NCBI RefSeq assembly: GCF_007981265.1 | Contig: NZ_CP034363.1 | Location: 1,054,001-1,118,000 of the forward strand | DNA from: Pantoea sp. CCBC3-3-1 | Lineage (GTDB): Bacteria > Pseudomonadota > Gammaproteobacteria > Enterobacterales > Enterobacteriaceae | Direction: 5' to 3' | DNA: 64,000 nt | Part shown: in pieces, positions 1 to 64,000 of the stretch | Layout: every line of letters begins with the position of its first letter | Position numbering within the stretch: position 1 is the first letter of the stretch | Notes under the pieces: model-generated | Database searches by the model: none | What the model was told of the DNA's origin: nothing | Seen by the model: the letters and a program-made list of their open reading frames with translations, nothing else | Program-made: the position numbers and the translations under genes

Positions 1-625
1 TAAGATGGACTTCATAGCCTGCGGCCTGCGCGACTCTGGCCGCCGCTTGCGCTTCTACTGAACGGCCACAAATAACGAGCCGTGTGCGAGGGCGGTAGCG
101 GACTTCGAAATCTGCGCCGTTCAGGCCACTTTCACGCGTGGGAAACAGGCTGCGCAGCGTCTGCGACTGCGGGTTATAGGCCAGTCCCGCGCAGCGTCGC
201 TGTTCCAGCGTGTTCAGCACCGACAGTAAGGGCTGTGCCGAACGCAGTTTATGAATGCTCAGGGTGATGCCGCCGCCGCAGGGCAGCACGATGTCAAACC
301 AGGGCGATCCTTCGCCATAGATCACCGTGCGATCCTGACCGGAACTTATCACTGCCAGCGCTTCAAAAGCCGCTGCGGACTCTATGCATCCGCCCGAGAC
401 AAAGCCGCAATACAGCCCATCTTCGCGCACGGCCATTTGCGCACCCAGCGGCCGGGGTGCGCCGCCCCGAATTTCAGTCAGCGTGACGAGAGCGGCTGCC
501 ATACCCAACTTAAGGGCGTCAGCAGCAAAGCGCAGGATTTCCACGCTGTCGTCGGTTAAAAATGCCTGCTCCGGCGAGGCGTGAGCCTGACTTGTTTGTG
601 CGATACAGGAGAATTGTTGCAGCAC
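1..625 (-). CDS. paoD: XdhC/CoxI-family molybdenum cofactor chaperone, partial (PaoD-like)
   Basis: The protein begins at a GTG (623-625) with an AAGGA-type ribosome binding site about 10 bases upstream; the 3' end lies outside the window, so about 208 codons are visible. The translation carries the XdhC/CoxI hallmarks: a GGxPRPxGAQM stretch, VSGGCIE near residue 75 and a CGGG motif near residue 115. In E. coli PaoD binds and matures the molybdopterin cytosine dinucleotide cofactor and inserts it into PaoABC in the cytoplasm before export. It is the last gene of the minus-strand pao operon, 95 bases after paoC, and a hairpin lies in that gap. The start is inferred from motif alignment and the RBS; identity rests on motifs plus context. 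Confidence 0.85.
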   Translation of the reverse strand, partial: MLQQFSCIAQTSQAHASPEQAFLTDDSVEILRFAADALKLGMAAALVTLTEIRGGAPRPLGAQMAVREDGLYCGFVSGGCIESAAAFEALAVISSGQDRTVIYGEGSPWFDIVLPCGGGITLSIHKLRSAQPLLSVLNTLEQRRCAGLAYNPQSQTLRSLFPTRESGLNGADFEVRYRPRTRLVICGRSVEAQAAARVAQAAGYEVHL

Positions 626-690
626 CGTTTTCTATCCTTATATAAGCTTTTGCTGGTGTTTCTCGTGCCACCACGACGTCAACAACCTCA

Positions 691-713
691 AACCGGCAGT
701 TCTGCTGCCGGTT
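691..713 (-). other. Hairpin between paoC and paoD
   Basis: A 9-base inverted repeat (691-699 with 705-713) lies between the paoC stop and the paoD start. No good U-run follows on the minus strand, so it may act as a processing or attenuation hairpin that lowers paoD expression rather than as a full terminator. Confidence 0.45.
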
Positions 714-720
714 GCCGGGG

Positions 721-2916
721 TTAAACCAGTTCAGGCAAGGCTTTCAGCAGTTTATCGAGCGTGATGGGATAGTCCCGCACCCGAACGCCCGTTGCGTTAT
801 AAATAGCGTTAGCAATAGCCGCGCTAACGCCACACAGGCCCAGCTCGCCTACGCCTTTTGCTTTCATCGGTGACGAAACTGGATCGGTATCCTCCAGAAA
901 AATCACCTCCTGCTCAGGGATATCGGCATGCACCGGCACTTCATAACCCGCCATATCGTGGTTAACGAAGTACCCCAGCCGCGTATCAACGGCCAGTTCT
1001 TCCATCAGCGCACCGCCCAGCCCCATCGTCATCGCGCCAATCACCTGGCTGCGGGCCGTTTTGGGATTGAGTATTCGACCTGCCGCACATACTGCCAGCA
1101 TGCGGCGAACGCGCACTTCTCCGGTCGCGATGTCCACGCCCACCTCAACAAAATGCCCGGCGAAGGTGGACTGCTGGAATTTTTCCGCCAGATCGCCAAA
1201 TTCGATAGCATCCTCGGCGGTTAACGTTCCCTCTGAAGTGGCATCAGTAAGAGCAGCGCTGCGATCGCCTGCCTGAATTTTCCCGTCGGCAAACGTTGCC
1301 TTAGCCGGATCGAAACCCAGCTTTTTCGCCACCGCTTCACGCAGGCTGACGCAGGCGGCATAAACACCCGCCGTCGAGCTGTTCGCTCCCCATTGCCCGC
1401 CTGAACCGGCGGAAACCGGAAAGTCAGAATCTCCCAGCCGCACCACAACGTTTTCCAGCGGCACGCCCATCATTTCGGCTGCCGTTTGCGCCAGAATCGT
1501 ATAGCTGCCCGTGCCGATATCGGTCATATCCGTTTCGACCGTCACCACGCCCGCAGCGTCCAGATGGACGCGAGCGCCGGACTTCATCACCAGATTGTTA
1601 CGAAAGCCGGCCGCCACGCCCATTCCTACCAGCCAGCGGCCGTCTTTTACCTGGGCAGGTTTGGCGTTACGACGGCTCCAGCCAAAATGCTCTGCACCGG
1701 TGCGCAGGCACTCCACCAGCTGGCGGCGCGAGAAAGGGCGCTCCGGATTGGCGGGATCGACCTGGGTGTCATTGAGGATGCGGAACTCGACCGGATCCAG
1801 GCCCGCTTTCTCCGCCATCTCATCAATGGCGATTTCCAGAACCATTAGCCCCGGCGCTTCGCCGGGCGCGCGCATGGCATTGCCTTCCGGCAGATCGAGC
1901 TCTGCCAGCCGCAATCCGGTAAACCGGTTAGCCCCTGCGTAAAGGAGCTGAGTCTGCTGAACCGCCGTCTCCGGCTGACCTTCCGGCAGATTACCGGACC
2001 AGCTTTCATGAGCGATGGCGGTAATATGTCCGGCCCGATCGGTGCCGATGCGCACGTGCTGAATAGTCGCCGGGCGGTGGGTGGTGTTGTTAGGAATAAA
2101 AGGTCTGGGCAGCATCACCTTAACCGGGCGCTTCACCGCCCGGGCAGCAAGGGCTGCCAGTACGGCGTCGCTGCGCAGGAACAGCTTCCCACCAAATCCG
2201 CCACCGATATAGGGCGAGCGCACGCGTACGTTTTCTGGCGGCAGCTTGAGCGTTTTGGCCAGATCGGTTCGACACCAGTCAATCATCTGGTTGGAGGTCC
2301 AGAGCGTAAGCTTATCCCCTTCCCAAACCGCCATTGAGGCATGCGGTTCCATTGCCATATGACTCTGATCGGGCGTGGTGTAGGTGGCATCGAGTTTGAC
2401 TTCAGCGGCTGAAAACGCACGCTCAAAGTCGCCGGTTGTTTTGTCTGGCTCGCTTTCCGGTGCTTTGGCCGTGGATTTTTGCTCAGCCAGATCGTAAGCG
2501 CCGTGCTCGCGGTTATAGTGAACCTCTACCAGCTTTGCCGCTGCCCGGGCCTGTTCAAACGTTTCCGCCACGACGACGGCCAGCGCCTGGTGGTAATGCT
2601 CGATTTCCGGTCCGCCCAGCAGTTTAGCCGTGTTTTTCTCACCCTTGCCGAGCGGACCGGCATTGGCGGCTGTAACAACGGCTAATACGCCGGGGGCATT
2701 TTTAGCGGCAAGTACGTCAATTGAGGTAATATGCCCTTTGGCAACCGGCGAGCCCACCACATAGCCATAGGCAGCATTCGGCGCGACATCATGCCACTCA
2801 TAGGCGTAATGCGCGGCTCCCGTGGTTTTCAGCGGGCCGTCGATTCGGTCATGCGGATGGCCGACAACCTTCAGCCGATCGATGGGATTGTCCTGTGCGG
2901 GTTGATCAAATTTCAT
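721..2916 (-). CDS. paoC: Periplasmic aldehyde oxidoreductase, molybdenum-binding subunit PaoC
   Basis: The large catalytic subunit of the xanthine oxidase family, 731 residues, which is the usual length for PaoC. It contains the glycine-rich IGGGFGGK cofactor-binding segment near residue 240, GSGGQWG near residue 500, and the GVGE motif near the C-terminus whose glutamate (about E691) is the expected catalytic base. PaoABC oxidises aromatic and other aldehydes to acids in the periplasm and passes electrons from MCD-molybdenum through PaoA and PaoB clusters. It follows paoB by 4 bases in the paoABCD operon. No signal peptide is visible; the subunit is expected to be co-exported with the Tat-tagged PaoA. 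Confidence 0.95.
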   Translation of the reverse strand: MKFDQPAQDNPIDRLKVVGHPHDRIDGPLKTTGAAHYAYEWHDVAPNAAYGYVVGSPVAKGHITSIDVLAAKNAPGVLAVVTAANAGPLGKGEKNTAKLLGGPEIEHYHQALAVVVAETFEQARAAAKLVEVHYNREHGAYDLAEQKSTAKAPESEPDKTTGDFERAFSAAEVKLDATYTTPDQSHMAMEPHASMAVWEGDKLTLWTSNQMIDWCRTDLAKTLKLPPENVRVRSPYIGGGFGGKLFLRSDAVLAALAARAVKRPVKVMLPRPFIPNNTTHRPATIQHVRIGTDRAGHITAIAHESWSGNLPEGQPETAVQQTQLLYAGANRFTGLRLAELDLPEGNAMRAPGEAPGLMVLEIAIDEMAEKAGLDPVEFRILNDTQVDPANPERPFSRRQLVECLRTGAEHFGWSRRNAKPAQVKDGRWLVGMGVAAGFRNNLVMKSGARVHLDAAGVVTVETDMTDIGTGSYTILAQTAAEMMGVPLENVVVRLGDSDFPVSAGSGGQWGANSSTAGVYAACVSLREAVAKKLGFDPAKATFADGKIQAGDRSAALTDATSEGTLTAEDAIEFGDLAEKFQQSTFAGHFVEVGVDIATGEVRVRRMLAVCAAGRILNPKTARSQVIGAMTMGLGGALMEELAVDTRLGYFVNHDMAGYEVPVHADIPEQEVIFLEDTDPVSSPMKAKGVGELGLCGVSAAIANAIYNATGVRVRDYPITLDKLLKALPELV

Positions 2917-2920
2917 GGCT

Positions 2921-3871
2921 TTATGCCCTCGCTTCGGTCAGCGTTGAGGCGAGCGTGCGCTTCGCCAGGATCAATTTAAACTCATTTTCATGAGTGGGTT
3001 GCGCGTCGGCAAACAGGCGTTGATAAACCGGTTGAACGCCGTGTATCAGCTGGGCATCAGCCGCTTCAAGCCGCCAGGGTTTATGCGCCACGCCGCCCAG
3101 CGCAACCCGGCCGCTACCGTCTGACTGCACAATGGCGGCAACCGACACCAGCGCAAAAGCGTAGGAAGCACGATCGCGGACTTTGCGATAAATATGCGTG
3201 CCGCCGAGCGGGGAGGGTAGGGTGACGGCGGTAATCAGCTCGCCTGGCTTCAGCACGGTTTCCAGATGAGGCGTATTTCCCGGCGCACGATAAAAATCGG
3301 CAACGGGAATTTTGCGCTCGCTGCCGTCCGGGCTGACCGTCTCTATCACCGCATCCAGCAGCCGCATCGCAACGGCCATATCACTGGGATGCGTGGCAAT
3401 GCAGGCTTCGCTTGCACCCACCACCGCATGCTGACGGCTGAAGCCCTTCAGGGCGGCACAGCCGCTACCGGGCAAACGTTTATTGCAGGGCTGATTCGTA
3501 TCGTAAAAATAAGGGCAGCGCGTACGCTGAAGAAGATTACCGGCGGTGGTGGCCTGGTTGCGTAACTGGCCGGATGCCCCCGCCAGCAGCGCCCGTGAAA
3601 GCACCGCATACTGCTGGCGTACCCGCGCGTCAGCGGCCAGATCGGTATTGCGCACCAGCGCGCCAATTCGCAAGCCGCCTTCAGCAGTCGGCTCAATCTT
3701 ATCGAGGGCCAGACCGTTAACGTCGATCAGATGCGTTGGCGTTTCGATTTCAAGCTTCATCAGGTCAAGCAGGTTTGTCCCGCCCGCAATGAACTTTGCG
3801 CCAGGCACTCGCTGAGCGCTTGCGGCCGCTTCGGCAGGCGTTTTCACACGCTCAAAAGTAAAAGCCTTCAT
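2921..3871 (-). CDS. paoB: Periplasmic aldehyde oxidoreductase, FAD-binding subunit PaoB
   Basis: A 316-residue FAD-binding subunit of the CO-dehydrogenase/xanthine oxidase type. The [11 protein letters not shown] segment near residue 30 and GNLLQRTRC near residue 113 are the FAD-contacting motifs. Cysteines C119, C129, C138 and C157 sit in an insertion that in E. coli PaoB carries an extra [4Fe-4S] cluster, a feature that separates PaoB from ordinary xanthine dehydrogenase medium subunits. Its start overlaps the paoA stop by 4 bases (ATGA), indicating translational coupling. It passes electrons between the PaoA clusters and FAD. Confidence 0.94.
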
Positions 3872-4596
3872 GATTCATGGCCCCCGGCGACATCTTCAAT
3901 CGCGGCAAGAATGTTGGAGTAAGCGCCGCAGCGACAGATGTTGCCGCTCATTCGCTCGCGTATTTCATTGGCCGTCACTTCGGGTTGAGAAACCAGATCG
4001 AGAGTGACATGGCTTGGGATACCTGAAGCAATTTCCTGCAAAACCGCGACGGAGGAGCAGATTTGCCCTGGCGTACAGTAGCCGCACTGGTAGCCATCGT
4101 GTTTAATAAACGCGGCCTGCATCGGATGCAGTTTGTCAGTGGTTCCCAGCCCTTCAATGGTGGTGACGTCCGCATCCTGATGCATTACCGCCAGCGTCAG
4201 GCAAGAGTTGAGTCTTCGTCCATCGACAATAACGGTGCAGGCACCGCACTGGCCGTGGTCACACCCTTTTTTTGTGCCGGTGAGATGCAAATTTTCGCGC
4301 AACGCATCCAGCAGCGTGGTTCGCGTATCGACCTCAAGCTGACGGGTTTCGCCGTTGACTTTTAGCGTAAGCGGCAGCATTTCTGGCGCTGGCGTCACGG
4401 GCAGTTCTCCTGCGCCTAACGCCACACCCGGCGATACTGCCGCTGTTGCTGCTGTGGCGGCGCCGGCTTTAATTAAACTTCGACGTGACAGATTAAAATC
4501 TTTCCGTGTATAATCTTTTATATAACGCCCCCGGTTTTCTTTTCTTTTTTCGTCGTCAGGACGTCTGTCTTCCGCGTTATCGCCTTGGTTGCTCAT
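3868..4596 (-). CDS. paoA: Periplasmic aldehyde oxidoreductase, [2Fe-2S] subunit PaoA with Tat signal
   Basis: First gene of the pao operon, 242 residues. A twin-arginine signal (SRRSLIK, R38-R39) precedes a hydrophobic stretch, so the assembled heterotrimer should be exported folded by the Tat system. Two [2Fe-2S] cluster motifs are complete: C112, C117, C120, C132 (plant-ferredoxin type) and C171, C174, C221, C223. The N-terminal region before the signal is about 35 residues and strongly charged, which is long for a Tat signal; an internal start is possible but no later ATG lies before the RR motif. No known operator was recognised upstream. Confidence 0.94.
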
Positions 4597-5190
4597 GCCA
4601 GGCCTCCAGTATGATCAAAGTGAATGGAAAAATGCTTACCGCAACGTTGTTATGGTTTTTTGAACCTTAATCATAGTCGGGTCTGGCGCAGGCGATTACG
4701 CTAAAATGCGGCATGCTGCAATGAATCAAACTAATGAATAAAAAAGTATGATGTTTGCGGTTTGCCATAAGAAAATTAGCTGGCAGGCATGAAGAGGTTA
4801 TTTAATTAACCTGTGCTGTCGGCAACCTCTAACCGCCGTAATAAAGCCATTAAATTGGTTAGAAATAGTGAAGTTTCTGGCCGCATAATATTTTGAATGG
4901 TTAACTGTTTTGAGCAGCCTGACGGCAGGCCTCTCCCTGTGGGAGAAAAAATTTACCCGCAGTCAAAAAAGTTCGCCAGCCAGGCTGACACGTCGGGTAT
5001 GTTTGTCCATCGGTTGTCATTAACGCATTTACAAATGCGCACTGTCGACATAATAAAAACGGTAGAGCAGGACGGAAAAAAGTCACATTTCACGGCGGTA
5101 TTTTATTTCCAATAAATGTGACGTAACGCGTCTGCGTGCGCATGGCAACTCCTATAGTTAAGTTACCCATACGGGCTAACGGAGGTGAGT
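4597..5190. other. Intergenic region between paoA and the acidic small protein
   Basis: About 590 bases of AT-rich sequence containing the divergent upstream regions of paoA (minus) and the acidic gene (plus). A 9-base inverted repeat, GTCACATTT at 5082-5090 and AAATGTGAC at 5114-5122, lies about 70 bases before the acidic gene and could be a regulator site. A 72-codon open frame at 4897-5115 has no convincing ribosome binding site and was not called. Confidence 0.5.
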
Positions 5191-5421
5191 ATGTCTGAAC
5201 GTCCTGATTACGTAGAGCCAGTTCCTGATGATGCCGAATACCCTGCTCATGAGGATGATGAGGATCTGCCAGAAGGTACTGACGAAGTGGTCGATCCTCT
5301 TGAAGATGAAGATCCTTTAGACGATGAAGATACCGACGATCTTTCAGAAGATGATGAAGTGGATGACGATGATGTAGATGAGGAAGACGACGATTCTGAT
5401 GAGCCTCGGGAAAATATCTGA
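5191..5421 (+). CDS. Very acidic small protein of unknown function
   Basis: A 76-residue protein dominated by Asp and Glu, with runs such as DDDDVDEEDDD near the C-terminus and no predicted membrane segment or cysteine. The ATG at 5191 is chosen over an in-frame GTG at 5185 because GGAGGTG (5181-5187) is an ideal ribosome binding site for it and overlaps the GTG. It is a stand-alone gene followed by a terminator. I do not recognise the family. Its composition would suit a cytoplasmic acidic chaperone-like, nucleic-acid-mimic or cation-binding role, but nothing in the sequence decides between these. Confidence 0.75.
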   Translation: MSERPDYVEPVPDDAEYPAHEDDEDLPEGTDEVVDPLEDEDPLDDEDTDDLSEDDEVDDDDVDEEDDDSDEPRENI

Positions 5422-5427
5422 TAGTTC

Positions 5428-5480
5428 AACCGCACGGTGAAGCGAGCCCATCATGGGGCGCTTTGCCGGGGCGGTTTTTT
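5428..5480 (+). terminator. Rho-independent terminator after the acidic gene
   Basis: AACCGC at 5428-5433 can pair with GCGGTT ending near 5476, enclosing an inner hairpin (AGCG...CGCT), and is followed by a run of seven T bases. It directly follows the acidic gene stop. Confidence 0.65.
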
Positions 5481-5621
5481 TACGGTGACGCCAGAGCATG
5501 GGAGATCTCTGAAAACGTTCCCTGAACCGCCAGCGCAGCGGGATCGTTACGCCGGTGTGCTGTACTGACTGGAAAAATTAATAAATACTTATTTTTCAGT
5601 TACGTTGTTCGGGGAAAAACG

Positions 5622-6320
5622 ATGATGAGTTATCCGACAGGGCCAGCAGACATCTATTCACGTCGCTCGCAGGAAACGTTAGCGCTATGGCAAAAAGATC
5701 GGGGCAAAGAGAATCCTCTGCGGGGCGAATTCTACCCGGAAAACTTAAAAGCGATTGCGACCGGCATTCAACCGCGATTATCTCAGTCGATTGTCGAGGT
5801 GCTGGAAAGGCTGCAAGCCTTAACGGCTGGCGACGCAAACGCCGATGTTATGCAAATCGGACACTTCCACCTCACTTTCCTCGCCATTACGCCCGCCATC
5901 TTTGACGATAACAACGTGCCGGAGCAGACGGCAGAATTAAAGCATCTGTTTGCTCAACACTGCGGCGATCGTCCTCTTACCGTTCACGAACTCAGGCTGG
6001 TCGCTTTACCCAATCAGCTGCTGCTGGCAGGCTATCCTGATGACGAAAGCGTACAGCGGCGGCAGGCTTTCTGGCGCGCTTTGCAACACTCTTCCTTCGC
6101 AGAACAGCTAAAACAGCGCTATCCGGGCTCCGACCAACCGCCAGCGTTTTGGCACAGCACGCTTTTAAGGTATCACGCCGGGCGGCTACCGCCTTATGTG
6201 CAGGATTTCTTTATTGCTCAGCAAACGGCACGATACGGTACGGTTTCAGGAAATATTAAACTACGGCTGGTCACCTATAACTGGTCGGTGGCAGAGACGA
6301 TCCTCGGGCTGCCACAATGA
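5622..6320 (+). CDS. 2H phosphoesterase-like (LigT-type) protein of unknown substrate
   Basis: A 232-residue cytoplasmic protein that shows two widely spaced H-x-T motifs: HLT at residues 83-85, inside a hydrophobic strand, and HST at 178-180, also before a hydrophobic strand. This paired pattern is the signature of the 2H phosphoesterase superfamily, which acts on cyclic phosphates, 2'-5' RNA links or similar esters. I recognise the motif pattern, not a specific family, so the substrate is unknown. Two adjacent ATGs (5622, 5625) are equally possible starts after a GGGGA ribosome binding site. It ends just before the araE regulatory region, whose CRP-like site overlaps its stop codon; no partner gene is evident. 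Confidence 0.6.
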   Translation: MMSYPTGPADIYSRRSQETLALWQKDRGKENPLRGEFYPENLKAIATGIQPRLSQSIVEVLERLQALTAGDANADVMQIGHFHLTFLAITPAIFDDNNVPEQTAELKHLFAQHCGDRPLTVHELRLVALPNQLLLAGYPDDESVQRRQAFWRALQHSSFAEQLKQRYPGSDQPPAFWHSTLLRYHAGRLPPYVQDFFIAQQTARYGTVSGNIKLRLVTYNWSVAETILGLPQ

Positions 6321-6333
6321 GACGATCGTCACA
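6318..6333 (+). promoter_or_regulatory. CRP-like site upstream of araE
   Basis: TGAGA-N6-TCACA matches the CRP consensus TGTGA-N6-TCACA at 9 of 10 positions. It lies 14 bases upstream of a perfect AraC half-site, the arrangement expected for an arabinose-induced promoter, and overlaps the stop codon of the preceding gene. Confidence 0.6.
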
Positions 6334-6346
6334 ACTTTACCCCCTG

Positions 6347-6363
6347 TAGCCAGTTTCTCCATA
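6347..6363 (+). promoter_or_regulatory. AraC binding half-site (araI1 type)
   Basis: TAGC-N7-TCCATA matches the AraC 17-base half-site consensus at every defined position. The following bases (TATGGACTGTTTC) resemble the second half-site region of the E. coli araE promoter. A -10 like TATGTT lies at 6406-6411. Arabinose-dependent activation of araE is strongly suggested. Confidence 0.8.
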
Positions 6364-6448
6364 CCTATGGACTGTTTCACATAACTTCCTGCCCCCTGAA
6401 TTCTGTATGTTGCGTTACAGATGCAGGGACAAAAACCGGAGTTGTGAA

Positions 6449-7867
6449 ATGTCGTATATTAACAATAGCTTGAGTTTGCCACAGTCTCATAAGCAAAAAG
6501 TTCGTCGTATGAACATTTTCATCGCGTTTTCCGCCGGACTGGCTGGGTTACTTTTTGGGTTGGATATCGGCGTGATTTCAGGGGCGCTGCCTTTTATCAC
6601 CGATCATTTTTTACTGAACAGTCATCAGCAGGAGTGGGTGGTCAGCAGCATGATGCTCGGTGCTGCCATTGGAGCAATCTGTAACGGCTATGTCTCCCAC
6701 CGGCTGGGGCGTAAATACAGCCTGATGATTGGCGCGATGCTGTTTATCGTCGGTTCGCTGGGGTCGGCGATGTCGACCAGTCTGGAATGGCTGCTGGCTT
6801 TTCGCGTGCTGCTTGGCATTGCTGTGGGTATCGCTTCTTATACCGCGCCGCTTTATCTCTCTGAAATGGCAACAGAAAATATCCGTGGCAAGATGATCAG
6901 CATGTATCAACTGATGATCACCGTCGGCATCCTGCTGGCGTTCCTGTCGGATACGATGTTCAGCTACAGCGGCAACTGGCGAGCCATGCTGGGCATTCTG
7001 GCGCTGCCCGCTATCGCTCTGTTTGTGCTGGTGGTATTTCTGCCTAACAGCCCACGCTGGCTGGCGGCAAAAGGTCTGCATGTCGAAGCGGAAGAGGTCC
7101 TGCGGATGCTGCGCGATACCTCTGAAAAAGCCAGACAGGAGCTAAATGAAATCCGTGAAAGCCTGAAGATGAAACAGGGTGGGCTGTCGCTGTTCAGAAA
7201 AAACGATAACGTTCGACGGGCCGTTTTTCTTGGCATGCTGTTGCAGGCGATGCAGCAATTTACCGGCATGAACATCATCATGTATTACGCGCCGCAGATT
7301 TTTAAGATGGCCGGTTTTCAGAGTACGCATGAACAAATGATGGCGACGGTAGTCGTAGGCTTAACCTTTATGCTTGCGACGTTTATCGCTGTCTTTACCG
7401 TGGATAAGGCGGGCCGTAAACCCATTTTGAAAATCGGCTTTTCGGTGATGGCGTTCGCCACGCTGGTATTGGGATATTGCCTGATGAAAGCGGGTGAAGG
7501 CGCGGTCACCGCTAATCTCTCCTGGGTTTCTGTTGGAATGACCATGCTCTGTATCGCTGGCTATGCAATGAGCGCCGCGCCGGTAGTCTGGATCCTCTGT
7601 TCTGAAATCCAGCCGCTGAAATGTCGTGATTTTGGTATTACCTGTTCAACCACGACTAACTGGGTCGCGAATATGATTATCGGCGCAACGTTCCTGACGC
7701 TATTGGGAAGTATTGGCGCTGCGGGGACTTTCTGGCTCTATACCGGTTTTAATCTGTTGTTCATCGTGATTACGATTTTCCTGGTGCCGGAGACGAAAAA
7801 CGTCACGCTTGAGCATATTGAAAAAAACCTGATGAGCGGCAGTAAACTGCGGGATTTGGGAAAATAG
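6449..7867 (+). CDS. araE: Arabinose:proton symporter AraE
   Basis: A 12-segment sugar porter of the major facilitator superfamily. Starting at the ATG at 6449, which has GGAG seven bases upstream, gives 472 residues, the same length as E. coli AraE; an in-frame ATG at 6407 would overlap the -10 region. It carries the family motifs [18 protein letters not shown] in segment 1, GRK loops, MYQLMIT, LQQFTGMN-type QQ motif and PETKNVTLE at the end. Residues such as [13 protein letters not shown] match AraE rather than GalP by memory of both sequences. It imports L-arabinose with protons at the inner membrane. The araBAD and araC genes are not in this window. Confidence 0.96.
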
Positions 7868-7875
7868 TTCCGGCT

Positions 7876-7896
7876 GGAGAGAGTTTTGCTCTCTCC
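7876..7896 (+). terminator. Hairpin after araE
   Basis: An 8-base perfect stem (GGAGAGAG with CTCTCTCC) with a five-base loop begins 9 bases after the araE stop. The U-run is missing, so termination may be weak. Confidence 0.45.
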
Positions 7897-8051
7897 ACGC
7901 TCACCTGCTGATAGCGAAATGAAGAAAAAGTCTCTTCTTTGACAGGATAAACGCCTGTTTTACCCGGCCAGCTTGCATGGAGAACGGCTTCGCGACTACT
8001 GTTTAGGGCTTGGGTTTACGCTTACCGGACAGTTAACGACAGGGAGCCGTA

Positions 8052-9338
8052 ATGAAAAAGGTCCTCGGCACTTTTTTACCGCTGTACACAACCACGCTAC
8101 TGATGCTGCTCGGCTCGGGCCTGCTAACCACCTGGGTCTCACTGCGGCTGGCTCATGAACATGTTAGCGGCGCGCTGATCGGCGGTATTACGGCGGCTAA
8201 CTATGTTGGGCTGGTGATTGGCGGCAAGGTTGGGCATAACTTGATCGCGCGTGTCGGCCATATCCGCGCCTATGTTTCCTGCGCGGGTATTATCACCGCC
8301 TCGGTTCTGGGGCACGGCCTGACCGATTTTCTTCCGGTTTGGGTTTTGCTCAGAATGGTTATCGGGCTGTGCATGATGTGCCAGTACATGGTGTTGGAAA
8401 GCTGGCTGAATGACCAGGCCGAGCCGGGACAGCGCGGACTGATATTCGGTTTTTATATGGTGGCAACCTATCTGGGCCTCTCTTCAGGGCAAATAATCCT
8501 GATGGCACAAAGCGATTCCGGCCTCACCAGCCTGTTGATTGTGGCGCTCTGCTTTGCGCTTTGCCTGGTACCCATTGCCCTCACAACCCGCACTAATGCA
8601 CACCCCATGACGCCAGCGCCGATGGAGTTAGGTTACTTTTTCCGTACCATTCCTAAAATCCTCGTTATTACCCTGGCGACCGGAATGGCCGTGGGTGCCT
8701 TTTATGGCATGGCACCGGTTTATACCAGTATGCTGGGGTTCAGCACGCGGCAAACCGGGCTGTTTATGGCCATTGCCATCTTCGCCGGTCTGGTCTCGCA
8801 GTTTCCTCTCAGCCTGCTTTCCGATCGCATCGATCGTCAGCGCCTGCTGTTTTATATCGCCCTGTTTTATGCGCTGGCAGCTTTACCGCTGACGCTGCCT
8901 TTGCATGTTCATTTTCTGTGGATCACCGTAGCGGCTTTTATTACCAGCATGATGCAGTTTTCGCTTTATCCGCTGATCGTGGCGATGGCTAACGACAGCG
9001 TGGTGCCTGAGCGACGCGTGTCTCTCACGGCCTGCCTGCTGATGGCCTTCGGCATCGGTGCCTGTATTGGCCCGATGGCAACGGGCGCCATCATGCAGCC
9101 GCTGGGAGGCAATATGCTGTACCTGTTTTTTGCCCTTTGCGGCGTGGCGATTGCCGCAATGAGCTGGCATCGGCATAAAGTCGTTCAGGAAAATATCGAT
9201 ACGCCTATTCCTCACGTTGCGGTCCCGGACAGCCTGAGCAGCTCACCGCTGGCTGTGGCACTGAATCCTACCGTTACTGAAGATGAGATCCAGGCGACAA
9301 TGGTGAACAGCGAAGAAGACCCCCCTACAAACGGTTAA
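8052..9338 (+). CDS. YcaD-like MFS transporter
   Basis: A 428-residue inner-membrane protein with about 12 hydrophobic segments and a polar C-terminal tail of about 50 residues. The layout (segment 1 with a polar turn, the conserved GGxxG loop after segment 2, and ALPLTLPLH before segment 9) resembles the YcaD/YfkF group of putative transporters of the major facilitator superfamily. Substrate unknown. The ATG has AGGGAG upstream. It stands alone about 180 bases after araE; no shared substrate with AraE can be argued from sequence. Confidence 0.75.
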   Translation: MKKVLGTFLPLYTTTLLMLLGSGLLTTWVSLRLAHEHVSGALIGGITAANYVGLVIGGKVGHNLIARVGHIRAYVSCAGIITASVLGHGLTDFLPVWVLLRMVIGLCMMCQYMVLESWLNDQAEPGQRGLIFGFYMVATYLGLSSGQIILMAQSDSGLTSLLIVALCFALCLVPIALTTRTNAHPMTPAPMELGYFFRTIPKILVITLATGMAVGAFYGMAPVYTSMLGFSTRQTGLFMAIAIFAGLVSQFPLSLLSDRIDRQRLLFYIALFYALAALPLTLPLHVHFLWITVAAFITSMMQFSLYPLIVAMANDSVVPERRVSLTACLLMAFGIGACIGPMATGAIMQPLGGNMLYLFFALCGVAIAAMSWHRHKVVQENIDTPIPHVAVPDSLSSSPLAVALNPTVTEDEIQATMVNSEEDPPTNG

Positions 9339-9367
9339 AGCCATACCGCCTGCCTTCCCTTTATTTG

Positions 9368-9392
9368 AGGTATTTTTTTAAAGAAATACCTC
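9368..9392 (+). other. Hairpin after the MFS gene
   Basis: A 9-base inverted repeat (GAGGTATTT with AAATACCTC) 30 bases after the MFS stop. It is AT-rich with T bases in the loop rather than after the stem, so it is an atypical terminator at best. Confidence 0.4.
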
Positions 9393-9584
9393 CGCCTGCC
9401 GTTTATTAAAAGGGCAGGGGATACCGGAAACCGGCATTCTTCTCAGGAAGTTAACTTTACAAGCGTCGCAATGCCGGGCTGTCAGTTTACCCAAAAGCGA
9501 ACAATTGACGTCAAGACGTCTTAATATTGTCATACGTCGTAGTGAAAGGCCTTAAGGCGATATATCGTTTCTAAAAAATGAATT

Positions 9585-9614
9585 TTTATGAAACATTTGT
9601 CTAAGTGCTATAAT
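9585..9614 (+). promoter_or_regulatory. Promoter of the small-protein pair
   Basis: A perfect TATAAT at 9609-9614 preceded by TGC forms an extended -10. A weak -35 (TTTATG) sits 18 bases upstream. It would start transcription about 25 bases before the first small gene. Confidence 0.6.
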
Positions 9615-9646
9615 TTGCGGCGGATCTGTTTTGATAAGGAGAGTCA

Positions 9647-9754
9647 ATGGAGATGAGCATGTCCTCAAGAAGGAAAGTCTGGATGACAATGGTGACAGCG
9701 AGCGCCGCTGTTTGGATATGTTTCGCCGCGGTTGTAGCGGGAGGAATGAGCTGA
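9647..9754 (+). CDS. Small single-span membrane protein, 35 residues (YmiA-like)
   Basis: A 35-residue ORF with AAGGAG (9636-9641) five bases before its ATG. A basic N-terminus (SSRRK) precedes one hydrophobic helix of about 20 residues (VWMTMVTASAAVWICFAAVV), so it should insert in the inner membrane with the N-terminus inside. The RRKVW-hydrophobic pattern recalls the E. coli YmiA small membrane protein, which is a tentative match. Its stop overlaps the start of the next gene (ATGA), a sign of coupling. It is preceded by a clear extended -10 promoter. Function unknown. Confidence 0.7.
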   Translation: MEMSMSSRRKVWMTMVTASAAVWICFAAVVAGGMS

Positions 9755-9903
9755 TGAACAGCTTTGAAGAAGGTGTAATCAATACAAAGGCTGTGGAAGA
9801 ACAACCGTATTTAAAAGGTTGGGTACTGAGTGAAGCACAGCGCAATTTTCTGGAATCTTTTCTGAAAGAAGAAGATGAAACCTCAGTAAAAGAGCAACAT
9901 TAA
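9754..9903 (+). CDS. Small soluble protein, 49 residues, coupled to the membrane protein
   Basis: A 49-residue acidic protein with no membrane segment, starting at the ATG at 9754 that overlaps the stop of the 35-residue gene by one base; GGAGG (9740-9744) serves as ribosome binding site. An in-frame upstream extension to 9631 exists but would run through the upstream gene in another frame. The middle contains YLKGWVLSEAQRNFLESFLKEE, suggesting a short helix pair. The overlap suggests a two-protein unit made in fixed ratio. I do not recognise the family beyond a possible YmiA/YciX-type pair. Confidence 0.65.
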   Translation: MNSFEEGVINTKAVEEQPYLKGWVLSEAQRNFLESFLKEEDETSVKEQH

Positions 9904-9931
9904 GCAGTCCGGCTCGCCGTTGCGGGCCGGT

Positions 9932-10957
9932 CTACCTGATAATTTGCCGACGGGTAAAAAAGCGGGTCATCAGAATGGCGAAAAGGGCAAACAGCCCGCC
10001 CGTTGCCGTTGCCTCTAACCGATGGGTGGCTACCTGCAATTGCGAAGCGCCGAGGCTTGAGATCATAAAGACCACCATTAGCGTGACAAAAAAGGTGAAA
10101 ACAAAATAAGACTTTGAGATCAAAGAGTAGGAAAAGCTAAACGCGATGTAGCCAAATAATATGAATCCCCCCACCAAAAACAGCGGGCTGTGGCAAAGGT
10201 CGATTAGCATTGCTGCCAGAATACTGCCTGTTAAGGTTCCCAACACCCTTGCCTGAACGCGAGAAATCGAATCGCGATAATTATTACGCAGGCAAATCAG
10301 CAACGTCATGCCCGCCCAATAACCATTCTGCACGTGCAATATTTCCACCGTGCTTAACGCCAGGCACATGGTTAACACCCCGTAAAAGATTGACCATTGC
10401 AGATGTATTTTGTGTTTGTATTTACCCATGGTGATGCGCAGAAACCGTAACCAGGCATGAGGCTTAAAATCCTTCAGCTGGAAAGGGTAGCGTCGAAAAA
10501 CCAGATAGAGAAAGCACATTTGCACTAAACCGCCACTGCCGGTGAGCGCAGCACGCGCGGCAGCATGTTCAACGGTGCCGGCAAAATAACCAGAAACCAG
10601 GTAAGCGATTGACCATTGCAATAACATCCACCAGGCGCTGGCATCAACATTCGTCATCATCACGTACACGCCCGCGTAAACCATTGCGCCTGCAATATAG
10701 AGCGGAACACTATTCCCCGTCAGGCAGCCAATCCAGGAAGAGAAAGCGATGCCCAACGTGGTGGTGATCAGCAGTGAAAACGATGAGCCGCCCCAGGTTT
10801 TGTTCGCACCAAAAGCCAGCGTCAATGCGCCGCTGGCCGCAATGCTGGCGGCGGCAACGTGGTTAAACGTAAAACCCGCCAGATAGATGGCGGCAATGGC
10901 TGGCAGGCAACATAGCCCTAACAGTAAATCGTGTTGCAGTGTGGAAGTAAGGCGCAT
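9932..10957 (-). CDS. FUSC-family inner membrane protein
   Basis: A 341-residue membrane protein (start at the ATG at 10957; an ATG at 11014 would add 19 residues with a poor initiation context, whereas AGGAG lies 12 bases before 10957). About ten hydrophobic segments in two blocks, separated by a cytoplasmic KDFKPHAWLRFLR stretch, and the second-block WAGMTLLICLRNNYRDSISRVQARVLGTLTGS signature typical of FUSC/aromatic acid exporter family members (YccS, YhfK, AaeB). It lacks the long cytoplasmic domain of YccS. Substrate unknown. It is divergent from the fluoride riboswitch-crcB unit. Confidence 0.7.
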   Translation of the reverse strand: MRLTSTLQHDLLLGLCCLPAIAAIYLAGFTFNHVAAASIAASGALTLAFGANKTWGGSSFSLLITTTLGIAFSSWIGCLTGNSVPLYIAGAMVYAGVYVMMTNVDASAWWMLLQWSIAYLVSGYFAGTVEHAAARAALTGSGGLVQMCFLYLVFRRYPFQLKDFKPHAWLRFLRITMGKYKHKIHLQWSIFYGVLTMCLALSTVEILHVQNGYWAGMTLLICLRNNYRDSISRVQARVLGTLTGSILAAMLIDLCHSPLFLVGGFILFGYIAFSFSYSLISKSYFVFTFFVTLMVVFMISSLGASQLQVATHRLEATATGGLFALFAILMTRFFTRRQIIR

Positions 10958-11041
10958 TTGCTGACAGCATCTCCTGAATGTTGTCGGTAGAATAAAAAAA
11001 CGTGACGCTTGCAAAAGCCACTTTCAATGATTAGGCTTTGC

Positions 11042-11110
11042 CCGCAAAGGTGATGGTGTTCCACCTTACCTAACCGCTCCGTAAGTCTGGCGCTGATGAC
11101 ACCTGATACA
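11042..11110 (+). ncRNA. Fluoride riboswitch (crcB motif)
   Basis: The segment contains the conserved elements of the crcB RNA motif in order: GGTGATGG followed by TGTTCC, a short CCACC pairing arm, AACCGC, a variable hairpin, and CTGATGACACCT pairing back to the GGTG start. This matches the fluoride aptamer upstream of E. coli crcB in layout. It sits about 85 bases before crcB on the same strand. Binding of fluoride should turn on expression of the exporter. Confidence 0.85.
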
Positions 11111-11195
11111 GCCATCTTTTTCACCAAACAGGGTGGCCGCCCGTCAGGATGCCAGCATCCCTGTACTGCCTGCCTCGTTTAAACCAGAGGACTCT

Positions 11196-11573
11196 ATGAA
11201 AGCACTGTTCGCCGTCATCGTTGGCGGTTCCGCTGGCTGCGTTATTCGCTGGCTGCTGGCCGTTCGCCTTAACGCACTTTTCCCCAATCTGCCGCCCGGC
11301 ACCCTGATTGTGAATCTGGTTGGCGGCTTTATTATTGGTGCGGCGATGGGCTGGTTTTTACGCAACCCGCAGCTCGATCCTGCATGGAAACTGTTAATCA
11401 CCACGGGCTTATGCGGTGGGATGACAACCTTCTCGACCTTTTCACTGGAGATCGTAACGCTGCTCCAGGCCGGGAACTACTTTTGGGCCATGGTTTCCGT
11501 CTTTACCCACGTTATCGGCTCACTGTTAATGACGTTTTTGGGCTTCTGGCTGATGACGCTGATTGCCGGATAA
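11196..11573 (+). CDS. crcB: Fluoride channel CrcB/Fluc
   Basis: A 125-residue protein with four hydrophobic segments, matching the Fluc family length. Hallmarks present: GGSAGCVIRW near the N-terminus, PPGTLIVNLVGGFIIG with the conserved Asn, and GLCGGMTTFSTFSLE with the GGxTTFSTF motif that lines the pore and binds sodium. The ATG at 11196 follows AGAGG; the longer frame from 11133 runs into the leader. It works as an antiparallel dimer in the inner membrane to let fluoride out. The upstream riboswitch supports the identity. Confidence 0.95.
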   Translation: MKALFAVIVGGSAGCVIRWLLAVRLNALFPNLPPGTLIVNLVGGFIIGAAMGWFLRNPQLDPAWKLLITTGLCGGMTTFSTFSLEIVTLLQAGNYFWAMVSVFTHVIGSLLMTFLGFWLMTLIAG

Positions 11574-11614
11574 CTGCCGCTGCATGAGCGTGATATTTTG
11601 TCTGGCTCAGGCGA

Positions 11615-12400
11615 TCACGCATTACCGACATAAACATTCGGTTCATCTGACTCCAGCGCCAGCGCGCTCGCACTGGCCGCATCAAACAGCGACAGGCTTT
11701 CAATCTGATCCAGTAAAATCACCTTGCGAAATGCCATGGCGGATTTCGGTTCTGAATCCAGCGTAATATTATGCTCGGCGTACCATTTGCTGTAATTATG
11801 CTCGATGCACAGGTTTAGCGTCTCGCCGTCACGGTAGCCGCTGAGCATAGGAATCAGGACGATATTGGATGTTGAGGTATTCTCGTACGCGGCAGTGTGG
11901 ATCATTCCAATATAAATGCGGCGGGATTTTAACGTTACCCACGCCAGCTCGCCTTCTTCCATACACTGAAACAGCAAGCCTTCTACGCCGTTCGCGCGGG
12001 AAAGTTTTTTGTAGAGTCTTTTACGTCCGCTGCTGTTCAGGCGGGCGCTGCCAGACCAGCTGGAGCGATAAATACAGAAGGCGACGGCAAACGTCAGCAT
12101 GACGACAACGGGCGCCTGGATGCCGAGAAAGCTCCAGTTCATAAACTCCATTTGCCAGTCGTGATGATGACCGCCAGCGAGCTGTGGCAAAGCGTTAAGC
12201 AGGGAAGAGAGCCCAAACAGAACCAGCCAGATCAATCCTGTGGCAATGACGCCCTGTAAAACGAAGATACAGCCATAGAGCGCGACAAGAAAATAGACGT
12301 CCCAGCCAAATGAACGTTTGATTTTAAAACGGGTGGAGAGGTCACGGCTGGTGTACCAGTAACCGCAGACCATTAACACCATAAATATCGCGGTACCCAT
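11615..12400 (-). CDS. Unknown inner membrane protein with cytoplasmic C-terminal domain
   Basis: A 261-residue protein with hydrophobic segments near residues 1-15, 35-65 and 90-112, then a soluble domain of about 145 residues that begins with a basic stretch (SGRKRLYKK). The soluble part includes LAWVTLKSRRIYIGMIH and VILLDQIESLSLF, a pattern reminiscent of small beta-rich domains, but I do not recognise a family. It begins one base after the stop of the 65-residue gene, so the two form an operon. Function cannot be inferred. Confidence 0.65.
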   Translation of the reverse strand: MGTAIFMVLMVCGYWYTSRDLSTRFKIKRSFGWDVYFLVALYGCIFVLQGVIATGLIWLVLFGLSSLLNALPQLAGGHHHDWQMEFMNWSFLGIQAPVVVMLTFAVAFCIYRSSWSGSARLNSSGRKRLYKKLSRANGVEGLLFQCMEEGELAWVTLKSRRIYIGMIHTAAYENTSTSNIVLIPMLSGYRDGETLNLCIEHNYSKWYAEHNITLDSEPKSAMAFRKVILLDQIESLSLFDAASASALALESDEPNVYVGNA

Positions 12401-12401
12401 C

Positions 12402-12599
12402 TTAAGCCCTCTTTAGCGTATGGACGTGACGGGAGAAATCTTCGCGAACTTCATCGCTGGCGATATTGACCGTAGCGATGCCATCTTCATCAATAATGAT
12501 GCGTTCGCCTTCTTCGATGGTTTCTTCAAAATTGCGCTGGCTCATTAACTGCAACAGCGATTCAGGACTGGAAAAAAGAGAAAACAAAAATTTTAACAC
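12402..12599 (-). CDS. Small acidic protein, 65 residues, operon partner of the membrane protein
   Basis: A GTG start at 12599 is preferred because AAGGAG lies six bases upstream; a longer frame from TTG at 12614 would include that ribosome binding site. The N-terminus is hydrophobic (VLKFLFSLFSS) and the rest is acidic with ETIEEGERIIIDEDGIATVNI, likely a beta hairpin. Only one base separates it from the next gene, suggesting coupled translation. Family not recognised. Confidence 0.65.
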   Translation of the reverse strand: MLKFLFSLFSSPESLLQLMSQRNFEETIEEGERIIIDEDGIATVNIASDEVREDFSRHVHTLKRA

Positions 12600-12704
12600 G
12601 TCGATCTCCTTCAATTGCCAGTGGTAAGCCTGGCAGCTCGTTTCCTTTTGTTCTATGAGACGATGATTAAAGCGGGGAAAATCGCCATCCGTGGCAATCG
12701 ATTA

Positions 12705-14159
12705 TCAGCTGCCGGTCTGCGGCGCTGGATCGTCCTGTAAATGTTTTTTGAAGTGCTTCTCAATCTGCTCCAGCGTCTTGCCCTGCGTCTCCGGTGCAAA
12801 CAGAATCGCGAAGATACCACCGGCAACACCGATGGCGGCAAAACCGAAGAAGGTCATGGTCAGGCCGAAATGCTCCAGTAATATCGGGAACATAAAGGCG
12901 ATCGAGAAGTTGGTCATTTGCATGGCAAACACCGAAATCCCGTTGGCCATGCCGCGAATACGCATTGGGAACATCTCGGACAGCAGCAGCCAGGTGACAG
13001 GAGAAAGCGCGCCCTGCTGGAAGCAGAGGAACACCAACATGCCGGCCAACACCAGATAGCTGCGTAATACGTCAGGATGGCCATCAACGGTTTCCGGCAT
13101 CAGCCAGGTCAGCAGCCCAATCGCCAACAGCGTACAGGTGCAGCCAATTTGCCCGGTCAGCAGCAGAGGACGACGGCCAAAACGGCTGAGCAACATAATC
13201 CCCACGAAGGTCATAATCACCGAGATCACGCCGTTAGCAATGGTGGCCAGCAGGGAAGCGTTGGTGCCAAGGCCCGTTGCCTGCAACATTGTCGGTGCAT
13301 AAAACATAATGGTGTTCACACCGGAAAGCTGTTGCAGCATGGCAATGCCGATACCGAGAGCAACCAGACGTTTCATCCAGGTAGAGATGGTTTTCTTACG
13401 GCGAGCATTTTTCTCGCTTTTAGAAGACATGGATTTACGAATTTCACTCAGTTCTTTTTCCACCATTCGGGAGTGGCGGGTACGTTCCAGCACGTCACGA
13501 GCATCACTGTAACGGCCATGCATCGCGTACCAGCGCGGCGTATCCGGCAGGAACAGCATGCCGACCCACAGGATCACCGCCGGGACACAGGCCACGCCCA
13601 GCATCCAGCGCCACGTTGCTTCACCACCCCAGACCTCATTGATTGCGGCGTTGCTGGTGTAAGCAATCAGCTGGCCAGAAACAATCATCAACTCCTGTAG
13701 GGTAACAAACTGCCAGCGGCGATTCGCAGGAACGATTTCGGCAATATAGATAGGAACGATAGCTGCCGCACCGCCAACAGCCAGGCCAAGAATAAAGCGG
13801 AACGAGATCATCATTTCCACATTTGGCGCCGTAGCACAGCCAATCGAGCCAACCATAAAGATCAGCGCCATCACCAGAATGATTTTTTTACGGCCAAAGC
13901 GATCGGCCACACGACCCGCAAAAATAGCGCCGATCGCCGAGCCAAGAATCAGAAAGCTGGTTACCATGCCGGTAGTCAGTGAGGTCAGATGAAGATCGTG
14001 CTTCATAAACAGTAAGGCGCCGGCAATCACGCCGGTATCATAGCCAAACAGCAGGCCTCCAAGTGTCGCAATAAAGGCAATTACTTTTACCAGCGGTTCG
14101 GTCGAGGTCGGCGCCTTTGCCGACGCGGCCTTTGTCCCGCTGCTTGATGTCTCAGTCAC
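12705..14159 (-). CDS. Sugar porter family transporter (MFS), inositol/xylose-type
   Basis: A 484-residue 12-segment sugar porter. Visible motifs are GGLLFGYDTGVIAGAL in segment 1, DRFGRKK loop 2-3, QQLSGVNTIMFYAP in segment 7, FGRRPLLL loop 8-9 and PETQGKTLEQIE at the end. Compared with AraE in this window it is a different branch, closer to the IolT/CsbC-type proton symporters by its segment-1 and C-terminal wording; the substrate is not decided. A near-ideal CRP site 40 bases upstream predicts catabolite control. It stands alone, with no sugar-degrading enzyme nearby. Confidence 0.85.
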   Translation of the reverse strand: MTETSSSGTKAASAKAPTSTEPLVKVIAFIATLGGLLFGYDTGVIAGALLFMKHDLHLTSLTTGMVTSFLILGSAIGAIFAGRVADRFGRKKIILVMALIFMVGSIGCATAPNVEMMISFRFILGLAVGGAAAIVPIYIAEIVPANRRWQFVTLQELMIVSGQLIAYTSNAAINEVWGGEATWRWMLGVACVPAVILWVGMLFLPDTPRWYAMHGRYSDARDVLERTRHSRMVEKELSEIRKSMSSKSEKNARRKKTISTWMKRLVALGIGIAMLQQLSGVNTIMFYAPTMLQATGLGTNASLLATIANGVISVIMTFVGIMLLSRFGRRPLLLTGQIGCTCTLLAIGLLTWLMPETVDGHPDVLRSYLVLAGMLVFLCFQQGALSPVTWLLLSEMFPMRIRGMANGISVFAMQMTNFSIAFMFPILLEHFGLTMTFFGFAAIGVAGGIFAILFAPETQGKTLEQIEKHFKKHLQDDPAPQTGS

Positions 14160-14196
14160 AAGTTACTCCCTGTTAAAACGTTATTATTGTGGTTGT

Positions 14197-14216
14197 GATG
14201 TGATGCAGATCACATG
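14197..14216 (-). promoter_or_regulatory. CRP binding site upstream of the sugar porter
   Basis: TGTGA-TGCAGA-TCACA (14199-14214), flanked by A and T, matches the CRP consensus at all ten core positions. It lies 40 bases before the sugar porter start codon. Confidence 0.8.
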
Positions 14217-14303
14217 ACTATAAATTTAATCTACCCGAGCGATTTTGGTAGGAAAATGACAAAATTTAATTTCAGGCTGGCGAGGCAACAAGCGGGATGA
14301 GCG

Positions 14304-14335
14304 CAAAAAATAATGCCGGAACGGGTTCCGGCATT
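14304..14335 (-). terminator. Rho-independent terminator of the 14.4 kb gene
   Basis: A 9-base perfect stem (AATGCCGGA 14312-14320 with TCCGGCATT 14327-14335) followed on the minus strand by a U-rich run (14304-14311). It terminates the gene at 14394-14717. Confidence 0.8.
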
Positions 14336-14393
14336 GGTCTGATTTTTTGAGCGACAGGGAGACTGAAGGAACCTGTCCCGCTTTTTACTCACG

Positions 14394-14717
14394 CTATACA
14401 GAAGAACGTGTCGAAGAGGCCCGGCATAGCCGTTTGGCCAGATGAGACATATTTTCCTGTGCCACCAGCGGGTTATCGGCTGTCATCTGATTGTATTCCT
14501 CCAGCCAGTGTCGATATTGTTCGGCGATCTGCTCAGGATTTTCATCGTTTCGGGTTGTACAAATAAACAGCTGCGCGGAAAGGCGAGCCCGATCCTGTAG
14601 GTAAATTTCGTACTTTTTATTCCATGCAGGCGTACCGGGGTATTCCCGAATAATCACCTCGCTGAAGTGCAGATGCGGCCAACGCTTCAGTCGTTCAGTA
14701 AAATATTTTTTATCCAT
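14394..14717 (-). CDS. Hypothetical protein, 107 residues
   Basis: A soluble 107-residue protein rich in aromatic and charged residues, with the central WNKKYEIYLQDRARLSAQLFICTTRNDENPEQIAEQYRHWLEEYNQ segment that looks helical. A GGAG lies about ten bases before the ATG. It has its own terminator and is transcribed divergently from the IraP-like gene. No family was recognised and no membrane segment or signal peptide is seen. Confidence 0.6.
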   Translation of the reverse strand: MDKKYFTERLKRWPHLHFSEVIIREYPGTPAWNKKYEIYLQDRARLSAQLFICTTRNDENPEQIAEQYRHWLEEYNQMTADNPLVAQENMSHLAKRLCRASSTRSSV

Positions 14718-15011
14718 GACGGATTAGCTCTCCGTTTTTTTAGTGGTTTCACCTGGTTTTAAAACATGCTGCGTCAGTCTGCGTAAGCACTGAGAAAGTA
14801 AAGTTAGTTGAAATTACCCGCTTCGCCAGCCGAACGCTTTTTTTCAGATTAATAGCCAATAATCCCGACTATCTGTAAATTTTAACTTAATGAAAATTAA
14901 CGATTAATACCTAAACGGCATTGAGGCAATGAAGCGGCTTTTTCGCATTTTTTGTTTACTCGCTGTCGGACCTAAGGTAATTTCAGAAGCACTACACGCC
15001 GGGGAGTAACC

Positions 15012-15308
15012 ATGAAGCAATTAGTAATCGATATTTTAATGAAAATCGCTAAGGTTGAAGTCGATGCGAAGGAACTGACCGCACAGGTGGAAGCTCAGTC
15101 TTTGCTCATCGCGGCGCTGCTGCTGACGGCAGGAAAAGAGGGCGCGTCCACTATCTCGGAAAATATTCAAAATGCCGTACTTGCGGCCACCTCTTCCGGG
15201 CAACAATTTTTGCAAACGGATGTCGATCTGTTGCTGACCCACATTAACCGTCTGCTGGCCGTCACTCGCTACATTGATGAGAAGAAAAACGTCGAAGAGC
15301 CTAACTAA
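15012..15308 (+). CDS. IraP-like anti-adaptor protein (paralogue of iraP in this window)
   Basis: A 98-residue protein whose first 40 residues align with IraP at 41149: MKxL...ILM..AKx[11 protein letters not shown]. The KEL-x-AQVEA coiled-coil block is shared, followed by a central helix and a C-terminal helix ([11 protein letters not shown]) matching the IraP YIQRLL end. IraP of E. coli binds RssB and blocks delivery of RpoS to ClpXP, so this copy may stabilise RpoS under another stress. GGGGAG (15000-15005) is the ribosome binding site. It precedes the DUF1348 gene by 14 bases and may share its transcript. Confidence 0.65.
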
Positions 15309-15322
15309 TCTGGGGGAAAATT

Positions 15323-15799
15323 ATGTCTCAGACTCTACATCGTCCGCCGTTGCCGCCTTTTACCCATGAAACCGCGAAGGAAAAGGTTCGTCTGGCAGAA
15401 GATGGCTGGAACAGCCGCGATCCGCACAACGTGGCGCAGGCCTATACCACCGATACTCGCTGGCGTAACCGGATTGAGTTTGTCTCTAACCGACAGGAAG
15501 CTGAAGCGTTTCTCAGCCGTAAATGGCAAAAGGAGCTGGACTACCGGCTAATCAAAGAGCTTTGGGCGGTGGACGGGCGGCGTATCGCCGTGCGTTATGC
15601 CTATGAATGGCATGATGAGGCCGGAAACTGGTATCGCTCATACGGTAACGAAAACTGGGAATTCGATGATAACGGACTGATGGCGCATCGCTACGCCTGC
15701 ATTAACGATCTGCCGATTCAGGCATCCGAGCGTAAATTCCACTGGCCCCTCGGCCGCCGCCCGGACGATCATCCGGGGCTTAGCGAGCTGGGCTTGTAG
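15323..15799 (+). CDS. NTF2-like DUF1348 family protein
   Basis: A 158-residue cytoplasmic protein of the nuclear-transport-factor-2 fold. Typical DUF1348 wording is present: [10 protein letters not shown] near residue 27, TRWRNR, [38 protein letters not shown] and the C-terminal [15 protein letters not shown]. Function of the family is not established. It lies 14 bases after the IraP-like gene with GGGGG upstream, so it is likely co-transcribed with it, and it converges on another NTF2-like gene. Confidence 0.8.
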
Positions 15800-15805
15800 C
15801 CCGCC

Positions 15806-16141
15806 TCAGGCGAAATAAAACCACGCAGTTTGTATCAGCCCGTCCGCTATCTCAAACACCGCAATACTTTCTATGGGTTCAGCCTGTAACCCATAGATCA
15901 CCTCATGATCGAATACCTGATTGCCCAGTACGGTACGCGACAGCAGCTCCGCTCTCAGGTTTGCATTATTAAATCGATGATCGCGGTAAAACTCAGCCAG
16001 AGCCGTTTTTCCGGTGAGCGAAGGAGAATCTGCTGGCATCCGCCATGCAGTAAAGTTTTCCGAGAAACAGGCGATAAAGGCCGGCAGATCGTGGGCGTTA
16101 TAGGCGGCGAACTGCTTTTCGACAGGAAGCGTTACTGACAT
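15806..16141 (-). CDS. SnoaL/NTF2-like protein
   Basis: A 111-residue protein of the SnoaL-like branch of the NTF2 fold: EKQFAAYNAHDLPAFIACFSENFTAW at the start, LTGKTALAEFYRDHRF in the middle and a terminal IAVFEIADGLIQTAWFYFA strand pair. The ATG at 16141 is chosen because GGAG sits nine bases upstream; an ATG at 16168 is in frame but lacks a site. Substrate unknown. It is convergent with the DUF1348 gene, with a six-base gap, so two NTF2-fold genes face each other. Confidence 0.75.
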   Translation of the reverse strand: MSVTLPVEKQFAAYNAHDLPAFIACFSENFTAWRMPADSPSLTGKTALAEFYRDHRFNNANLRAELLSRTVLGNQVFDHEVIYGLQAEPIESIAVFEIADGLIQTAWFYFA

Positions 16142-16266
16142 CTTGATCTCCATTGAATTTATATTCATAAATAGTGAATATAAATTAATTTAACTTTGTC
16201 AGTAATAAAAGTAAAATTTAGGCTATGTGTACAAGGATGTAGAAGGTCGGGGATAAAATTTGCCCG

Positions 16267-16467
16267 TTAATTGACGTTGGTCGTTTCACTGCCATCATGT
16301 CGCCATACTTCGCCGCACATCAGCACGGCATTGGGACGACGCTGATGAATGCGATCCGCCATCTGTTGGCAGGCCGTTTGTGTTGGGAAAATATGTTCAG
16401 AAACGGGCAGGGCGTCACAGGCATCATGACCACATGCGCTGACCAGTAAAACGAATCCAATTAGCAT
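16267..16467 (-). CDS. Small putative lipoprotein
   Basis: A 66-residue protein with a very short hydrophobic N-terminus ending in VSAC (C12), which fits a lipobox though the signal is shorter than usual. Three further cysteines follow. AGGAG lies six bases before the ATG, supporting the start. I do not recognise a family. It may be an envelope lipoprotein or a short exported protein with a disulfide. Confidence 0.55.
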   Translation of the reverse strand: MLIGFVLLVSACGHDACDALPVSEHIFPTQTACQQMADRIHQRRPNAVLMCGEVWRHDGSETTNVN

Positions 16468-16580
16468 TGCCCACTCCTCTGACGCTCTGTATCAATACCC
16501 AGTATAGGTGATGAGCGAGGCGGCGGTGGTTTTGCTGTGTCTGTCGATGAAAGCCAGGCCGTTGCGTACGCATAAAAAAA

Positions 16581-16604
16581 TGGCCTTCCGTTAAGGGAAG
16601 GCCA
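16581..16604 (-). terminator. Terminator of the yjbE-like gene
   Basis: A 9-base perfect stem (TGGCCTTCC with GGAAGGCCA) followed on the minus strand by seven U bases, 19 bases after the stop of the yjbE-like gene. Confidence 0.85.
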
Positions 16605-16622
16605 TCAGGCAATCAACAGCGA

Positions 16623-16877
16623 TTATGGCGCGGTTGTTGAGGTTGTGGTCGTGGTTGTCGTGGTGCTGGTGGAGCCATCATCGCCACCGCCGCCGCCCAT
16701 GGTGGCTAAAGCGACGCCGAGCAATGCGGTAACGGCGCCTACGCCTACGGCATTAGAATCGCCGTCTGACATCGTTGTCGCTTCGCTCCCCGCAGCGGCC
16801 CCGGCAGCGGGGGCCGCCCAGGCGCTGCTGCTGCCGGCCATCATCAGGAACAGGACAAGTGCTGTGATCTTTTTCAT
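16623..16877 (-). CDS. yjbE: YjbE-like exported protein (exopolysaccharide locus type)
   Basis: An 84-residue precursor with a clear signal peptide (cleavage likely after AWA, about residue 21). The mature part is Ala/Gly rich (AAGSEATTMSDGDSNAVGVGAVTALLGVALATMGGGGG) and ends in a run of threonines, a layout I associate with YjbE, the first gene of the Rcs-regulated yjbEFGH exopolysaccharide operon in E. coli. Here it stands alone with its own terminator; yjbFGH do not follow. The low-complexity Thr run is encoded by near-identical codons and may vary in length between strains. Confidence 0.75.
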   Translation of the reverse strand: MKKITALVLFLMMAGSSSAWAAPAAGAAAGSEATTMSDGDSNAVGVGAVTALLGVALATMGGGGGDDGSTSTTTTTTTTSTTAP

Positions 16878-17438
16878 TATTATTTATCCTCGGGCAGTAA
16901 ACAGGTGTTGTTGCACAGAGCTTAATTTCAAAGCGGCGAGTTGAAAATAGCGTGAGAAGGGGGCTTTTCTCTGTTTTCCAGTGAGTAAATGGATAAACAG
17001 GTCCGCGAGTTAATAGAGTTTAACGGCATGTTTTATTTGGTTTTAATCTGATGAAAAATTTTAAATGGCAAGAAATATGAAGTCGACCTGTCAAAATGCA
17101 GAATTTTCTTAACGCCAGGGTAATAATGATTTAATTATTTAGCAGGTTGTCGTGGGCGTAAATAAGCGCCAGTTATAAGTGTATTTACAGCCGCATTTTA
17201 AGAATAAACGATGGTACTGATTGGCGAAATAAACGCCGGGTTTTCACTTAACCAAAATTTTTATAGCGGCCTTAAGTGTGTGTCAATGTGTACAGGCATG
17301 AACAGATATAAACAACGAGCCGGTTAACCCCTTTTCCTGATACGAATAGTCTTAGTTTTCCTTTCACCGGGAGGCTTTTAAGAACTCCCTGACCTATCTG
17401 TGGCCTGATAAGAATACATTTTCGCCAGAGGCCCAATT
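16878..17438. other. Long AT-rich intergenic region between yjbE-like and methyltransferase genes
   Basis: 561 bases holding the divergent promoters of the yjbE-like gene and the methyltransferase. It includes an RcsAB-box-like site at 17341-17354 and two similar short segments (GCGTAAATAAGCGCC and GCGAAATAAACGCC near 17155 and 17225). No coding region was found. Confidence 0.5.
17341..17354 (+). promoter_or_regulatory. RcsAB-box-like site
   Basis: TACGAATAGTCTTA matches the RcsAB consensus TRVGAAWAWTSYGR at 12 of 14 positions. It lies 85 bases upstream of the methyltransferase start and about 460 bases from the divergent yjbE-like gene; yjbE is Rcs-regulated in E. coli. Binding is inferred only from the match. 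Confidence 0.45.
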
Positions 17439-18005
17439 ATGCTGTTATCTGCGTGTTCCTGGATTAAAAATAAAACAGACTATCTGCAGGAATTTCTTTC
17501 CGATCCGCGGCAAACCGGGACTATTGCGCCATCTTCACTGTCATTGTGCAAAACGATGTCTGATGCCGTGGACTGGAGCGAGTGTGCCCGGATCGCGGAG
17601 CTGGGTGCCGGAGACGGCGTGTTAACCCGGCATCTGCTACAGCGTATGCGGCCGGATGCCGGACTGCTGGCTTTCGAGACAAACCCCAGATTTCATTCGA
17701 AATTACAGGCGATCGGCGACAAAAGACTGCAAATTTCTGCTGCGTCGGCGGAAACGTTAAGCGGCGAATACGACGCGATTTTCTCCGGTTTGCCGCTGCT
17801 CTCGCTACCGCAATCTGTTCGCCATGACATTCTTGAACGGGCCGCACAGCGGCTTACGCCGGGGGGCGTCTTTGTGCAGTTTCAATATACTTCCCTCTCT
17901 GAGCCACTGCTCTCCAGCTATTTCGTCTGGAACCGCACGCGTGTACTGCGCAACCTGCCGCCGGCCTGGGTCTACAGCTGCCAGCGTCCCCAGGCTGAGA
18001 AGTAA
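17439..18005 (+). CDS. SAM-dependent methyltransferase, phospholipid N-methyltransferase-like
   Basis: A 188-residue class I methyltransferase with motif I ELGAGDG at residues 54-60. The N-terminal FLSDPRQTGTIAPSS stretch is typical of the PmtA-type phospholipid N-methyltransferases and the related KsgA-like group, and the C-terminal half has GLPLLSLP and TPGGVFVQFQYT. The likely job is methylation of phosphatidylethanolamine or a related lipid at the membrane; the substrate is not proven. GAGG seven bases before the ATG. The AriR-type gene follows 72 bases downstream and may be in the same transcript. Confidence 0.7.
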   Translation: MLLSACSWIKNKTDYLQEFLSDPRQTGTIAPSSLSLCKTMSDAVDWSECARIAELGAGDGVLTRHLLQRMRPDAGLLAFETNPRFHSKLQAIGDKRLQISAASAETLSGEYDAIFSGLPLLSLPQSVRHDILERAAQRLTPGGVFVQFQYTSLSEPLLSSYFVWNRTRVLRNLPPAWVYSCQRPQAEK

Positions 18006-18077
18006 CCAGGAAAATTCGAGATGGCAATCTCTGAAGGGTCTGCCAGGCTTATTATTCACCCATTACAGGAGGAGACG

Positions 18078-18302
18078 ATGAGCATTGAAACTGAATTACC
18101 AACATCGAGTGATGATGAAGTCTGCAACATCATAGGCAAAGCGGTGGTTGACCTGAGCGTAACGGGACAGCCGGTCAATAAAGCCACGCTGGCGCTGAAG
18201 CTGTTAGCGATGGCAGACCAGGACAACGATGAAGAGAGAATTTTGCTCTACTGGATTGCACGTAAAGCAATCAATCAGCCACACAGATTTGCCTCAGCCT
18301 GA
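18078..18302 (+). CDS. AriR/YmgB-family small regulator (copy 1)
   Basis: A 74-residue helical protein of the biofilm/acid-resistance AriR (YmgB) type: acidic start, a conserved IIGKAVVDLSVTGQPVNKATLALKLL helix-turn-helix-like block near residues 16-42, then a closing helix. AGGAGG (18067-18072) six bases before the ATG sets the start; an in-frame ATG at 18021 overlaps the region just after the methyltransferase. In E. coli YmgB, YmgA and YcgZ act as small connectors that raise Rcs signalling and lower curli. Two relatives are in this window (20121 and 33253). Confidence 0.7.
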   Translation: MSIETELPTSSDDEVCNIIGKAVVDLSVTGQPVNKATLALKLLAMADQDNDEERILLYWIARKAINQPHRFASA

Positions 18303-18335
18303 CAAGCCTGTGGCGCCCGGTAGCATTCCGGAAGA

Positions 18336-18367
18336 ACGGCCGCTCCTTCAGGTGCGGCCGTTTTCGT
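18336..18367 (+). terminator. Terminator after the first AriR-type gene
   Basis: A 9-base stem (AACGGCCGC with GCGGCCGTT) followed by TTTCGTT. It closes the methyltransferase-AriR unit. Confidence 0.75.
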
Positions 18368-19383
18368 TAGGGGGCAATGCGACGTACCCAGCGGACCTGG
18401 CGTAACAGCCAGACAATCACTGCGGAAATGGCAAAGCAAACCAGCGCAACCAGCGGGATAGTCAGGGCAGAATAGTAGCCTTCGAACTCGATATGCAGCG
18501 TCTTAAGCAGGGTTTCGAGCACAATAGGGTGCACAAAGAAAATCCCAATACTTAACCTCGACAGCGAATGAATGGCATTGTTGGTATGCTCTCGCCAGGC
18601 GAAAGGGGCGTTCAACAGCATAAAGAAGCAGGCCAGGGACACAACCACAATCGTCGGTGCCGAGTAGAACAGAAACACCTGATTAGGGGCGAAGGTACTG
18701 ATAGAAAGCGAGTAGGTCATAACGGCGGTTAACACCGCAGAAAGGATAAAAATAATGGCCGAGATGATGACCTTTGGATTGATATCAAAGCGCCTGACCA
18801 CGCCACCAATGATATAAAACCCCGAAAGATAAACCACCATATCAATATTGCTCGGCACCGGCAGTGCCTGGCCTTCCAGCAGGTTAGCCTTTACGTTATC
18901 AAACAGCATATAAACCGAAGCGAGCACAAACCATACCGTCAGGGTGTAGTTCACTCGTTGCTGGCTACCGTTCTGGATGAAGGTGTTCAGTAACGGCGTC
19001 ACCAGATAGAGCAGGATCATGGTGTAGACAAACCACAGATGCGGATAGGCGGGCGTACTGAGCAGTTCCAGCAGGCTAACCGGAGCGCTGCTACCGTTGA
19101 TCTGCTGGTTATAAACAAGGTAGATAGCTGACCAGACAACCAGCGGGATCACCAAATCCAGCACGCGGGTTTTTAATGTACTGAGCAGCGATTCGTTTTT
19201 GTTGAGTGAGACAAAACCCGCGATTAGCAGGAACAGAGGAAAAGCGATGCGCCCTAACGCTTCATACATCACCGATACCGACCAGGCAGCGTGGAAATAG
19301 CTGAAAGGTATTGCTGCAGTGTGCAATAAAATGACGAGAAATGTTGCCAACAGCGTCAGCAACTTAATATTGATCGTTTTCAA
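18367..19383 (-). CDS. Acyltransferase 3 family membrane O-acyltransferase
   Basis: A 338-residue integral membrane protein with about ten hydrophobic segments. The first segment has LLATFLVILLHTA with the conserved catalytic-type histidine (H21), followed by RIAFPLFLLIAGF, and a later HLWFVYTMILLYLVTPLL, all typical of acyltransferase family 3 (WecH/OafA-like). Members move acetyl or other acyl groups onto sugars of the cell envelope. There is no attached SGNH domain. The target is unknown; no polysaccharide cluster is next to it. The stop lies within the terminator of the convergent AriR-type gene. Confidence 0.8.
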   Translation of the reverse strand: MKTINIKLLTLLATFLVILLHTAAIPFSYFHAAWSVSVMYEALGRIAFPLFLLIAGFVSLNKNESLLSTLKTRVLDLVIPLVVWSAIYLVYNQQINGSSAPVSLLELLSTPAYPHLWFVYTMILLYLVTPLLNTFIQNGSQQRVNYTLTVWFVLASVYMLFDNVKANLLEGQALPVPSNIDMVVYLSGFYIIGGVVRRFDINPKVIISAIIFILSAVLTAVMTYSLSISTFAPNQVFLFYSAPTIVVVSLACFFMLLNAPFAWREHTNNAIHSLSRLSIGIFFVHPIVLETLLKTLHIEFEGYYSALTIPLVALVCFAISAVIVWLLRQVRWVRRIAP

Positions 19384-19506
19384 CCCCTAACTCCTTGTCA
19401 AGAAGCACAATCGGACGCGAGCAGTCAGATTATAGCCAATGGGCTAAAGGTAACATACTCCGTCGTGTCGACGTATCTCCGAACAAGAAAAAAGCGCTAT
19501 CACCGG

Positions 19507-19740
19507 TTAGGTGCGGCGTGCGTGCGTTTCAACCGTTACTGAAGCCGGACAGCTAGCCGCAGCGTTAACAATACGGTATTCGGCTTTGCCCTGATGAATG
19601 TACATGCAGGCACGACCCGCCGATCCGCCATCCTGTTCCTGCGAAAGCGACACGGTGACGGTTTCAGCCTGTACTGTGGGTAGCAGAACAGCAAAAATCG
19701 CTGGAATACTCAGCGTAATAAATTTACTTAATCCATTCAT
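19507..19740 (-). CDS. Small exported protein, unknown
   Basis: A 77-residue precursor with a signal peptide (cleavage probably after VQA near residue 25). The mature part of about 52 residues has two cysteines (RACMYIHQ and AASCPAS) that could form a disulfide in the periplasm, and beta-strand-like stretches (ETVTVSLSQ, SVTVETHARRT). The ribosome binding site is weak. No family recognised. Confidence 0.55.
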   Translation of the reverse strand: MNGLSKFITLSIPAIFAVLLPTVQAETVTVSLSQEQDGGSAGRACMYIHQGKAEYRIVNAAASCPASVTVETHARRT

Positions 19741-20120
19741 AATAAATACGGCCAGACGTTAAGAATTAAAAAAGGGGTCGGCTCTGCTTTTATCAGGCAC
19801 TGCCAGTTATAGAGTATGACGTTAACGGTCGGTTAAGTTAGCTGCAAGCGTGCGAAGTAAATATAGGAAGAAGCCTGGAAAGCACGATTAACATATTCTG
19901 AATAAGGCTGGAATGAGATTACGGCGGGGGCTATTAAAGGGTTACCTTTAAAAACAGTATGTTATTGGAGACTTAAGTCCCATTTTTTGCCGGAGGCAAA
20001 GAAAAAAGGAGCACTTTTAGTACCAGCTTATCTATGCAGTAACAGGGCAAAAAAAAACAATTTGCCTTAGGCGGGCTAAAAGGGGCTGACAGGCGGCGTT
20101 TGGCAGCCTGTCAAATGCCG
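19741..20120. other. Intergenic region with several short hairpins
   Basis: 380 bases without a gene. It contains a GACTTAAGTC palindrome followed by six T bases (near 19970-19990), which could be a weak plus-strand terminator, and an 8-base stem TGACAGGC/GCCTGTCA near 20088-20115 just after the second AriR-type gene. Confidence 0.45.
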
Positions 20121-20381
20121 TCAGGCAACCGGATCATCTTCGGTCTGATGCACAACAAGCTCCAGCGCATGGCGATGAATATCCAGAGAAACCACATCGC
20201 TGGAGGTCTCCAGTCGCTGTAGCAAACGGCTGATAATCGCTTTATTCGTCACCGGCGCGCCGCTGTGTAGGATTTCTACGACAACGGAGCCAAGAATTTC
20301 AACTTCAGTATGGGCTTCTTTTATCTCAGTCTGGAAATACTCGGCCAGTTCATGGTTGCTCTTGGTCAAAGTGCTGTGCAT
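20121..20381 (-). CDS. AriR/YmgB-family small regulator (copy 2)
   Basis: An 86-residue helical protein. The block VEILGSVVVEILHSGAPVTNKAIISRLLQRLETSSDVVSLDIHRHALELVV closely follows E. coli YmgB (AriR) in helix order, including the G-x-x-V-T/N-NK turn and the LE-TTSD segment. Start at 20381 is set by GGAG eight bases upstream; the longer frame from 20501 lacks a site. AriR proteins are dimeric and affect biofilm formation, acid survival and Rcs signalling. It is the best AriR match of the three copies here. Confidence 0.8.
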   Translation of the reverse strand: MHSTLTKSNHELAEYFQTEIKEAHTEVEILGSVVVEILHSGAPVTNKAIISRLLQRLETSSDVVSLDIHRHALELVVHQTEDDPVA

Positions 20382-20719
20382 GTGTTTTTCTCCAGGTTCC
20401 CCAACGAAGCGGCGTCGGGGCATGCGGCTGTCTGATGCAAGAAATGCATTATGGTTTGTGCGCAGTCTAAAAAAGAGCCTCGGGAAGTGGGAAACCCACA
20501 ATCACTTCCTGAGGCCATGCAAGTGCATAATACGTTACAGCGTAAAAAGGTAGACGCTTTTCACTTTCTGTACAAGTTTAATTTCTAACTGTACAGGTTT
20601 GCTTTGTTTTGCATAATTATTCATTTTGGCGTCATCAGCAATCGGTCTCTTGACCTTACCCCTACGGGAAGGTGCAGGATAATGTGGATAACATTCGTTC
20701 ACCGATACAGGAAGACATC
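20382..20719. other. Intergenic region with CueR-type promoter
   Basis: 338 bases between the divergent AriR-type and DUF305 genes; AT-rich near the AriR promoter and holding a CueR-type operator close to the DUF305 gene. Confidence 0.5.
20650..20683 (+). promoter_or_regulatory. CueR-type (MerR family) copper-responsive promoter
   Basis: The dyad ACCTTAC-N7-GGAAGGT (20653-20673) matches the CueR operator ACCTTCC-N7-GGAAGGT at 13 of 14 positions and overlaps a TTGACC -35 (20650-20655), as at copA. The -10 is not canonical at the usual long spacing (CAGGAT at 19 bases; GATAAT at 22). It lies about 37 bases before the DUF305 start codon. Confidence 0.65.
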
Positions 20720-21076
20720 ATGCATAAAATGACGGCTTTAATTTGTACCCTGATATTTTCTGCTGCGGTTAATGCCGACGGTAAAGAGGCCATGGCCGGG
20801 CATGCGCCAGCGTCAGCGTCAGCAGCGCAGCAAAGCTATCAGGCGGGAATGGACAAAATGCATCATCAGATGATGACGAGCATGCAGGAAAGCGATCCTG
20901 ACCGGGCTTTCGCCAAAGGCATGACGGCCCACCATCAGGGCGCGATCGACATGGCGAAAACCGAGCTGAAATACGGTAAAGATCCCGAGATGCGCGCGCT
21001 GGCAGCGGAGATTATTAAGGCGCAGCAGCCGGAAATCGACCGCATGCAGAACTGGCTGAAACATCAGCCGAAATAA
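20720..21076 (+). CDS. DUF305 exported protein, probable copper-binding
   Basis: A 118-residue precursor with a signal peptide (cleavage near VNA-DGK, residue 18-19). The mature part is rich in Met and His (GMDKMHHQMMTSM, AKGMTAHHQGAIDMAKTEL) and ends EIIKAQQPEIDRMQNWL, the DUF305 four-helix pattern. Some DUF305 proteins (for example cyanobacterial CopM) bind copper outside the cytoplasm. The CueR-type operator directly upstream supports a role in periplasmic copper handling. Start at 20720 follows AGGAAG; an upstream in-frame start lies inside the promoter. Confidence 0.8.
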   Translation: MHKMTALICTLIFSAAVNADGKEAMAGHAPASASAAQQSYQAGMDKMHHQMMTSMQESDPDRAFAKGMTAHHQGAIDMAKTELKYGKDPEMRALAAEIIKAQQPEIDRMQNWLKHQPK

Positions 21077-21171
21077 AGCAGACAGGCGGGCACCTGAGCG
21101 GTGAAAAAGTTATAGCGGGCAGGGTGAAAGTTGTTAAAATTATCCTTTAACCCCTATTTACGGAAGCCGTT

Positions 21172-21366
21172 ATGACATCTGAAATTTCTCATCCTGCCAG
21201 CAGCCCAAAACAGGCTGCGTTGCAGCTGGTGATCGAACTGGTACGCGCGGGAAAACTTAGCCCGATGCAGGGCGATGCCGCAAATATGATCTCGATTTAT
21301 GAGCAGTTCAAAGCGCATTTCGAAGCTGACAAACACAAGCACGCTTCAGACTCCGCTATTTCCTGA
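21172..21366 (+). CDS. Hypothetical small protein, 64 residues
   Basis: A soluble 64-residue protein with a helix-forming centre (QAALQLVIELVRAGKLSPMQGDAANMISIYEQFKAHFEADKHKH). GGAAG precedes the ATG by five bases and a terminator follows. The pattern suggests a small two-helix protein; no family recognised. It stands alone between the DUF305 gene and the ABC operon. Confidence 0.6.
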   Translation: MTSEISHPASSPKQAALQLVIELVRAGKLSPMQGDAANMISIYEQFKAHFEADKHKHASDSAIS

Positions 21367-21392
21367 ATGCGGCTAGCAGCCGGTTAAAACGT

Positions 21393-21417
21393 CCCCTCAA
21401 AGGTCATATTTGAGGGG
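21393..21417. terminator. Bidirectional terminator
   Basis: A 9-base stem (CCCCTCAAA with TTTGAGGGG) between the convergent 64-residue gene and the ABC substrate-binding gene. Confidence 0.7.
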
Positions 21418-21454
21418 AGTTTGCTTTGCTCCTGCGGGATGCGGACAGCGCGAC

Positions 21455-23038
21455 TCAGCGCTTGCTCACCCGATCGTAATACAGCATGCTGACGCCAATA
21501 TTCTGTTGCGCGCCCTGAATGTTTTCGCGTAAACCCACCAGTTTTTGTCCCTGAAGCGTCACCACATAAGGCGAATTCTGCTGGATTTCGGTTTGCAGCT
21601 GTTGATACTGCGCAATACGCTTTTGCACATCGCTTTCCGCTGCCGCCGTCTGCGTTTGCTTGCTCAATTCTGGCACTTGCCAACCCACCCGCCACGCCAG
21701 CGTTTTCGGGCCGCCCGGTACGTTGTACGCAAAGGCATTGGCGTTACTGTTCGGATCGACGTAGTCCGATCCCCAGTAGACAAAGATTGACTGGAAGTCA
21801 CGGCCACGCATTTTTCCCCACAGTTCAGCCTCCGCTACCGGCTGGATATCGATAGTGATATCGGCTTTGGCAAAACTGGCCTGTAGCGCCTGCGCAACGT
21901 CGGTATACGGCGGCTGATTCGCGATTGTCATTGAAAAACGCGTACCCGGCTTGATGCCGCCTTGCGCCAGGATCTGCTTCGCTTTTGCCAAATCATAATG
22001 GAACGGCTGGTTTTCCAGCGCGCCATCAAAACCCTGAGGCAGAATGGTCTGATGAACCTGATATTGCCCCTTCAGCAAATCTTTCGAGATAGCATTGTAA
22101 TCTACCAGCCAACGCGCTGCCTGCCACAGAGCGGGATTGCCTAACGCACTTTGCTGTTTGTTTTGAGTATTAAAGCCGAGGTAATAAACCAGGCTGGAAG
22201 GGAAACTTTCGACCTTTATGCCCGGCTGATTTTTCAGTGCGGCAAACTGATCGGCACCTAAATCGTAAGCCACATCGGCATCGCCCTGTTGCAGCAGCAG
22301 ACGGCGTGAACCCGGATCGGCTACGTTTTTCAGAATGACGCGCTCAAGCTTAGGCTGTTCAGCGGCGTGGGGGTTTTTCTCCAGAACCAGCGCCTGCTGA
22401 GGCACATAATTACGGATACTGTAACCTGCACTGCCCGCAGAATGTGTACGCAGCCAGCCATTGCCAAAATCGCCGTTAACGGCATGCTGCTCTGCCAGCT
22501 TGCTGTCGATAACCGATCCAACCGGTGCGGTCAGCAGACGCAGCGCCAAATCACGGCCAATGTTGGAAGACCAGCGAAGCTCGACCTGGCTATCGCTGCG
22601 TCGGATCAGCTGCTGGTCGATATTGTCCGGCGTCCAGCCAAACTCGCTAAACAGAAACGCCGGGGTTTTATTCAGCTGCACGACGCGGCGGAAGGAATAG
22701 ATGACATCGTCCGCGGTAACAGGATTGCCGCTGGCAAAGGTCGTTCCCGGTTTCAGCGTAAACAACAGGCTGTGTTCACTGCTGCCGGGTTGCCACGAAC
22801 TTGCCAGTGCCGGAACCAGCTTCCGGGGATCGCTATGATCCGACGCCAGCAGTCCCTGATAGATATTCACCAGGCTACTGCTGCTGACCGTTTCGAAGCT
22901 TTCTGCCGGGTCAAAGCTGATAATGCCATCCAGCGGGATCGCCACAATCAATGTATCTGACGGTGTGGCAGCGTGAGAGATCTGAATGCCCGACAGCAGG
23001 CAGGAGAGAGCAAGGGCGAGGGGAGCAAGCTTTCGCAT
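21455..23038 (-). CDS. ABC transporter substrate-binding protein, family 5 (second copy)
   Basis: A 527-residue periplasmic binding protein of the peptide/nickel type. A signal peptide (MRKLAPLALALSCLLSGIQISHA) precedes ATPSDTLIVAIPLDGIISFDPAE, and the family 5 core LKPGTTFASGNPVTADDVIYSFRR is present. The start at 23038 (AGGA seven bases upstream) is preferred over ATG at 23044. It closely resembles the binding protein at 26709 along its full length, so the two are paralogues. It follows the ABC operon after a strong terminator, so it may be a separately expressed binding protein that shares the transporter. Confidence 0.85.
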   Translation of the reverse strand: MRKLAPLALALSCLLSGIQISHAATPSDTLIVAIPLDGIISFDPAESFETVSSSSLVNIYQGLLASDHSDPRKLVPALASSWQPGSSEHSLLFTLKPGTTFASGNPVTADDVIYSFRRVVQLNKTPAFLFSEFGWTPDNIDQQLIRRSDSQVELRWSSNIGRDLALRLLTAPVGSVIDSKLAEQHAVNGDFGNGWLRTHSAGSAGYSIRNYVPQQALVLEKNPHAAEQPKLERVILKNVADPGSRRLLLQQGDADVAYDLGADQFAALKNQPGIKVESFPSSLVYYLGFNTQNKQQSALGNPALWQAARWLVDYNAISKDLLKGQYQVHQTILPQGFDGALENQPFHYDLAKAKQILAQGGIKPGTRFSMTIANQPPYTDVAQALQASFAKADITIDIQPVAEAELWGKMRGRDFQSIFVYWGSDYVDPNSNANAFAYNVPGGPKTLAWRVGWQVPELSKQTQTAAAESDVQKRIAQYQQLQTEIQQNSPYVVTLQGQKLVGLRENIQGAQQNIGVSMLYYDRVSKR

Positions 23039-23260
23039 GGGCATATCCTGAATAAGGAGTGATATCAGGACTATAGGCGGAAAAGAGAGGCAGGGAAATG
23101 CGGATTCCGGCAAGCGTTAGCTGTTTAAGACATTAGCCAGATCAAGGGCTTATGGTTGCAGGCGCGCTGATAAGCAGAGCGGGAGATATGCCGTACTGAC
23201 ACCGATAGAAAAAGTCTGAATACACATCGGCAGGGGGAACCGGCGATACAAAAGAGAGTA

Positions 23261-23290
23261 AAAAGCCGCCATCAGAACATGGCGGCTTTT
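23261..23290 (-). terminator. Terminator of the ABC transporter operon
   Basis: A 12-base perfect stem (AAAAGCCGCCAT with ATGGCGGCTTTT) 14 bases after the last ATPase gene. The stem's own end gives the U-run on either strand. Confidence 0.8.
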
Positions 23291-23303
23291 AAAGCCAGCA
23301 CAC

Positions 23304-23969
23304 TCAACCGACGATATGGCCGCGATCCATGCGAACCGCGCGGTCACACATATGATCGATCACGTCGGGATCGTGGCTCACCAGTACCATCGTCAGATTA
23401 TCCTGCTGCTTAAGCGTGTTCAGCAAATTGAGGATTTCGGCCTGTACCGACATATCCAGCGCTGAGGTTGGCTCATCCAGCAGCAGGATTTTCGGCTGGA
23501 GCAGCAGCGCCCGTACAATTGCCACGCGCTGACGCTGACCGCCAGAGAGCTGATGCGGATAGCGATCGGCCAGCGCAGGATCCAGACCAACATGGCGGAA
23601 GCCGCTGTCGATGCGATCGTTGATATCCTGCACTTTCAGCAGTTTTAACGGCTCGGCCAGGGTGCGGCGGAGGCGATGTCGAGGATGCAGCGAAGCATAG
23701 GGATCCTGAAACACCATCTGCACATCACGACGAAGCTGACCGGTAAAAGCTTTGCCGTGCGCCGCTTCATGACCGGCCAGCGTCATCCTGCCGTCCCAGT
23801 GAGGATTCAGACCAGCCATCACCCACAGCAGCGACGACTTGCCGCAGCCGGACGGGCCAACCAGCCCAAAGCATTCACCGGCGGCGACGGTCAGAGAAAC
23901 ATCATGGACGACGGTACGCTGCTCATAGCCCTGGCGATGCGAAACGCTCAGGTTTTGCAGATCAATCAT
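23304..23969 (-). CDS. ABC transporter ATP-binding protein (OppF/DppF type)
   Basis: A 221-residue ATPase. Walker A GPSGCGKSS near residue 42, Q-loop QDPYASLHPR, signature LSGGQRQRV and Walker B ILLLDEPTSALD are all intact. The ATG at 23969 overlaps the stop of the upstream ATPase gene by 8 bases; the longer frame from 24080 overlaps it by over 100 bases. At 221 residues it lacks the C-terminal oligopeptide-domain extension of OppF/DppF (about 320 residues), so it is a short form. It energises import with the partner ATPase. Confidence 0.88.
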   Translation of the reverse strand: MIDLQNLSVSHRQGYEQRTVVHDVSLTVAAGECFGLVGPSGCGKSSLLWVMAGLNPHWDGRMTLAGHEAAHGKAFTGQLRRDVQMVFQDPYASLHPRHRLRRTLAEPLKLLKVQDINDRIDSGFRHVGLDPALADRYPHQLSGGQRQRVAIVRALLLQPKILLLDEPTSALDMSVQAEILNLLNTLKQQDNLTMVLVSHDPDVIDHMCDRAVRMDRGHIVG

Positions 23970-24810
23970 GTTCACGGTGAGCCTCCAGTGCTGCACGATC
24001 CAGAACCGGCAGCGGTTTGCCCTGCGTCGCCTTACTCGGACGGCAGGACCACAGCGTGCGGGTATACGGGTGAGTAGCATTTGGCAGCTCGGCAGCCGGT
24101 AACGTATCGAGAATATCGCCCTGATACATCACCATCACGCGTTCGCAGTGCTCGGAAACCTGCTGTAAATCGTGGCTAATTAGCAACAGCCCCATGTTGC
24201 GATCTTCCACCAGGCGGCGGATAAGCGCCAGCACCTGATCGCGCATAGCGTGATCGAGCGCGGAGGTGGGTTCATCGGCAATCAGAAATTGCGGATCGGC
24301 AATCAGCGCAATCGCCAGCATCACACGCTGTCCCATCCCGCCGGAAAGCTGGTGGGGATAGCGCTGCATAAGCTGAGCGGGCTGCGGCAGACCTACCGCA
24401 TCCAGCATGTCGCAAACTTTCTCTTTAATCTCTGCACGGCCCAAACGGCTATGCAGCTTCAGCGGTTCCGCAACCTGCCAGCCAATAGTTCGCATCGGGT
24501 TCAAGGCATATTTCGGGTCTTGCATAACCATTGCCAGCTTGCTTCCGCGAAGCTGGCTCCAGCGACGCTCGTTTAGCGTCAGGGCGTTTTCACCGGCAAC
24601 GCTTAGCGTGTCGGCATGCAGCTGGAGCGAAGGCGACAACAGGCCCATCAGACTACGGGCGGTAAGCGACTTGCCGGAACCGGATTCGCCGACCAGCGCC
24701 ACGCGTTCCCGGCCCTGGCTGAAGCTGATATCTTTTACCAGCGCAGTACCGGTTGCGCTGGCGATATGCAGACGTTTTGCGACGATCAGCGGGGAATTTT
24801 CAGTTGGCAT
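23962..24810 (-). CDS. ABC transporter ATP-binding protein (OppD/DppD type)
   Basis: A 282-residue ATPase with Walker A GESGSGKS, Q-loop QDPKYALNPMRT, signature LSGGMGQRV (a Met-Gly variant of LSGGQ-R) and Walker B FLIADEPTSALD, and a C-terminal THPYTRTLWSCRP segment typical of the OppD/DppD oligopeptide group. The ATG at 24810 overlaps the permease stop by 11 bases; an ATG at 24831 is also in frame. It pairs with the second ATPase in a heterodimer at the membrane. Confidence 0.88.
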   Translation of the reverse strand: MPTENSPLIVAKRLHIASATGTALVKDISFSQGRERVALVGESGSGKSLTARSLMGLLSPSLQLHADTLSVAGENALTLNERRWSQLRGSKLAMVMQDPKYALNPMRTIGWQVAEPLKLHSRLGRAEIKEKVCDMLDAVGLPQPAQLMQRYPHQLSGGMGQRVMLAIALIADPQFLIADEPTSALDHAMRDQVLALIRRLVEDRNMGLLLISHDLQQVSEHCERVMVMYQGDILDTLPAAELPNATHPYTRTLWSCRPSKATQGKPLPVLDRAALEAHREHD

Positions 24811-25660
24811 TTCGGGTATCCAGTCGGTCACGCAGGCCGTCGCCCGTCAGGTTAAAGGCCAGGCTGGCAAACAAAATCGCCCCGCCCGGTGCGGCGGCAA
24901 CCCACCACTGATCGAAAATGACCTTGCTGCCTTCGGCGACCATCGAACCCCATTCCGCGGTCGGCGGCTGTACGCCCATGCCTAAAAAGCCCAGTCCGGC
25001 AGCCGAAAGAATTATACCGCCGAGGCTCAGTGCCGCACGCACGACCGCGCTTGGCAGGCAGAGCGGCAGAATATGGCCGAACATCAGGCGCAGGCCGTTG
25101 ATGCCCTGCATACGCGCAGCGGCCAGATAATCACTGCGGCGCAATGCCAGCGTTTCCGCACGGGCCTGGCGGGCAAACGGCGGCCAGCTGGTCAGCGCCA
25201 GCGCCAGCGCACCGTTCATCAGGCCTGGCCCCAGCATGGCGACCAGCGCCAGCGCAATGACCAGATTCGGCAGAGACAGGAAAATGTCGGTAATGCGCAT
25301 CAGCACGCGCTCGGTCCAGCCGCCAAGGTAGCCGGCACAAATGCCGACCAGCATGCCAACCGGAATGGTCAGGAGCAGGATCAACGAAACCAGCAGCAGG
25401 GTAGGGCGCGCACCATAGATAACGCGTGAAAGCAGATCGCGGCCAAAACCATCCGTGCCCAGCCAGTGTGCTGAGGAAGGCGGCAACAGGCGAGCAGTCA
25501 TCAGCTGTGCATTAGGATCAAAAGGTGCCAGTAGCGGTGCCAATAGCGCCGCCAGCAGCAATATCGCCACCAGCGTACCGCCAATCGCCAGCGAGGTTAC
25601 GCGCACACGGCGACGACGCTGCGGCTTCGCGATTTCAATATCGGTTAAATTTTGCGTCAT
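24800..25660 (-). CDS. ABC transporter permease (OppC/DppC type)
   Basis: A 286-residue permease with an N-terminal basic tail (KPQRRRRVRVTS), a first membrane segment and five more, and the GTDGFGRDLLSRVIYGARPTL and the EAA-loop wording (RARAETLALRRSDYLAAARMQG...LPLCLP) typical of DppC. It overlaps its neighbours by 4 bases at its start (with the DppB-type permease) and 11 at its end, so the five-gene operon is tightly coupled. Confidence 0.9.
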   Translation of the reverse strand: MTQNLTDIEIAKPQRRRRVRVTSLAIGGTLVAILLLAALLAPLLAPFDPNAQLMTARLLPPSSAHWLGTDGFGRDLLSRVIYGARPTLLLVSLILLLTIPVGMLVGICAGYLGGWTERVLMRITDIFLSLPNLVIALALVAMLGPGLMNGALALALTSWPPFARQARAETLALRRSDYLAAARMQGINGLRLMFGHILPLCLPSAVVRAALSLGGIILSAAGLGFLGMGVQPPTAEWGSMVAEGSKVIFDQWWVAAAPGGAILFASLAFNLTGDGLRDRLDTRNAN

Positions 25661-26709
25661 CGGGTTCTCGGATCGGTGAGATAAGTTAACGCGTCCGCCA
25701 GTGCATTGAGCGTAATAAAGCAGCCGCCAATCAGCAGCGTCGAGCCAAGAATCGCTGGCGTGTCAGAAGCAAACAGCGCGGTCGTCATGTAGCGACCCAC
25801 GCCGGGCCAGGCGAAGACGGTCTCAGTCAGTACTGAGCCTTCCAGCAGCGTGGCGTAAGAAAGCGCGAGAACCGTGATTAGCGTGCCGCGCACGTTAGGG
25901 AAAATATGCAGTAACAGAATGCGGCCCCGGCTGGCGCCTTTTGCGCGGGCGAGCGTCACGTATTCTTTGCTGTTCTCTTCCAGTAGCGCCGCACGCAGCA
26001 GGCGGGTGATCCCGGCCATTGCCAACAGGCCCAGCACCACAACCGGCAACCAGAGATGCGCAATCGCGTTGCGGAACATCTCTTTATCACCGGAAAGCCA
26101 GCTGTCGACCAGCACCAGACCGGTTTTCGGTTCGAGCGTATAGATCCAGATATCGTCCAGCCGTCCCGGCCCGGCTGACCAGTGCAGCACGGCATAGAAC
26201 AGCAGCAGGCCGAGCAGACCAAGCCAGAATACCGGCACCGAATAGCCCAGCAGCGAAACCAGACGAGCCAGATTATCGACCACGCTTCCTGGTTTCCACG
26301 CCGCCAGCAGCGCCAGCAGAATGCCAAAAACGGCACCGAACAGCATGGCGCAGCTTGCCAGCTCGATCGTCGCCGGGAAAGTGCGCATCAAATCACCTGC
26401 AACTGACGAATTAGTCAGGCGGGAGATGCCCAAATCACCATGGGCCAGATGCGTGAGGTAATGCCAGAACTGCATCAGCAGCGGCTGATCCAGACCCAGC
26501 TCGCGACGAACCTGAGCATAGGTAGATTCACTGGCGTGGTCGCCGGCAATCTGCAACACGGGATCGACCGGCGAGAGATGAGAAAGCATAAACGTGAACG
26601 CCAGCAGGCCAAGCAGCGTCACCGCCAGCGAGGCCAAACCGGTCATGACACGTCCGGCTCGTAACCAAAACAGCCGGGCGGACCCGGCTTCAGCAGCAAG
26701 TGATACCAT
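25657..26709 (-). CDS. ABC transporter permease (OppB/DppB type)
   Basis: A 350-residue permease: one N-terminal membrane segment, LSPVDPVLQIAGD..., the RRELGLDQPLLMQFWHYLTHLAHGDLGIS periplasmic motif, several more membrane segments and the EAA loop EENSKEYVTLARAKGASRGRILLLHIFPN. Its ATG shares one base with the stop of the binding-protein gene (TAATG). It forms the membrane channel with the DppC-type permease. Confidence 0.9.
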   Translation of the reverse strand: MVSLAAEAGSARLFWLRAGRVMTGLASLAVTLLGLLAFTFMLSHLSPVDPVLQIAGDHASESTYAQVRRELGLDQPLLMQFWHYLTHLAHGDLGISRLTNSSVAGDLMRTFPATIELASCAMLFGAVFGILLALLAAWKPGSVVDNLARLVSLLGYSVPVFWLGLLGLLLFYAVLHWSAGPGRLDDIWIYTLEPKTGLVLVDSWLSGDKEMFRNAIAHLWLPVVVLGLLAMAGITRLLRAALLEENSKEYVTLARAKGASRGRILLLHIFPNVRGTLITVLALSYATLLEGSVLTETVFAWPGVGRYMTTALFASDTPAILGSTLLIGGCFITLNALADALTYLTDPRTR

Positions 26710-28274
26710 TACTTAGTGACCTGGCTGTAGTAAACCATATCGGGGTTGATGCCCTGAATATAGCCCTTAAGATTTGCGCGCAGCGCAATCAGGTTGCGAG
26801 CCTGCAAGCCCACTACGTACGGCGAATTCTTTTGCACTTCGCGCTGCATGTTTTTGTACAGCTCAACGCGTTTCGCCTTGTCGCTTTCAGCCGTAGCCGC
26901 CAGCGTTTGCTTATTCAGCTCGGGAATGTGCCAGTTAGAACGCCACGCCAGCGTTTTGCTGCCGTCTTCCGGGTTGTAAGCAAAGGCAGAAGCGTTGGTA
27001 TTCGGATCGAAATAATCCGCGCCCCAGGCATTCAGCGTCGCTTCATATTTATGCGCTTTTACCGAAGTGGCGACTTCAGTGCTGATGCCAGGGATCAGCT
27101 CAACCTTGATGCCACCCTTAGCAAAGCTGGCCTGCAACGCCTGAGCAATATCCAGATACGGCGGCTGATTGCTGACGCTCAGCTTAAAGCTGACGTTTTT
27201 CAGCCCGGCCTTGTCCAGAATCGCTTTGGCTTTTTCAGGATCAAACGTGTATGGGTTATCGTTCAGCGCACCGAGGAAACCTTCCGGCAGGAACGACTGA
27301 TGGACCTGGAACTGGCCTTTCAGCAAGTCGTCGGCAATGCCGTGGTAGTCGAACAGATAGCGTGAAGCTTCCCACAGCGCCGGATTTTTCAATACGGGAT
27401 TAGCGTCGATGTTGAACTGCATGTAGTACAGCGAGGCCATCGGGATCGCCAGCGGTTTCACATCGGCTTTGCCTTTCAGCGCGGCCATCTGATCGGCACC
27501 CAGGTTACGCGCGATATCCGCATCGCCCTGCTCAAGCAGCAGTCGGCGGGCAGCCGGTTCCGGCACGTTTTTGATCAGGACATTTTTAAGCTTAGGTGCG
27601 CCGCCCGGTGAGGTTGCGTTAGCAGAAAACAGCACGACTTCATGCGGGATGAACTTGCGGATCTGATACGGACCACTGCCTGCCGAATGCAGAGCCAGCC
27701 ATTTGTTACCGAAATCGCCATTTTTGGCATTGGCCGTCGCGATCTTTTCATCAACGATGGAAGAGACGGGCGCGGCAAGCAGGCTCAGAACATAGGTGGG
27801 GCTGACATCGGCAGTCCAGCTTACCTGCACATGCGTGTCGTCAATTTTTTTCAGCTGAGTATCAACGTTCTCTTTCGTCCAGCCCAGTTGGGTAAGGATA
27901 AATGAAGGATCAAGGTTAAGTTTGACCACGCGGCTGAGAGAGAAAATAACGTCTTCCGGGCGCACTGGATTGCCGGAAGCAAATTTTGCACCGTCACGTA
28001 AGGTAAACGTCAGGCTGCGATTGTCTTTACCGGGCTGCCAGCTGGAGGCCAGCGTCGGTTGCAGTTCGGTCGGGTTTTGTGGATTAGACTGCACCAGACG
28101 TTGATAAAGGTTGGTGAAGGCCTGTACCGAGGTCAGTTCGAAACCTTCTGCCGGGTCAAAGCTGCTTGCATCATCAATAGATTGTGCGATTACCAGCGTA
28201 TCTGGCGGCGTGGCAGCCTGTGCTGCAAAAGAACCCGCCAGCGCCGCGGCGATCATTGGGACAATAATTTTCAT
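26709..28274 (-). CDS. ABC transporter substrate-binding protein, family 5 (operon copy)
   Basis: A 521-residue periplasmic binding protein with a signal peptide (cleavage after AQA, residue 20). The family 5 signature LRDGAKFASGNPVRPEDVIFSLSRV and ILLEQGD-type RRLLLEQGDADIARNL are present. It heads the operon binding protein-permease-permease-ATPase-ATPase, which imports a peptide, opine or similar solute; the sequence does not name it. It is a full-length paralogue of the binding protein at 21455. Two dyads (28335-28388) lie upstream. Confidence 0.9.
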   Translation of the reverse strand: MKIIVPMIAAALAGSFAAQAATPPDTLVIAQSIDDASSFDPAEGFELTSVQAFTNLYQRLVQSNPQNPTELQPTLASSWQPGKDNRSLTFTLRDGAKFASGNPVRPEDVIFSLSRVVKLNLDPSFILTQLGWTKENVDTQLKKIDDTHVQVSWTADVSPTYVLSLLAAPVSSIVDEKIATANAKNGDFGNKWLALHSAGSGPYQIRKFIPHEVVLFSANATSPGGAPKLKNVLIKNVPEPAARRLLLEQGDADIARNLGADQMAALKGKADVKPLAIPMASLYYMQFNIDANPVLKNPALWEASRYLFDYHGIADDLLKGQFQVHQSFLPEGFLGALNDNPYTFDPEKAKAILDKAGLKNVSFKLSVSNQPPYLDIAQALQASFAKGGIKVELIPGISTEVATSVKAHKYEATLNAWGADYFDPNTNASAFAYNPEDGSKTLAWRSNWHIPELNKQTLAATAESDKAKRVELYKNMQREVQKNSPYVVGLQARNLIALRANLKGYIQGINPDMVYYSQVTK

Positions 28275-28334
28275 GACGTTTCCTTTTATAATTTGCCAGC
28301 GAGTGTAAAGGAGCGCCTCGTCAGACCAATAGTA

Positions 28335-28388
28335 GAATATCCGCTATCGATATTCGAAAAAGTTATAACCCAGTCGTAATGGTTATAA
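28335..28388. promoter_or_regulatory. Two dyad symmetries upstream of the ABC operon
   Basis: GAATATC at 28335-28341 pairs with GATATTC at 28349-28355, and TTATAACC at 28363-28370 pairs with GGTTATAA at 28381-28388. Both lie between the CPBP gene end and the first binding-protein gene and could be regulator sites for the ABC operon. No known consensus was assigned. Confidence 0.4.
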
Positions 28389-28404
28389 ATGCTAATCCTT
28401 AAGT

Positions 28405-29067
28405 TCAGCGCTGCCAGCTAAGCCAGAGCGCGGGAGCGACGCCAAGGGCGTTATTTAGCATATGCAGCGCCACCGGCAGTTTGAGGCCACCGGATTTCAT
28501 TCTGGCATAACATAGCAGGAGTGAAAGGGCGATAAGCGCAATCAGGGTTTGCGGATGAGTGTATTGCGTATGCATTGCGGCAAAGGCTAATGAGGTGAGT
28601 AAAGCGCAGGCAAAGCGTTGTTCTGGTGCCCAGATCAATAAAGATTCCAGCAAAAAGCCCCGAAAAATTATTTCTTCAAAGAAGGGCGCAAGTAATACGA
28701 CAGCCACTGAAAACGCCAGCGTTCTTCGCCATGCTTCGCCCTGGCCCAGCTGCGAATGGGTCCAGCTTTCCTGCTGCATATACAAGGATTGTAAAGCAAT
28801 CAGTCCCAACAACAGCAGACCGAACAGCAACATTTGACTGCCTCGCAGCTTTCCCAGCGGGATCGCCTGATAGCGACGGGTATACCAGAGATAGAGCGGC
28901 ACCAGTATGCAAAATTCCATTGTGCAAAGAACCGGCATCAGCATGCCGTTGTTAAGCAGCAGCGGATAGCTTGCAGACGTTTTTAACAGCAACGTTATGC
29001 TGAACCAAATCAGGCACATTCCCAGACACAGCAGGGTATGAACCACCTTTTCATACTCATTCTTCAT
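28405..29067 (-). CDS. CPBP family intramembrane metalloprotease
   Basis: A 220-residue membrane protein with about seven hydrophobic segments. The CPBP (CAAX protease and bacteriocin-processing) motifs are intact: EEIIFRG (E131-E132, R136), FAAMH (H166) and LHMLNNALG (H202 with N205/N206). The ATG at 29067 is preferred to 29106 as it begins the membrane-facing part, though neither has a strong ribosome binding site. Such proteins cleave or sort membrane proteins; the target is unknown. It lies upstream of the ABC operon on the same strand, 130 bases away. Confidence 0.8.
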   Translation of the reverse strand: MKNEYEKVVHTLLCLGMCLIWFSITLLLKTSASYPLLLNNGMLMPVLCTMEFCILVPLYLWYTRRYQAIPLGKLRGSQMLLFGLLLLGLIALQSLYMQQESWTHSQLGQGEAWRRTLAFSVAVVLLAPFFEEIIFRGFLLESLLIWAPEQRFACALLTSLAFAAMHTQYTHPQTLIALIALSLLLCYARMKSGGLKLPVALHMLNNALGVAPALWLSWQR

Positions 29068-29288
29068 TCGAGGCGTTCCGGGAAAGGGATCGGCCGATGT
29101 TAGCAAGCGCCCCTGCCGCTGTCGAGGCAGAGGAATAACTCACCGACAGACCTAAATTGTTTAGCCTCCAGGCCGATAGTGCACTTATCGATCGCGTCTG
29201 GAGAAGTTGTGGACCAGCGATTTTCTCAGATGCCCTCAAAACTGACGAACAGGAACGTTCGCCAGTCAGCAGGAAAAGGTCCGGATAA

Positions 29289-31901
29289 ATGAATTTTTCC
29301 CCATTACAGACAAACCTGGTGCTGACTGACGGTCAGAAAAGCACTTTTTTTACCCGACGACTTTTAATGTCGCTTTCTCTGCTGATGAGCGGCGTAGTGC
29401 TGCTGTCGATGCTGATGGTGGTAGGAATTGCCTGGCGACAGAACGAAAGCTCCATCAGGCAAGAGAGCCTTCTGCTGCATAACGGCTGGAAGGATCGTCG
29501 CCAGGATTTAATGAAGAACATTCGTGACTACGCCTTCTGGGGCGAAGCCTGGAACCATCTGCATCTGAATGTGGATACCGACTGGGCGTACGATCAGCAA
29601 AATCTCGGGCCGGGTCTGTTCAGTGAATTCCATTACGAAGGCGTGTTTGTTGTCGATGGCGAAGGCCGTACGCGTTATTCAGTCATTAACGGCCAGCTGT
29701 CGGACTTGCCGGTTGAAAGCTGGTTGGGTACTCATGCCGCACCGCTGGTCAGACAGGCCAGAGCACTGCTGAAGCAGGAAAGTGCGACCTCAACCAACAT
29801 GATGATTGGCTCGACACCGGCTATCGTGGCGGCTGCCCCAATTACCACAGGAAAAGTCCCCGGACTGAAAACCCGGGCCGGAATGCCTTCCGTGCTGATT
29901 TTCATCGATCGTTTAACGCCGGAAAAATTACGTGATTTCGGTGCAGCAATCGGCGTGGCCAATGCCCGCGTACCTGGTAGTTTACAGGATGCGTTTATTA
30001 CGCCTTTTATCAACGAAGAAGTGGCAGACAGTACGCCGGTCGTCATCCGCTGGGATTCCGATGAGCCGGGGCGAAATTTACTGCTGATCCTGTTGCCTAT
30101 GCTGTTTGCCGCCGCGGTTATTCTTGGCCTGGTGGCACGCAGAGTGGTTAATCATGCGATGCATAACGCCATGCTGTGCGACCAGCGCTTTTTGCTGCTG
30201 ATGCACAGCCAGCGCGAACTGGCGGCCAGCGAAGCACGTTTTCGCGACGTAGCCGAAACCGCGTCGGACTGGATCTGGGAGACCAATGCGCAGGGCATCT
30301 TAATTTATCTGTCGGAGCGTTTCACTGCCGTCACCGGCTACGATGTTGAGCAACTGCTTGGCAAATCCATCGACGATCTTTTGCAGCATGACACTCAGCC
30401 CGTGTCTGGCTGGATTTTTCAGCAGCGTGAGGAGCATCACCGACAGACGCTACGCTGTTATTCGGTTTCTGCTGGTGGAGAAACGCGCATTTGTACTCTG
30501 GTCACTAAGGTGGTTGAAGGTAACGGGCAGATTGCTGGCTACCGTGGCACGGTTTCGGATGTGACCAAAGAAGTCGAAGATCAGGCACGTATTCACTATC
30601 TCTCACAGCATGATGCGTTAACCGGACTACCAAACCGGCTCTATATGAGTGAATTTTTACTTGGCAGGCTACAGGCACATCCCACCGCGGAACGGCCGCT
30701 GGTGTTGATCAGTCTTGATCTCGACAATTTCAAACCGATCAATGACACCTGGGGCCATGCGGCGGGCGACAGTGTGCTAAATGAAGTGTCGCTCCGTTTA
30801 CGCAGTGTGCTGAAAGCCGGCGACCTGGTATCACGGCAGGGCGGCGATGAATTTATTGTGATTGTCTCCGATCTGGCGAATGAGCAGGAGATAAACAACT
30901 GCTGTCGGGCGTTGCTGAATGAAATTTGTCGGCCTTTTTATCTGGGCCAGCAGGAGATATTTATTGGCGCGAGTATGGGGATTGCGCTCGCCCCGAAAGA
31001 TGCGATGCAGGCGGAGGAACTGCTGCGGCTGGCGGATATTGCCCTGTATAAGTCGAAGCGTGAAGGCCGTAACCGCTGGACGTGGTACAGCCCGGAAATG
31101 GCGGAACACCTGGTACTACGGCGTGAAATGGAGCGTGGCCTGCGCAAAGCTATCGTTGGCAACGAGCTGCGACTTTACTATCAGCCTCGCTACGGGCTGA
31201 AAAATGCCAGACTGGATGGCGCGGAGGCGCTTATCCGCTGGGAGCATCCGGACAAAGGGCTGATCATGCCGGACAAGTTTATTGGCCTGGCGGAAGAAAC
31301 CGGCCTGATCGTTGAAATCAGCGACTGGGTGTTGACCCGAGCCTGTACCGATGCTTTAACCTGGCCAGAAGCGATGTATGTTTCGGTGAATATTTCACCC
31401 GTGGAGTTTCGCAGCGGCAATCTGGCAAAACGCGTTGCCGAGGCGCTCGCTCGCAGCGGATTGGCAGCCGGGCGTCTGGAGCTGGAGATCACGGAAAATA
31501 TTACGCTGGAGAATCCACAAAGCGCACTGGAAGTGATGCAGCAGCTGAAAAAGCTGGGCGTTAAACTGACGGTTGATGATTTTGGGGCCGGACACGCCTC
31601 GCTGGGGTATTTAAAAACCTTCCCGTTTGACGGCATGAAAATGGATCGCTCCTATATGAACGATTTTCCCCATTGTTCGCAGGCCGCGTCGATTGTGGAA
31701 GGGATTATCGGGCTGGGTAAAGCCTTTGCGCTAACGGTAACGGCGGAAGGTGTTGAAACGCGCGAACAGTTGCAGGAGCTACAGGCTATTGCCTGTCAGG
31801 AAGGGCAGGGTTACTACCTTGGACGGCCCATGCCGCTTGAGCGCTTTAGCCTGTTGCTTAACGAACCGGTGACGCTGGGGATAAGAAAACAGCCCGTATA
31901 A
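29289..31901 (+). CDS. Membrane GGDEF-EAL protein with CHASE4-like and PAS domains
   Basis: An 870-residue inner-membrane protein. Segments: membrane helix near 25-48, periplasmic CHASE4-like sensor (WKDRRQDLMKNIRDYAFWGEAWNH) to about 260, second helix 264-285, PAS domain 316-430, GGDEF domain 440-600 with an intact GGDEF at 518-522, and EAL domain from about 610 with intact EALIRW (646-651) and DDFGAGHASL. The diguanylate cyclase inhibition site reads KxxD (K509-D512) instead of RxxD. Both catalytic motifs are complete, so it could make or break c-di-GMP. It stands alone and senses an external signal. Confidence 0.92.
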   Translation: MNFSPLQTNLVLTDGQKSTFFTRRLLMSLSLLMSGVVLLSMLMVVGIAWRQNESSIRQESLLLHNGWKDRRQDLMKNIRDYAFWGEAWNHLHLNVDTDWAYDQQNLGPGLFSEFHYEGVFVVDGEGRTRYSVINGQLSDLPVESWLGTHAAPLVRQARALLKQESATSTNMMIGSTPAIVAAAPITTGKVPGLKTRAGMPSVLIFIDRLTPEKLRDFGAAIGVANARVPGSLQDAFITPFINEEVADSTPVVIRWDSDEPGRNLLLILLPMLFAAAVILGLVARRVVNHAMHNAMLCDQRFLLLMHSQRELAASEARFRDVAETASDWIWETNAQGILIYLSERFTAVTGYDVEQLLGKSIDDLLQHDTQPVSGWIFQQREEHHRQTLRCYSVSAGGETRICTLVTKVVEGNGQIAGYRGTVSDVTKEVEDQARIHYLSQHDALTGLPNRLYMSEFLLGRLQAHPTAERPLVLISLDLDNFKPINDTWGHAAGDSVLNEVSLRLRSVLKAGDLVSRQGGDEFIVIVSDLANEQEINNCCRALLNEICRPFYLGQQEIFIGASMGIALAPKDAMQAEELLRLADIALYKSKREGRNRWTWYSPEMAEHLVLRREMERGLRKAIVGNELRLYYQPRYGLKNARLDGAEALIRWEHPDKGLIMPDKFIGLAEETGLIVEISDWVLTRACTDALTWPEAMYVSVNISPVEFRSGNLAKRVAEALARSGLAAGRLELEITENITLENPQSALEVMQQLKKLGVKLTVDDFGAGHASLGYLKTFPFDGMKMDRSYMNDFPHCSQAASIVEGIIGLGKAFALTVTAEGVETREQLQELQAIACQEGQGYYLGRPMPLERFSLLLNEPVTLGIRKQPV

Positions 31902-31909
31902 CGGGCTGT
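31889..31909 (-). terminator. Terminator of the 21-residue gene
   Basis: A 9-base stem (ACAGCCCGT with ACGGGCTGT, loop ATA) that overlaps the end of the GGDEF-EAL gene. The U-run (TTTTCTT) is on the minus strand, so it serves the small gene at 31914-31979. Confidence 0.7.
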
Positions 31910-31913
31910 AAGC

Positions 31914-31979
31914 CTAGCGGACTTTAACCGCAACGGCGGTCATGATAACCGCGAAGAGAACAAATACGACGAGTTCCAT
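31914..31979 (-). CDS. 21-residue small membrane protein
   Basis: An ORF of 22 codons, too short for standard gene finders, encoding one hydrophobic helix (MELVVFVLFAVIMTAVAV) with a basic end (KVR). AAGGAG at 31986-31991 lies six bases before the ATG; a perfect TATAAT (32010-32015 on the minus strand) lies 31 bases upstream; a terminator follows five bases after the stop. The combination of promoter, ribosome binding site and terminator around so short a frame argues for a real gene. No family match was made. Confidence 0.65.
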   Translation of the reverse strand: MELVVFVLFAVIMTAVAVKVR

Positions 31980-32009
31980 AATCTGCTCCTTTGCTAAGAC
32001 TATTCCTAA

Positions 32010-32038
32010 ATTATAGCGCCACCTCAGGCTGTTTAAAA
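32010..32038 (-). promoter_or_regulatory. Promoter of the 21-residue gene
   Basis: On the minus strand a perfect TATAAT occupies 32010-32015. The -35 is weak (TTTTAA, 17 bases upstream, near 32033-32038). Confidence 0.5.
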
Positions 32039-32153
32039 AGCAATCTGTGCCATTTTGCGCGGGATCACAAAGTGCGCACCGTTTTTATCCACAGCCGCTT
32101 ATCTGCTAACCTTGCGGTGAACTGAATGGAAACCTGTGCATGAGGAAAACGGC

Positions 32154-32444
32154 ATGATATTTAATGGAAAGGTCACGCTACTGGCAGCCGTATTGGTACT
32201 GGCGGGCTGCCAGTCAGCGACGAAAAATGGATCTGCGCAGCGTGATCCAGAAATGGATCGCTGCGGCGCCTCAGAGTATCAACATTACCTGGGTAAATCG
32301 CTGTCATCGCTGGACGGGGTACGGTTTGAAAAGCCCGTTCGCGCCGTCCCTTACAACGCGGCTGTCACCATGGACTTCAATCTTAATCGCTTGAATTTTA
32401 TGGGAGACAGTAAAAATATCATCACCCGTGTTTACTGCGGATAA
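32154..32444 (+). CDS. Lipoprotein of the I78 peptidase inhibitor type
   Basis: A 96-residue precursor with lipobox LAGC (C19). The mature part has the I78 inhibitor pattern: MDRCGASEYQHYLGKSLSSLDG, VRAVPYNAAVTMDFNLNRLNF and a C-terminal ITRVYCG, with two cysteines likely to form a disulfide. The family inhibits serine peptidases in eukaryotic-type assays; the bacterial role is poorly known. The ATG at 32154 has GAGGA seven bases upstream; an in-frame GTG at 32136 is less likely. It is convergent with the thioredoxin-like gene. Confidence 0.85.
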   Translation: MIFNGKVTLLAAVLVLAGCQSATKNGSAQRDPEMDRCGASEYQHYLGKSLSSLDGVRFEKPVRAVPYNAAVTMDFNLNRLNFMGDSKNIITRVYCG

Positions 32445-32451
32445 GCGTGAT

Positions 32452-32970
32452 TTATCTGTACCACTTGTTGACCCACCACAAACGAATGCGGATGCTCAGG
32501 GTACTGGTCCAGCCGCTGGTACTCTGCACCATCTTGCCGCGTGAGACGATAAGATAAGTAGGCGACGCGTTGATGTTCCAACCGCTGAACAATTCCCCAA
32601 CGGGATCGTTGACCACCGGCAGAACCAAATGTTTGCCACGCAGCAGGCGTACGACGTGGATATCATTTCCAGAACGTAGCGCAACGGCCAGCACGTTATA
32701 GTCGCTGTCACTTAGCGTGAGCATTCCCGCGGTGGTGTAGCGACAGGCACTGCATCCGTTAGTCCACAGGTAAACCAGCAGCGGCTTTTTGGCGCTAAGT
32801 TCGGCAATGGTGACCTCTTTCCCGTCGATGGTATGAAGGTTCTGGCGGGCAAATTCTTCCGGCAACGTCGGCGCTCTGAGCCAGTCTGAGGCAATCGATG
32901 CCAGCCCAACGGAAAACAGCATTAGCAAAACGATCGCCGTTCCCTGGTTGAAAAATATCTTTTGTTTCAT
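32452..32970 (-). CDS. Membrane-anchored thioredoxin-like protein (ScsD-like)
   Basis: A 172-residue protein: N-terminal membrane anchor (residues 11-28), then a thioredoxin fold with VYLWTNGCSAC, giving a CSAC active site at C73-C76, and cis-proline motif NASPTYLIV. It should act in the periplasm as a disulfide reductase or oxidoreductase. ScsD-type proteins have the same layout. No ScsB or ScsC partner is in view. Confidence 0.75.
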   Translation of the reverse strand: MKQKIFFNQGTAIVLLMLFSVGLASIASDWLRAPTLPEEFARQNLHTIDGKEVTIAELSAKKPLLVYLWTNGCSACRYTTAGMLTLSDSDYNVLAVALRSGNDIHVVRLLRGKHLVLPVVNDPVGELFSGWNINASPTYLIVSRGKMVQSTSGWTSTLSIRIRLWWVNKWYR

Positions 32971-33109
32971 TCCATTTTCCCTGGATTATTTATCGCGACT
33001 CCTGTCGCCGTCGGAGAATTTTATCATCTCCTGAAGGCGGGGCGGCTTTTTTTACCTCATCTTGTCAAAAGGCCTGACAGGCTGTCATGCCATTGCAACA
33101 AGGGGGAGA

Positions 33110-33196
33110 TAAGATAACGCATCAAGAACAGCGATATTTAAATATCGCCAAAACAGAAGTGCTCGTCGCCTAACCCGCCCTGTGCGGGTTTTTTTT
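33110..33196 (+). ncRNA. Candidate small RNA with strong terminator
   Basis: A strong plus-strand terminator (AACCCGC 33172-33178 with GCGGGTT 33184-33190, then eight T bases at 33189-33196) has no plus-strand gene before it for 700 bases, as the gene on the left is on the minus strand. Upstream lies a perfect 18-base palindrome (33131-33148) and a -10-like TAAGAT at 33110-33115. This fits a short RNA of about 75 bases. No sRNA family was recognised and the -35 is poor. Confidence 0.4.
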
Positions 33197-33252
33197 GCCT
33201 GTGATGTTGGGTATGAATTTGCGTTACGGGCGAAACGGTTGTTAGCCTTTAG

Positions 33253-33507
33253 CTAAGCGGATCGCGTTTTTTCATCCAGCAGCTGGGTGAGTAAATTGCG
33301 GTAGCTCTGCAATTTGTTTTCATCAACTTCGCCTTCAAGCTTCGCGATGACGTTGGCAATAATGGCCTTTGTCGTTGCTGGTCTGCCGTTACGCATCATT
33401 TCAGTCATGATTGCCGCCAGCAGCTCACTCTCTTTCGGCGCATGAAAAGCCGGGCTGTTAAAATAATCGGTGATTGCGCGGCCAGCGCCAGGCGTGTGAT
33501 GTCTCAT
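33253..33507 (-). CDS. AriR/YmgB-family small regulator (copy 3)
   Basis: An 84-residue protein. It shares the block LLAAIMTEMMRNGRPATTKAIIANVIAKLEGEVDENKLQSYRNLL with the other two AriR-type genes in this window, and its extended N-terminus (AGRAITDYFNSP) recalls the E. coli YcgZ/YmgA/AriR group. The start at 33507 has a perfect AGGAGG five bases upstream; the longer frame from 33561 does not. Likely a small connector acting on biofilm or Rcs signalling, by family only. Confidence 0.7.
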   Translation of the reverse strand: MRHHTPGAGRAITDYFNSPAFHAPKESELLAAIMTEMMRNGRPATTKAIIANVIAKLEGEVDENKLQSYRNLLTQLLDEKTRSA

Positions 33508-33561
33508 ATAAACCTCCTGAAAGACGCCTTCGGTGAAAACCGGTGAGGTCGGAAAGAGCAT

Positions 33562-34033
33562 TGCTTACGGTCCAGTCCATCAAAACGACGGTCTGGCGCT
33601 TAGCCTAAAAAATAAACAGGTGGAGATTTATTAGTCTGGATGGGCGCGGCGGAAATGCCAGTAACGATTGGAAATATTTTCACCTCTGCCAAAATTTACT
33701 CTCTGCAGAAAGCCCCAAATTGCAGAGCGATAACAAAGATGGATAAAACAGCAAAAATAATATGATATTTATTGCTATCAAAATCAGTAGCTTATTTGCT
33801 ATTTCATTTTTTTTATGCCGATGGGCTTGTGTCGCAACGTCGGTTATGAGTAAATGCACCCGTCGGTTTTGAAACAGACAACGTATGCGAGCAATTTTAG
33901 TAAAGCAGTTTTCAGTTAAAGCGTTATCTCAGATATCTCTTCTTCCTGACTTCCTTCTTAAGTGCCTCATAAGTCCACCCTGTTGACAAACCCCGTGCCC
34001 TTAGCGGCTTAATACTTATTGAAGGAAAGACAA
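33562..34033. other. AT-rich intergenic region upstream of the cold-shock gene
   Basis: 472 bases with no gene, divided between the AriR-type gene upstream region and the cold-shock gene leader. A consensus TTGACA lies at 33983-33988, with only weak -10 candidates, so the cold-shock promoter is not fixed from sequence. A cold-regulated leader is plausible but was not modelled. Confidence 0.45.
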
Positions 34034-34246
34034 ATGTCTAACAAAATGACTGGTTTAGTAAAATGGTTCAACGCTGAGAAAGGTTTCGGCTTCATTTCTC
34101 CAACTGACGGCAGCAAAGACGTGTTCGTACACTTCTCTGCAATCCAGAACCAGGGTTTCAAAACTCTGGAAGAAGGTCAGAAAGTTGAGTTCTCTATCGA
34201 AAACGGCCAGAAAGGCCCAGCAGCTGCTAACGTAACTGCTCTGTAA
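34034..34246 (+). CDS. cspA: Cold-shock protein, CspA family
   Basis: A 70-residue single cold-shock domain with RNP1 KGFGFIS and RNP2 VFVHFSAI, and the WFNxEKGFGF start typical of CspA; it fits CspA more closely than CspE by its [14 protein letters not shown] start. It binds single-stranded RNA and acts as an RNA chaperone. The ATG at 34034 follows GAAGGAAAG; an upstream in-frame frame from 34019 includes that site. Codon use is strongly biased to abundant codons, consistent with high expression. Confidence 0.93.
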
Positions 34247-34292
34247 TTCGAGAGAACTTTCACAAACGCCTAACCGGCTGATGTGAAAACCA

Positions 34293-34316
34293 AAAACCCG
34301 CCTTATGGCGGGTTTT
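34293..34316. terminator. Bidirectional terminator between csp and formaldehyde dehydrogenase
   Basis: A 10-base stem (AAAACCCGCC with GGCGGGTTTT, loop TTAT) with T bases on both strands. Confidence 0.85.
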
Positions 34317-34337
34317 TTGCGTTCTGGCTATAGAGAT

Positions 34338-35471
34338 TCAGGGCTTTAACAGCACCTTGGTCCAGCCTTCGGCGCGTTTATCAAACTGCTCGTAGGCTTT
34401 AGGCGCTTCGGCAAGGCTTAGACGGTGCGAGACGATGGCGGCCGGATTCGCTCGCCCGTGCTGAATAAGGCGTGCAAGGTTACGGTTATAGGCCTTCACG
34501 TTTGCCTGTCCGGTTCGCATAAATTGCCCTTTAAACCAGAAGTTTCCGTAATCGAACGCCATCTTACCCTGCTGTTGGAGTCGATCTTTGGCACCCGGAT
34601 CCTGAGGCACAAATACGCCGACCACGCCGATGCCTCCTGTTGCTTTCGTACTGCCTACCAGGCTGTTTAGCGTAACGCTATTATCTTCATGCCCATGCTT
34701 ATCGCAGCACTGATAGCCCACGCATTCACAGCCGCAGTCGGTGCCGCGGCCATCGGTCAACTCAAGGATCTTGTCCACGGCCTGCTGGCCCACAGCATTG
34801 ATTGCGGTTGCGCCAAATTTTTCGGCCAGGGCGAGCCGATCGGGATGCGTATCCACCACAAAAATTTGCGAAGCGCCTTTGATGGCGGCTGAATGAGCGG
34901 CCATCAATCCTACCGGCCCCGCGCCGTAAATAGCCACGCTGTCGCCTGGCTTCATGCCTGCGAGTTCGGTGGCGTGCCAGCCTGTTGGGAAGATATCGGA
35001 AAGCATGACGTAATCATCTTCCCGTTCAGCGGCATCTTTTGGCAACACCAGACAGTTAAAGTCAGCCCATGGCACGCGCAGAACTTCCGCCTGTCCACCT
35101 TGCCAGGGTCCCATTTCGGCAAAACCATAGGCGGCACCCGCCGCGCCCGGGTTAGCATTCAGGCAAAAAGCCGTCTGGCCTCTTTCGCAGTTTTCACAAT
35201 GACCGCAGGCAACGTTAAAAGGCATGCAGACATAGTCGCCTACTTTAACGGTTTGAACTGCCGCACCGACTTCAATAACTTTCCCCAGATTTTCATGTCC
35301 AAAAACTTTCCCTTTTTCAAAGCTGGTACGTCCTTCATACATATGTAAGTCAGAACCGCAAATATTCGTCGTGGTTATTTGCACCAGGACATCACTGGGA
35401 TGCTCAATAACAGCATCGGGAATGTCTTTTACGGAAATATTTTTAGGGCCGTGATAGACAACAGCTTTCAT
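34338..35471 (-). CDS. Glutathione-independent formaldehyde dehydrogenase (zinc)
   Basis: A 377-residue zinc alcohol dehydrogenase. It has CGSDLHMYEGR (zinc ligand Cys), GHENLG, the structural zinc Cys cluster (CGHCENCERGQTAFC), the Rossmann GAGPVG and the extra ECVGYQCCDKHGHE insertion that marks the formaldehyde dehydrogenase (PFDH-type) branch. It oxidises formaldehyde or related aldehydes with NAD without glutathione. The KGG stress gene lies just upstream on the same strand; whether they share a transcript is not clear. Confidence 0.9.
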   Translation of the reverse strand: MKAVVYHGPKNISVKDIPDAVIEHPSDVLVQITTTNICGSDLHMYEGRTSFEKGKVFGHENLGKVIEVGAAVQTVKVGDYVCMPFNVACGHCENCERGQTAFCLNANPGAAGAAYGFAEMGPWQGGQAEVLRVPWADFNCLVLPKDAAEREDDYVMLSDIFPTGWHATELAGMKPGDSVAIYGAGPVGLMAAHSAAIKGASQIFVVDTHPDRLALAEKFGATAINAVGQQAVDKILELTDGRGTDCGCECVGYQCCDKHGHEDNSVTLNSLVGSTKATGGIGVVGVFVPQDPGAKDRLQQQGKMAFDYGNFWFKGQFMRTGQANVKAYNRNLARLIQHGRANPAAIVSHRLSLAEAPKAYEQFDKRAEGWTKVLLKP

Positions 35472-35578
35472 TAGCAGTTCTCCTGTTTATTTATAGTAGA
35501 TAAATCTCTGGCGTAAAATAAAAGCCCCGGCCTATCCGGAGATAAACCAGGGCAGATAAAAAACATATTCAGGCAACG

Positions 35579-35749
35579 TCAGCTACGGCTCTTGCTGCCG
35601 CTCTGACCGCCTTTTTTACCGGCGTCAGAGGCTTTTTCCCGATCGTTGCTAAAGCTGCCGCCGCTTTGCTGGCCGCCTTTTTTGCCTGCTTCAGATGCAC
35701 GTTTACGATCTTCGGCAAAATTTCCTGATCCACCACGATGATTTGTCAT
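35579..35749 (-). CDS. KGG-repeat general stress protein (YciG-like)
   Basis: A 56-residue protein missed by length filters. It reads MTNHRGGSGNFAEDR then two repeats of AS-x-AGKKGGQ, the KGG/con-10 pattern of E. coli YciG. GGAG lies eight bases before the ATG. Such proteins are unstructured, hydrophilic and RpoS-linked in E. coli. The DNA carries many GGC codons for Gly as in the neighbours, so transfer is not suggested. Confidence 0.9.
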   Translation of the reverse strand: MTNHRGGSGNFAEDRKRASEAGKKGGQQSGGSFSNDREKASDAGKKGGQSGSKSRS

Positions 35750-36179
35750 AATAATCTCCAGTCATTTTAGATTATAAAATAAAATGCCATTATTAAGCTG
35801 ATGTAATGAACATTTCGTCGTGTTGAAAGTAAAGTGTAGATGCCATGGCTGTATATTCAAGTTATGAGATTAATTAATTAAAAATTAGGCCATTACTGTT
35901 TGTAATAATGGAAGATACAATAAATGTTACAGCCAGAAAGATTTGTTTTCACCGTTAGCAGAATAAGAAAGAGTTTTGATATGGTGCGTTTTCCCGCCCT
36001 GAGACGTTTGCGAAAGGAGAGAGCATTCTGCTCTTCTTCAGAGTTTTGTCTCCTGTAAGAGCGAGTAGGCAGCAGACTACGCTAAAATGATCGCTATCCC
36101 GCGTTTTGTTGCTCTTAACCAAAAAGCGCTTGATACACTCTGAACTTGCGCAGCTGCTATAAGGCTTTAAAACGGTAAG
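35750..36179. other. Intergenic region upstream of mdtG
   Basis: 430 bases between the divergent KGG gene and mdtG. It holds AT-rich upstream DNA of the KGG gene and GC-richer DNA before mdtG. No gene or convincing operator was seen. Confidence 0.45.
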
Positions 36180-37397
36180 ATGGAATCCTGGAAGGTTAAC
36201 CTCATCTCAGTCTGGTTCGGCTGTCTGTTTACCGGCCTCGCTATCAGTCAAATTATTCCTTTCCTTCCGCTCTACGTTGAGCAACTTGGCGTTACCGATC
36301 CCAGCTCGCTGACGTTATGGTCAGGACTCATTTTCAGCATCACGTTTATGATTTCCGCCATCGTCTCGCCGATGTGGGGCAGCCTTGCCGATCGTAAAGG
36401 CCGCAAACTAATGCTGCTACGCGCTTCGCTGGGCATGGGCGTAGTCATCTTTTTGCAGGCCTTTGTCAGTAACGTTTGGCAGCTCTTGCTGCTGCGGGCG
36501 CTGATGGGACTCACCTCCGGCTATATCCCCAATGCCATGGCGCTTGTCGCGTCACAGGTGCCGCGTGAGCGCAGCGGCTGGGCGCTGAGTATGGTGTCAA
36601 CCGCGCAGATATGTGGGGTGATTATGGGACCGCTAATGGGCGGCTTTCTGGCCGATTGGGTGGGATTGCGCGCCGTTTTCCTGATTACTTCTTGTCTGCT
36701 GCTAACCAGTTTTCTGATTACGCTGTTTCTGATTAAAGAAACAGGTCTGCGGCAGGCGAAAAAAGGCGAGAAGCTCAGCGGCAGTATGGTTTTTCGCTCG
36801 CTTAGTCATCCTGGGCTTATCGTCAGTCTGTTTATTACCACGCTGGTTATTCAGCTCTGCAATGGTTCCATCAGCCCAATCCTGACGCTGTTTGTACGGC
36901 AACTGGAACCTGATGTGCAGAACATTGCCTTTATTAGCGGCGTGGTGGCGGCGATCCCTGGCGTTTCAGCGCTGTTTTCCGCGCCGAAGTTGGGGAAGCT
37001 GGGTGACCGGATTGGCGCGCAGCGCATTCTTTTTGCAGCATTAATGCTGACCATCATCCTGTTTATGGCCATGTCGTGGGCAGACAGTGCACTCCAGCTC
37101 GGGGCATTACGTTTCCTGCTTGGCTTTGCCGAAGGGGCGATGATGCCAGCGGTGCAGACTCTGCTGCTGCGTTACTCCAGCGACCGCATCACCGGAAGAA
37201 TATTCGGTTATAACCAGTCGTTTATGTATCTGGGGAATGTCGTTGGCCCGCTGCTGGGATCGGGGATTTCCGCTATCGGTGGCTTCCGCTGGGTTTTTGC
37301 GGCAACGGCAGTGGTGGTGTTGGCAAATACCGTTCAGCTAATGATGATGTGGCGTCGCAGGCAGCCTGACCAGCCGCCTGCCGATAAACCGGCCTGA
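36180..37397 (+). CDS. mdtG: Multidrug efflux MFS transporter MdtG
   Basis: A 405-residue 12-segment MFS exporter. WSGLIFSITFMISAIVSPMWGSLADRKGRKLMLLRASLGMG, GRIFGYNQSF and FISGVVAAIPGVSALFSAPKLGKLGDRIG follow E. coli MdtG (YceE) closely; the 408-residue length is also similar. In E. coli it gives resistance to fosfomycin and deoxycholate and is activated by SoxS/MarA; no marbox was checked. The ATG at 36180 follows a GGTAAG stretch. It is divergent from the KGG gene and convergent with lacZ. Confidence 0.9.
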   Translation: MESWKVNLISVWFGCLFTGLAISQIIPFLPLYVEQLGVTDPSSLTLWSGLIFSITFMISAIVSPMWGSLADRKGRKLMLLRASLGMGVVIFLQAFVSNVWQLLLLRALMGLTSGYIPNAMALVASQVPRERSGWALSMVSTAQICGVIMGPLMGGFLADWVGLRAVFLITSCLLLTSFLITLFLIKETGLRQAKKGEKLSGSMVFRSLSHPGLIVSLFITTLVIQLCNGSISPILTLFVRQLEPDVQNIAFISGVVAAIPGVSALFSAPKLGKLGDRIGAQRILFAALMLTIILFMAMSWADSALQLGALRFLLGFAEGAMMPAVQTLLLRYSSDRITGRIFGYNQSFMYLGNVVGPLLGSGISAIGGFRWVFAATAVVVLANTVQLMMMWRRRQPDQPPADKPA

Positions 37398-37427
37398 GAG
37401 AAGCATCCCGGGCCGGATTTTCAGGCG

Positions 37428-40541
<3,114 letters not shown>

Positions 40542-40553
40542 GACGAGGAAGTG

Positions 40554-40599
40554 GGGCGCTGTAAAGTCGTAAACAGCGATCCTGCGAGCTGGCTCGCAG
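40554..40599. promoter_or_regulatory. Two dyads upstream of the lac operator
   Basis: CGCTGT-N10-ACAGCG (about 40557-40578) and CTGCGAGC-TG-GCTCGCAG (40582-40599) lie upstream of the operator in the expected promoter region. They may bind further regulators or form auxiliary operators. No consensus was assigned. Confidence 0.4.
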
Positions 40600-40782
40600 C
40601 AAATTACCCTGAGCTTTTTCCGGTAATGCCTGACAAGGGTTAGTATTAATACGGATTACCGCAATGAAACCGTTAAGCGCTGTTACCCACCGTAAAAACC
40701 GCCCCGAACAGGAATCTTCTGCATTGTCGGCAACTAAAACGGCGCTTACTATCAGCGCCAACGTTACCACGAGGAAATAACG

Positions 40783-40938
40783 ATGAGTCGATTGATCAAA
40801 GCAGTAAGTGTCATTGCGCTGGTAACAGCCCTGAGCGGTTGTCTGTTCCCACCTCCGGGCGGCGGTGGTGGCGGTGGTGGTGGCTGGGGCGGTGGCGGCG
40901 GCCCTCGCGGCGGCTTCTCACAAGGCCCAGGCCACTAA
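40783..40938 (+). CDS. Glycine-rich small lipoprotein
   Basis: A 51-residue precursor with signal peptide and lipobox ALSGC (C20). The mature 32 residues start LFPPPGGGG and are almost entirely glycine with a few Trp, Arg and Pro. GAGG upstream of the ATG and a strong terminator after the stop support a real gene. It resembles a class of small envelope lipoproteins of unknown use. The Gly run makes it hard to detect by homology. Confidence 0.8.
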   Translation: MSRLIKAVSVIALVTALSGCLFPPPGGGGGGGGGWGGGGGPRGGFSQGPGH

Positions 40939-40945
40939 TAATGAC

Positions 40946-40980
40946 AGGAGCCAGAGCGGATACTCTGGCTCCTGATCTTT
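40946..40980 (+). terminator. Terminator after the glycine-rich lipoprotein
   Basis: An 11-base stem (AGGAGCCAGAG with CTCTGGCTCCT) followed by a T-rich tail. Confidence 0.8.
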
Positions 40981-41148
40981 TATCGCTTTACTTTCTGTTC
41001 TGCAAAGTAATATGCGAGCGATAGCGGGATAATTTGGCTTAACTCACGAATAATTAACGCGATTATCTGTTTTCTTTTTACCTGCCCGATGTTACCGTCT
41101 CGCCTCAGATGAGACATTCGTCTCGTTCAACAATAACTGAGACCTTCC

Positions 41149-41409
41149 ATGAAAAATCTTATCGCTGAACTGTTAGTCAGACTGGCGGAAAAAGAAGAAG
41201 AATCAAAAGAACTGGTGGCTCAGGTTGAGGCATTGGAAATCGTAGTGACCGCCATTCTGCGCAAACTGGAAGTCGGCCAGTTACAGCAGATTACCGATAA
41301 TATCAGTCAGGCGATGCAAAGCGCTTCAGATTCGCAAAACGTCAACAGCCATGACAGTTCTATGCTGAATAATTATATCCAGCGTCTGCTTACTCACCCG
41401 CGTAATTAA
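41149..41409 (+). CDS. iraP: Anti-adaptor protein IraP
   Basis: An 86-residue protein matching E. coli IraP from end to end: MKNLIAELLVRLAEKEEESKELVAQVEALEIVVTAIL, then a variable middle, then YIQRLLTHPRN. It binds RssB and stops it from delivering RpoS to ClpXP, raising RpoS in phosphate or magnesium starvation. In E. coli iraP also lies near proC, so its place here (two genes from proC) supports the call. A paralogue is at 15012. Confidence 0.93.
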   Translation: MKNLIAELLVRLAEKEEESKELVAQVEALEIVVTAILRKLEVGQLQQITDNISQAMQSASDSQNVNSHDSSMLNNYIQRLLTHPRN

Positions 41410-41558
41410 CATTTCTAACAAAAAAAATAATTCATGAAAATCATCTAATTAATTTTAAAATCCCCGCGGTTTCGGCCTCCTGGCGTGGTCGATCTCCCTG
41501 TTAATGCCAGGCTTATTACTTCTCAACGTGTCACAACATAAGAAGAAAGGAGCCTGTC

Positions 41559-43079
41559 GTGAGCTATCAAAATGCCATTGTCCTCCAGGACTTACCCTCG
41601 TTAAAACCTGTCAGAGTGCCTGTCGGTGACGAAGAAATTTTGCTCATCCGTGACCAGCAAGAGGTGAAAGCCTTTCAGGCAAAATGTCCCCATTCCGGCG
41701 CGCCATTAGAGCAGGGCGCTATTTACGACGGAAAGCTGGTTTGCCCCTGGCACAAAGCGAATTTTGACATCAAGGATGGCAGCCTTTGTGAACCGCTGGC
41801 CTTAAGCGATCTGAAACGCTATCCAGTGCGGGTCGAAAACGGAATGGTGCAGGTGAACCCCCAACCGCTGCCCGCGTATTCGTTTGCTGCCGATCGTCAG
41901 GAGCCGGTATTCGTCATTTTAGGATCGGGCGCGGCGGGTGCGGCGGCAGCATGGACGCTGCGTCGCGAAGGTTTTGCAGGTAAATTGATCCTGGTCGATC
42001 GTGAAACCGAAGCACCTTACGATCGCACGGTGCTGACTAAATTTGTGCCGTCCGGCAACATGAAAATCAGTGAAGTACCGCCGCTTTTACAGGATGATTT
42101 CATGCAGTTTGCTGAACGCAAGCACGGCGACGTGGAGCAGCTGGATAGCAAAGCGAAGACGTTACGTTTTGCCGATGGATCGACGCTGCATTATGACAAG
42201 CTGCTGATTGCTACTGGCGGTATCCCTCAGCGTCCGGATTTGCCTGCGCTGTTTGGCGTTCACGTGCTCAGGAGCATTGAACAGGCGGATACGTTGCTGA
42301 AAGAGGTGGATGACAGCAGCCAGCTGGTGATTATCGGTAACAGCTTTATCGGGATGGAGCTTGCCTCGGCCTTACGAGCAAAAAAAGTCAAAGTCCAGGT
42401 GATCGCTCGCGATCCGCTGCCGTTTAAAAAGCAGTTTGGTGAGCAGATAGCACAATACTTCCGCGATTTGCATGAGGAAAAGGGCGTTGAGTTTATCGAA
42501 GGCGAACTGGCGGATCTGAAAGGCGATAATGGCCATGTGAGCGCGGTGCAGCTAAAAAGCGGACAAACGATCCCTGCAAATCAGGTCTTACTGGCTACGG
42601 GGGTGGCTCCGGGCACCGGCTTTATCCACGATATTCCCCTTAATGATGATGGCAGCATCACCACTAACGATTATCTGGAGGTTGCCAGCGAGGTCTGGGC
42701 AGCAGGCGATATCGCCACGTTCCCGTCGGCATCTGGCTCACTGCGCATTGAGCACTGGCGAGTGGCGCAGCAGCAGGGACGGATTGCGGCAAAAAATATG
42801 TTAGGTCAGGGCGAGGAATTTGACCGGGTGCCTTTTTTCTGGACCGCGCAGTTTGGCACGCGCTATGAGTATCTTGGTCATGCCAAAGAGTGGGACGACT
42901 ATCGGCTGGTGGGGTCACTGAAAGAGAAGACGTTTGTGGCGCTATACGGCCAGAGAGGTCAGCTTGCTGCGGTGGTTTCCTGCGGCATGTACACCTTTAC
43001 CGCCGAACTGATCCGCAGAATGCAAAAGCCGATGACGATGGCCGAAGCGTCCGCGCTGGCGCAGAAAGCGCTGGGCTGA
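41559..43079 (+). CDS. Rieske-ferredoxin/NAD(P)H reductase fusion (AIF-like)
   Basis: A 506-residue protein. The N-terminal Rieske domain has C43-x-H45 and C62-x2-H65 (CPHSG, CPWH), and a two-dinucleotide-binding oxidoreductase follows (FAD motif ILGSGAAGAAAA, NAD motif IIGNSFIGMELAS, second FAD motif VWAAGDIA). This is the layout of AIFM3-type reductases and related bacterial proteins; the electron partner is unknown. GTG start with AAAGGAG upstream. It lies between iraP and proC, an insertion relative to E. coli. Confidence 0.88.
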   Translation: MSYQNAIVLQDLPSLKPVRVPVGDEEILLIRDQQEVKAFQAKCPHSGAPLEQGAIYDGKLVCPWHKANFDIKDGSLCEPLALSDLKRYPVRVENGMVQVNPQPLPAYSFAADRQEPVFVILGSGAAGAAAAWTLRREGFAGKLILVDRETEAPYDRTVLTKFVPSGNMKISEVPPLLQDDFMQFAERKHGDVEQLDSKAKTLRFADGSTLHYDKLLIATGGIPQRPDLPALFGVHVLRSIEQADTLLKEVDDSSQLVIIGNSFIGMELASALRAKKVKVQVIARDPLPFKKQFGEQIAQYFRDLHEEKGVEFIEGELADLKGDNGHVSAVQLKSGQTIPANQVLLATGVAPGTGFIHDIPLNDDGSITTNDYLEVASEVWAAGDIATFPSASGSLRIEHWRVAQQQGRIAAKNMLGQGEEFDRVPFFWTAQFGTRYEYLGHAKEWDDYRLVGSLKEKTFVALYGQRGQLAAVVSCGMYTFTAELIRRMQKPMTMAEASALAQKALG

Positions 43080-43135
43080 TGATTTACTGAGACCTCTTTT
43101 TCAAGCGATATCTGAAGTAACAGTGCAAGGGCGGT

Positions 43136-43248
43136 AGCGAAAGGGACACGGACCCTCCATAAAGACGCAAAAAGCGGCGTCACTGCCCACTCGATACGGG
43201 TCGTCCGTGGCCCGTGTCGCTTTATTACCGGCCCGTGTCCCTTTCGCT
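43136..43248. repeat. Structured inverted repeat with two nested GGCCCGTGTC copies
   Basis: A 16-base perfect inverted repeat (AGCGAAAGGGACACGG 43136-43151 with CCGTGTCCCTTTCGCT 43233-43248) encloses about 80 bases with further pairing (GACGC/GCGTC and a direct repeat of GGCCCGTGTC). It sits between the AIF-like gene and proC, and could be a small repeated palindromic element or a structured RNA. Confidence 0.5.
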
Positions 43249-43292
43249 TTGGCAAACGCGTTGTTTGTTTGAGGAAAAGATCACCAGACTTT

Positions 43293-44102
43293 TTACGCGT
43301 CGCTCATGCTTTTCGATTTGGCCATACACTGCTGCATCGCCTCAATCACCGCGGAACGGAAACCTTTTTCTTCCAGCACGCGTACCGCCTCAATCGTGGT
43401 GCCGCCTGGCGAGCACACCATATCTTTCAGCTCGCCAGGATGCCTGCCGGTTTCCAGCACCATTTGCGCCGAACCTTTCACCGCCTGAGCGGCAAACTGA
43501 TACGCCTGCGCGCGCGGCATTCCGCCCAGCACAGCCGCATCGGCCATCGCTTCGATAAACATAAATACGTAGGCTGGCGCTGAGCCGCTCACGCCGACCA
43601 CGGAGTGGATCAGGTATTCCGGTACCAGCTCCGCTTTACCGAAACCGTTAAAGATTTGCAGGATCTCGTCTGCCTCTTCTTTTGTTACCAGCACGTTTGG
43701 CGTCACGGACGTCATTCCTTCGTTCACCAGCGCTGGTGTATTGGGCATCACGCGCACCAGCTTGCGGTCATGTCCCAGCACGTTTGCCAGAGAGTCCAGC
43801 GTGACGCCTGCGGCAATGGAGACCACGACGGTATCCTTATTGAGACTACCGGAGACCTCTTTCAACACGTTCAGGATGACGTTGGGTTTTACTGCACCAA
43901 ACAGGATATCTGCCTGCTTTGCCACTTCCTGGGCGCTGTCGGCTGGCGTAATGCCATGCTGCTGCTGCATCTCATGATTGGTGGCGGCCTTACGATCGTA
44001 GACCCAGATGTTTTCTGCTTTCACCAGGCCGGAAGAGACCAGCCCGCCGATGATGGCTTTCGACATGTTGCCGCAGCCAATAAAGCCAATTTTTTTCTCC
44101 AT
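43293..44102 (-). CDS. proC: Pyrroline-5-carboxylate reductase ProC
   Basis: A 269-residue enzyme, the same length as E. coli ProC. It has the Rossmann motif GFIGCGNMSKAIIGG, PNTPALVNEGMTSVTPN, GVSGSAPAYVFMFIEAMADAAV and MVCSPGGTTIEAVRVLEEKGFRSAVIEAMQ. It makes proline from pyrroline-5-carboxylate with NADPH, the last step in proline synthesis. The ATG at 44102 (MEKKIGF) is the family start; a frame extends to 44129. Confidence 0.97.
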   Translation of the reverse strand: MEKKIGFIGCGNMSKAIIGGLVSSGLVKAENIWVYDRKAATNHEMQQQHGITPADSAQEVAKQADILFGAVKPNVILNVLKEVSGSLNKDTVVVSIAAGVTLDSLANVLGHDRKLVRVMPNTPALVNEGMTSVTPNVLVTKEEADEILQIFNGFGKAELVPEYLIHSVVGVSGSAPAYVFMFIEAMADAAVLGGMPRAQAYQFAAQAVKGSAQMVLETGRHPGELKDMVCSPGGTTIEAVRVLEEKGFRSAVIEAMQQCMAKSKSMSDA

Positions 44103-44201
44103 TACACTGCATCCTGTTTTGGTTTTCACTGCCTCCAGCTTACGTCATTTCCCACCTTAATCCAGCTTCGGCTACGCTTAAGCATCGACAAGGAGCCTGC
44201 A

Positions 44202-44720
44202 ATGGACAGTAATTCACAAGACGAAGAACGCAGCCGACATTATCCCATCCAGGAACACATGTTTTGGCAACGCGTGGAATGGCGGATCCAGCATATCGGC
44301 TATTTTTTCCTGTTCACGATAGTGATTCTGGGGGCCTGTGGGCTGTTTTCCAAAGGCATACTGAGCAAGGGCGTGGCGACCTCAAAGGAGGGGGCATTAC
44401 AGGTTCAGTATGAGCGCTTTGGCCTGCTTGACAGCGATATGGTGATGACGGTCCGCGTTAAACCTCAGCATGGCGATCGTTTTACGCTGAGTATCAGCGG
44501 TGAGGAGATGGAAAATTTTCAAATCCAATCGCTTCAGCCGCAGCCGCAACAGGCGACCAGTACAAAAAACAGTCTTGAGCTTAGCTGGGCTTCTCCACGA
44601 TTTCGTGATGGCGCAACGGTTTGGATTGGCGCTCAGGCACAAAATCCGGGACGTTTTCCGGTGACGATTACTCTGGATAACGCCACCAGCGTGCATTTTA
44701 CCCAATGGATTTACCCTTAG
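44202..44720 (+). CDS. Single-span membrane protein of unknown function, operon with a YetF-type protein
   Basis: A 172-residue protein with a polar N-terminus, one membrane segment (about residues 33-53) and a 115-residue outside domain rich in beta patterns (MVMTVRVKPQHGDRFTLSISGE). AGGAG precedes the ATG. It ends 9 bases before the DUF421/YetF gene, so the two form a unit, divergent from proC. I do not recognise it, but such pairs with YetF-type proteins occur in enterobacteria. Confidence 0.7.
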   Translation: MDSNSQDEERSRHYPIQEHMFWQRVEWRIQHIGYFFLFTIVILGACGLFSKGILSKGVATSKEGALQVQYERFGLLDSDMVMTVRVKPQHGDRFTLSISGEEMENFQIQSLQPQPQQATSTKNSLELSWASPRFRDGATVWIGAQAQNPGRFPVTITLDNATSVHFTQWIYP

Positions 44721-44729
44721 GAGCCGCTG

Positions 44730-45176
44730 ATGGAAACCGTATTGCGCGCAGCAAGTATGTATCTGCTGCTGATGATTGTTTTGAAAATTGCCGGGCGTCG
44801 TACGCTGCTGGAGATGACCTCGTTCGATCTGATTTTACTGTTGATTATCAGTGAGGCGACCCAGCAGGCGCTGTTGGGGAATGATTTTTCCGTGACGGGT
44901 GCTTCGCTGACCATTATTACGCTCATTGTGGTTGATATCCTGTTCGGCATGATGAAAGCACGCTTTCCCCGGCTGGACAGGTTAATTGACGGCACGGCGC
45001 TGATCCTGGTAGAACATGGGCGCCTGCTGCCGGAACGTGCCCGCCGCGCCGGGATTTCTGAAGACGATATCCTCAATACAGCCCGCAGCAGCGCGGGTCT
45101 GGAGCGGTTGGATCAGATCAAATTCGCCATCCTGGAGAAAAACGGTAAGATCAGCATTATTCCAGACAGCCAGTAA
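44730..45176 (+). CDS. DUF421/YetF family membrane protein
   Basis: A 148-residue protein with three N-terminal membrane segments, the RT-LLEMTSFDLILLLIISEATQQALLG motif and a C-terminal cytoplasmic domain with LIDGTALILVEHGRLLPERARRAGISEDDIL and LEKNGKISIIP, as in the YetF/YkjA family. Its function is unknown, possibly linked to membrane stress. It is coupled to the preceding unknown protein. Confidence 0.85.
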   Translation: METVLRAASMYLLLMIVLKIAGRRTLLEMTSFDLILLLIISEATQQALLGNDFSVTGASLTIITLIVVDILFGMMKARFPRLDRLIDGTALILVEHGRLLPERARRAGISEDDILNTARSSAGLERLDQIKFAILEKNGKISIIPDSQ

Positions 45177-45222
45177 CCGGCTTCTGGCTGACAATGCCTT
45201 ACCTGGTTAAAGGGAACCTGCT

Positions 45223-45675
45223 ATGCCGATTTGGGTGGATGCCGACGCGTGTCCAAAAGTGATTAAAGAAGTGTTGTATCGCGCGGCTGACCGCGAACAG
45301 ATGATGGTGACGCTGGTGGCGAATCAGCCCTTGAGCGTACCGCCTTCGCGTTTTTTAAAAACGCTGCGCGTACCGGCTGGCTTTGACGTAGCCGACAATG
45401 AAATTGTGCAAAGAGCTCAGGCTGGCGATCTGGTGATTACCGCCGATATTCCCCTGGCGGCTGAAGTGATGGAAAAGGGTGCGATTGCGCTAAACCCGCG
45501 CGGTGAACGCTACAGCGAGGCGACCATTCGTGAACGGCTGACTATGCGCGACTTCATGGACACGATGCGGGCGAGCGGCATACAAACCGGTGGCCCCAGC
45601 ACGCTGAACCAGCGTGACCGGCAGCAGTTTGCCAACGAGCTGGACAAGTGGCTACAGGCGCAAAAAAAACGCTAA
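45223..45675 (+). CDS. yaiI: YaiI/YqxD family protein (UPF0178)
   Basis: A 150-residue protein with the UPF0178 wording [22 protein letters not shown] at the start, [30 protein letters not shown] in the middle and [23 protein letters not shown] at the end. The family resembles PIN-type nucleases but its role is not established. It stands before aroL as in E. coli, with a DUF2076 gene in between. Confidence 0.92.
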
Positions 45676-45692
45676 TCCAGGATTAGCGTTTT
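45665..45692. terminator. Bidirectional terminator after yaiI
   Basis: An inverted repeat (AACGCTAATC with GATTAGCGTT) bordered by A and T runs, overlapping the yaiI stop; it can terminate yaiI and the convergent DUF2076 gene. Confidence 0.8.
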
Positions 45693-45734
45693 TAACGAGG
45701 TGGCAGAAAAGGGGGTAATCCCGCCCGCTACGCT

Positions 45735-46445
45735 TTAAACAAAGCTGTCGTCGTCGCCAAAGTCATCGCTGTCGAAGCCGTCGCTGCCGAAATCGCTATA
45801 ATCATTGGCGTAGTCCTGCTGTAGTCCGGCATCCTGATTCAGGAACTGACCGTCGCCGTGATTAAAGGTATCAAGATTGTTATCGAAGCTCTCCTGCGGC
45901 ATCGCAGGCTCGTTGATAATATTGACGATCTCTTCCGGCTGAGAATGATGGAACATGCTGGTAAGCATATCTGCCATTACCACACCACCCGCCACACCGA
46001 CGGCCGTTTGCAGCGCGCCGCCTAAAAAGCCTCGGGTTGCTGAAGGCGCTGCGGGCGCAGGCGCATAGCCCTGCTGCTGGGGTGGCGCATAGCCCTGTTG
46101 CTGCTGTGGCGCATTACCCCAGGGGGATTGCTGAGGCTGAGCTGGCTGCGGCTTGTTACCGCCACCAAACAAGCCGGACAGGAAGCCGCCGCTACTCTGC
46201 TGCGGTTGCTGCTGCTGCGCCTGCGCCAGTTTGGCTTCCAGCTCGTTAACACGGTTATTAAGCTGCTTCATTGCCGCTTCCTGAATCAGGATCGCCTGCG
46301 CCATATAATAAGGTGCGCCGGGCTGCTGCTGTAGCTGCTGCTGGATCAGTTTTTCAGCTGCGGCATCGCGCGGACCTGACTGGGTTTCGGCCTGTTTTAG
46401 TCGGCTAAACAGGCTTTCAATTAGCTTTTGTTCTTCGCTCTGCAT
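45735..46445 (-). CDS. DUF2076 domain protein, Gln-rich
   Basis: A 236-residue protein with the DUF2076 start EEQKLIESLFSRLKQAE and KLIQQQLQQQPGAPYYMAQAILIQEAAMKQLNNRVNELEAKLAQ, a FLSGLFGGG and Gln/Pro/Ala-rich linker, an alanine/glycine membrane-like stretch near residue 140 and an acidic tail (DFGSDGFDSDDFGDDDSFV). It may be periplasmic or membrane-bound; function unknown. It lies between yaiI and aroL on the opposite strand. Confidence 0.85.
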   Translation of the reverse strand: MQSEEQKLIESLFSRLKQAETQSGPRDAAAEKLIQQQLQQQPGAPYYMAQAILIQEAAMKQLNNRVNELEAKLAQAQQQQPQQSSGGFLSGLFGGGNKPQPAQPQQSPWGNAPQQQQGYAPPQQQGYAPAPAAPSATRGFLGGALQTAVGVAGGVVMADMLTSMFHHSQPEEIVNIINEPAMPQESFDNNLDTFNHGDGQFLNQDAGLQQDYANDYSDFGSDGFDSDDFGDDDSFV

Positions 46446-46555
46446 AAGGGATCCCTCAATGACGGATAATTACCTTATATTGGGTCAGAACAGCAGAAAG
46501 TAAATGGGGTTCGGGTAAGGAAATGTTGCCGCGCGTTACGACCATCTTTTAATTG

Positions 46556-46573
46556 TGTAAAGATTAATTCACA
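46556..46573 (+). promoter_or_regulatory. TyrR box upstream of aroL
   Basis: TGTAAA-N6-TTCACA matches the TyrR box TGTAAA-N6-TTTACA at 11 of 12 positions. A weaker candidate half-box (TGTAAA) lies at 46627-46632. The aroL gene of E. coli is also controlled by TyrR. Confidence 0.6.
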
Positions 46574-46746
46574 CCCTCTTTATGTTGTTAAATCAACGTA
46601 ATATCAACAAAAATGCCTTTTGGGGGTGTAAAGAAATAGTGACTACTGGTGACGGCAGAAAATAATCGGTATGATGCGGTGCATTAATCATCATCCGTAA
46701 TCGCCGCCTGGATCGCGACGACGAACAAGCTGAGGAAGGACCAGTT

Positions 46747-47271
46747 ATGCCTTTACCCATTTATCTGATCGGCGCGCGTGGCTGTGGAAAAACGACCGTA
46801 GGTCAGGCTCTGGCTTGTGCGCTGGGCTATGCCTTCAGCGATACCGATCGTCATCTGCAAAACACTACTGGCCGGACGGTTACGGACATTGTCGCAGCGG
46901 AAGGATGGCAAGGCTTTCGACAGCGTGAAACGCATTCACTGCACGCCGTTACGCAACCGGGCGCCGTTATCGCGACGGGGGGCGGCATGGTGCTGGCGCC
47001 GGAAAATCGTGCCTTTATGCGTGAGCACGGGCAGGTTATCTATCTGAATGCCGAGGCTGGCGTTCTGGCGGCGCGTCTGGAAGCGTACCCGGAACAGGAG
47101 CAGCGTCCTACCCTTACTGGCCGTCCCATTGCTGAAGAAATGGTTGAAGTGCTGGCCGCGCGCGACGCGCTTTATCAGGAAACCTGTCATGTGGTTATCA
47201 ACGCCATGCAGCACCCTGACAAGGTAGTGGAAAGTATTATTTCCGCGCTCGCGCTGGCGCGAGCCAGTTAA
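46747..47271 (+). CDS. aroL: Shikimate kinase II AroL
   Basis: A 174-residue kinase with Walker [10 protein letters not shown] (residues 8-16), FSDTD with the shikimate-binding DxD, FRQRE and [12 protein letters not shown] motifs. It makes shikimate 3-phosphate in the aromatic amino acid pathway. The order aroL-yaiA-aroM is as in E. coli. AGGAAGGA precedes the ATG. Confidence 0.95.
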
Positions 47272-47390
47272 AATTCGCTTCTGCCACCATCGCCTTTAGC
47301 TCAGGCGTGCTGTAGCTGCTGAACACGCCGCCGGCGTGGATGCGTGCCTGATTTACCTCTTCTGACCTCTGTATTTGCTGCGAATTGTCT
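47270..47390 (-). pseudogene. Possible amidohydrolase fragment
   Basis: An open minus-strand frame without a start codon encodes a segment reading [25 protein letters not shown] and ends at a stop at about 47270. This wording resembles the internal GGV-S-x-TPEELKAIVDEAH region of imidazolonepropionase-like amidohydrolases, so it may be a remnant of such a gene. A TGA lies about 40 codons upstream in the same frame. Resemblance is by memory only. Confidence 0.35.
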
Positions 47391-47508
47391 CAACTTCTTA
47401 CCGGAAGGCAGAGAATTATCAACCCTTGTCTATACTTAAAGCACGGAGACGCTGTGCAGGCCAACGTTGCCAGCCAGAGTGAAAGTTCTTAAACAAGAGG
47501 GAAATCGT

Positions 47509-47700
47509 ATGCCAGGCAGACCGCCGTATCCACGAGAATCGCATATCGTACCGGTAGAAAAAGGGTCCTCAGACAAAACTGTCACGTGGTATGAACTCCG
47601 TGCCGATCACCCTAAACCCGATACGTTGATTAGCGAGCATGAAACCGAGCAGGAAGCGCTGGACGCGAAAGCGCGTTATGAAGACAAAGAGAAAGAATGA
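47509..47700 (+). CDS. yaiA: YaiA protein
   Basis: A 63-residue protein matching E. coli YaiA in length and sequence: [57 protein letters not shown]. Function unknown; in E. coli it is in the aroL operon under TyrR. The ATG at 47509 is the family start, and the frame extends to 47467. Confidence 0.93.
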
Positions 47701-48168
47701 TCCAGACCGGCAGGGATGCCGTATAACCAACTGATAGTATTGTGTTCAGTTGCTGTACAGCCGGGGCCGGCCTTTTTGTCCCGTTAAATTCAGCACATTC
47801 TACTGTAAATCAGGGCCAGCGAGGGGCAACGCTCATCTGTTTGCTTATTCTGGTCATTCATTTTTAATAAAAGCCTTTATTTTCAACAGATCTCACTGCG
47901 TAATTTTGTTCTGGCAGTGGGATTAAAGCTTGACCCCGGCCGGGCGGCATCATATTTTCGCTGCAACTAATCATTGTCCCTGACCGCAAGCTTTTCTAAA
48001 GCCAAACTGGATAAAGCATTGATCGACTTTTTGACAGACACCCTTACACCAAGTGAAACACTGATCCGTTCCGAGGCAGAAGCTGCGTTTTCATTCTTTG
48101 AAACAGCCGATTGTGGTACCAGTAAGCATCAGACCGCCGATACAGTGAATATTGCGGAAAGAAATAGA
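47701..48168. other. Intergenic region between yaiA and aroM with an in-frame open extension
   Basis: 468 bases. The last 195 bases (from a TTG at 47974) stay open in the aroM frame, but no ATG or known AroM sequence is present there. The first part holds a palindromic GGCCGGCC followed by five T bases (47765-47780), a weak terminator candidate for yaiA. Confidence 0.5.
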
Positions 48169-48846
48169 ATGAAACAAACGCTCGCCACTTTAACCTTGGG
48201 ACAGGCACCTCGCCGCGATCTTCAGCCTTTGCTGCTGGAACATCTGCCGGAAGACAGAATTGCCCATTTTGGCCTGCTGGACGGTTTGTCAGCGGCTGAA
48301 ATCGAACAGCGCTATGCGCCGCAGCCGGGTGAGAAAGTGACGATGACGCATATGGAAGACGGATCCTATGTCGTGCTCTCAGCCGCGCGAGTTGAAATCG
48401 CGTTGCAAGAACTGATCAAGAAACTGGAAGACCAGGGTTTTGAAACCTTTTTGCTGCTCTGTAGCGGCGAATATAAAAACCTGGTTGCCGAGAATGCCGT
48501 TCTGCTTGAGCCCTACAGCATTTTGCCGCCGCTGGTAAATGCTATTACCGGTGGGCATCAGGTTGGGATTATGGTAGCGCGCGAGGAGTATCTCGACGAG
48601 CAGGCCTATAAATGGCAAAGCCTGGCGCAGAAGCCCCATTATGTGGTGGCAAATCCCTGGCAGCCAACGGATCATGAACTGACTGAGGCCGCATTGCAGC
48701 TTCAGGAGCAGGGCGCGGATGTCGTGGTGCTGGATTGCCTGGGCTTTCATCAACGCCATCGTGATTTTCTACAGAAAATGTTGGGCATTCCCGTGCTGTT
48801 ATCCAATACGCTGATTGCTAAACTGGCAGCGGAACTGGTGGCATAA
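48169..48846 (+). CDS. aroM: AroM family protein
   Basis: A 225-residue protein, identical in length to E. coli AroM, with [15 protein letters not shown] at the start, [37 protein letters not shown] and [16 protein letters not shown]. Function is not known, although it is in the AroL region and TyrR-linked in E. coli. The ATG at 48169 is the family start. The unusual feature is the open frame upstream. Confidence 0.92.
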
Positions 48847-48907
48847 ACCAACACGGTCCGGGGATGGCACGTTACTTACCTTTGTCTCTGATTCTAAGGA
48901 TATTTCT

Positions 48908-49198
48908 ATGCTCAATGTCAGTGAGTACTTTGAAGGAAAAGTGAAATCGATCGGGTTTGACAGCGCCAGTACCGGACGCGCCAGCGTCGGGGTGATGGTG
49001 GAAGGGGAATATACGTTTGGCACGGGTCAGCCTGAAGAGATGACCGTGGTAAGCGGCTCGCTGGCTGTGCTGTTGCCTGGCGACACAGAGTGGCAACACG
49101 TTGGCCCGGGCGAGGTTTTTAACGTGCCGGGTCATAGCGAGTTTCATCTGCAAGTTGCCGAGCCTTCGGCCTACCTTTGCCGTTATCTGAAAGACTAA
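48908..49198 (+). CDS. ppnP: Pyrimidine/purine nucleoside phosphorylase PpnP
   Basis: A 96-residue cupin-fold enzyme. [52 protein letters not shown] and [13 protein letters not shown] are the family motifs. It phosphorolyses many nucleosides to free base and ribose 1-phosphate. Formerly YaiE; position after aroM as in E. coli. Confidence 0.95.
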
Positions 49199-49210
49199 CG
49201 TCACGGTATT

Positions 49211-49238
49211 TGCCAGCGCTGAATAAGCAGCGCTGGCA
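49211..49238. terminator. Convergent hairpin between ppnP and rdgC
   Basis: An 11-base stem (TGCCAGCGCTG with CAGCGCTGGCA) with a six-base loop. No U-run on either strand, so it may be a weak terminator or a barrier. Confidence 0.5.
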
Positions 49239-49246
49239 GAAAACCC

Positions 49247-50158
49247 TTAACGCTGAGCTTCGCCGCCCAGTGCTTCAATGGTGTTACCGATCAGCGCCGT
49301 CAGCTCGCTGGTCATCAGAATAAAGTCCGCATCAAATCGCGCCGCCACATCTTCACGATCGATATCGTCATTCTGTTCACGTAGCGTATCGGCAAACTTC
49401 AGGCGTTTCAGAGAGCCGTCATCCGACAGCACCAGCTGTACACGCTCCTGCCAGTCCAGCGCCAGTTTCGTCACCAGCTTGCCCGCTTCAATATGATTCG
49501 CAATTTCATCGCAAACCAGATCCTGCTTCTTACAGCGGATTACGCCGCCATCTTCCAGCAGCGCCTTCAGCTCCGCTTCATCCATCAGCGCAAAGCCTGC
49601 TGGCGTATCGCCAGAACGCACCCATTCGGTCAGGGTCAGCTCGATAGGGCTTTCCAGCGTCAGCGGCACCACCGGCAGCGATCCCAGGCTTTTACGCAGC
49701 AGCGCCAGCGTATCTTCCGCTTTTTTAGCGCTCGCGCAGTCAACCATGATCATGTTGTTGACGGTATCAATCCATAAAAAGGTCTGGCTGAAACGGCTAA
49801 AGGCGCGTGGCAGCAGGCTGTGCAGCACTTCATCCTTCAGTGAATCCTTTTCGGTCTTTTTCAGCTTGCGCTGTTGTTCCGCTTCCAGCTTGCTGATTTT
49901 GGCTTCCAGCGCCTGCTTAATCACCGGCGAAGGCAGGATTTTTTCTTCTTTGCGAGCGCAGATCAGAATTTGTCCGTTATTGACGTGAGTCAGCGCCTCG
50001 CCCCTGGAACCCATCGGAGAAACCCAACCGGTTTTTGCCATATCCTGGCTGCCGCAAGGAGTGAAAGAGAATGCCTCAAGTTGTTTTTCCATCTCGTCCA
50101 CCGCCAGCGGGATCTCGCGATTCAGACGATATACCATCAAATTTTTAAACCACAGCAT
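49247..50158 (-). CDS. rdgC: Recombination-associated protein RdgC
   Basis: A 303-residue protein, the usual RdgC length, beginning [17 protein letters not shown] and carrying [50 protein letters not shown] and the C-terminal [30 protein letters not shown]. It forms a ring dimer around DNA and restrains RecA. Order ppnP-rdgC-mak is as in E. coli. Confidence 0.96.
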
Positions 50159-50300
50159 TGTGCTTTCCCTCTCCGGCGCTTCGTGCGCGCTAATACAAAG
50201 TCAGCGCGCATGATAGCGAATCGGCGGCGGGGTTTCATTGTGTTTCCGCCAGACCCCTTCTAAGGTAAATGTCAGGCTTTTAAATAATGAGGAATAACAA

Positions 50301-51212
50301 GTGCGTATCGGCATAGATTTAGGCGGCACGAAAATTGAAGCGATCGCGCTGGATAAGCAGGGCGCCACGCTGTTCCGTCATCGTGTGGCAACCCCGAAAG
50401 GCGATTATCATCAGACAATGCGCGCGGTGACGGAGCTGGTTCGGCTGGTTGAAGAAAAAACGGGCCAGCAGGGTAGCGTCGGCATTGGCATTCCAGGTTC
50501 GCTTTCTCGCCTGACGCAGCGGGTCAAAAACGCCAATTCAGCCTGGCTGAACGGCCAGCCGCTGAGAGAGGATCTGCAAAAAATGTTAGGCCGTGAAGTG
50601 CGTGTCGCCAACGACGCTAATTGCCTGGCGGTTTCCGAAGCTCAGGACGGGGCAGCAGCCGGGTTCCAGACGGTGTTCGCCGTCATTATTGGCACCGGCT
50701 GTGGGGCTGGCGTGGCGCTAAACGGCCTGTCGCACAATGGCAGCAATGGGAATGCGGGCGAATGGGGACATAATCCGCTGCCGTGGATGGATGAGGACGA
50801 AGTGCGTTTCAGTCAGGAAGTGCCCTGCTACTGCGGCAAAGCGGGCTGCATCGAAACCTTTGTTTCCGGCACCGGTTTTGCTACCGATTACCATCGTTTG
50901 AGCGGCATTGAGCAGCAGGGACCGGCAATCGTCGGGCTGGTGGAGAAACAGGATCCGCTGGCAGAACTGGCGTTGAGTCGTTACGAAACCCGACTGGCAA
51001 AATCGCTGGCACACGTCGTAAATATTCTCGATCCGGAGGTGATTGTTCTCGGCGGCGGAATGAGTAACGTGGAGCGCCTTTACCAGACGCTGCCACAGCT
51101 GATTAAGCCCTGGGTGCTGGGTGGAGAGTTCGCCACGCCAATCCGAAAGGCGATGCATGGCGACTCCAGCGGGGTACGCGGTGCGGCCTGGCTGTGGCCG
51201 CACCAGCAATAG
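50301..51212 (+). CDS. mak: Fructokinase Mak (ROK family)
   Basis: A 303-residue ROK-family sugar kinase. [18 protein letters not shown] with the phosphate motif at the start, [13 protein letters not shown], the zinc-binding [20 protein letters not shown] (three Cys and a His upstream) and [14 protein letters not shown]. It phosphorylates fructose and related hexoses. It is convergent with the permease gene, with only 8 bases between them. Confidence 0.94.
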
Positions 51213-51220
51213 CCAAAACG

Positions 51221-52585
51221 CTATTCTCCCACCAGCATTGCATCACGCGGAGCGCTGTCGCGCTGGCTTTTGGTCATCAGAAAATAGAGATATCCTGCCA
51301 CCATAAATACCAGGAACAGGCCGCCGATGACCGGGTTAAACCACAGCATGGCAATCAGGCACACCAGCGCCAGCACCAGCGCGATGCCGGGCACAATCGG
51401 GTAGCCCGGCGCGCGAAACGAGCGATCCAGCTCCGGTGCGGTACGACGCAGGCGGAATAAACTCAGCATACTCATCAGATACATCACGATAGCGCCGAAA
51501 ACCGCCATAGTGATCATCGCGGCCGTCAGCGTCATGCCCTGCAAATTAATCCAGCCATCGCTGAAGATAGCCGCAATGCCAATGATGCCGCCGGCAATAA
51601 TTGCCCGATGCGGGGTTTGAAAACGGGAAAGTTTAGCCAGGCCAGCGGGCAGATAACCGGCGCGGGACAGCGCAAAGAACTGACGCGAATAGCCAAGGAT
51701 GATGCCGTGGAAGCTGGCGATCAGGCCGAACAGCCCAATCCATACCAGCATATGCATCCAGTTAGAGTGCTCGCCAACAATCATTTTCATCGCCTGCGGC
51801 AGCGGGTCGTTAATATCCGACAGCTTGCGCCAGTCGCCTGCGCCACCGGCCAACAGCATCACGCCGATTGCCAGCACCACCAGCGTCAGGATCCCGGCGA
51901 TATAGGCTTTTGGAATGGTGCGCTTCGGATCTTTCGCTTCTTCCGCCGCCATCGCAGCCCCTTCAATCGCCAGGAAGAACCAGATAGCAAACGGGATTGC
52001 GGCAAAAATCCCGGAGACGGCCGGCATACCAAAACGATCGCCGCCAGACCAGCCGTGCGCGACAAAGTTAGTCATGCTGAAGCCCGGTGCAACCACGCCC
52101 ATAAACACCAGCAGCTCCACAACCGCCAGGATTGTCACCACCAGTTCAAACATGGCGGCCAGCTTCACGCCTAAAATATTTAAGGTCATAAACACAAGGT
52201 AAGCGCCGACGGCAGCGTATTTGGGATTGAGGCCCGGATACTGCACGTTCAGGTAGGCACCGATGGCCATGGCGATCGCCGGTGGCGCAAAGACAAATTC
52301 AATCAGCGTTGCCATCCCGGCAATCAGCCCGCCCGTTTCGCCAAAGGCGCGGCGGCTGTAAGCAAACGGGCCGCCAGCGTGCGGGATCGCCGTGGTCAGT
52401 TCGGTGAAGCTAAAGATAAAACAGGTATACATCGTCGCGATCAGCGCGGTAGTGACGAGAAAGCCCAGGGTGCCGGCTACGCCCCAGCCGTAACTCCAGC
52501 CAAAGTACTCGCCGGAAATCACCAGACCTACCGCAATGCCCCACAGATGTATTGTGCCCAGCGTGGGCTTTAGCTTGCTTGTCAT
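51221..52585 (-). CDS. Ethanolamine-type amino acid/polyamine permease (Eat-like)
   Basis: A 454-residue APC-superfamily permease with about 12 hydrophobic segments. GIAVGLVISGEYFGWSYGW near the start and MYTCFIFSFTELTTAIPHAGGPFAYSRRAFG are close to the ethanolamine permease (Eat) branch, as is EGAAMAAEEAKDPKRTIPKAY. The start at 52585 has GGGGA upstream; the frame extends to a TTG at 52603. It probably imports ethanolamine or a related amino alcohol. The kinase-like gene is divergent 228 bases away. Confidence 0.8.
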   Translation of the reverse strand: MTSKLKPTLGTIHLWGIAVGLVISGEYFGWSYGWGVAGTLGFLVTTALIATMYTCFIFSFTELTTAIPHAGGPFAYSRRAFGETGGLIAGMATLIEFVFAPPAIAMAIGAYLNVQYPGLNPKYAAVGAYLVFMTLNILGVKLAAMFELVVTILAVVELLVFMGVVAPGFSMTNFVAHGWSGGDRFGMPAVSGIFAAIPFAIWFFLAIEGAAMAAEEAKDPKRTIPKAYIAGILTLVVLAIGVMLLAGGAGDWRKLSDINDPLPQAMKMIVGEHSNWMHMLVWIGLFGLIASFHGIILGYSRQFFALSRAGYLPAGLAKLSRFQTPHRAIIAGGIIGIAAIFSDGWINLQGMTLTAAMITMAVFGAIVMYLMSMLSLFRLRRTAPELDRSFRAPGYPIVPGIALVLALVCLIAMLWFNPVIGGLFLVFMVAGYLYFLMTKSQRDSAPRDAMLVGE

Positions 52586-52813
52586 ACTGATATCCCCGTT
52601 CAAATATTGTCAGTCGATAATGCAGCCGGTGTCGGGGTGAAACTTGACGCGGCGGTAATGATTTTTGTGCTCTGCTGTCAACTCAGAAGCAAAAAAAGTG
52701 CCGGATGTACGCTAAAGTCAAAAGAGGGTCGTCTGCGGTCAAGCGAGTCTGCGCGGGCGAAGCCATGCTGGTATCACCATGACGGCTAACGCCAATCCAT
52801 CAGGAGCCAGACT

Positions 52814-53818
52814 ATGACCGCCAGGCAATATGACGATTTAGACAACAGTGCGCTGATGCAGCTTGCCCGGCGCGCGCTGAGCCGCTATCCCTTTGCAGCA
52901 GAGGGCAAACTGAGCCTGCTTTGCCGCTCGGAAAACGCCACCTTTTTACTGGAAGCCGCAGGAAAACGTTTTGCGCTGCGCCTGCATCGCGGCAACTATC
53001 ATCAGCGTGCCGATATTGAAAGCGAACTGCACTGGCTGAATGCCCTGCGTGAGACCGGTATTGTCGTGCCTCAGGCAATTACTGATTGCGACGGGCAGGC
53101 GGTACAGAATCTTACGCTGGCGGATGGCAGCGTCCGGTACGCCGTATTGTTTGACTGGATTGAAGGTGATATGCCAACCACCGACGTCGATCCGCGGGCG
53201 TTTCAGCAGCTTGGCCACATTACCGCCCGGCTGCATCAGCACAGCAAAAGCTGGCAGAAACCCGCAGGATTTCAGCGCATTATCTGGGATCATCACTCCA
53301 TGGTCAGCCCGCAAAGCCACTGGGGCGACTGGCGGGATGCACCGGGCCTGTTAGCGCGAGATCATCACACGGTTGAAGACGTTATTGCACGCGTTGGGCA
53401 CGAGCTGGCGACGTTCGGCAAGGATCCTGCTCGCTACGGCTTGATCCATGCCGATCTGCGTCTGACAAATTTGCTGCTGCACAAGGGCGAAACCCGGGTG
53501 ATCGATTTTGACGATTGCGGCATGGGCTGGTATCTGCACGATCTTGCGGCAGCGATCAGTTTTGTGGAGCACCATCCTCGTGCAGCGGATTGGGTTGATA
53601 ACTGGATCAAAGGCTATGAGCAGGTCGCGCACATCAGTGACGAAGAGATGGCAATGGTGCCAACGCTACTGATCCAGCGCCGCATCCAGCTGCTGGCATG
53701 GGTAGGTTCCCATGCGCAAACCGAGATGGCGCAAAGTCTTGGGCCGCAGTGGGCGGATCATTCGGTTCGTCTGTGTCATCGCTACCTTGAAACCACTGAA
53801 CTGCCAGTGGGTGTCTGA
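52814..53818 (+). CDS. APH-fold phosphotransferase (amino alcohol or sugar kinase-like)
   Basis: A 334-residue aminoglycoside-phosphotransferase-fold kinase. It has the catalytic loop HADLRLTN (H212-D214-N219), DFDDCG (residues 231-236) with the Mg-binding aspartate, and an N-terminal nucleotide-binding region (VSLLCRSENATFLLEA, FALRLHRGNYHQ). The family includes homoserine, hydroxylysine and choline/ethanolamine kinases and SrkA. Next to an ethanolamine-type permease and an AraC regulator, an amino-alcohol kinase is a reasonable guess, not a proof. No phospho-lyase lies nearby. Confidence 0.75.
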   Translation: MTARQYDDLDNSALMQLARRALSRYPFAAEGKLSLLCRSENATFLLEAAGKRFALRLHRGNYHQRADIESELHWLNALRETGIVVPQAITDCDGQAVQNLTLADGSVRYAVLFDWIEGDMPTTDVDPRAFQQLGHITARLHQHSKSWQKPAGFQRIIWDHHSMVSPQSHWGDWRDAPGLLARDHHTVEDVIARVGHELATFGKDPARYGLIHADLRLTNLLLHKGETRVIDFDDCGMGWYLHDLAAAISFVEHHPRAADWVDNWIKGYEQVAHISDEEMAMVPTLLIQRRIQLLAWVGSHAQTEMAQSLGPQWADHSVRLCHRYLETTELPVGV

Positions 53819-53870
53819 ACTGGTACGGAAATTGCTGGGTTACAGGATATTCTCTGTAGCTGAGGCGATG

Positions 53871-54944
53871 ATGATGGAAACCGGACTACTCAAACAGCCC
53901 GATATGGCGGCAGCGCTGACAGCCAGCTTTGCCTGCAATCATGGTGTACTGGCCGCCGCCGCCAGCGGGCTGAGTGAATTTATCTGTGATAAAGGCGGCG
54001 ATATCGACCGCATTTATGGCGTCAGTGGCATCGATCCCGAGCAGCTAAGCAGTCCAACGCTAAGTTTGGGATTGATCAACTACTGTCGGGTCATGGAAGA
54101 AGCGGCACGTTTCTCGGGTTTTGATAACTTCGGTTTGCACTACGGCAGGCAGTTTAAACCGCAGTCATTAGGTCTGATCGGCTATATTGGCCTCTGTTCC
54201 GCCACGCTTGAGCAGGCACTGCATAACGTGGTTAACGCTTTTCCCTGGCATCAGCACGATACCCTGACACGGCTGACCGACAAAGGCGACTGCTGGCGGC
54301 TCGATTATCAGGTTCGACATGGTGCAATCCTCAGTCGGCGGCAGGATGCTGAACTGACGTTAGGGATGTTTTTGAACCTGATCCGCCACGTAGCGGGAAA
54401 GAACTGGGCACCGCGAGAGGTTCATTTTGAACATCCGCGACCGTCGCAGTGGCACGAGCACTGCAAAGTTTTTGACGCGCCGGTCTGGTTCGATCAGCCT
54501 TATAACTCTTTACTGATCCCCAAACGCGATCTGATGCGAACCATGCCGGACAGCGATCCTCTGCTGCTGATGGTGATGCAGGACGCGATTCGTCGTCTGA
54601 ACAGCGCGACGCCTCAGCAAAGTCTTGTCGATCAGGCGCGTGCTCAGGTGCATCTGATGCTGATGAAAGGCGAACCGGTGCTGGAAGATGTCGCGGAAAA
54701 AATGGGCATGTCCAGCTGGTCGCTACAGCGTCGTCTGCGTGATGAAAACCTGAGTTTCAGCGCGCTGGTGGATAAAGTGCGCTGCGAGATGGCCACGCAC
54801 TATTTACAGCAAAAGCAGCTACCGATATCGGAAATGGCGCTGCTGCTGGGCTACTCCGAGGTCAGTGCTTTTTCCCGGGCTTTCCGCCGCTGGTTCGGCA
54901 TCAGCCCAAGGCAGTGGCGACAGGATGAGGCTAGAGCGGTTTAA
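53871..54944 (+). CDS. AraC family regulator
   Basis: A 357-residue protein (three neighbouring ATGs at 53868, 53871 and 53874 are possible; GAGG favours the latter two). The N-terminal 240 residues match the OruR/ArgR-type AraC_binding_2-like domain (GLIGYIGLCSATLEQAL, DAELTLGMFLNLI); the C-terminal HTH has LEDVAEKMGMSSWSLQRRLRDE and LPISEMALLLGYSEVSAFSRAFRRWFGISPRQWR. It probably controls the permease and kinase next to it. Its 3' end overlaps the convergent lipoprotein gene by 14 bases. Confidence 0.85.
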   Translation: MMETGLLKQPDMAAALTASFACNHGVLAAAASGLSEFICDKGGDIDRIYGVSGIDPEQLSSPTLSLGLINYCRVMEEAARFSGFDNFGLHYGRQFKPQSLGLIGYIGLCSATLEQALHNVVNAFPWHQHDTLTRLTDKGDCWRLDYQVRHGAILSRRQDAELTLGMFLNLIRHVAGKNWAPREVHFEHPRPSQWHEHCKVFDAPVWFDQPYNSLLIPKRDLMRTMPDSDPLLLMVMQDAIRRLNSATPQQSLVDQARAQVHLMLMKGEPVLEDVAEKMGMSSWSLQRRLRDENLSFSALVDKVRCEMATHYLQQKQLPISEMALLLGYSEVSAFSRAFRRWFGISPRQWRQDEARAV

Positions 54945-55356
54945 AATCTATCACCGTACGACGCGGCAGATTTTTCGGCGGGGCAGGAAGCCAGGTGGCG
55001 CTGCTGATAACGCCCCAGACTTTCAGACAGAGCCGTTCGTCGCCGGCAGTGCTCTGCACGTTGTAGCGACCTTGCTGACCGTAACTGATGGTCGCCGCAC
55101 ATTCACGCCCCTTATATTTGTTGGCGTCATAAAAGTTTCTGATAACGCCGTACTGCATTTTCGCCAGATAACGACAGGTTTCCTGCTGGTCTGATTTGGC
55201 GCTGGCACACTGTTTATCTGCCACCTGCTGCAATTCCTGCTGCGTGGGCGGCGCGGTGCCGGTTCGGGGCGGCGAGCTGCTCTGGCAGCCCGCCAGCAGA
55301 AGCGTGAGCAGTATCGTGCCGCCTGCCAGGCTGGTCTTTATCGCATCGGCTATCAT
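54931..55356 (-). CDS. Lipoprotein with TolA C-terminal-like domain
   Basis: A 141-residue precursor with lipobox LAGC (C24). The mature part has a helix (QQELQQVADKQCASAKSDQQETCRYLAKMQYGVIRNFYDANKYKGRECAATISYG) and DERLCLKVWGVI, resembling the C-terminal TolA/TonB-like domain where a Y-x-x-x-I helix precedes GKTC and a later C. Four cysteines suggest disulfides. It may be an envelope lipoprotein that binds Tol- or TonB-type partners, inferred only. It is convergent with the AraC gene. Confidence 0.6.
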   Translation of the reverse strand: MIADAIKTSLAGGTILLTLLLAGCQSSSPPRTGTAPPTQQELQQVADKQCASAKSDQQETCRYLAKMQYGVIRNFYDANKYKGRECAATISYGQQGRYNVQSTAGDERLCLKVWGVISSATWLPAPPKNLPRRTVIDFKPL

Positions 55357-55599
55357 TTTTACCCCTGAAAACTAAAGAATTTCTTAATGCTGCCGATAGT
55401 CTACCTCGTTAGCTTTCCGCTGACAGGTTATTCCGGCATAAACAGGTGATTTACAGATTTTTCGCCTGCAGCGTTGAAACAGGGAAAGTCATTAATTCGC
55501 AGTGGCACGTTATATACTCCAGGACTTTTCTGTTTTCTTATTGTATTCTCCAGCGCGGAATGCCGGATGCTCTAACTTTATTCATGGAAAAGAAAACGA

Positions 55600-56277
55600 A
55601 TGAAACCTTATTTTAATCTTGTTGCTTTGGCGTTAATTAACTGTGCTGTTCTCAGCGGTTGTGCCAGCGAATCTTCCCGGACTATCGAAGCACCTCAGGT
55701 GACCGCAGCCAGCCAGCCTGCCTATCAGGGAATAAAAAGTCCGATTGCCGTCGGTAAATTTGATAATCGTTCGGCTTATATGAACGGTATTTTCTCTGAC
55801 GGTGTGGATCGTCTTGGTAATCAGTCTAAAACCATTCTTATTACCCATCTCCAGCAAACCGGCCGTTTTAACGTGCTGGATCGCGCCAACCTGGATGAGC
55901 TGAAGGCCGAAGCAGGCTATAAGCACAGCACGCAGTCAATCAAAGGCGGCGATTATGTTGTAACCGGCGACATCACCGAATTTGGCCGTAAAGAAGTTGG
56001 CGACCAGCAGCTGTGGGGCATTCTCGGCAGCGGAAAAACCCAGGTCGCCTACGCGAAAGTCAATCTGAACGTGGTGGATGTGGCGACGTCAGAAGTGGTT
56101 TATAGCGTGCAGGGCGCAGGGGAATATCAGTTATCTAACCGTGAAGTTATCGGCTTTGGCGGCACGGCCAGCTATGACTCTACGCTGAATGGCAAGGTGA
56201 TGGATCTGGCCATTCGCGAAGCGGTGAATCATCTGGTCAGCGCAATTGATTCAGGCGCCTGGCGTCCGGTTAAATAA
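55600..56277 (+). CDS. CsgG/HfaB-family lipoprotein
   Basis: A 225-residue precursor with lipobox LSGC (C21). It has the CsgG domain wording PIAVGKFDNRSAY, FSDGVDRLGNQSKTILITHLQQTGRFNVLDRANLDELKAEAGY, GGDYVVTGDITEFGR and VAYAKVNLNVVDVATSEVVYSVQG. CsgG proteins form outer-membrane channels for curli; this is a shorter stand-alone relative. It is the first of three lipoprotein genes in one operon, 11 bases before the next. Confidence 0.88.
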   Translation: MKPYFNLVALALINCAVLSGCASESSRTIEAPQVTAASQPAYQGIKSPIAVGKFDNRSAYMNGIFSDGVDRLGNQSKTILITHLQQTGRFNVLDRANLDELKAEAGYKHSTQSIKGGDYVVTGDITEFGRKEVGDQQLWGILGSGKTQVAYAKVNLNVVDVATSEVVYSVQGAGEYQLSNREVIGFGGTASYDSTLNGKVMDLAIREAVNHLVSAIDSGAWRPVK

Positions 56278-56288
56278 CGGGGAATATT

Positions 56289-56642
56289 ATGAAGATTATT
56301 AAATTTAGCGTTGTGGCCGCCACAATGCTGATGTTAACTGCCTGCGCGCAAAAAACGACCAGCATCTATTACTGGGGCGACTATCAGTCTTCTTTATACA
56401 GTTATTATAAAGAGGGAACGGCGCCGGAAAAAAATATCGACACGCTGAATAAAGTTATTCAGGAAGCTCAGGCAAAAAATAAGCCTGTCGCGCCGGGGCT
56501 GCATGCGCAGCTGGGATTACTTTATGCTAACACCGGAAGAACTGACCTGGCCTTTCAGCAGTTCAGCGCCGAAAAAATGGCCTTCCCTGAATCTTCTTCC
56601 TATATGGATTTCCTGATGCGTAATAAGCAGGGAGCACAATAA
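56289..56642 (+). CDS. DUF4810 lipoprotein
   Basis: A 117-residue precursor with lipobox MLTAC (C19). The mature part, QKTTSIYYWGDYQSSLYSYYKEGTAPEKNID then PVAPGLHAQLGLLYANTGRTDLAFQQFSAEK, fits DUF4810, with a TPR-like helix pair near the end. It overlaps its downstream neighbour by one base (56642), so translation is coupled. It joins the CsgG-type and DUF799 proteins in a three-gene set of envelope lipoproteins. Confidence 0.85.
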   Translation: MKIIKFSVVAATMLMLTACAQKTTSIYYWGDYQSSLYSYYKEGTAPEKNIDTLNKVIQEAQAKNKPVAPGLHAQLGLLYANTGRTDLAFQQFSAEKMAFPESSSYMDFLMRNKQGAQ

Positions 56643-57286
56643 TGAAACTCTTTTTGGCCTTTTTTGCTTTCTTTTCGGTGATGGCACTGACCGGCTGCGC
56701 GAAAAAAGCGCCCTATGACTACACCGCCTTTCGTGAGAGCAAGCCGGCTTCTATTCTGGTACTGCCTGCACAAAATGAAACCACGGATATCAATGCCGCC
56801 CACAGCTTTGTGTCGATGGTGACGCAGCCGCTGGCCGAATCGGGTTACTACGTGTTTCCGGTCGCGGTGGTGGAAGAAACCTTCAGGCAGAACGGCCTGA
56901 CCAATGCCACGGATATTCGTAGCGTCAGTACGGCTAAGCTTCGCAGCATTTTCAACGCCGATGCGGCGCTCTATATCGACGTCACCCATTACGGGACCAA
57001 ATACGTGCTTGTTGATAGCGTGACCACCGTGACGGCTACCGCGAAGCTGGTCGATCTGCGTAGCGGCAAGCAGATCTGGAGCGGAATGGCGTCGGCGTCC
57101 GACAACGAAAACAGCAGCACCAACAGCGGCCTGGGCATCCTCGTGGCGGCTGTGGTGAAGCAAATCAGCAATAAAGTGACCGATGAGGCGCACACTATTG
57201 CTGGTGTGGCAAGCACGCGGTTGCTAACGGCTAACACCAACGGCGGGATCCTGGCCGGGCCTCGTGCGAAGGCAGTAAAACCTTGA
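56642..57286 (+). CDS. DUF799 (GNA1162-type) lipoprotein
   Basis: A 214-residue precursor with lipobox LTGC (C19). DYTAFRESKPASILVLPAQNETTDINAAHSFVSMVTQPLAESGYYVFPVAVVEETFRQNGL and VSTAKLRSIFNADAALYIDVTHYGTKYVLVDSVTTVTATAKLVDLRSGKQIWSG match the GNA1162/DUF799 family. The Neisseria member is a surface lipoprotein. A terminator follows. The set CsgG-DUF4810-DUF799 recurs in many proteobacteria and may build an outer-membrane assembly of unknown role. Confidence 0.88.
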   Translation: MKLFLAFFAFFSVMALTGCAKKAPYDYTAFRESKPASILVLPAQNETTDINAAHSFVSMVTQPLAESGYYVFPVAVVEETFRQNGLTNATDIRSVSTAKLRSIFNADAALYIDVTHYGTKYVLVDSVTTVTATAKLVDLRSGKQIWSGMASASDNENSSTNSGLGILVAAVVKQISNKVTDEAHTIAGVASTRLLTANTNGGILAGPRAKAVKP

Positions 57287-57289
57287 TGG

Positions 57290-57313
57290 ACAGGGCGCCA
57301 GACGGCGCCCTGT
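57290..57313 (+). terminator. Terminator after the lipoprotein operon
   Basis: A 10-base stem (ACAGGGCGCC with GGCGCCCTGT) just after the DUF799 stop. The following TTAACAT is a weak U-run. Confidence 0.65.
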
Positions 57314-57398
57314 TAACATAGCGCTGGCATGTGTCCCGCGCGCTTTGAGTTTGTCTGCTATCTGCGCCCCATTTTATTCACTTTTCCCGCGGCGCCAG

Positions 57399-60300
57399 TC
57401 AGGCCGTGGGCGTTTCCAGCTTGCTGTAACCCAGCCCGTTTATTTTGCGTACCTTAATTTGCACCGGAATGCGTTCTTTCATTGCCTCAACGTGGCTGAT
57501 GACGCCGATGGTTTTGCCGCTGGCATTTAACGCATCCAGCGCGTCGAGTGCGCTGTCCAGCGTCTCCGCATCCAGCGTGCCGAAGCCTTCGTCCAGAAAC
57601 AGCGATTCAATTCGCGTTTTATGACTGACCAAATCGGAAAGCGCCAGCGCCAGCGCCAGGCTGACCAGAAAACTCTCACCGCCGGAAAGGGTACGGGTAT
57701 CGCGCTGCGCATCGGCCTGCCAGGTATCCACCACCTGAAGCTCCAGCGCCTCCTGTGATTTACGCTGCAACAGATAGCGGCCGTGCAGGCGATCCAGCTG
57801 GTTGTTGGCCAGCCAGACCAGGTGATCCAACGTTAAGCCCTGGGCAAATTTACGGAACTTATCGCCTTCTTTTGAACCAATCAACTGGTTGAGGTAGTTC
57901 CAGTCCTCGACGTCACGCGCTTTTTGCTCAATGCTGACCAGCAGCGCTTGCTGTTGTTCGCGTCGGGCTGCATCGCTGGATATCTGCTGACGAACCTCGC
58001 CCTGCTGGCTGGCGTTGTCCCGCAGCTGCCGTGGAAGGCTTTCGGCCGTGGCGCTCAGCGTTTCTCTCTCTACCGGTAAATCTGCCGGCTGTGATGAAAG
58101 CAATGCAGCAAGATTTTTTTCTGCCTGTTCAACCAGCACGGCCGCCTGCTGACGACGCCTTTCATGCTGTTGCTGAAGCGCTTTCAGCCTGGCGGTATGT
58201 TCTTCATCCAGCAGCGCTGCGGCAAACGCGTTTTCATCGCTGAAATGCGTAACCGTTAACGCCTCGCTAAACGCCTGCTGCGCCGCTTTCAGCCGACGCT
58301 CCAGCGCTTCTTCCTGCTCAGTGAGAGAATTATGCTGTCCGGTCAGAGTATTTAACTGGCTTTGCTGCTGCTGCCACTGCTGTTGCAGGTGCTGGCAGCG
58401 TTCAGTGTGAGCCTGAGACAGCTCGCGAAGCTGCTGCTGAACCTGCGCAGTGCGCTGCTCGCCAAAGAGCTGCTGACGCTCCTGACGGCAGGCGGTTAGC
58501 GTTTGTAGTTCATGACGGAGACGCGCTTCACGACTGTTTTGACCGGTCTGCTCACGGGCAATTTCCTCTTGCAATGCCTGCTGCTGCGTTGCCAGAGTTG
58601 TCAGCTGCGAGGCGAGGTCAGTTAGTACCCGCTCCGCTTGTGCCCATTGCTCTGACTCTTTTTTCCTGTCAGTGAGCCAGGTTTCATGCTCATCTGGCGC
58701 AGGCAGCGTCAGTGCATGTTCCTGCAACGAGTCCCGTAAGGTTTCGCGCTGTTTCTCCACGCTTTGCTGCTCCTGAAGCAGCAGCTGTTCCTGCTCGGCC
58801 AGCGCCTGGTTCAGCGTCTGTAACTGTTGCGCTGCCAGCAACTGTTGCTGCTGGAGCGCCGCGCTCTCGTTCTGCTGACGCTGCAACAGATCTTTAAGCT
58901 GCTGCAACTGGCGGGCATGCTGTTGCAGATTGACCAGCTGAGCCTGAAGCTCGCTTTCCTGCTGCTCCTGTGCGGCAAGCCAGCCGGTGGTTTTCTCCGG
59001 CTCTTCCGGCGTCAATAAAATTGTCAGGGCTTCAGTCGTGGCCTGCCATTGCGCACGCAGCTGGGCACACTCTCGCTCGCTATCCGTGCGTTCCTGTAGC
59101 AGCTTTTCTGCCTGGAGTTGCAGGTTTTTTACCTGCTCGCGACGGGTGGTGCCCTCATCTTTTAGCTTTTCCACTTCAGCTTTCAACAGCATCAGGCGCT
59201 GCTGATTTTCTGAAGGTTTAAGCGCCTGATATTCGTGAATGGCAGGATGCTGGCAGGAGCCACAAAGCGGGCAGGGGGAGTCGGGTTCCAGCAGGGCGCG
59301 GTGCTGTTCCAAATCGGCAATACGCTGCTCCAGCTCACAGCGTTTTTCCAGATCCTGATAGTGCTGATTTTTCTCTTTCCAGCTGCTGCGCAGGCTGTGC
59401 AATTGCTGTTCAGCCTGTTGCAGCGCCTGGTGTACTCCTTGCTGGCTGGTTAGCTGGCGCTCACTAAGTAACGTTATTTGTTGCCACTGAGCGGCGAGCA
59501 GCGTTAATTTTTGGCGCAGCGGCCGCTGTTCGTTCAGCCGGGTTAGCGCCGCCTGGAGCTGTTCTTCCGGGTGCTGCTGCTGGAGCAGGGTCAGGCTTTT
59601 TTCGGCCTCGCTAAAACGCTGCTGCGCCTCTTCCAGCTGCTGTTGCTGTGGTTTGGCCTGCTGTTTTAGCCCCGCAATTTGCGCCTGCAACTGCGAAATG
59701 CTTTTTTTCTGCCCGGCGATGCGCTGTTGGTGCGCATTCAGCGCCAGCTCGCTCTGGTGCTGCTGCTCGAAACGCGCCCGCCAGAAAGGCAGTAATTCAG
59801 CCCAGCGCGAGAAGCGGCCATTCGCCTCGGCCCACAGCTGTTGCCGCTGCTGTTGCTTTACTGTTTCGCTCTGAGCCTGCTGGTTTTTCATTAATGCAGC
59901 CTGACGCTCATTAATATGAAGTTGGTACTCGCTAACCTCTTTAGCCAGCTGCTCATGCTGTGCGGCCAGTGAGGCAATGCGGTTATCCAGCGGTAATACG
60001 CTGTCGCTGATTAACGTTTCCTGCTGCTGGCGATACGCCTCATGGTGTTGGCGTGTTGCTTCCGCTTCTTTTAGCTGCCGCGCCACGCCTTCCAACTGCT
60101 GGCTGGCCTGTTGCTGCTGGAGGGTTAAACGATCAAGCTGCGCTTTTAGCGCCTCAGCATCCTGCTGATACTGGTTGCGCAGCTGCCAGCCTGGGCGCAG
60201 TTTTTCTGCCGGTTCGGCCAGCGTCAGACGCTGAAGCTGCGGTTGATCCTGTTGCCAGGCTGCTTCCGCCTGCTGCTGCTCTGCCATCGCCGTCTGACGA

Positions 60301-61073
60301 GTCTGGCAAGCTGCCAGATGCTGCTGATGCCACTGCAACAAACGCTGTTGCCGCTGATGTTGCGAAGTAAGCGCCTGCTCCGCTTCTGTTAACTTTTCCA
60401 GCTGGGTTTTAAGCAGCTGTAATTGCTCTGCATCCAGCAGCGACATCCCGCTTGCCTGCGCGCGCAGCTGGTCCAGCTCAACTCTGCTATTTTTAAACCG
60501 TTCGAAGACGTTGGCCGACAGGCGGCCGTAGATTTCCGTGCCGGTCAGCTCCTCCAGCAGCTCGGCGCGGCTGTTGGCGTCTGCGTTAAGAAAAGCGGCA
60601 AACTGCCCCTGAGAGAGCATCATCGATTTAGTGAAGCGCTCAAAATCCAGTCCGGTCAGCGCCGTCAGCATCTCCAGCTTGTCTTTCACTTTGTCAGCAA
60701 CGATTTTATTGTCATCGCAGCGTGCCAGCTCGACTCGCGGTGCCTGTAAATTACCCTCAACCGCGCCACGCGCCCGGTTCTGGCTCCAGAAAGCGCGCCA
60801 GGCAACGCCTTTTACCTCAAACTCCACCTCGGCCAGACATTCCGACGTGTCACGCGTCATCAGGTCATTTTGTGACTGTGACAGTTTTCCCAGACGAGAC
60901 GTTTCGTGGTAAAGCGCGAGACAGATCGCATCCAGCAGCGTGGTTTTCCCCGCGCCGGTTGGGCCGGTGATGGCAAACAGGCCGTTACTGGCGAAAGGCT
61001 CGGCGGTAAAATCAATTTTCCATTCGCCCTTCAGCGAGTTGAGGTTTTTAAACCGCAGCGTCAGGATTTTCAT
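57399..61073 (-). CDS. sbcC: Exonuclease subunit SbcC
   Basis: A 1224-residue SMC-like ATPase. Walker [17 protein letters not shown] (residues 35-50), a very long Gln-rich coiled coil broken by the zinc-hook CPLCGSC, then the signature [18 protein letters not shown] and Walker [17 protein letters not shown]. It clamps DNA and, with SbcD, cuts hairpins and protein-blocked ends. The start overlaps the sbcD stop by 4 bases. Gln content in the coiled coil is very high and should not be mistaken for a repeat region. Confidence 0.97.
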
Positions 61074-62290
61074 GGCTGTTCCTCATCATTCAACTCCGCC
61101 AGCGTCTGTCGGAACAGCAGCGTGGCGCGGGCAATCCGCTGCGGTTCTTCTTCTTCCAGCGCCAGGCGACGGCTGAATACCTCTTCCACGCTGAGTTCGC
61201 TCAGCGTCTCGTTGTTCTGACGGGCGATGACCTGATCACGCTGTTCACGACTGCGGCGCAGCAGCACGACCTCTACCGGCAATTCCTGCGTCAGCTCTTC
61301 AATTCGTCGCTGCAAATCGTGCAGCCAGCCTTGCGTGACAATCTCAATATCCAGCCAGACGGTTTTACCATCATCACGAGGCGGTATTGCTGCCAGCTGC
61401 CGCTCGATCTCCTCCAGCGAACCTTTAATCATTTGCATCGGCTGGAAAGTGGGAACGATCAGCGGTTCAACCTGATTCAGTTTGCCGTCAAGGAAGTCGA
61501 CCAGAAATACGCTTTTCTCTTTGCCCAACTCATCAAAGCTGAGCGGAATGGGGGAGCCGCTGTAGCGAATATGCTCGGTTCCGGCGATGCGCTGCGCGCG
61601 GTGAATATGGCCAAGCGCGATGTAGTCCGCTGCGGGAAACGCCTGCGCCGGAAAGGCATCCAGCGTACCGATATAGATATCGCGCACCGCATCGCTTTTG
61701 GTGACGCCAACGGTGGTCAGATGACCGGTTGCGATGATTGGCAGCGTTAAATCCAGCTGCTCGCGCCGCGCCACGGCTTCGTGCCAGCAGCGCTGATAGT
61801 GATGAGTAATCGCTTCGGCCAGCGTTTGCTGTTTTTCACGTCCTGACTGGCCTGCCTGGCTACGGGTGATATCGCGAGGACGCAAAAAAGGGATGGCGCA
61901 AAGCAGGGCGCCGGGCTGGCCGTCGCGGCGATTTAGCAGCAAAACCTGTTCATTAAGGTTGTCGCTGGCGGACGCAATAACCCGGGTGTTCAGGCAGGCC
62001 AACAGCTCGCGGGATTCGTTAAGCGTGGCCACCGAGTCGTGATTACCGGCCAGCATCACCAGCTGGCAGCCGGTTTGACTGAGCCTGACGATAAAACGGT
62101 TATACAGCTCGCGCGCATAGCTTGGAGGCGAACCCGTATCAAAAATATCGCCGGCCACGATAATGGCATCGACCTGATGCTGTTCTGCCTGCGCCAGCAG
62201 CCAGTCCAGAAAAGCCTGATGTTCGGCTGCGCGGCTTTTGGTATAGAAGAACTGGCCCAGATGCCAGTCGGCGGTATGAATGATTCGCAT
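61070..62290 (-). CDS. sbcD: Exonuclease subunit SbcD
   Basis: A 406-residue Mre11-type nuclease. [31 protein letters not shown] and the later ATGHL and GHIH motifs carry the metal-binding His, Asp and Asn residues. The start at 62290 follows AGGGA; the frame extends to 62317. It forms the nuclease with SbcC, which follows with an ATGA overlap. It is divergent from phoB. Confidence 0.97.
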
Positions 62291-62421
62291 GAGTTCCCTG
62301 TGAATGCGCCAGGACAAGACGGCGATTATAAACAGTCAGGGGCAAAACCCCAGCGCAAAGGCATTTCACTGTTGATAAAGTGTTATAAAACGGGGCGGAA
62401 GCCGATGCTTTTTTCATAAAA

Positions 62422-62439
62422 ATGTCATAAAACTGACGC
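62422..62439 (+). promoter_or_regulatory. Pho box upstream of phoB
   Basis: TGTCATAAAACTGACGCA-type 18-base site (two TGTCAT-like 7-mers spaced by AAAC) matches the PhoB box consensus CTGTCAT-A-A-A-N-CTGTCAT with minor changes. It lies 52 bases before the phoB start, where E. coli phoB has its box. Confidence 0.8.
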
Positions 62440-62490
62440 ATAATGTCGCCGCATATCCAGTGACATTCCGTCACAAACGCAGGAGCAATA

Positions 62491-63180
62491 ATGGCTAAGC
62501 GCATTCTGGTGGTCGAAGATGAAGCCCCAATCCGTGAGATGTTATGTTTTGTTCTGGAGCAAAATGACTACCAGCCGATCGAAGCGGAAGATTATGACAG
62601 CGCCGTTAATTTGCTGATCGAACCCTGGCCCGATTTGATCCTGCTGGACTGGATGTTGCCGGGCGGATCCGGCATCCAGTTTATCAAACATCTTAAACGT
62701 GAAGCGATGACCCGCGATATCCCGGTGATGATGCTAACGGCACGCGGCGAGGAAGAGGATCGCGTTCGCGGTCTGGAAGTGGGGGCCGACGACTATATTA
62801 CCAAGCCTTTCTCCCCTAAAGAGCTGGTGGCCCGGATCAAAGCCGTGATGCGCCGGATTTCACCGATGGCGGTGGAAGAGGTCATTGAAATCCAGGGGCT
62901 GAGCCTCGATCCCTCTTCACACCGCGTCATGTCTGAAACGCAGCCGTTGGAAATGGGGCCGACAGAATACAAACTGCTGCATTTCTTTATGACTCATCCC
63001 GAACGGGTTTACAGCCGTGAGCAGTTGCTTAATCATGTCTGGGGCACTAACGTTTACGTCGAGGATCGCACCGTCGACGTACATATTCGCCGCTTGCGCA
63101 AAGCCCTTGAGCTGACCGGGCACGATCGCATGGTGCAGACGGTTCGCGGAACAGGTTATCGTTTTTCTGCACGTTTCTGA
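62491..63180 (+). CDS. phoB: Phosphate regulon response regulator PhoB
   Basis: A 229-residue OmpR-family regulator. Receiver with D53 (LLDWMLPG), conserved T and K (LTARG, TKPFSP), and a C-terminal winged helix with [49 protein letters not shown]. It binds Pho boxes, including the one upstream of itself. AGGAGC precedes the ATG. Confidence 0.98.
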
Positions 63181-63200
63181 TCGTAACCGGAGCCTTTACC

Positions 63201-64000
63201 GTGCTGGAACGCCTCTCCTGGAAGAGATTACTGCTGGAGCTGGCGTTGGCCAGCCTTCCTGCTCTTATCATTGGCCTGTTGGTGGGCTACTTACCCTGGC
63301 TGCTGCTGATTTCAGTGCTGGCGGTGCTGTGCTGGCACTTCGCTAATCTACTGCGGCTTTCCCACTGGCTGTGGGTGGATCGTAGCATGACGCCACCGTC
63401 CGGTCGCGGCAGCTGGGAACCGCTGTTTTATGGCCTTTATCAGATGCAGGCGCGTAACCGTCGTCGCCGCCGTGAGTTGGGGCATCTGATTAAGCGTTTT
63501 CGCAGCGGTGCTGAGTCGCTGCCGGATGCGGTGGTGCTCACTACCGAAGAAGGCACGATTTTCTGGTGTAACGGCCTGGCTCAACAGCTTCTGGGCCTGC
63601 GCTGGCCAGAAGATAACGGCCAGAATATCCTCAATTTATTACGTTATCCTGAATTTACTCGTTATCTGCGCGAGCAGGATTTCACCCGTTCGTTAACGCT
63701 GGTGCTGAATAATCATCGTCATCTGGAGTTCCGGGTAATGCCCTACAGCGAAGGTCAGTGGCTGATGGTCGCGCGCGATGTGACGCAAATGCATCAGCTG
63801 GAAGGCGCGCGACGAAACTTCTTTGCTAACGTCAGCCACGAACTGCGTACGCCGTTGACCGTACTGCAAGGCTATCTGGAAATGATGAGCGACTCGGTGC
63901 TGGAAGGAAGCCAGCGGGATAAAGCCCTACATACGATGCAGCAGCAAACCCGGCGAATGGATGGTCTGGTGCAGCAGCTGTTAACGCTCTCCAGGATTGA
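63201..64000 (+). CDS. phoR: Phosphate sensor kinase PhoR (partial)
   Basis: The first 266 codons of PhoR, cut by the window edge. GTG start with GGAG nine bases upstream; [25 protein letters not shown] begins the protein as in E. coli. Two membrane segments, the RRRELG linker, a PAS domain and the start of the kinase core with the H-box [11 protein letters not shown] are visible. It senses phosphate through the Pst-PhoU system and phosphorylates PhoB. It follows phoB by 20 bases. Confidence 0.97.

Follow-up and report, generated by a model that had tools for sequence, protein, structure and literature searches.

One question that is raised by the region between mak and sbcC in Pantoea sp. 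CCBC3-3-1 is what three adjacent lipoprotein genes, one of them a relative of CsgG, build together. The genes lie in a stretch of 64,000 nucleotides, which is called here the window. The first encodes a CsgG-like lipoprotein (55600-56277, + strand, 225 aa), with the lipobox LSGC, Ala at +2 and the post-cysteine residues CASESS. It is followed, after a gap of 11 bases, by a DUF4810 lipoprotein gene (56289-56642, + strand, 117 aa; lipobox LTAC, +2 Ala), which overlaps by 1 base the gene of a GNA1162-like lipoprotein of the DUF799 family (56642-57286, + strand, 214 aa; lipobox LTGC, +2 Ala). A fourth lipoprotein gene, encoding a TolA-C-like protein (54931-55356, - strand, 141 aa; Gln at +2 of its lipobox), is divergent, with its start 243 bases from that of the CsgG-like gene. 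The four open reading frames, their strands and their spacing were re-read from the sequence and are as an earlier note on this DNA had claimed, and the residues at +2 of the lipoboxes (Ala, Ala, Ala and Gln) predict sorting to the outer membrane. On one side of the trio are mak (50301-51206) and rdgC (49253-50158), and on the opposite side are sbcC (57402-61073) and sbcD. It was suggested in the same note that the cluster replaces the DNA found between mak and sbcC in E. coli. The trio does lie between these genes, but an ethanolamine permease gene (51224-52603), a gene without an NCBIfam match at 1e-20 (52814-53815) and a QhpR-type AraC regulator gene (53712-54941) share the interval, and thus the trio fills it only in part.

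Does the divergent gene belong to the same unit? Its product exceeds the Pfam cut-off for the TolA C-terminal domain (PF06519, 34.9 bits against 25) and falls below that for full-length TolA (equivalog TIGR02794, 31 against 59.45). A cluster of four members would fit the 243-base upstream region that the divergent gene has in common with the trio, and the window and Pantoea sp. IMH (L002) have both. However, IMH has the only relative of the TolA-C-like gene among 22 loci compared, and four relatives that lack the trio (L150-L153) keep this gene beside sbcC. This contradicts the proposed four-member cluster, which we regard as extremely improbable.

The trio itself is one co-inherited envelope unit, which occurs in many Gram-negative bacteria. 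In a sample of the phylum, DUF4810 scored over its cut-off in 18 of 199 genomes and is adjoined by CsgG and DUF799 in 18 of 18, although in one (G076) the block is cut by a contig end. In a sample of the class, DUF4810 over its cut-off and DUF799 above 100 bits match the same 17 of 329 genomes, one of which (G439) has the trio on two contig ends. Independent occurrence of the three genes, named beforehand as the finding that would speak against such a unit, was looked for in these samples and was not seen (18/18 and 17/17). Wherever DUF4810 exceeds its cut-off in the sampled genomes, the trio forms an ordered block on the same strand, apart from the contig ends in G076 and G439 and from G511, where CsgG is present just as a piece. 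Because this block recurs, the adjacency is not a matter of chance. Among 69 loci, which were chosen for DUF799 or DUF4810 and hold at least one duplicate (L005 and L173, on contigs of equal length, look like the same contig), CsgG is found in 69 (as a fragment in L195), DUF4810 in 69 and DUF799 in 68, the one locus without DUF799 being cut by a contig end. These counts were taken from HMM calls since in part of the high-GC loci antisense ORFs had taken the place of trio genes. The gene-tree distances of the three genes correlate over 55 loci with r of 0.84-0.95, a value that may include shared species kinship, and Asp at +2 appears in none of the lipoboxes recognised in 63, 64 and 63 members of the three families. 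Clustering of the flanks showed that they are common within groups of relatives and differ between groups, with no gene family recurring beside the trio across the compared groups. The comparison shows a separate, strictly co-inherited CsgG lineage with partners of its own.

Signs of expression control and of mobility were looked for in and around the unit. A candidate promoter (55521-55549, + strand; AGGACT, 17-base spacer, TATTCT), read from the sequence, is similar to an element found ahead of 13 of 15 Xenorhabdus trios; elsewhere this element is matched only in the window. A scan for the sigma-70 consensus gives no site at this position, so the assignment is a weak one. A shared regulator site was also considered and rejected: ten patterns (sigma-E twice, CpxR, sigma-54, FliA, Fnr, RcsB, CRP, sigma-70 and Fur) matched 0-2 loci each in the 47 upstream regions of 55 loci that have a located start (8 were left out), with one match for Fnr against 0.1 expected and two for sigma-70 against 0.6. 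Just past the DUF799 stop, a perfect 10-bp inverted repeat with a 4-base loop (57290-57313) may mark the 3' end of the operon; it has no T run and is not listed by the terminator scan. No direct repeat of at least 14 bases flanks the trio within 54850-57700, and no tRNA is found in 50000-64000. The GC content of the trio is 0.46-0.54 against 0.53-0.60 around it, which is compatible with transfer but is no proof of it. PHROGs profiles match all three proteins, and the phage records found both come from Acinetobacter phage MD-2021a, as two contigs. In the one contig inspected the trio lies among catabolic chromosomal genes, and therefore we read it as mislabelled bacterial DNA and rejected phage carriage on this record. 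Two putatively viral IMG/VR contigs also have trio genes, one DUF4810 and DUF799 (L201) and the other all three (L202).

What kind of protein is at the center of the unit? The CsgG-type identity proposed earlier holds over the full length, by profile and by fold. The CsgG-like protein scores 98.0 bits against PF03783 (Pfam cut-off 20.8), and hhalign against CsgG gives 97.6% over 211 columns; its 19.8 bits against the NCBIfam CsgG equivalog NF011731 are far below the cut-off of 505. The TM1 and TM2 segments and the C-terminal helix of CsgG all align in it. With the segment limits used for CsgG, the hairpin segments have 17 residues against 20 in CsgG and 24 against 28 by alignment, in a comparison that leaves out two wrong-frame ORFs (CAN_L085 and CAN_L086). 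The CsgG constriction residues are given in a passage of PMC7304575 as Tyr66/Asn70/Phe71; the idea that they are kept in the CsgG-like protein was dropped, as two alignments differ on this loop.

One possible option is that the protein keeps the pre-pore fold of CsgG and never becomes a barrel, so that the trio forms a periplasmic lipoprotein ring or scaffold under the outer membrane with no channel. We consider this possible, although on the doubtful side. Foldseek ranks the non-lipidated pre-pore form of CsgG first among its matches, the hairpins are shortened (TM1 still more in the extended form described below, with segments of 14 and 24 residues) and the predicted model shows no hairpin at TM2. 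The matches that follow CsgG are PelC, DUF330, the LPHT ring, FlgT, LptE, PqiC and TolB; PelC, FlgT, PqiC and LptE have this fold in common and are not known to form barrels of their own. The titles of the structure entries give PelC (a dodecamer) and the LPHT ring as rings, and there are other ring-formers among the matches. Activation of a peptidoglycan synthase in the manner of LpoB is very unlikely. The scores that point to it are below threshold (PF13036, 22.0 bits for the CsgG-like protein against a cut-off of 22.3, and 17.2 for DUF799; TIGR02722, 22.6 for DUF799 against 110.55), whereas another locus of the genome encodes its own LpoB, at 120.1 bits, and a profile comparison of the trio CsgG with this protein gives 2.7%.

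The two partners are also clear members of their families. The DUF799 protein scores 272.9 bits against PF05643 (Pfam cut-off 25.9), and its residues 26-184 match the solved structure of GNA1162 (4hrv, E 1.3e-55). Long DUF799 open frames in some genomes, considered as fusions, were read as upstream frame extensions. The DUF4810 protein scores 111.6 bits against PF16068 (Pfam cut-off 34.7), and its profile matches the TPR chain 8zht_B (E 6.6e-4). Its AF2 model is helical (pLDDT 84.7). A Foldseek search with this model gave no match at E <= 0.001; the first row is a designed TPR (1na3_A, prob 1.00 but with the best E at 0.079), and TPR proteins are the majority of the best 50 rows, with prob up to 1.00 and E >= 0.079. 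The model suggests a TPR-like helical fold.

A second option is that the trio is a secretion channel of the CsgG family whose substrate is not linked to it; DUF799 would be the gate and DUF4810 the pilotin, a role in which TPR lipoproteins serve. The full-length CsgG homology fits such a channel, as do PilF at rank 44 of the DUF4810 Foldseek list and a match to the Tgl profile, which is however far below its cut-off. Recombinant NMB1126 was published to bind a brain endothelial cell protein in ELISA, and GNA1162 is described in a passage of PMC6497663 as surface-exposed by FACS. Yet the hairpins are short, no family recurs in the clustered flanks, and curlin subunits and CsgF (PF07012 and PF10614) have no match in the source genome (G000, 100% complete) with a positive E. 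coli control. We hold this option to be tentative at best. Its fullest version is rather unlikely: a curli-independent channel for secretion or surface display, with a GNA1162 layer, a TPR pilotin, in the extended form a fourth lipoprotein that binds the additional C-terminal domain of CsgG, and a substrate encoded elsewhere, in Erwiniaceae, Xenorhabdus, Neisseria, Acinetobacter and, by published annotation, Pasteurellaceae.

This fourth, small PEGA-like lipoprotein and the extra CsgG C-terminal domain occur jointly in 9 of 9 loci of the extended form and in 0 of the other 60. Five of these nine loci went into the profile of the fourth gene, which did not pick up the gene of L204; its absence from the 60 loci rests also on lack of room, the largest csgG-DUF4810 gap being 113 bases. 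Their joint occurrence predicts a specific protein-protein contact.

A mechanism that fits these data is that the trio probably builds a ring-shaped complex in the outer membrane, a relative of the channel that secretes curli. The CsgG-like protein would assemble at the outer membrane into a CsgG-type oligomeric ring, and its shortened hairpins would reach into the bilayer or rest against it. Beneath or beside this ring the GNA1162-type protein may add an accessory layer, as the PelC ring serves PelB, and the TPR-like protein may act as an adaptor or pilotin in assembling or docking the ring. In the extended version the PEGA-like lipoprotein would join and pair with the extra domain of CsgG. 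Since no other neighbour family recurs across the compared groups, a general envelope task, such as export or gating, or maintenance, is most likely, and not one dedicated fibre. The physical complex, its ring, the order of its layers and its task are what we infer, and we give even chances to the whole reading of one outer-membrane lipoprotein assembly with a CsgG-like ring and a general envelope task.

Among known systems, CsgG (4uv2, 4uv3) resembles the CsgG-like protein in fold and in sequence along its whole length and is likewise a lipoprotein, but the trio has other partners. In the genome's own LpoB (189 aa) three features retained by the CsgG-like protein are missing: an insertion of the TM1 type, a segment of the TM2 type and the C-terminal helix. 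PelC, the ring lipoprotein of the PelB exporter, is a shorter protein of another sequence family, and the FlgT_C score is below the cut-off, which separates the trio from FlgT and the flagellar H-T and LPHT rings. In passages of two papers (PMC2829017, PMC3328466), members of the CsgG family encoded away from csg operons were read as curli genes. In the first of these, a CsgG-superfamily gene of Actinobacillus pleuropneumoniae is described as being in an operon with two genes that are not csg homologues and as up in vivo, and the operon, APL_0220-APL_0221-APL_0222, was taken as curli-related. By the published description it resembles the trio: a passage of PMC4245831 calls APL_0222 NMB1162-like and APL_0220 NMB1164-like and gives the two as up-regulated in biofilm. 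NMB1126/NMB1164, called a CsgG family protein in a passage of PMC6338130, is near GNA1162 by locus number. GNA1162 of Neisseria meningitidis (PF05643) is of the same family as the DUF799 protein of the trio and was solved as a lone protein without partners. Since it is an outer-membrane-vesicle antigen of the meningococcus, according to the same passage that reports its surface exposure (PMC6497663), the identification of its partners opens its function to direct tests.

Three lipoprotein genes, CsgG-like, DUF4810 and DUF799 (GNA1162-like) in that order, form a trio on the + strand at 55600-57286. The earlier note described this block as tightly spaced, which is what we see: 11 bases separate the first two genes, the next two overlap by one base, and a divergent TolA-C-like lipoprotein gene (54931-55356, - strand) starts 243 bases upstream. 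All four proteins match their Pfam families above the cut-off (CsgG, 98.0 bits; DUF4810, 111.6 bits; GNA1162-like/DUF799, 272.9 bits; TolA C-terminal, 34.9 bits) and begin with a signal peptide and a lipobox; the cysteine is followed by Ala in all three trio proteins and by Gln in the TolA-C-like one. The region lies between rdgC-mak on one side and sbcC-sbcD on the other, and the near homologues are named Erwinia, Pantoea and Winslowiella (among the best 120, 120 and 73 listed). Between mak and the trio (51224-54941), the genes for an ethanolamine permease and for an AraC regulator of the QhpR type (NCBIfam 338.3 vs. a cut-off of 250), together with one gene that could not be placed, are perhaps an amine-use cluster.

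The TolA-C-like lipoprotein had been proposed as a fourth member of the cluster, a proposal that is not supported: four trio-less relatives keep the gene near sbcC. Its five best relatives among 119 family genomes, all short frames, are found in the window's own genome and in G274, G306, G214 and G038, and only the own genome also has DUF799. In the other four, some 200 bases at most separate the gene from sbcC, and the surrounding 19.5 kb showed no CsgG and no DUF799. Weaker short TolA-C frames appear in further genomes, one of which (G218) has the trio on another contig. The TolA-C-like gene belongs to the sbcC locus; in the window, the two are separated by the trio.

The trio is a real envelope module of the CsgG kind, strictly co-inherited and with its own partners. 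A survey of gene co-occurrence, suggested in the earlier note, found all three genes in every genome with DUF4810 over the cut-off, 18/18 in the phylum sample and 17/17 in the class sample (in G511 with only a CsgG fragment). Of 199 phylum genomes, these 18 (own genome counted) have CsgG, DUF4810 and DUF799 in this order on a single strand, with the block of G076 spanning a contig end. DUF799 is present in 27 phylum genomes, and the nine outside the DUF4810 set are G085, with a match at a contig start, and eight weaker matches in long open frames. Among 329 class genomes, DUF4810 is over the cut-off in 17 and DUF799 exceeds 100 bits in the identical 17, with adjoining CsgG confirmed (in G439 DUF4810 and DUF799 lie on two contig ends); this count leaves out three more DUF4810 genomes below the cut-off and nine more DUF799 genomes, including G458 and G427, over the cut-off at 53 and 46 bits. 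Open frames of about 590-800 amino acids containing a GNA1162-like stretch were also seen (L043-L050, L052 and L053); in L043, the sole long frame scanned, a beta-helix match is sub-threshold (24.2 vs. 25.9).

We then compared 69 loci (the window, L002-L023 and L154-L199), a non-random set picked for DUF799 or DUF4810 with at least one duplicate. CsgG and DUF4810 are present in 69/69 (the CsgG of L195 is a fragment) and DUF799 in 68/69. The gene-tree distances of the trio correlate at 0.84, 0.88 and 0.95 in 55 loci, without species-tree control, and supported splits in conflict between these trees are few (3, 0 and 1). Flanking gene clusters are common to relatives within a group, such as Xenorhabdus or the set around L005, L154, L170-L174 and L176, and differ between groups. 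In one set of loci, a trio placed at sbcC was seen in just two, those of the window and of Pantoea sp. IMH (L002). DUF799 is found in 19/119 genomes of the GTDB family and is absent from the same-genus genome G306, so its presence is patchy. In CAKLQF020000021.1, a record labelled Acinetobacter phage, the trio stands amid catabolic chromosomal genes, and PHROGs 17898, 17414 and 18664, which match the trio, may come from such phage-labelled records.

Within the trio, conservation is highest for the CsgG-like protein (e.g., 70, 52 and 56% identity vs. the Xenorhabdus locus L003). From the cysteine on, at least 42 of its 63 copies with a recognised lipobox read CATESS or CASESS (among the 25 motifs listed), and the residues past its lipidated cysteine (55660-55677, and in other trio loci) are nearly fixed, which is unusual for a lipoprotein linker. 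Asp at +2 occurs in none of the lipoboxes recognised by script (63/69, 64/69 and 63/68). The DUF4810 structure prediction is helical and confident (pLDDT 84.7); Foldseek returned mostly TPR proteins with weak E-values (best 0.079), and the DUF4810 profile matched a TPR chain with E 6.6e-4. Upstream of csgG, 13/15 Xenorhabdus loci (L003, L004, L006-L008, L010, L011, L013, L014, L016-L019) have a strongly conserved promoter-like element, TGGACTTTT...TATTAT, and a similar stretch, GGACTTTT, is at 55522-55529.

An extended form was found in nine of the 69 loci (L164-L168, L193, L197-L199), where a small gene, whose product has a signal peptide and a lipobox-like start, lies between CsgG and DUF4810. 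In 9/9 the CsgG C-terminus has an extra 88-97 residues, vs. 0-2 in the other 60 loci (23 in the L195 fragment). A profile from five of the nine did not find the fourth gene in those 60, whose csgG-DUF4810 gap of at most 113 bases leaves no room for it. From the joint occurrence we infer a shared role for the tail and the fourth lipoprotein. The name "PEGA-like" for this gene would rest on little: in a scan of seven of the nine proteins (all but those of L167 and L197), PEGA was over the cut-off in L198 (22.7 vs. 20.8 bits), below it in L165 (15.8 bits) and absent in five. FlgT_C matches to the tail are all sub-threshold. Polaromonas naphthalenivorans plasmid pPNAP04 has the identical four-gene order with a 93-residue CsgG tail, and its fourth gene (110 residues, annotated hypothetical) was missed by our profile; the plasmid module is upstream of VWA, TerD and PP2C genes. 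A description of the extended form was not found in the literature searched.

Excerpts of published work touch on trio relatives. In Actinobacillus pleuropneumoniae, APL_0220 (csgG) expression is constitutive and high, with APL_0221 also listed (PMC3328466); an excerpt of another study gives no significant csgG expression change (PMC4446954), and biofilm-up genes in two Pasteurellaceae include the APL_0220 and APL_0222 counterparts (PMC4245831). Recombinant meningococcal NMB1126 was the strongest of five at binding brain endothelial cell protein in ELISA, with binding less evident in cell staining (PMC6168680). A DUF799 protein differs between two Acinetobacter vesicle preparations (PMC10016710). 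Only after saline incubation at 37 degrees for 15 days did a protein named CsgG, which may or may not be the trio member, become detectable (PMC12727854). A search for DUF4810 or DUF799 found no paper on DUF4810, and no work on trio function was found among the matches listed (best 30 of 133 and best 40 of 106), with most subscription papers outside coverage.

Curlin (PF07012) and CsgF (PF10614) gave no match in the window's genome, with a positive E. coli control, and a canonical CsgG is also present in one of the 18 trio genomes (G180, E 9.5e-77); the trio is not curli. CsgG-like pores, perhaps including the trio type, are widespread in a predicted-nanopore database (PMC13397529). The DUF799 protein matches the solved GNA1162 (4hrv) with E 1.3e-55, or 5.5e-70 with a profile. 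GNA1162 is a vesicle antigen, surface exposed by FACS, with a TolB- and LptE-like structure and few functional details (PMC6497663), and NMB1126/1164 is termed a CsgG family protein (PMC6338130). The trio is a variant of a known family.
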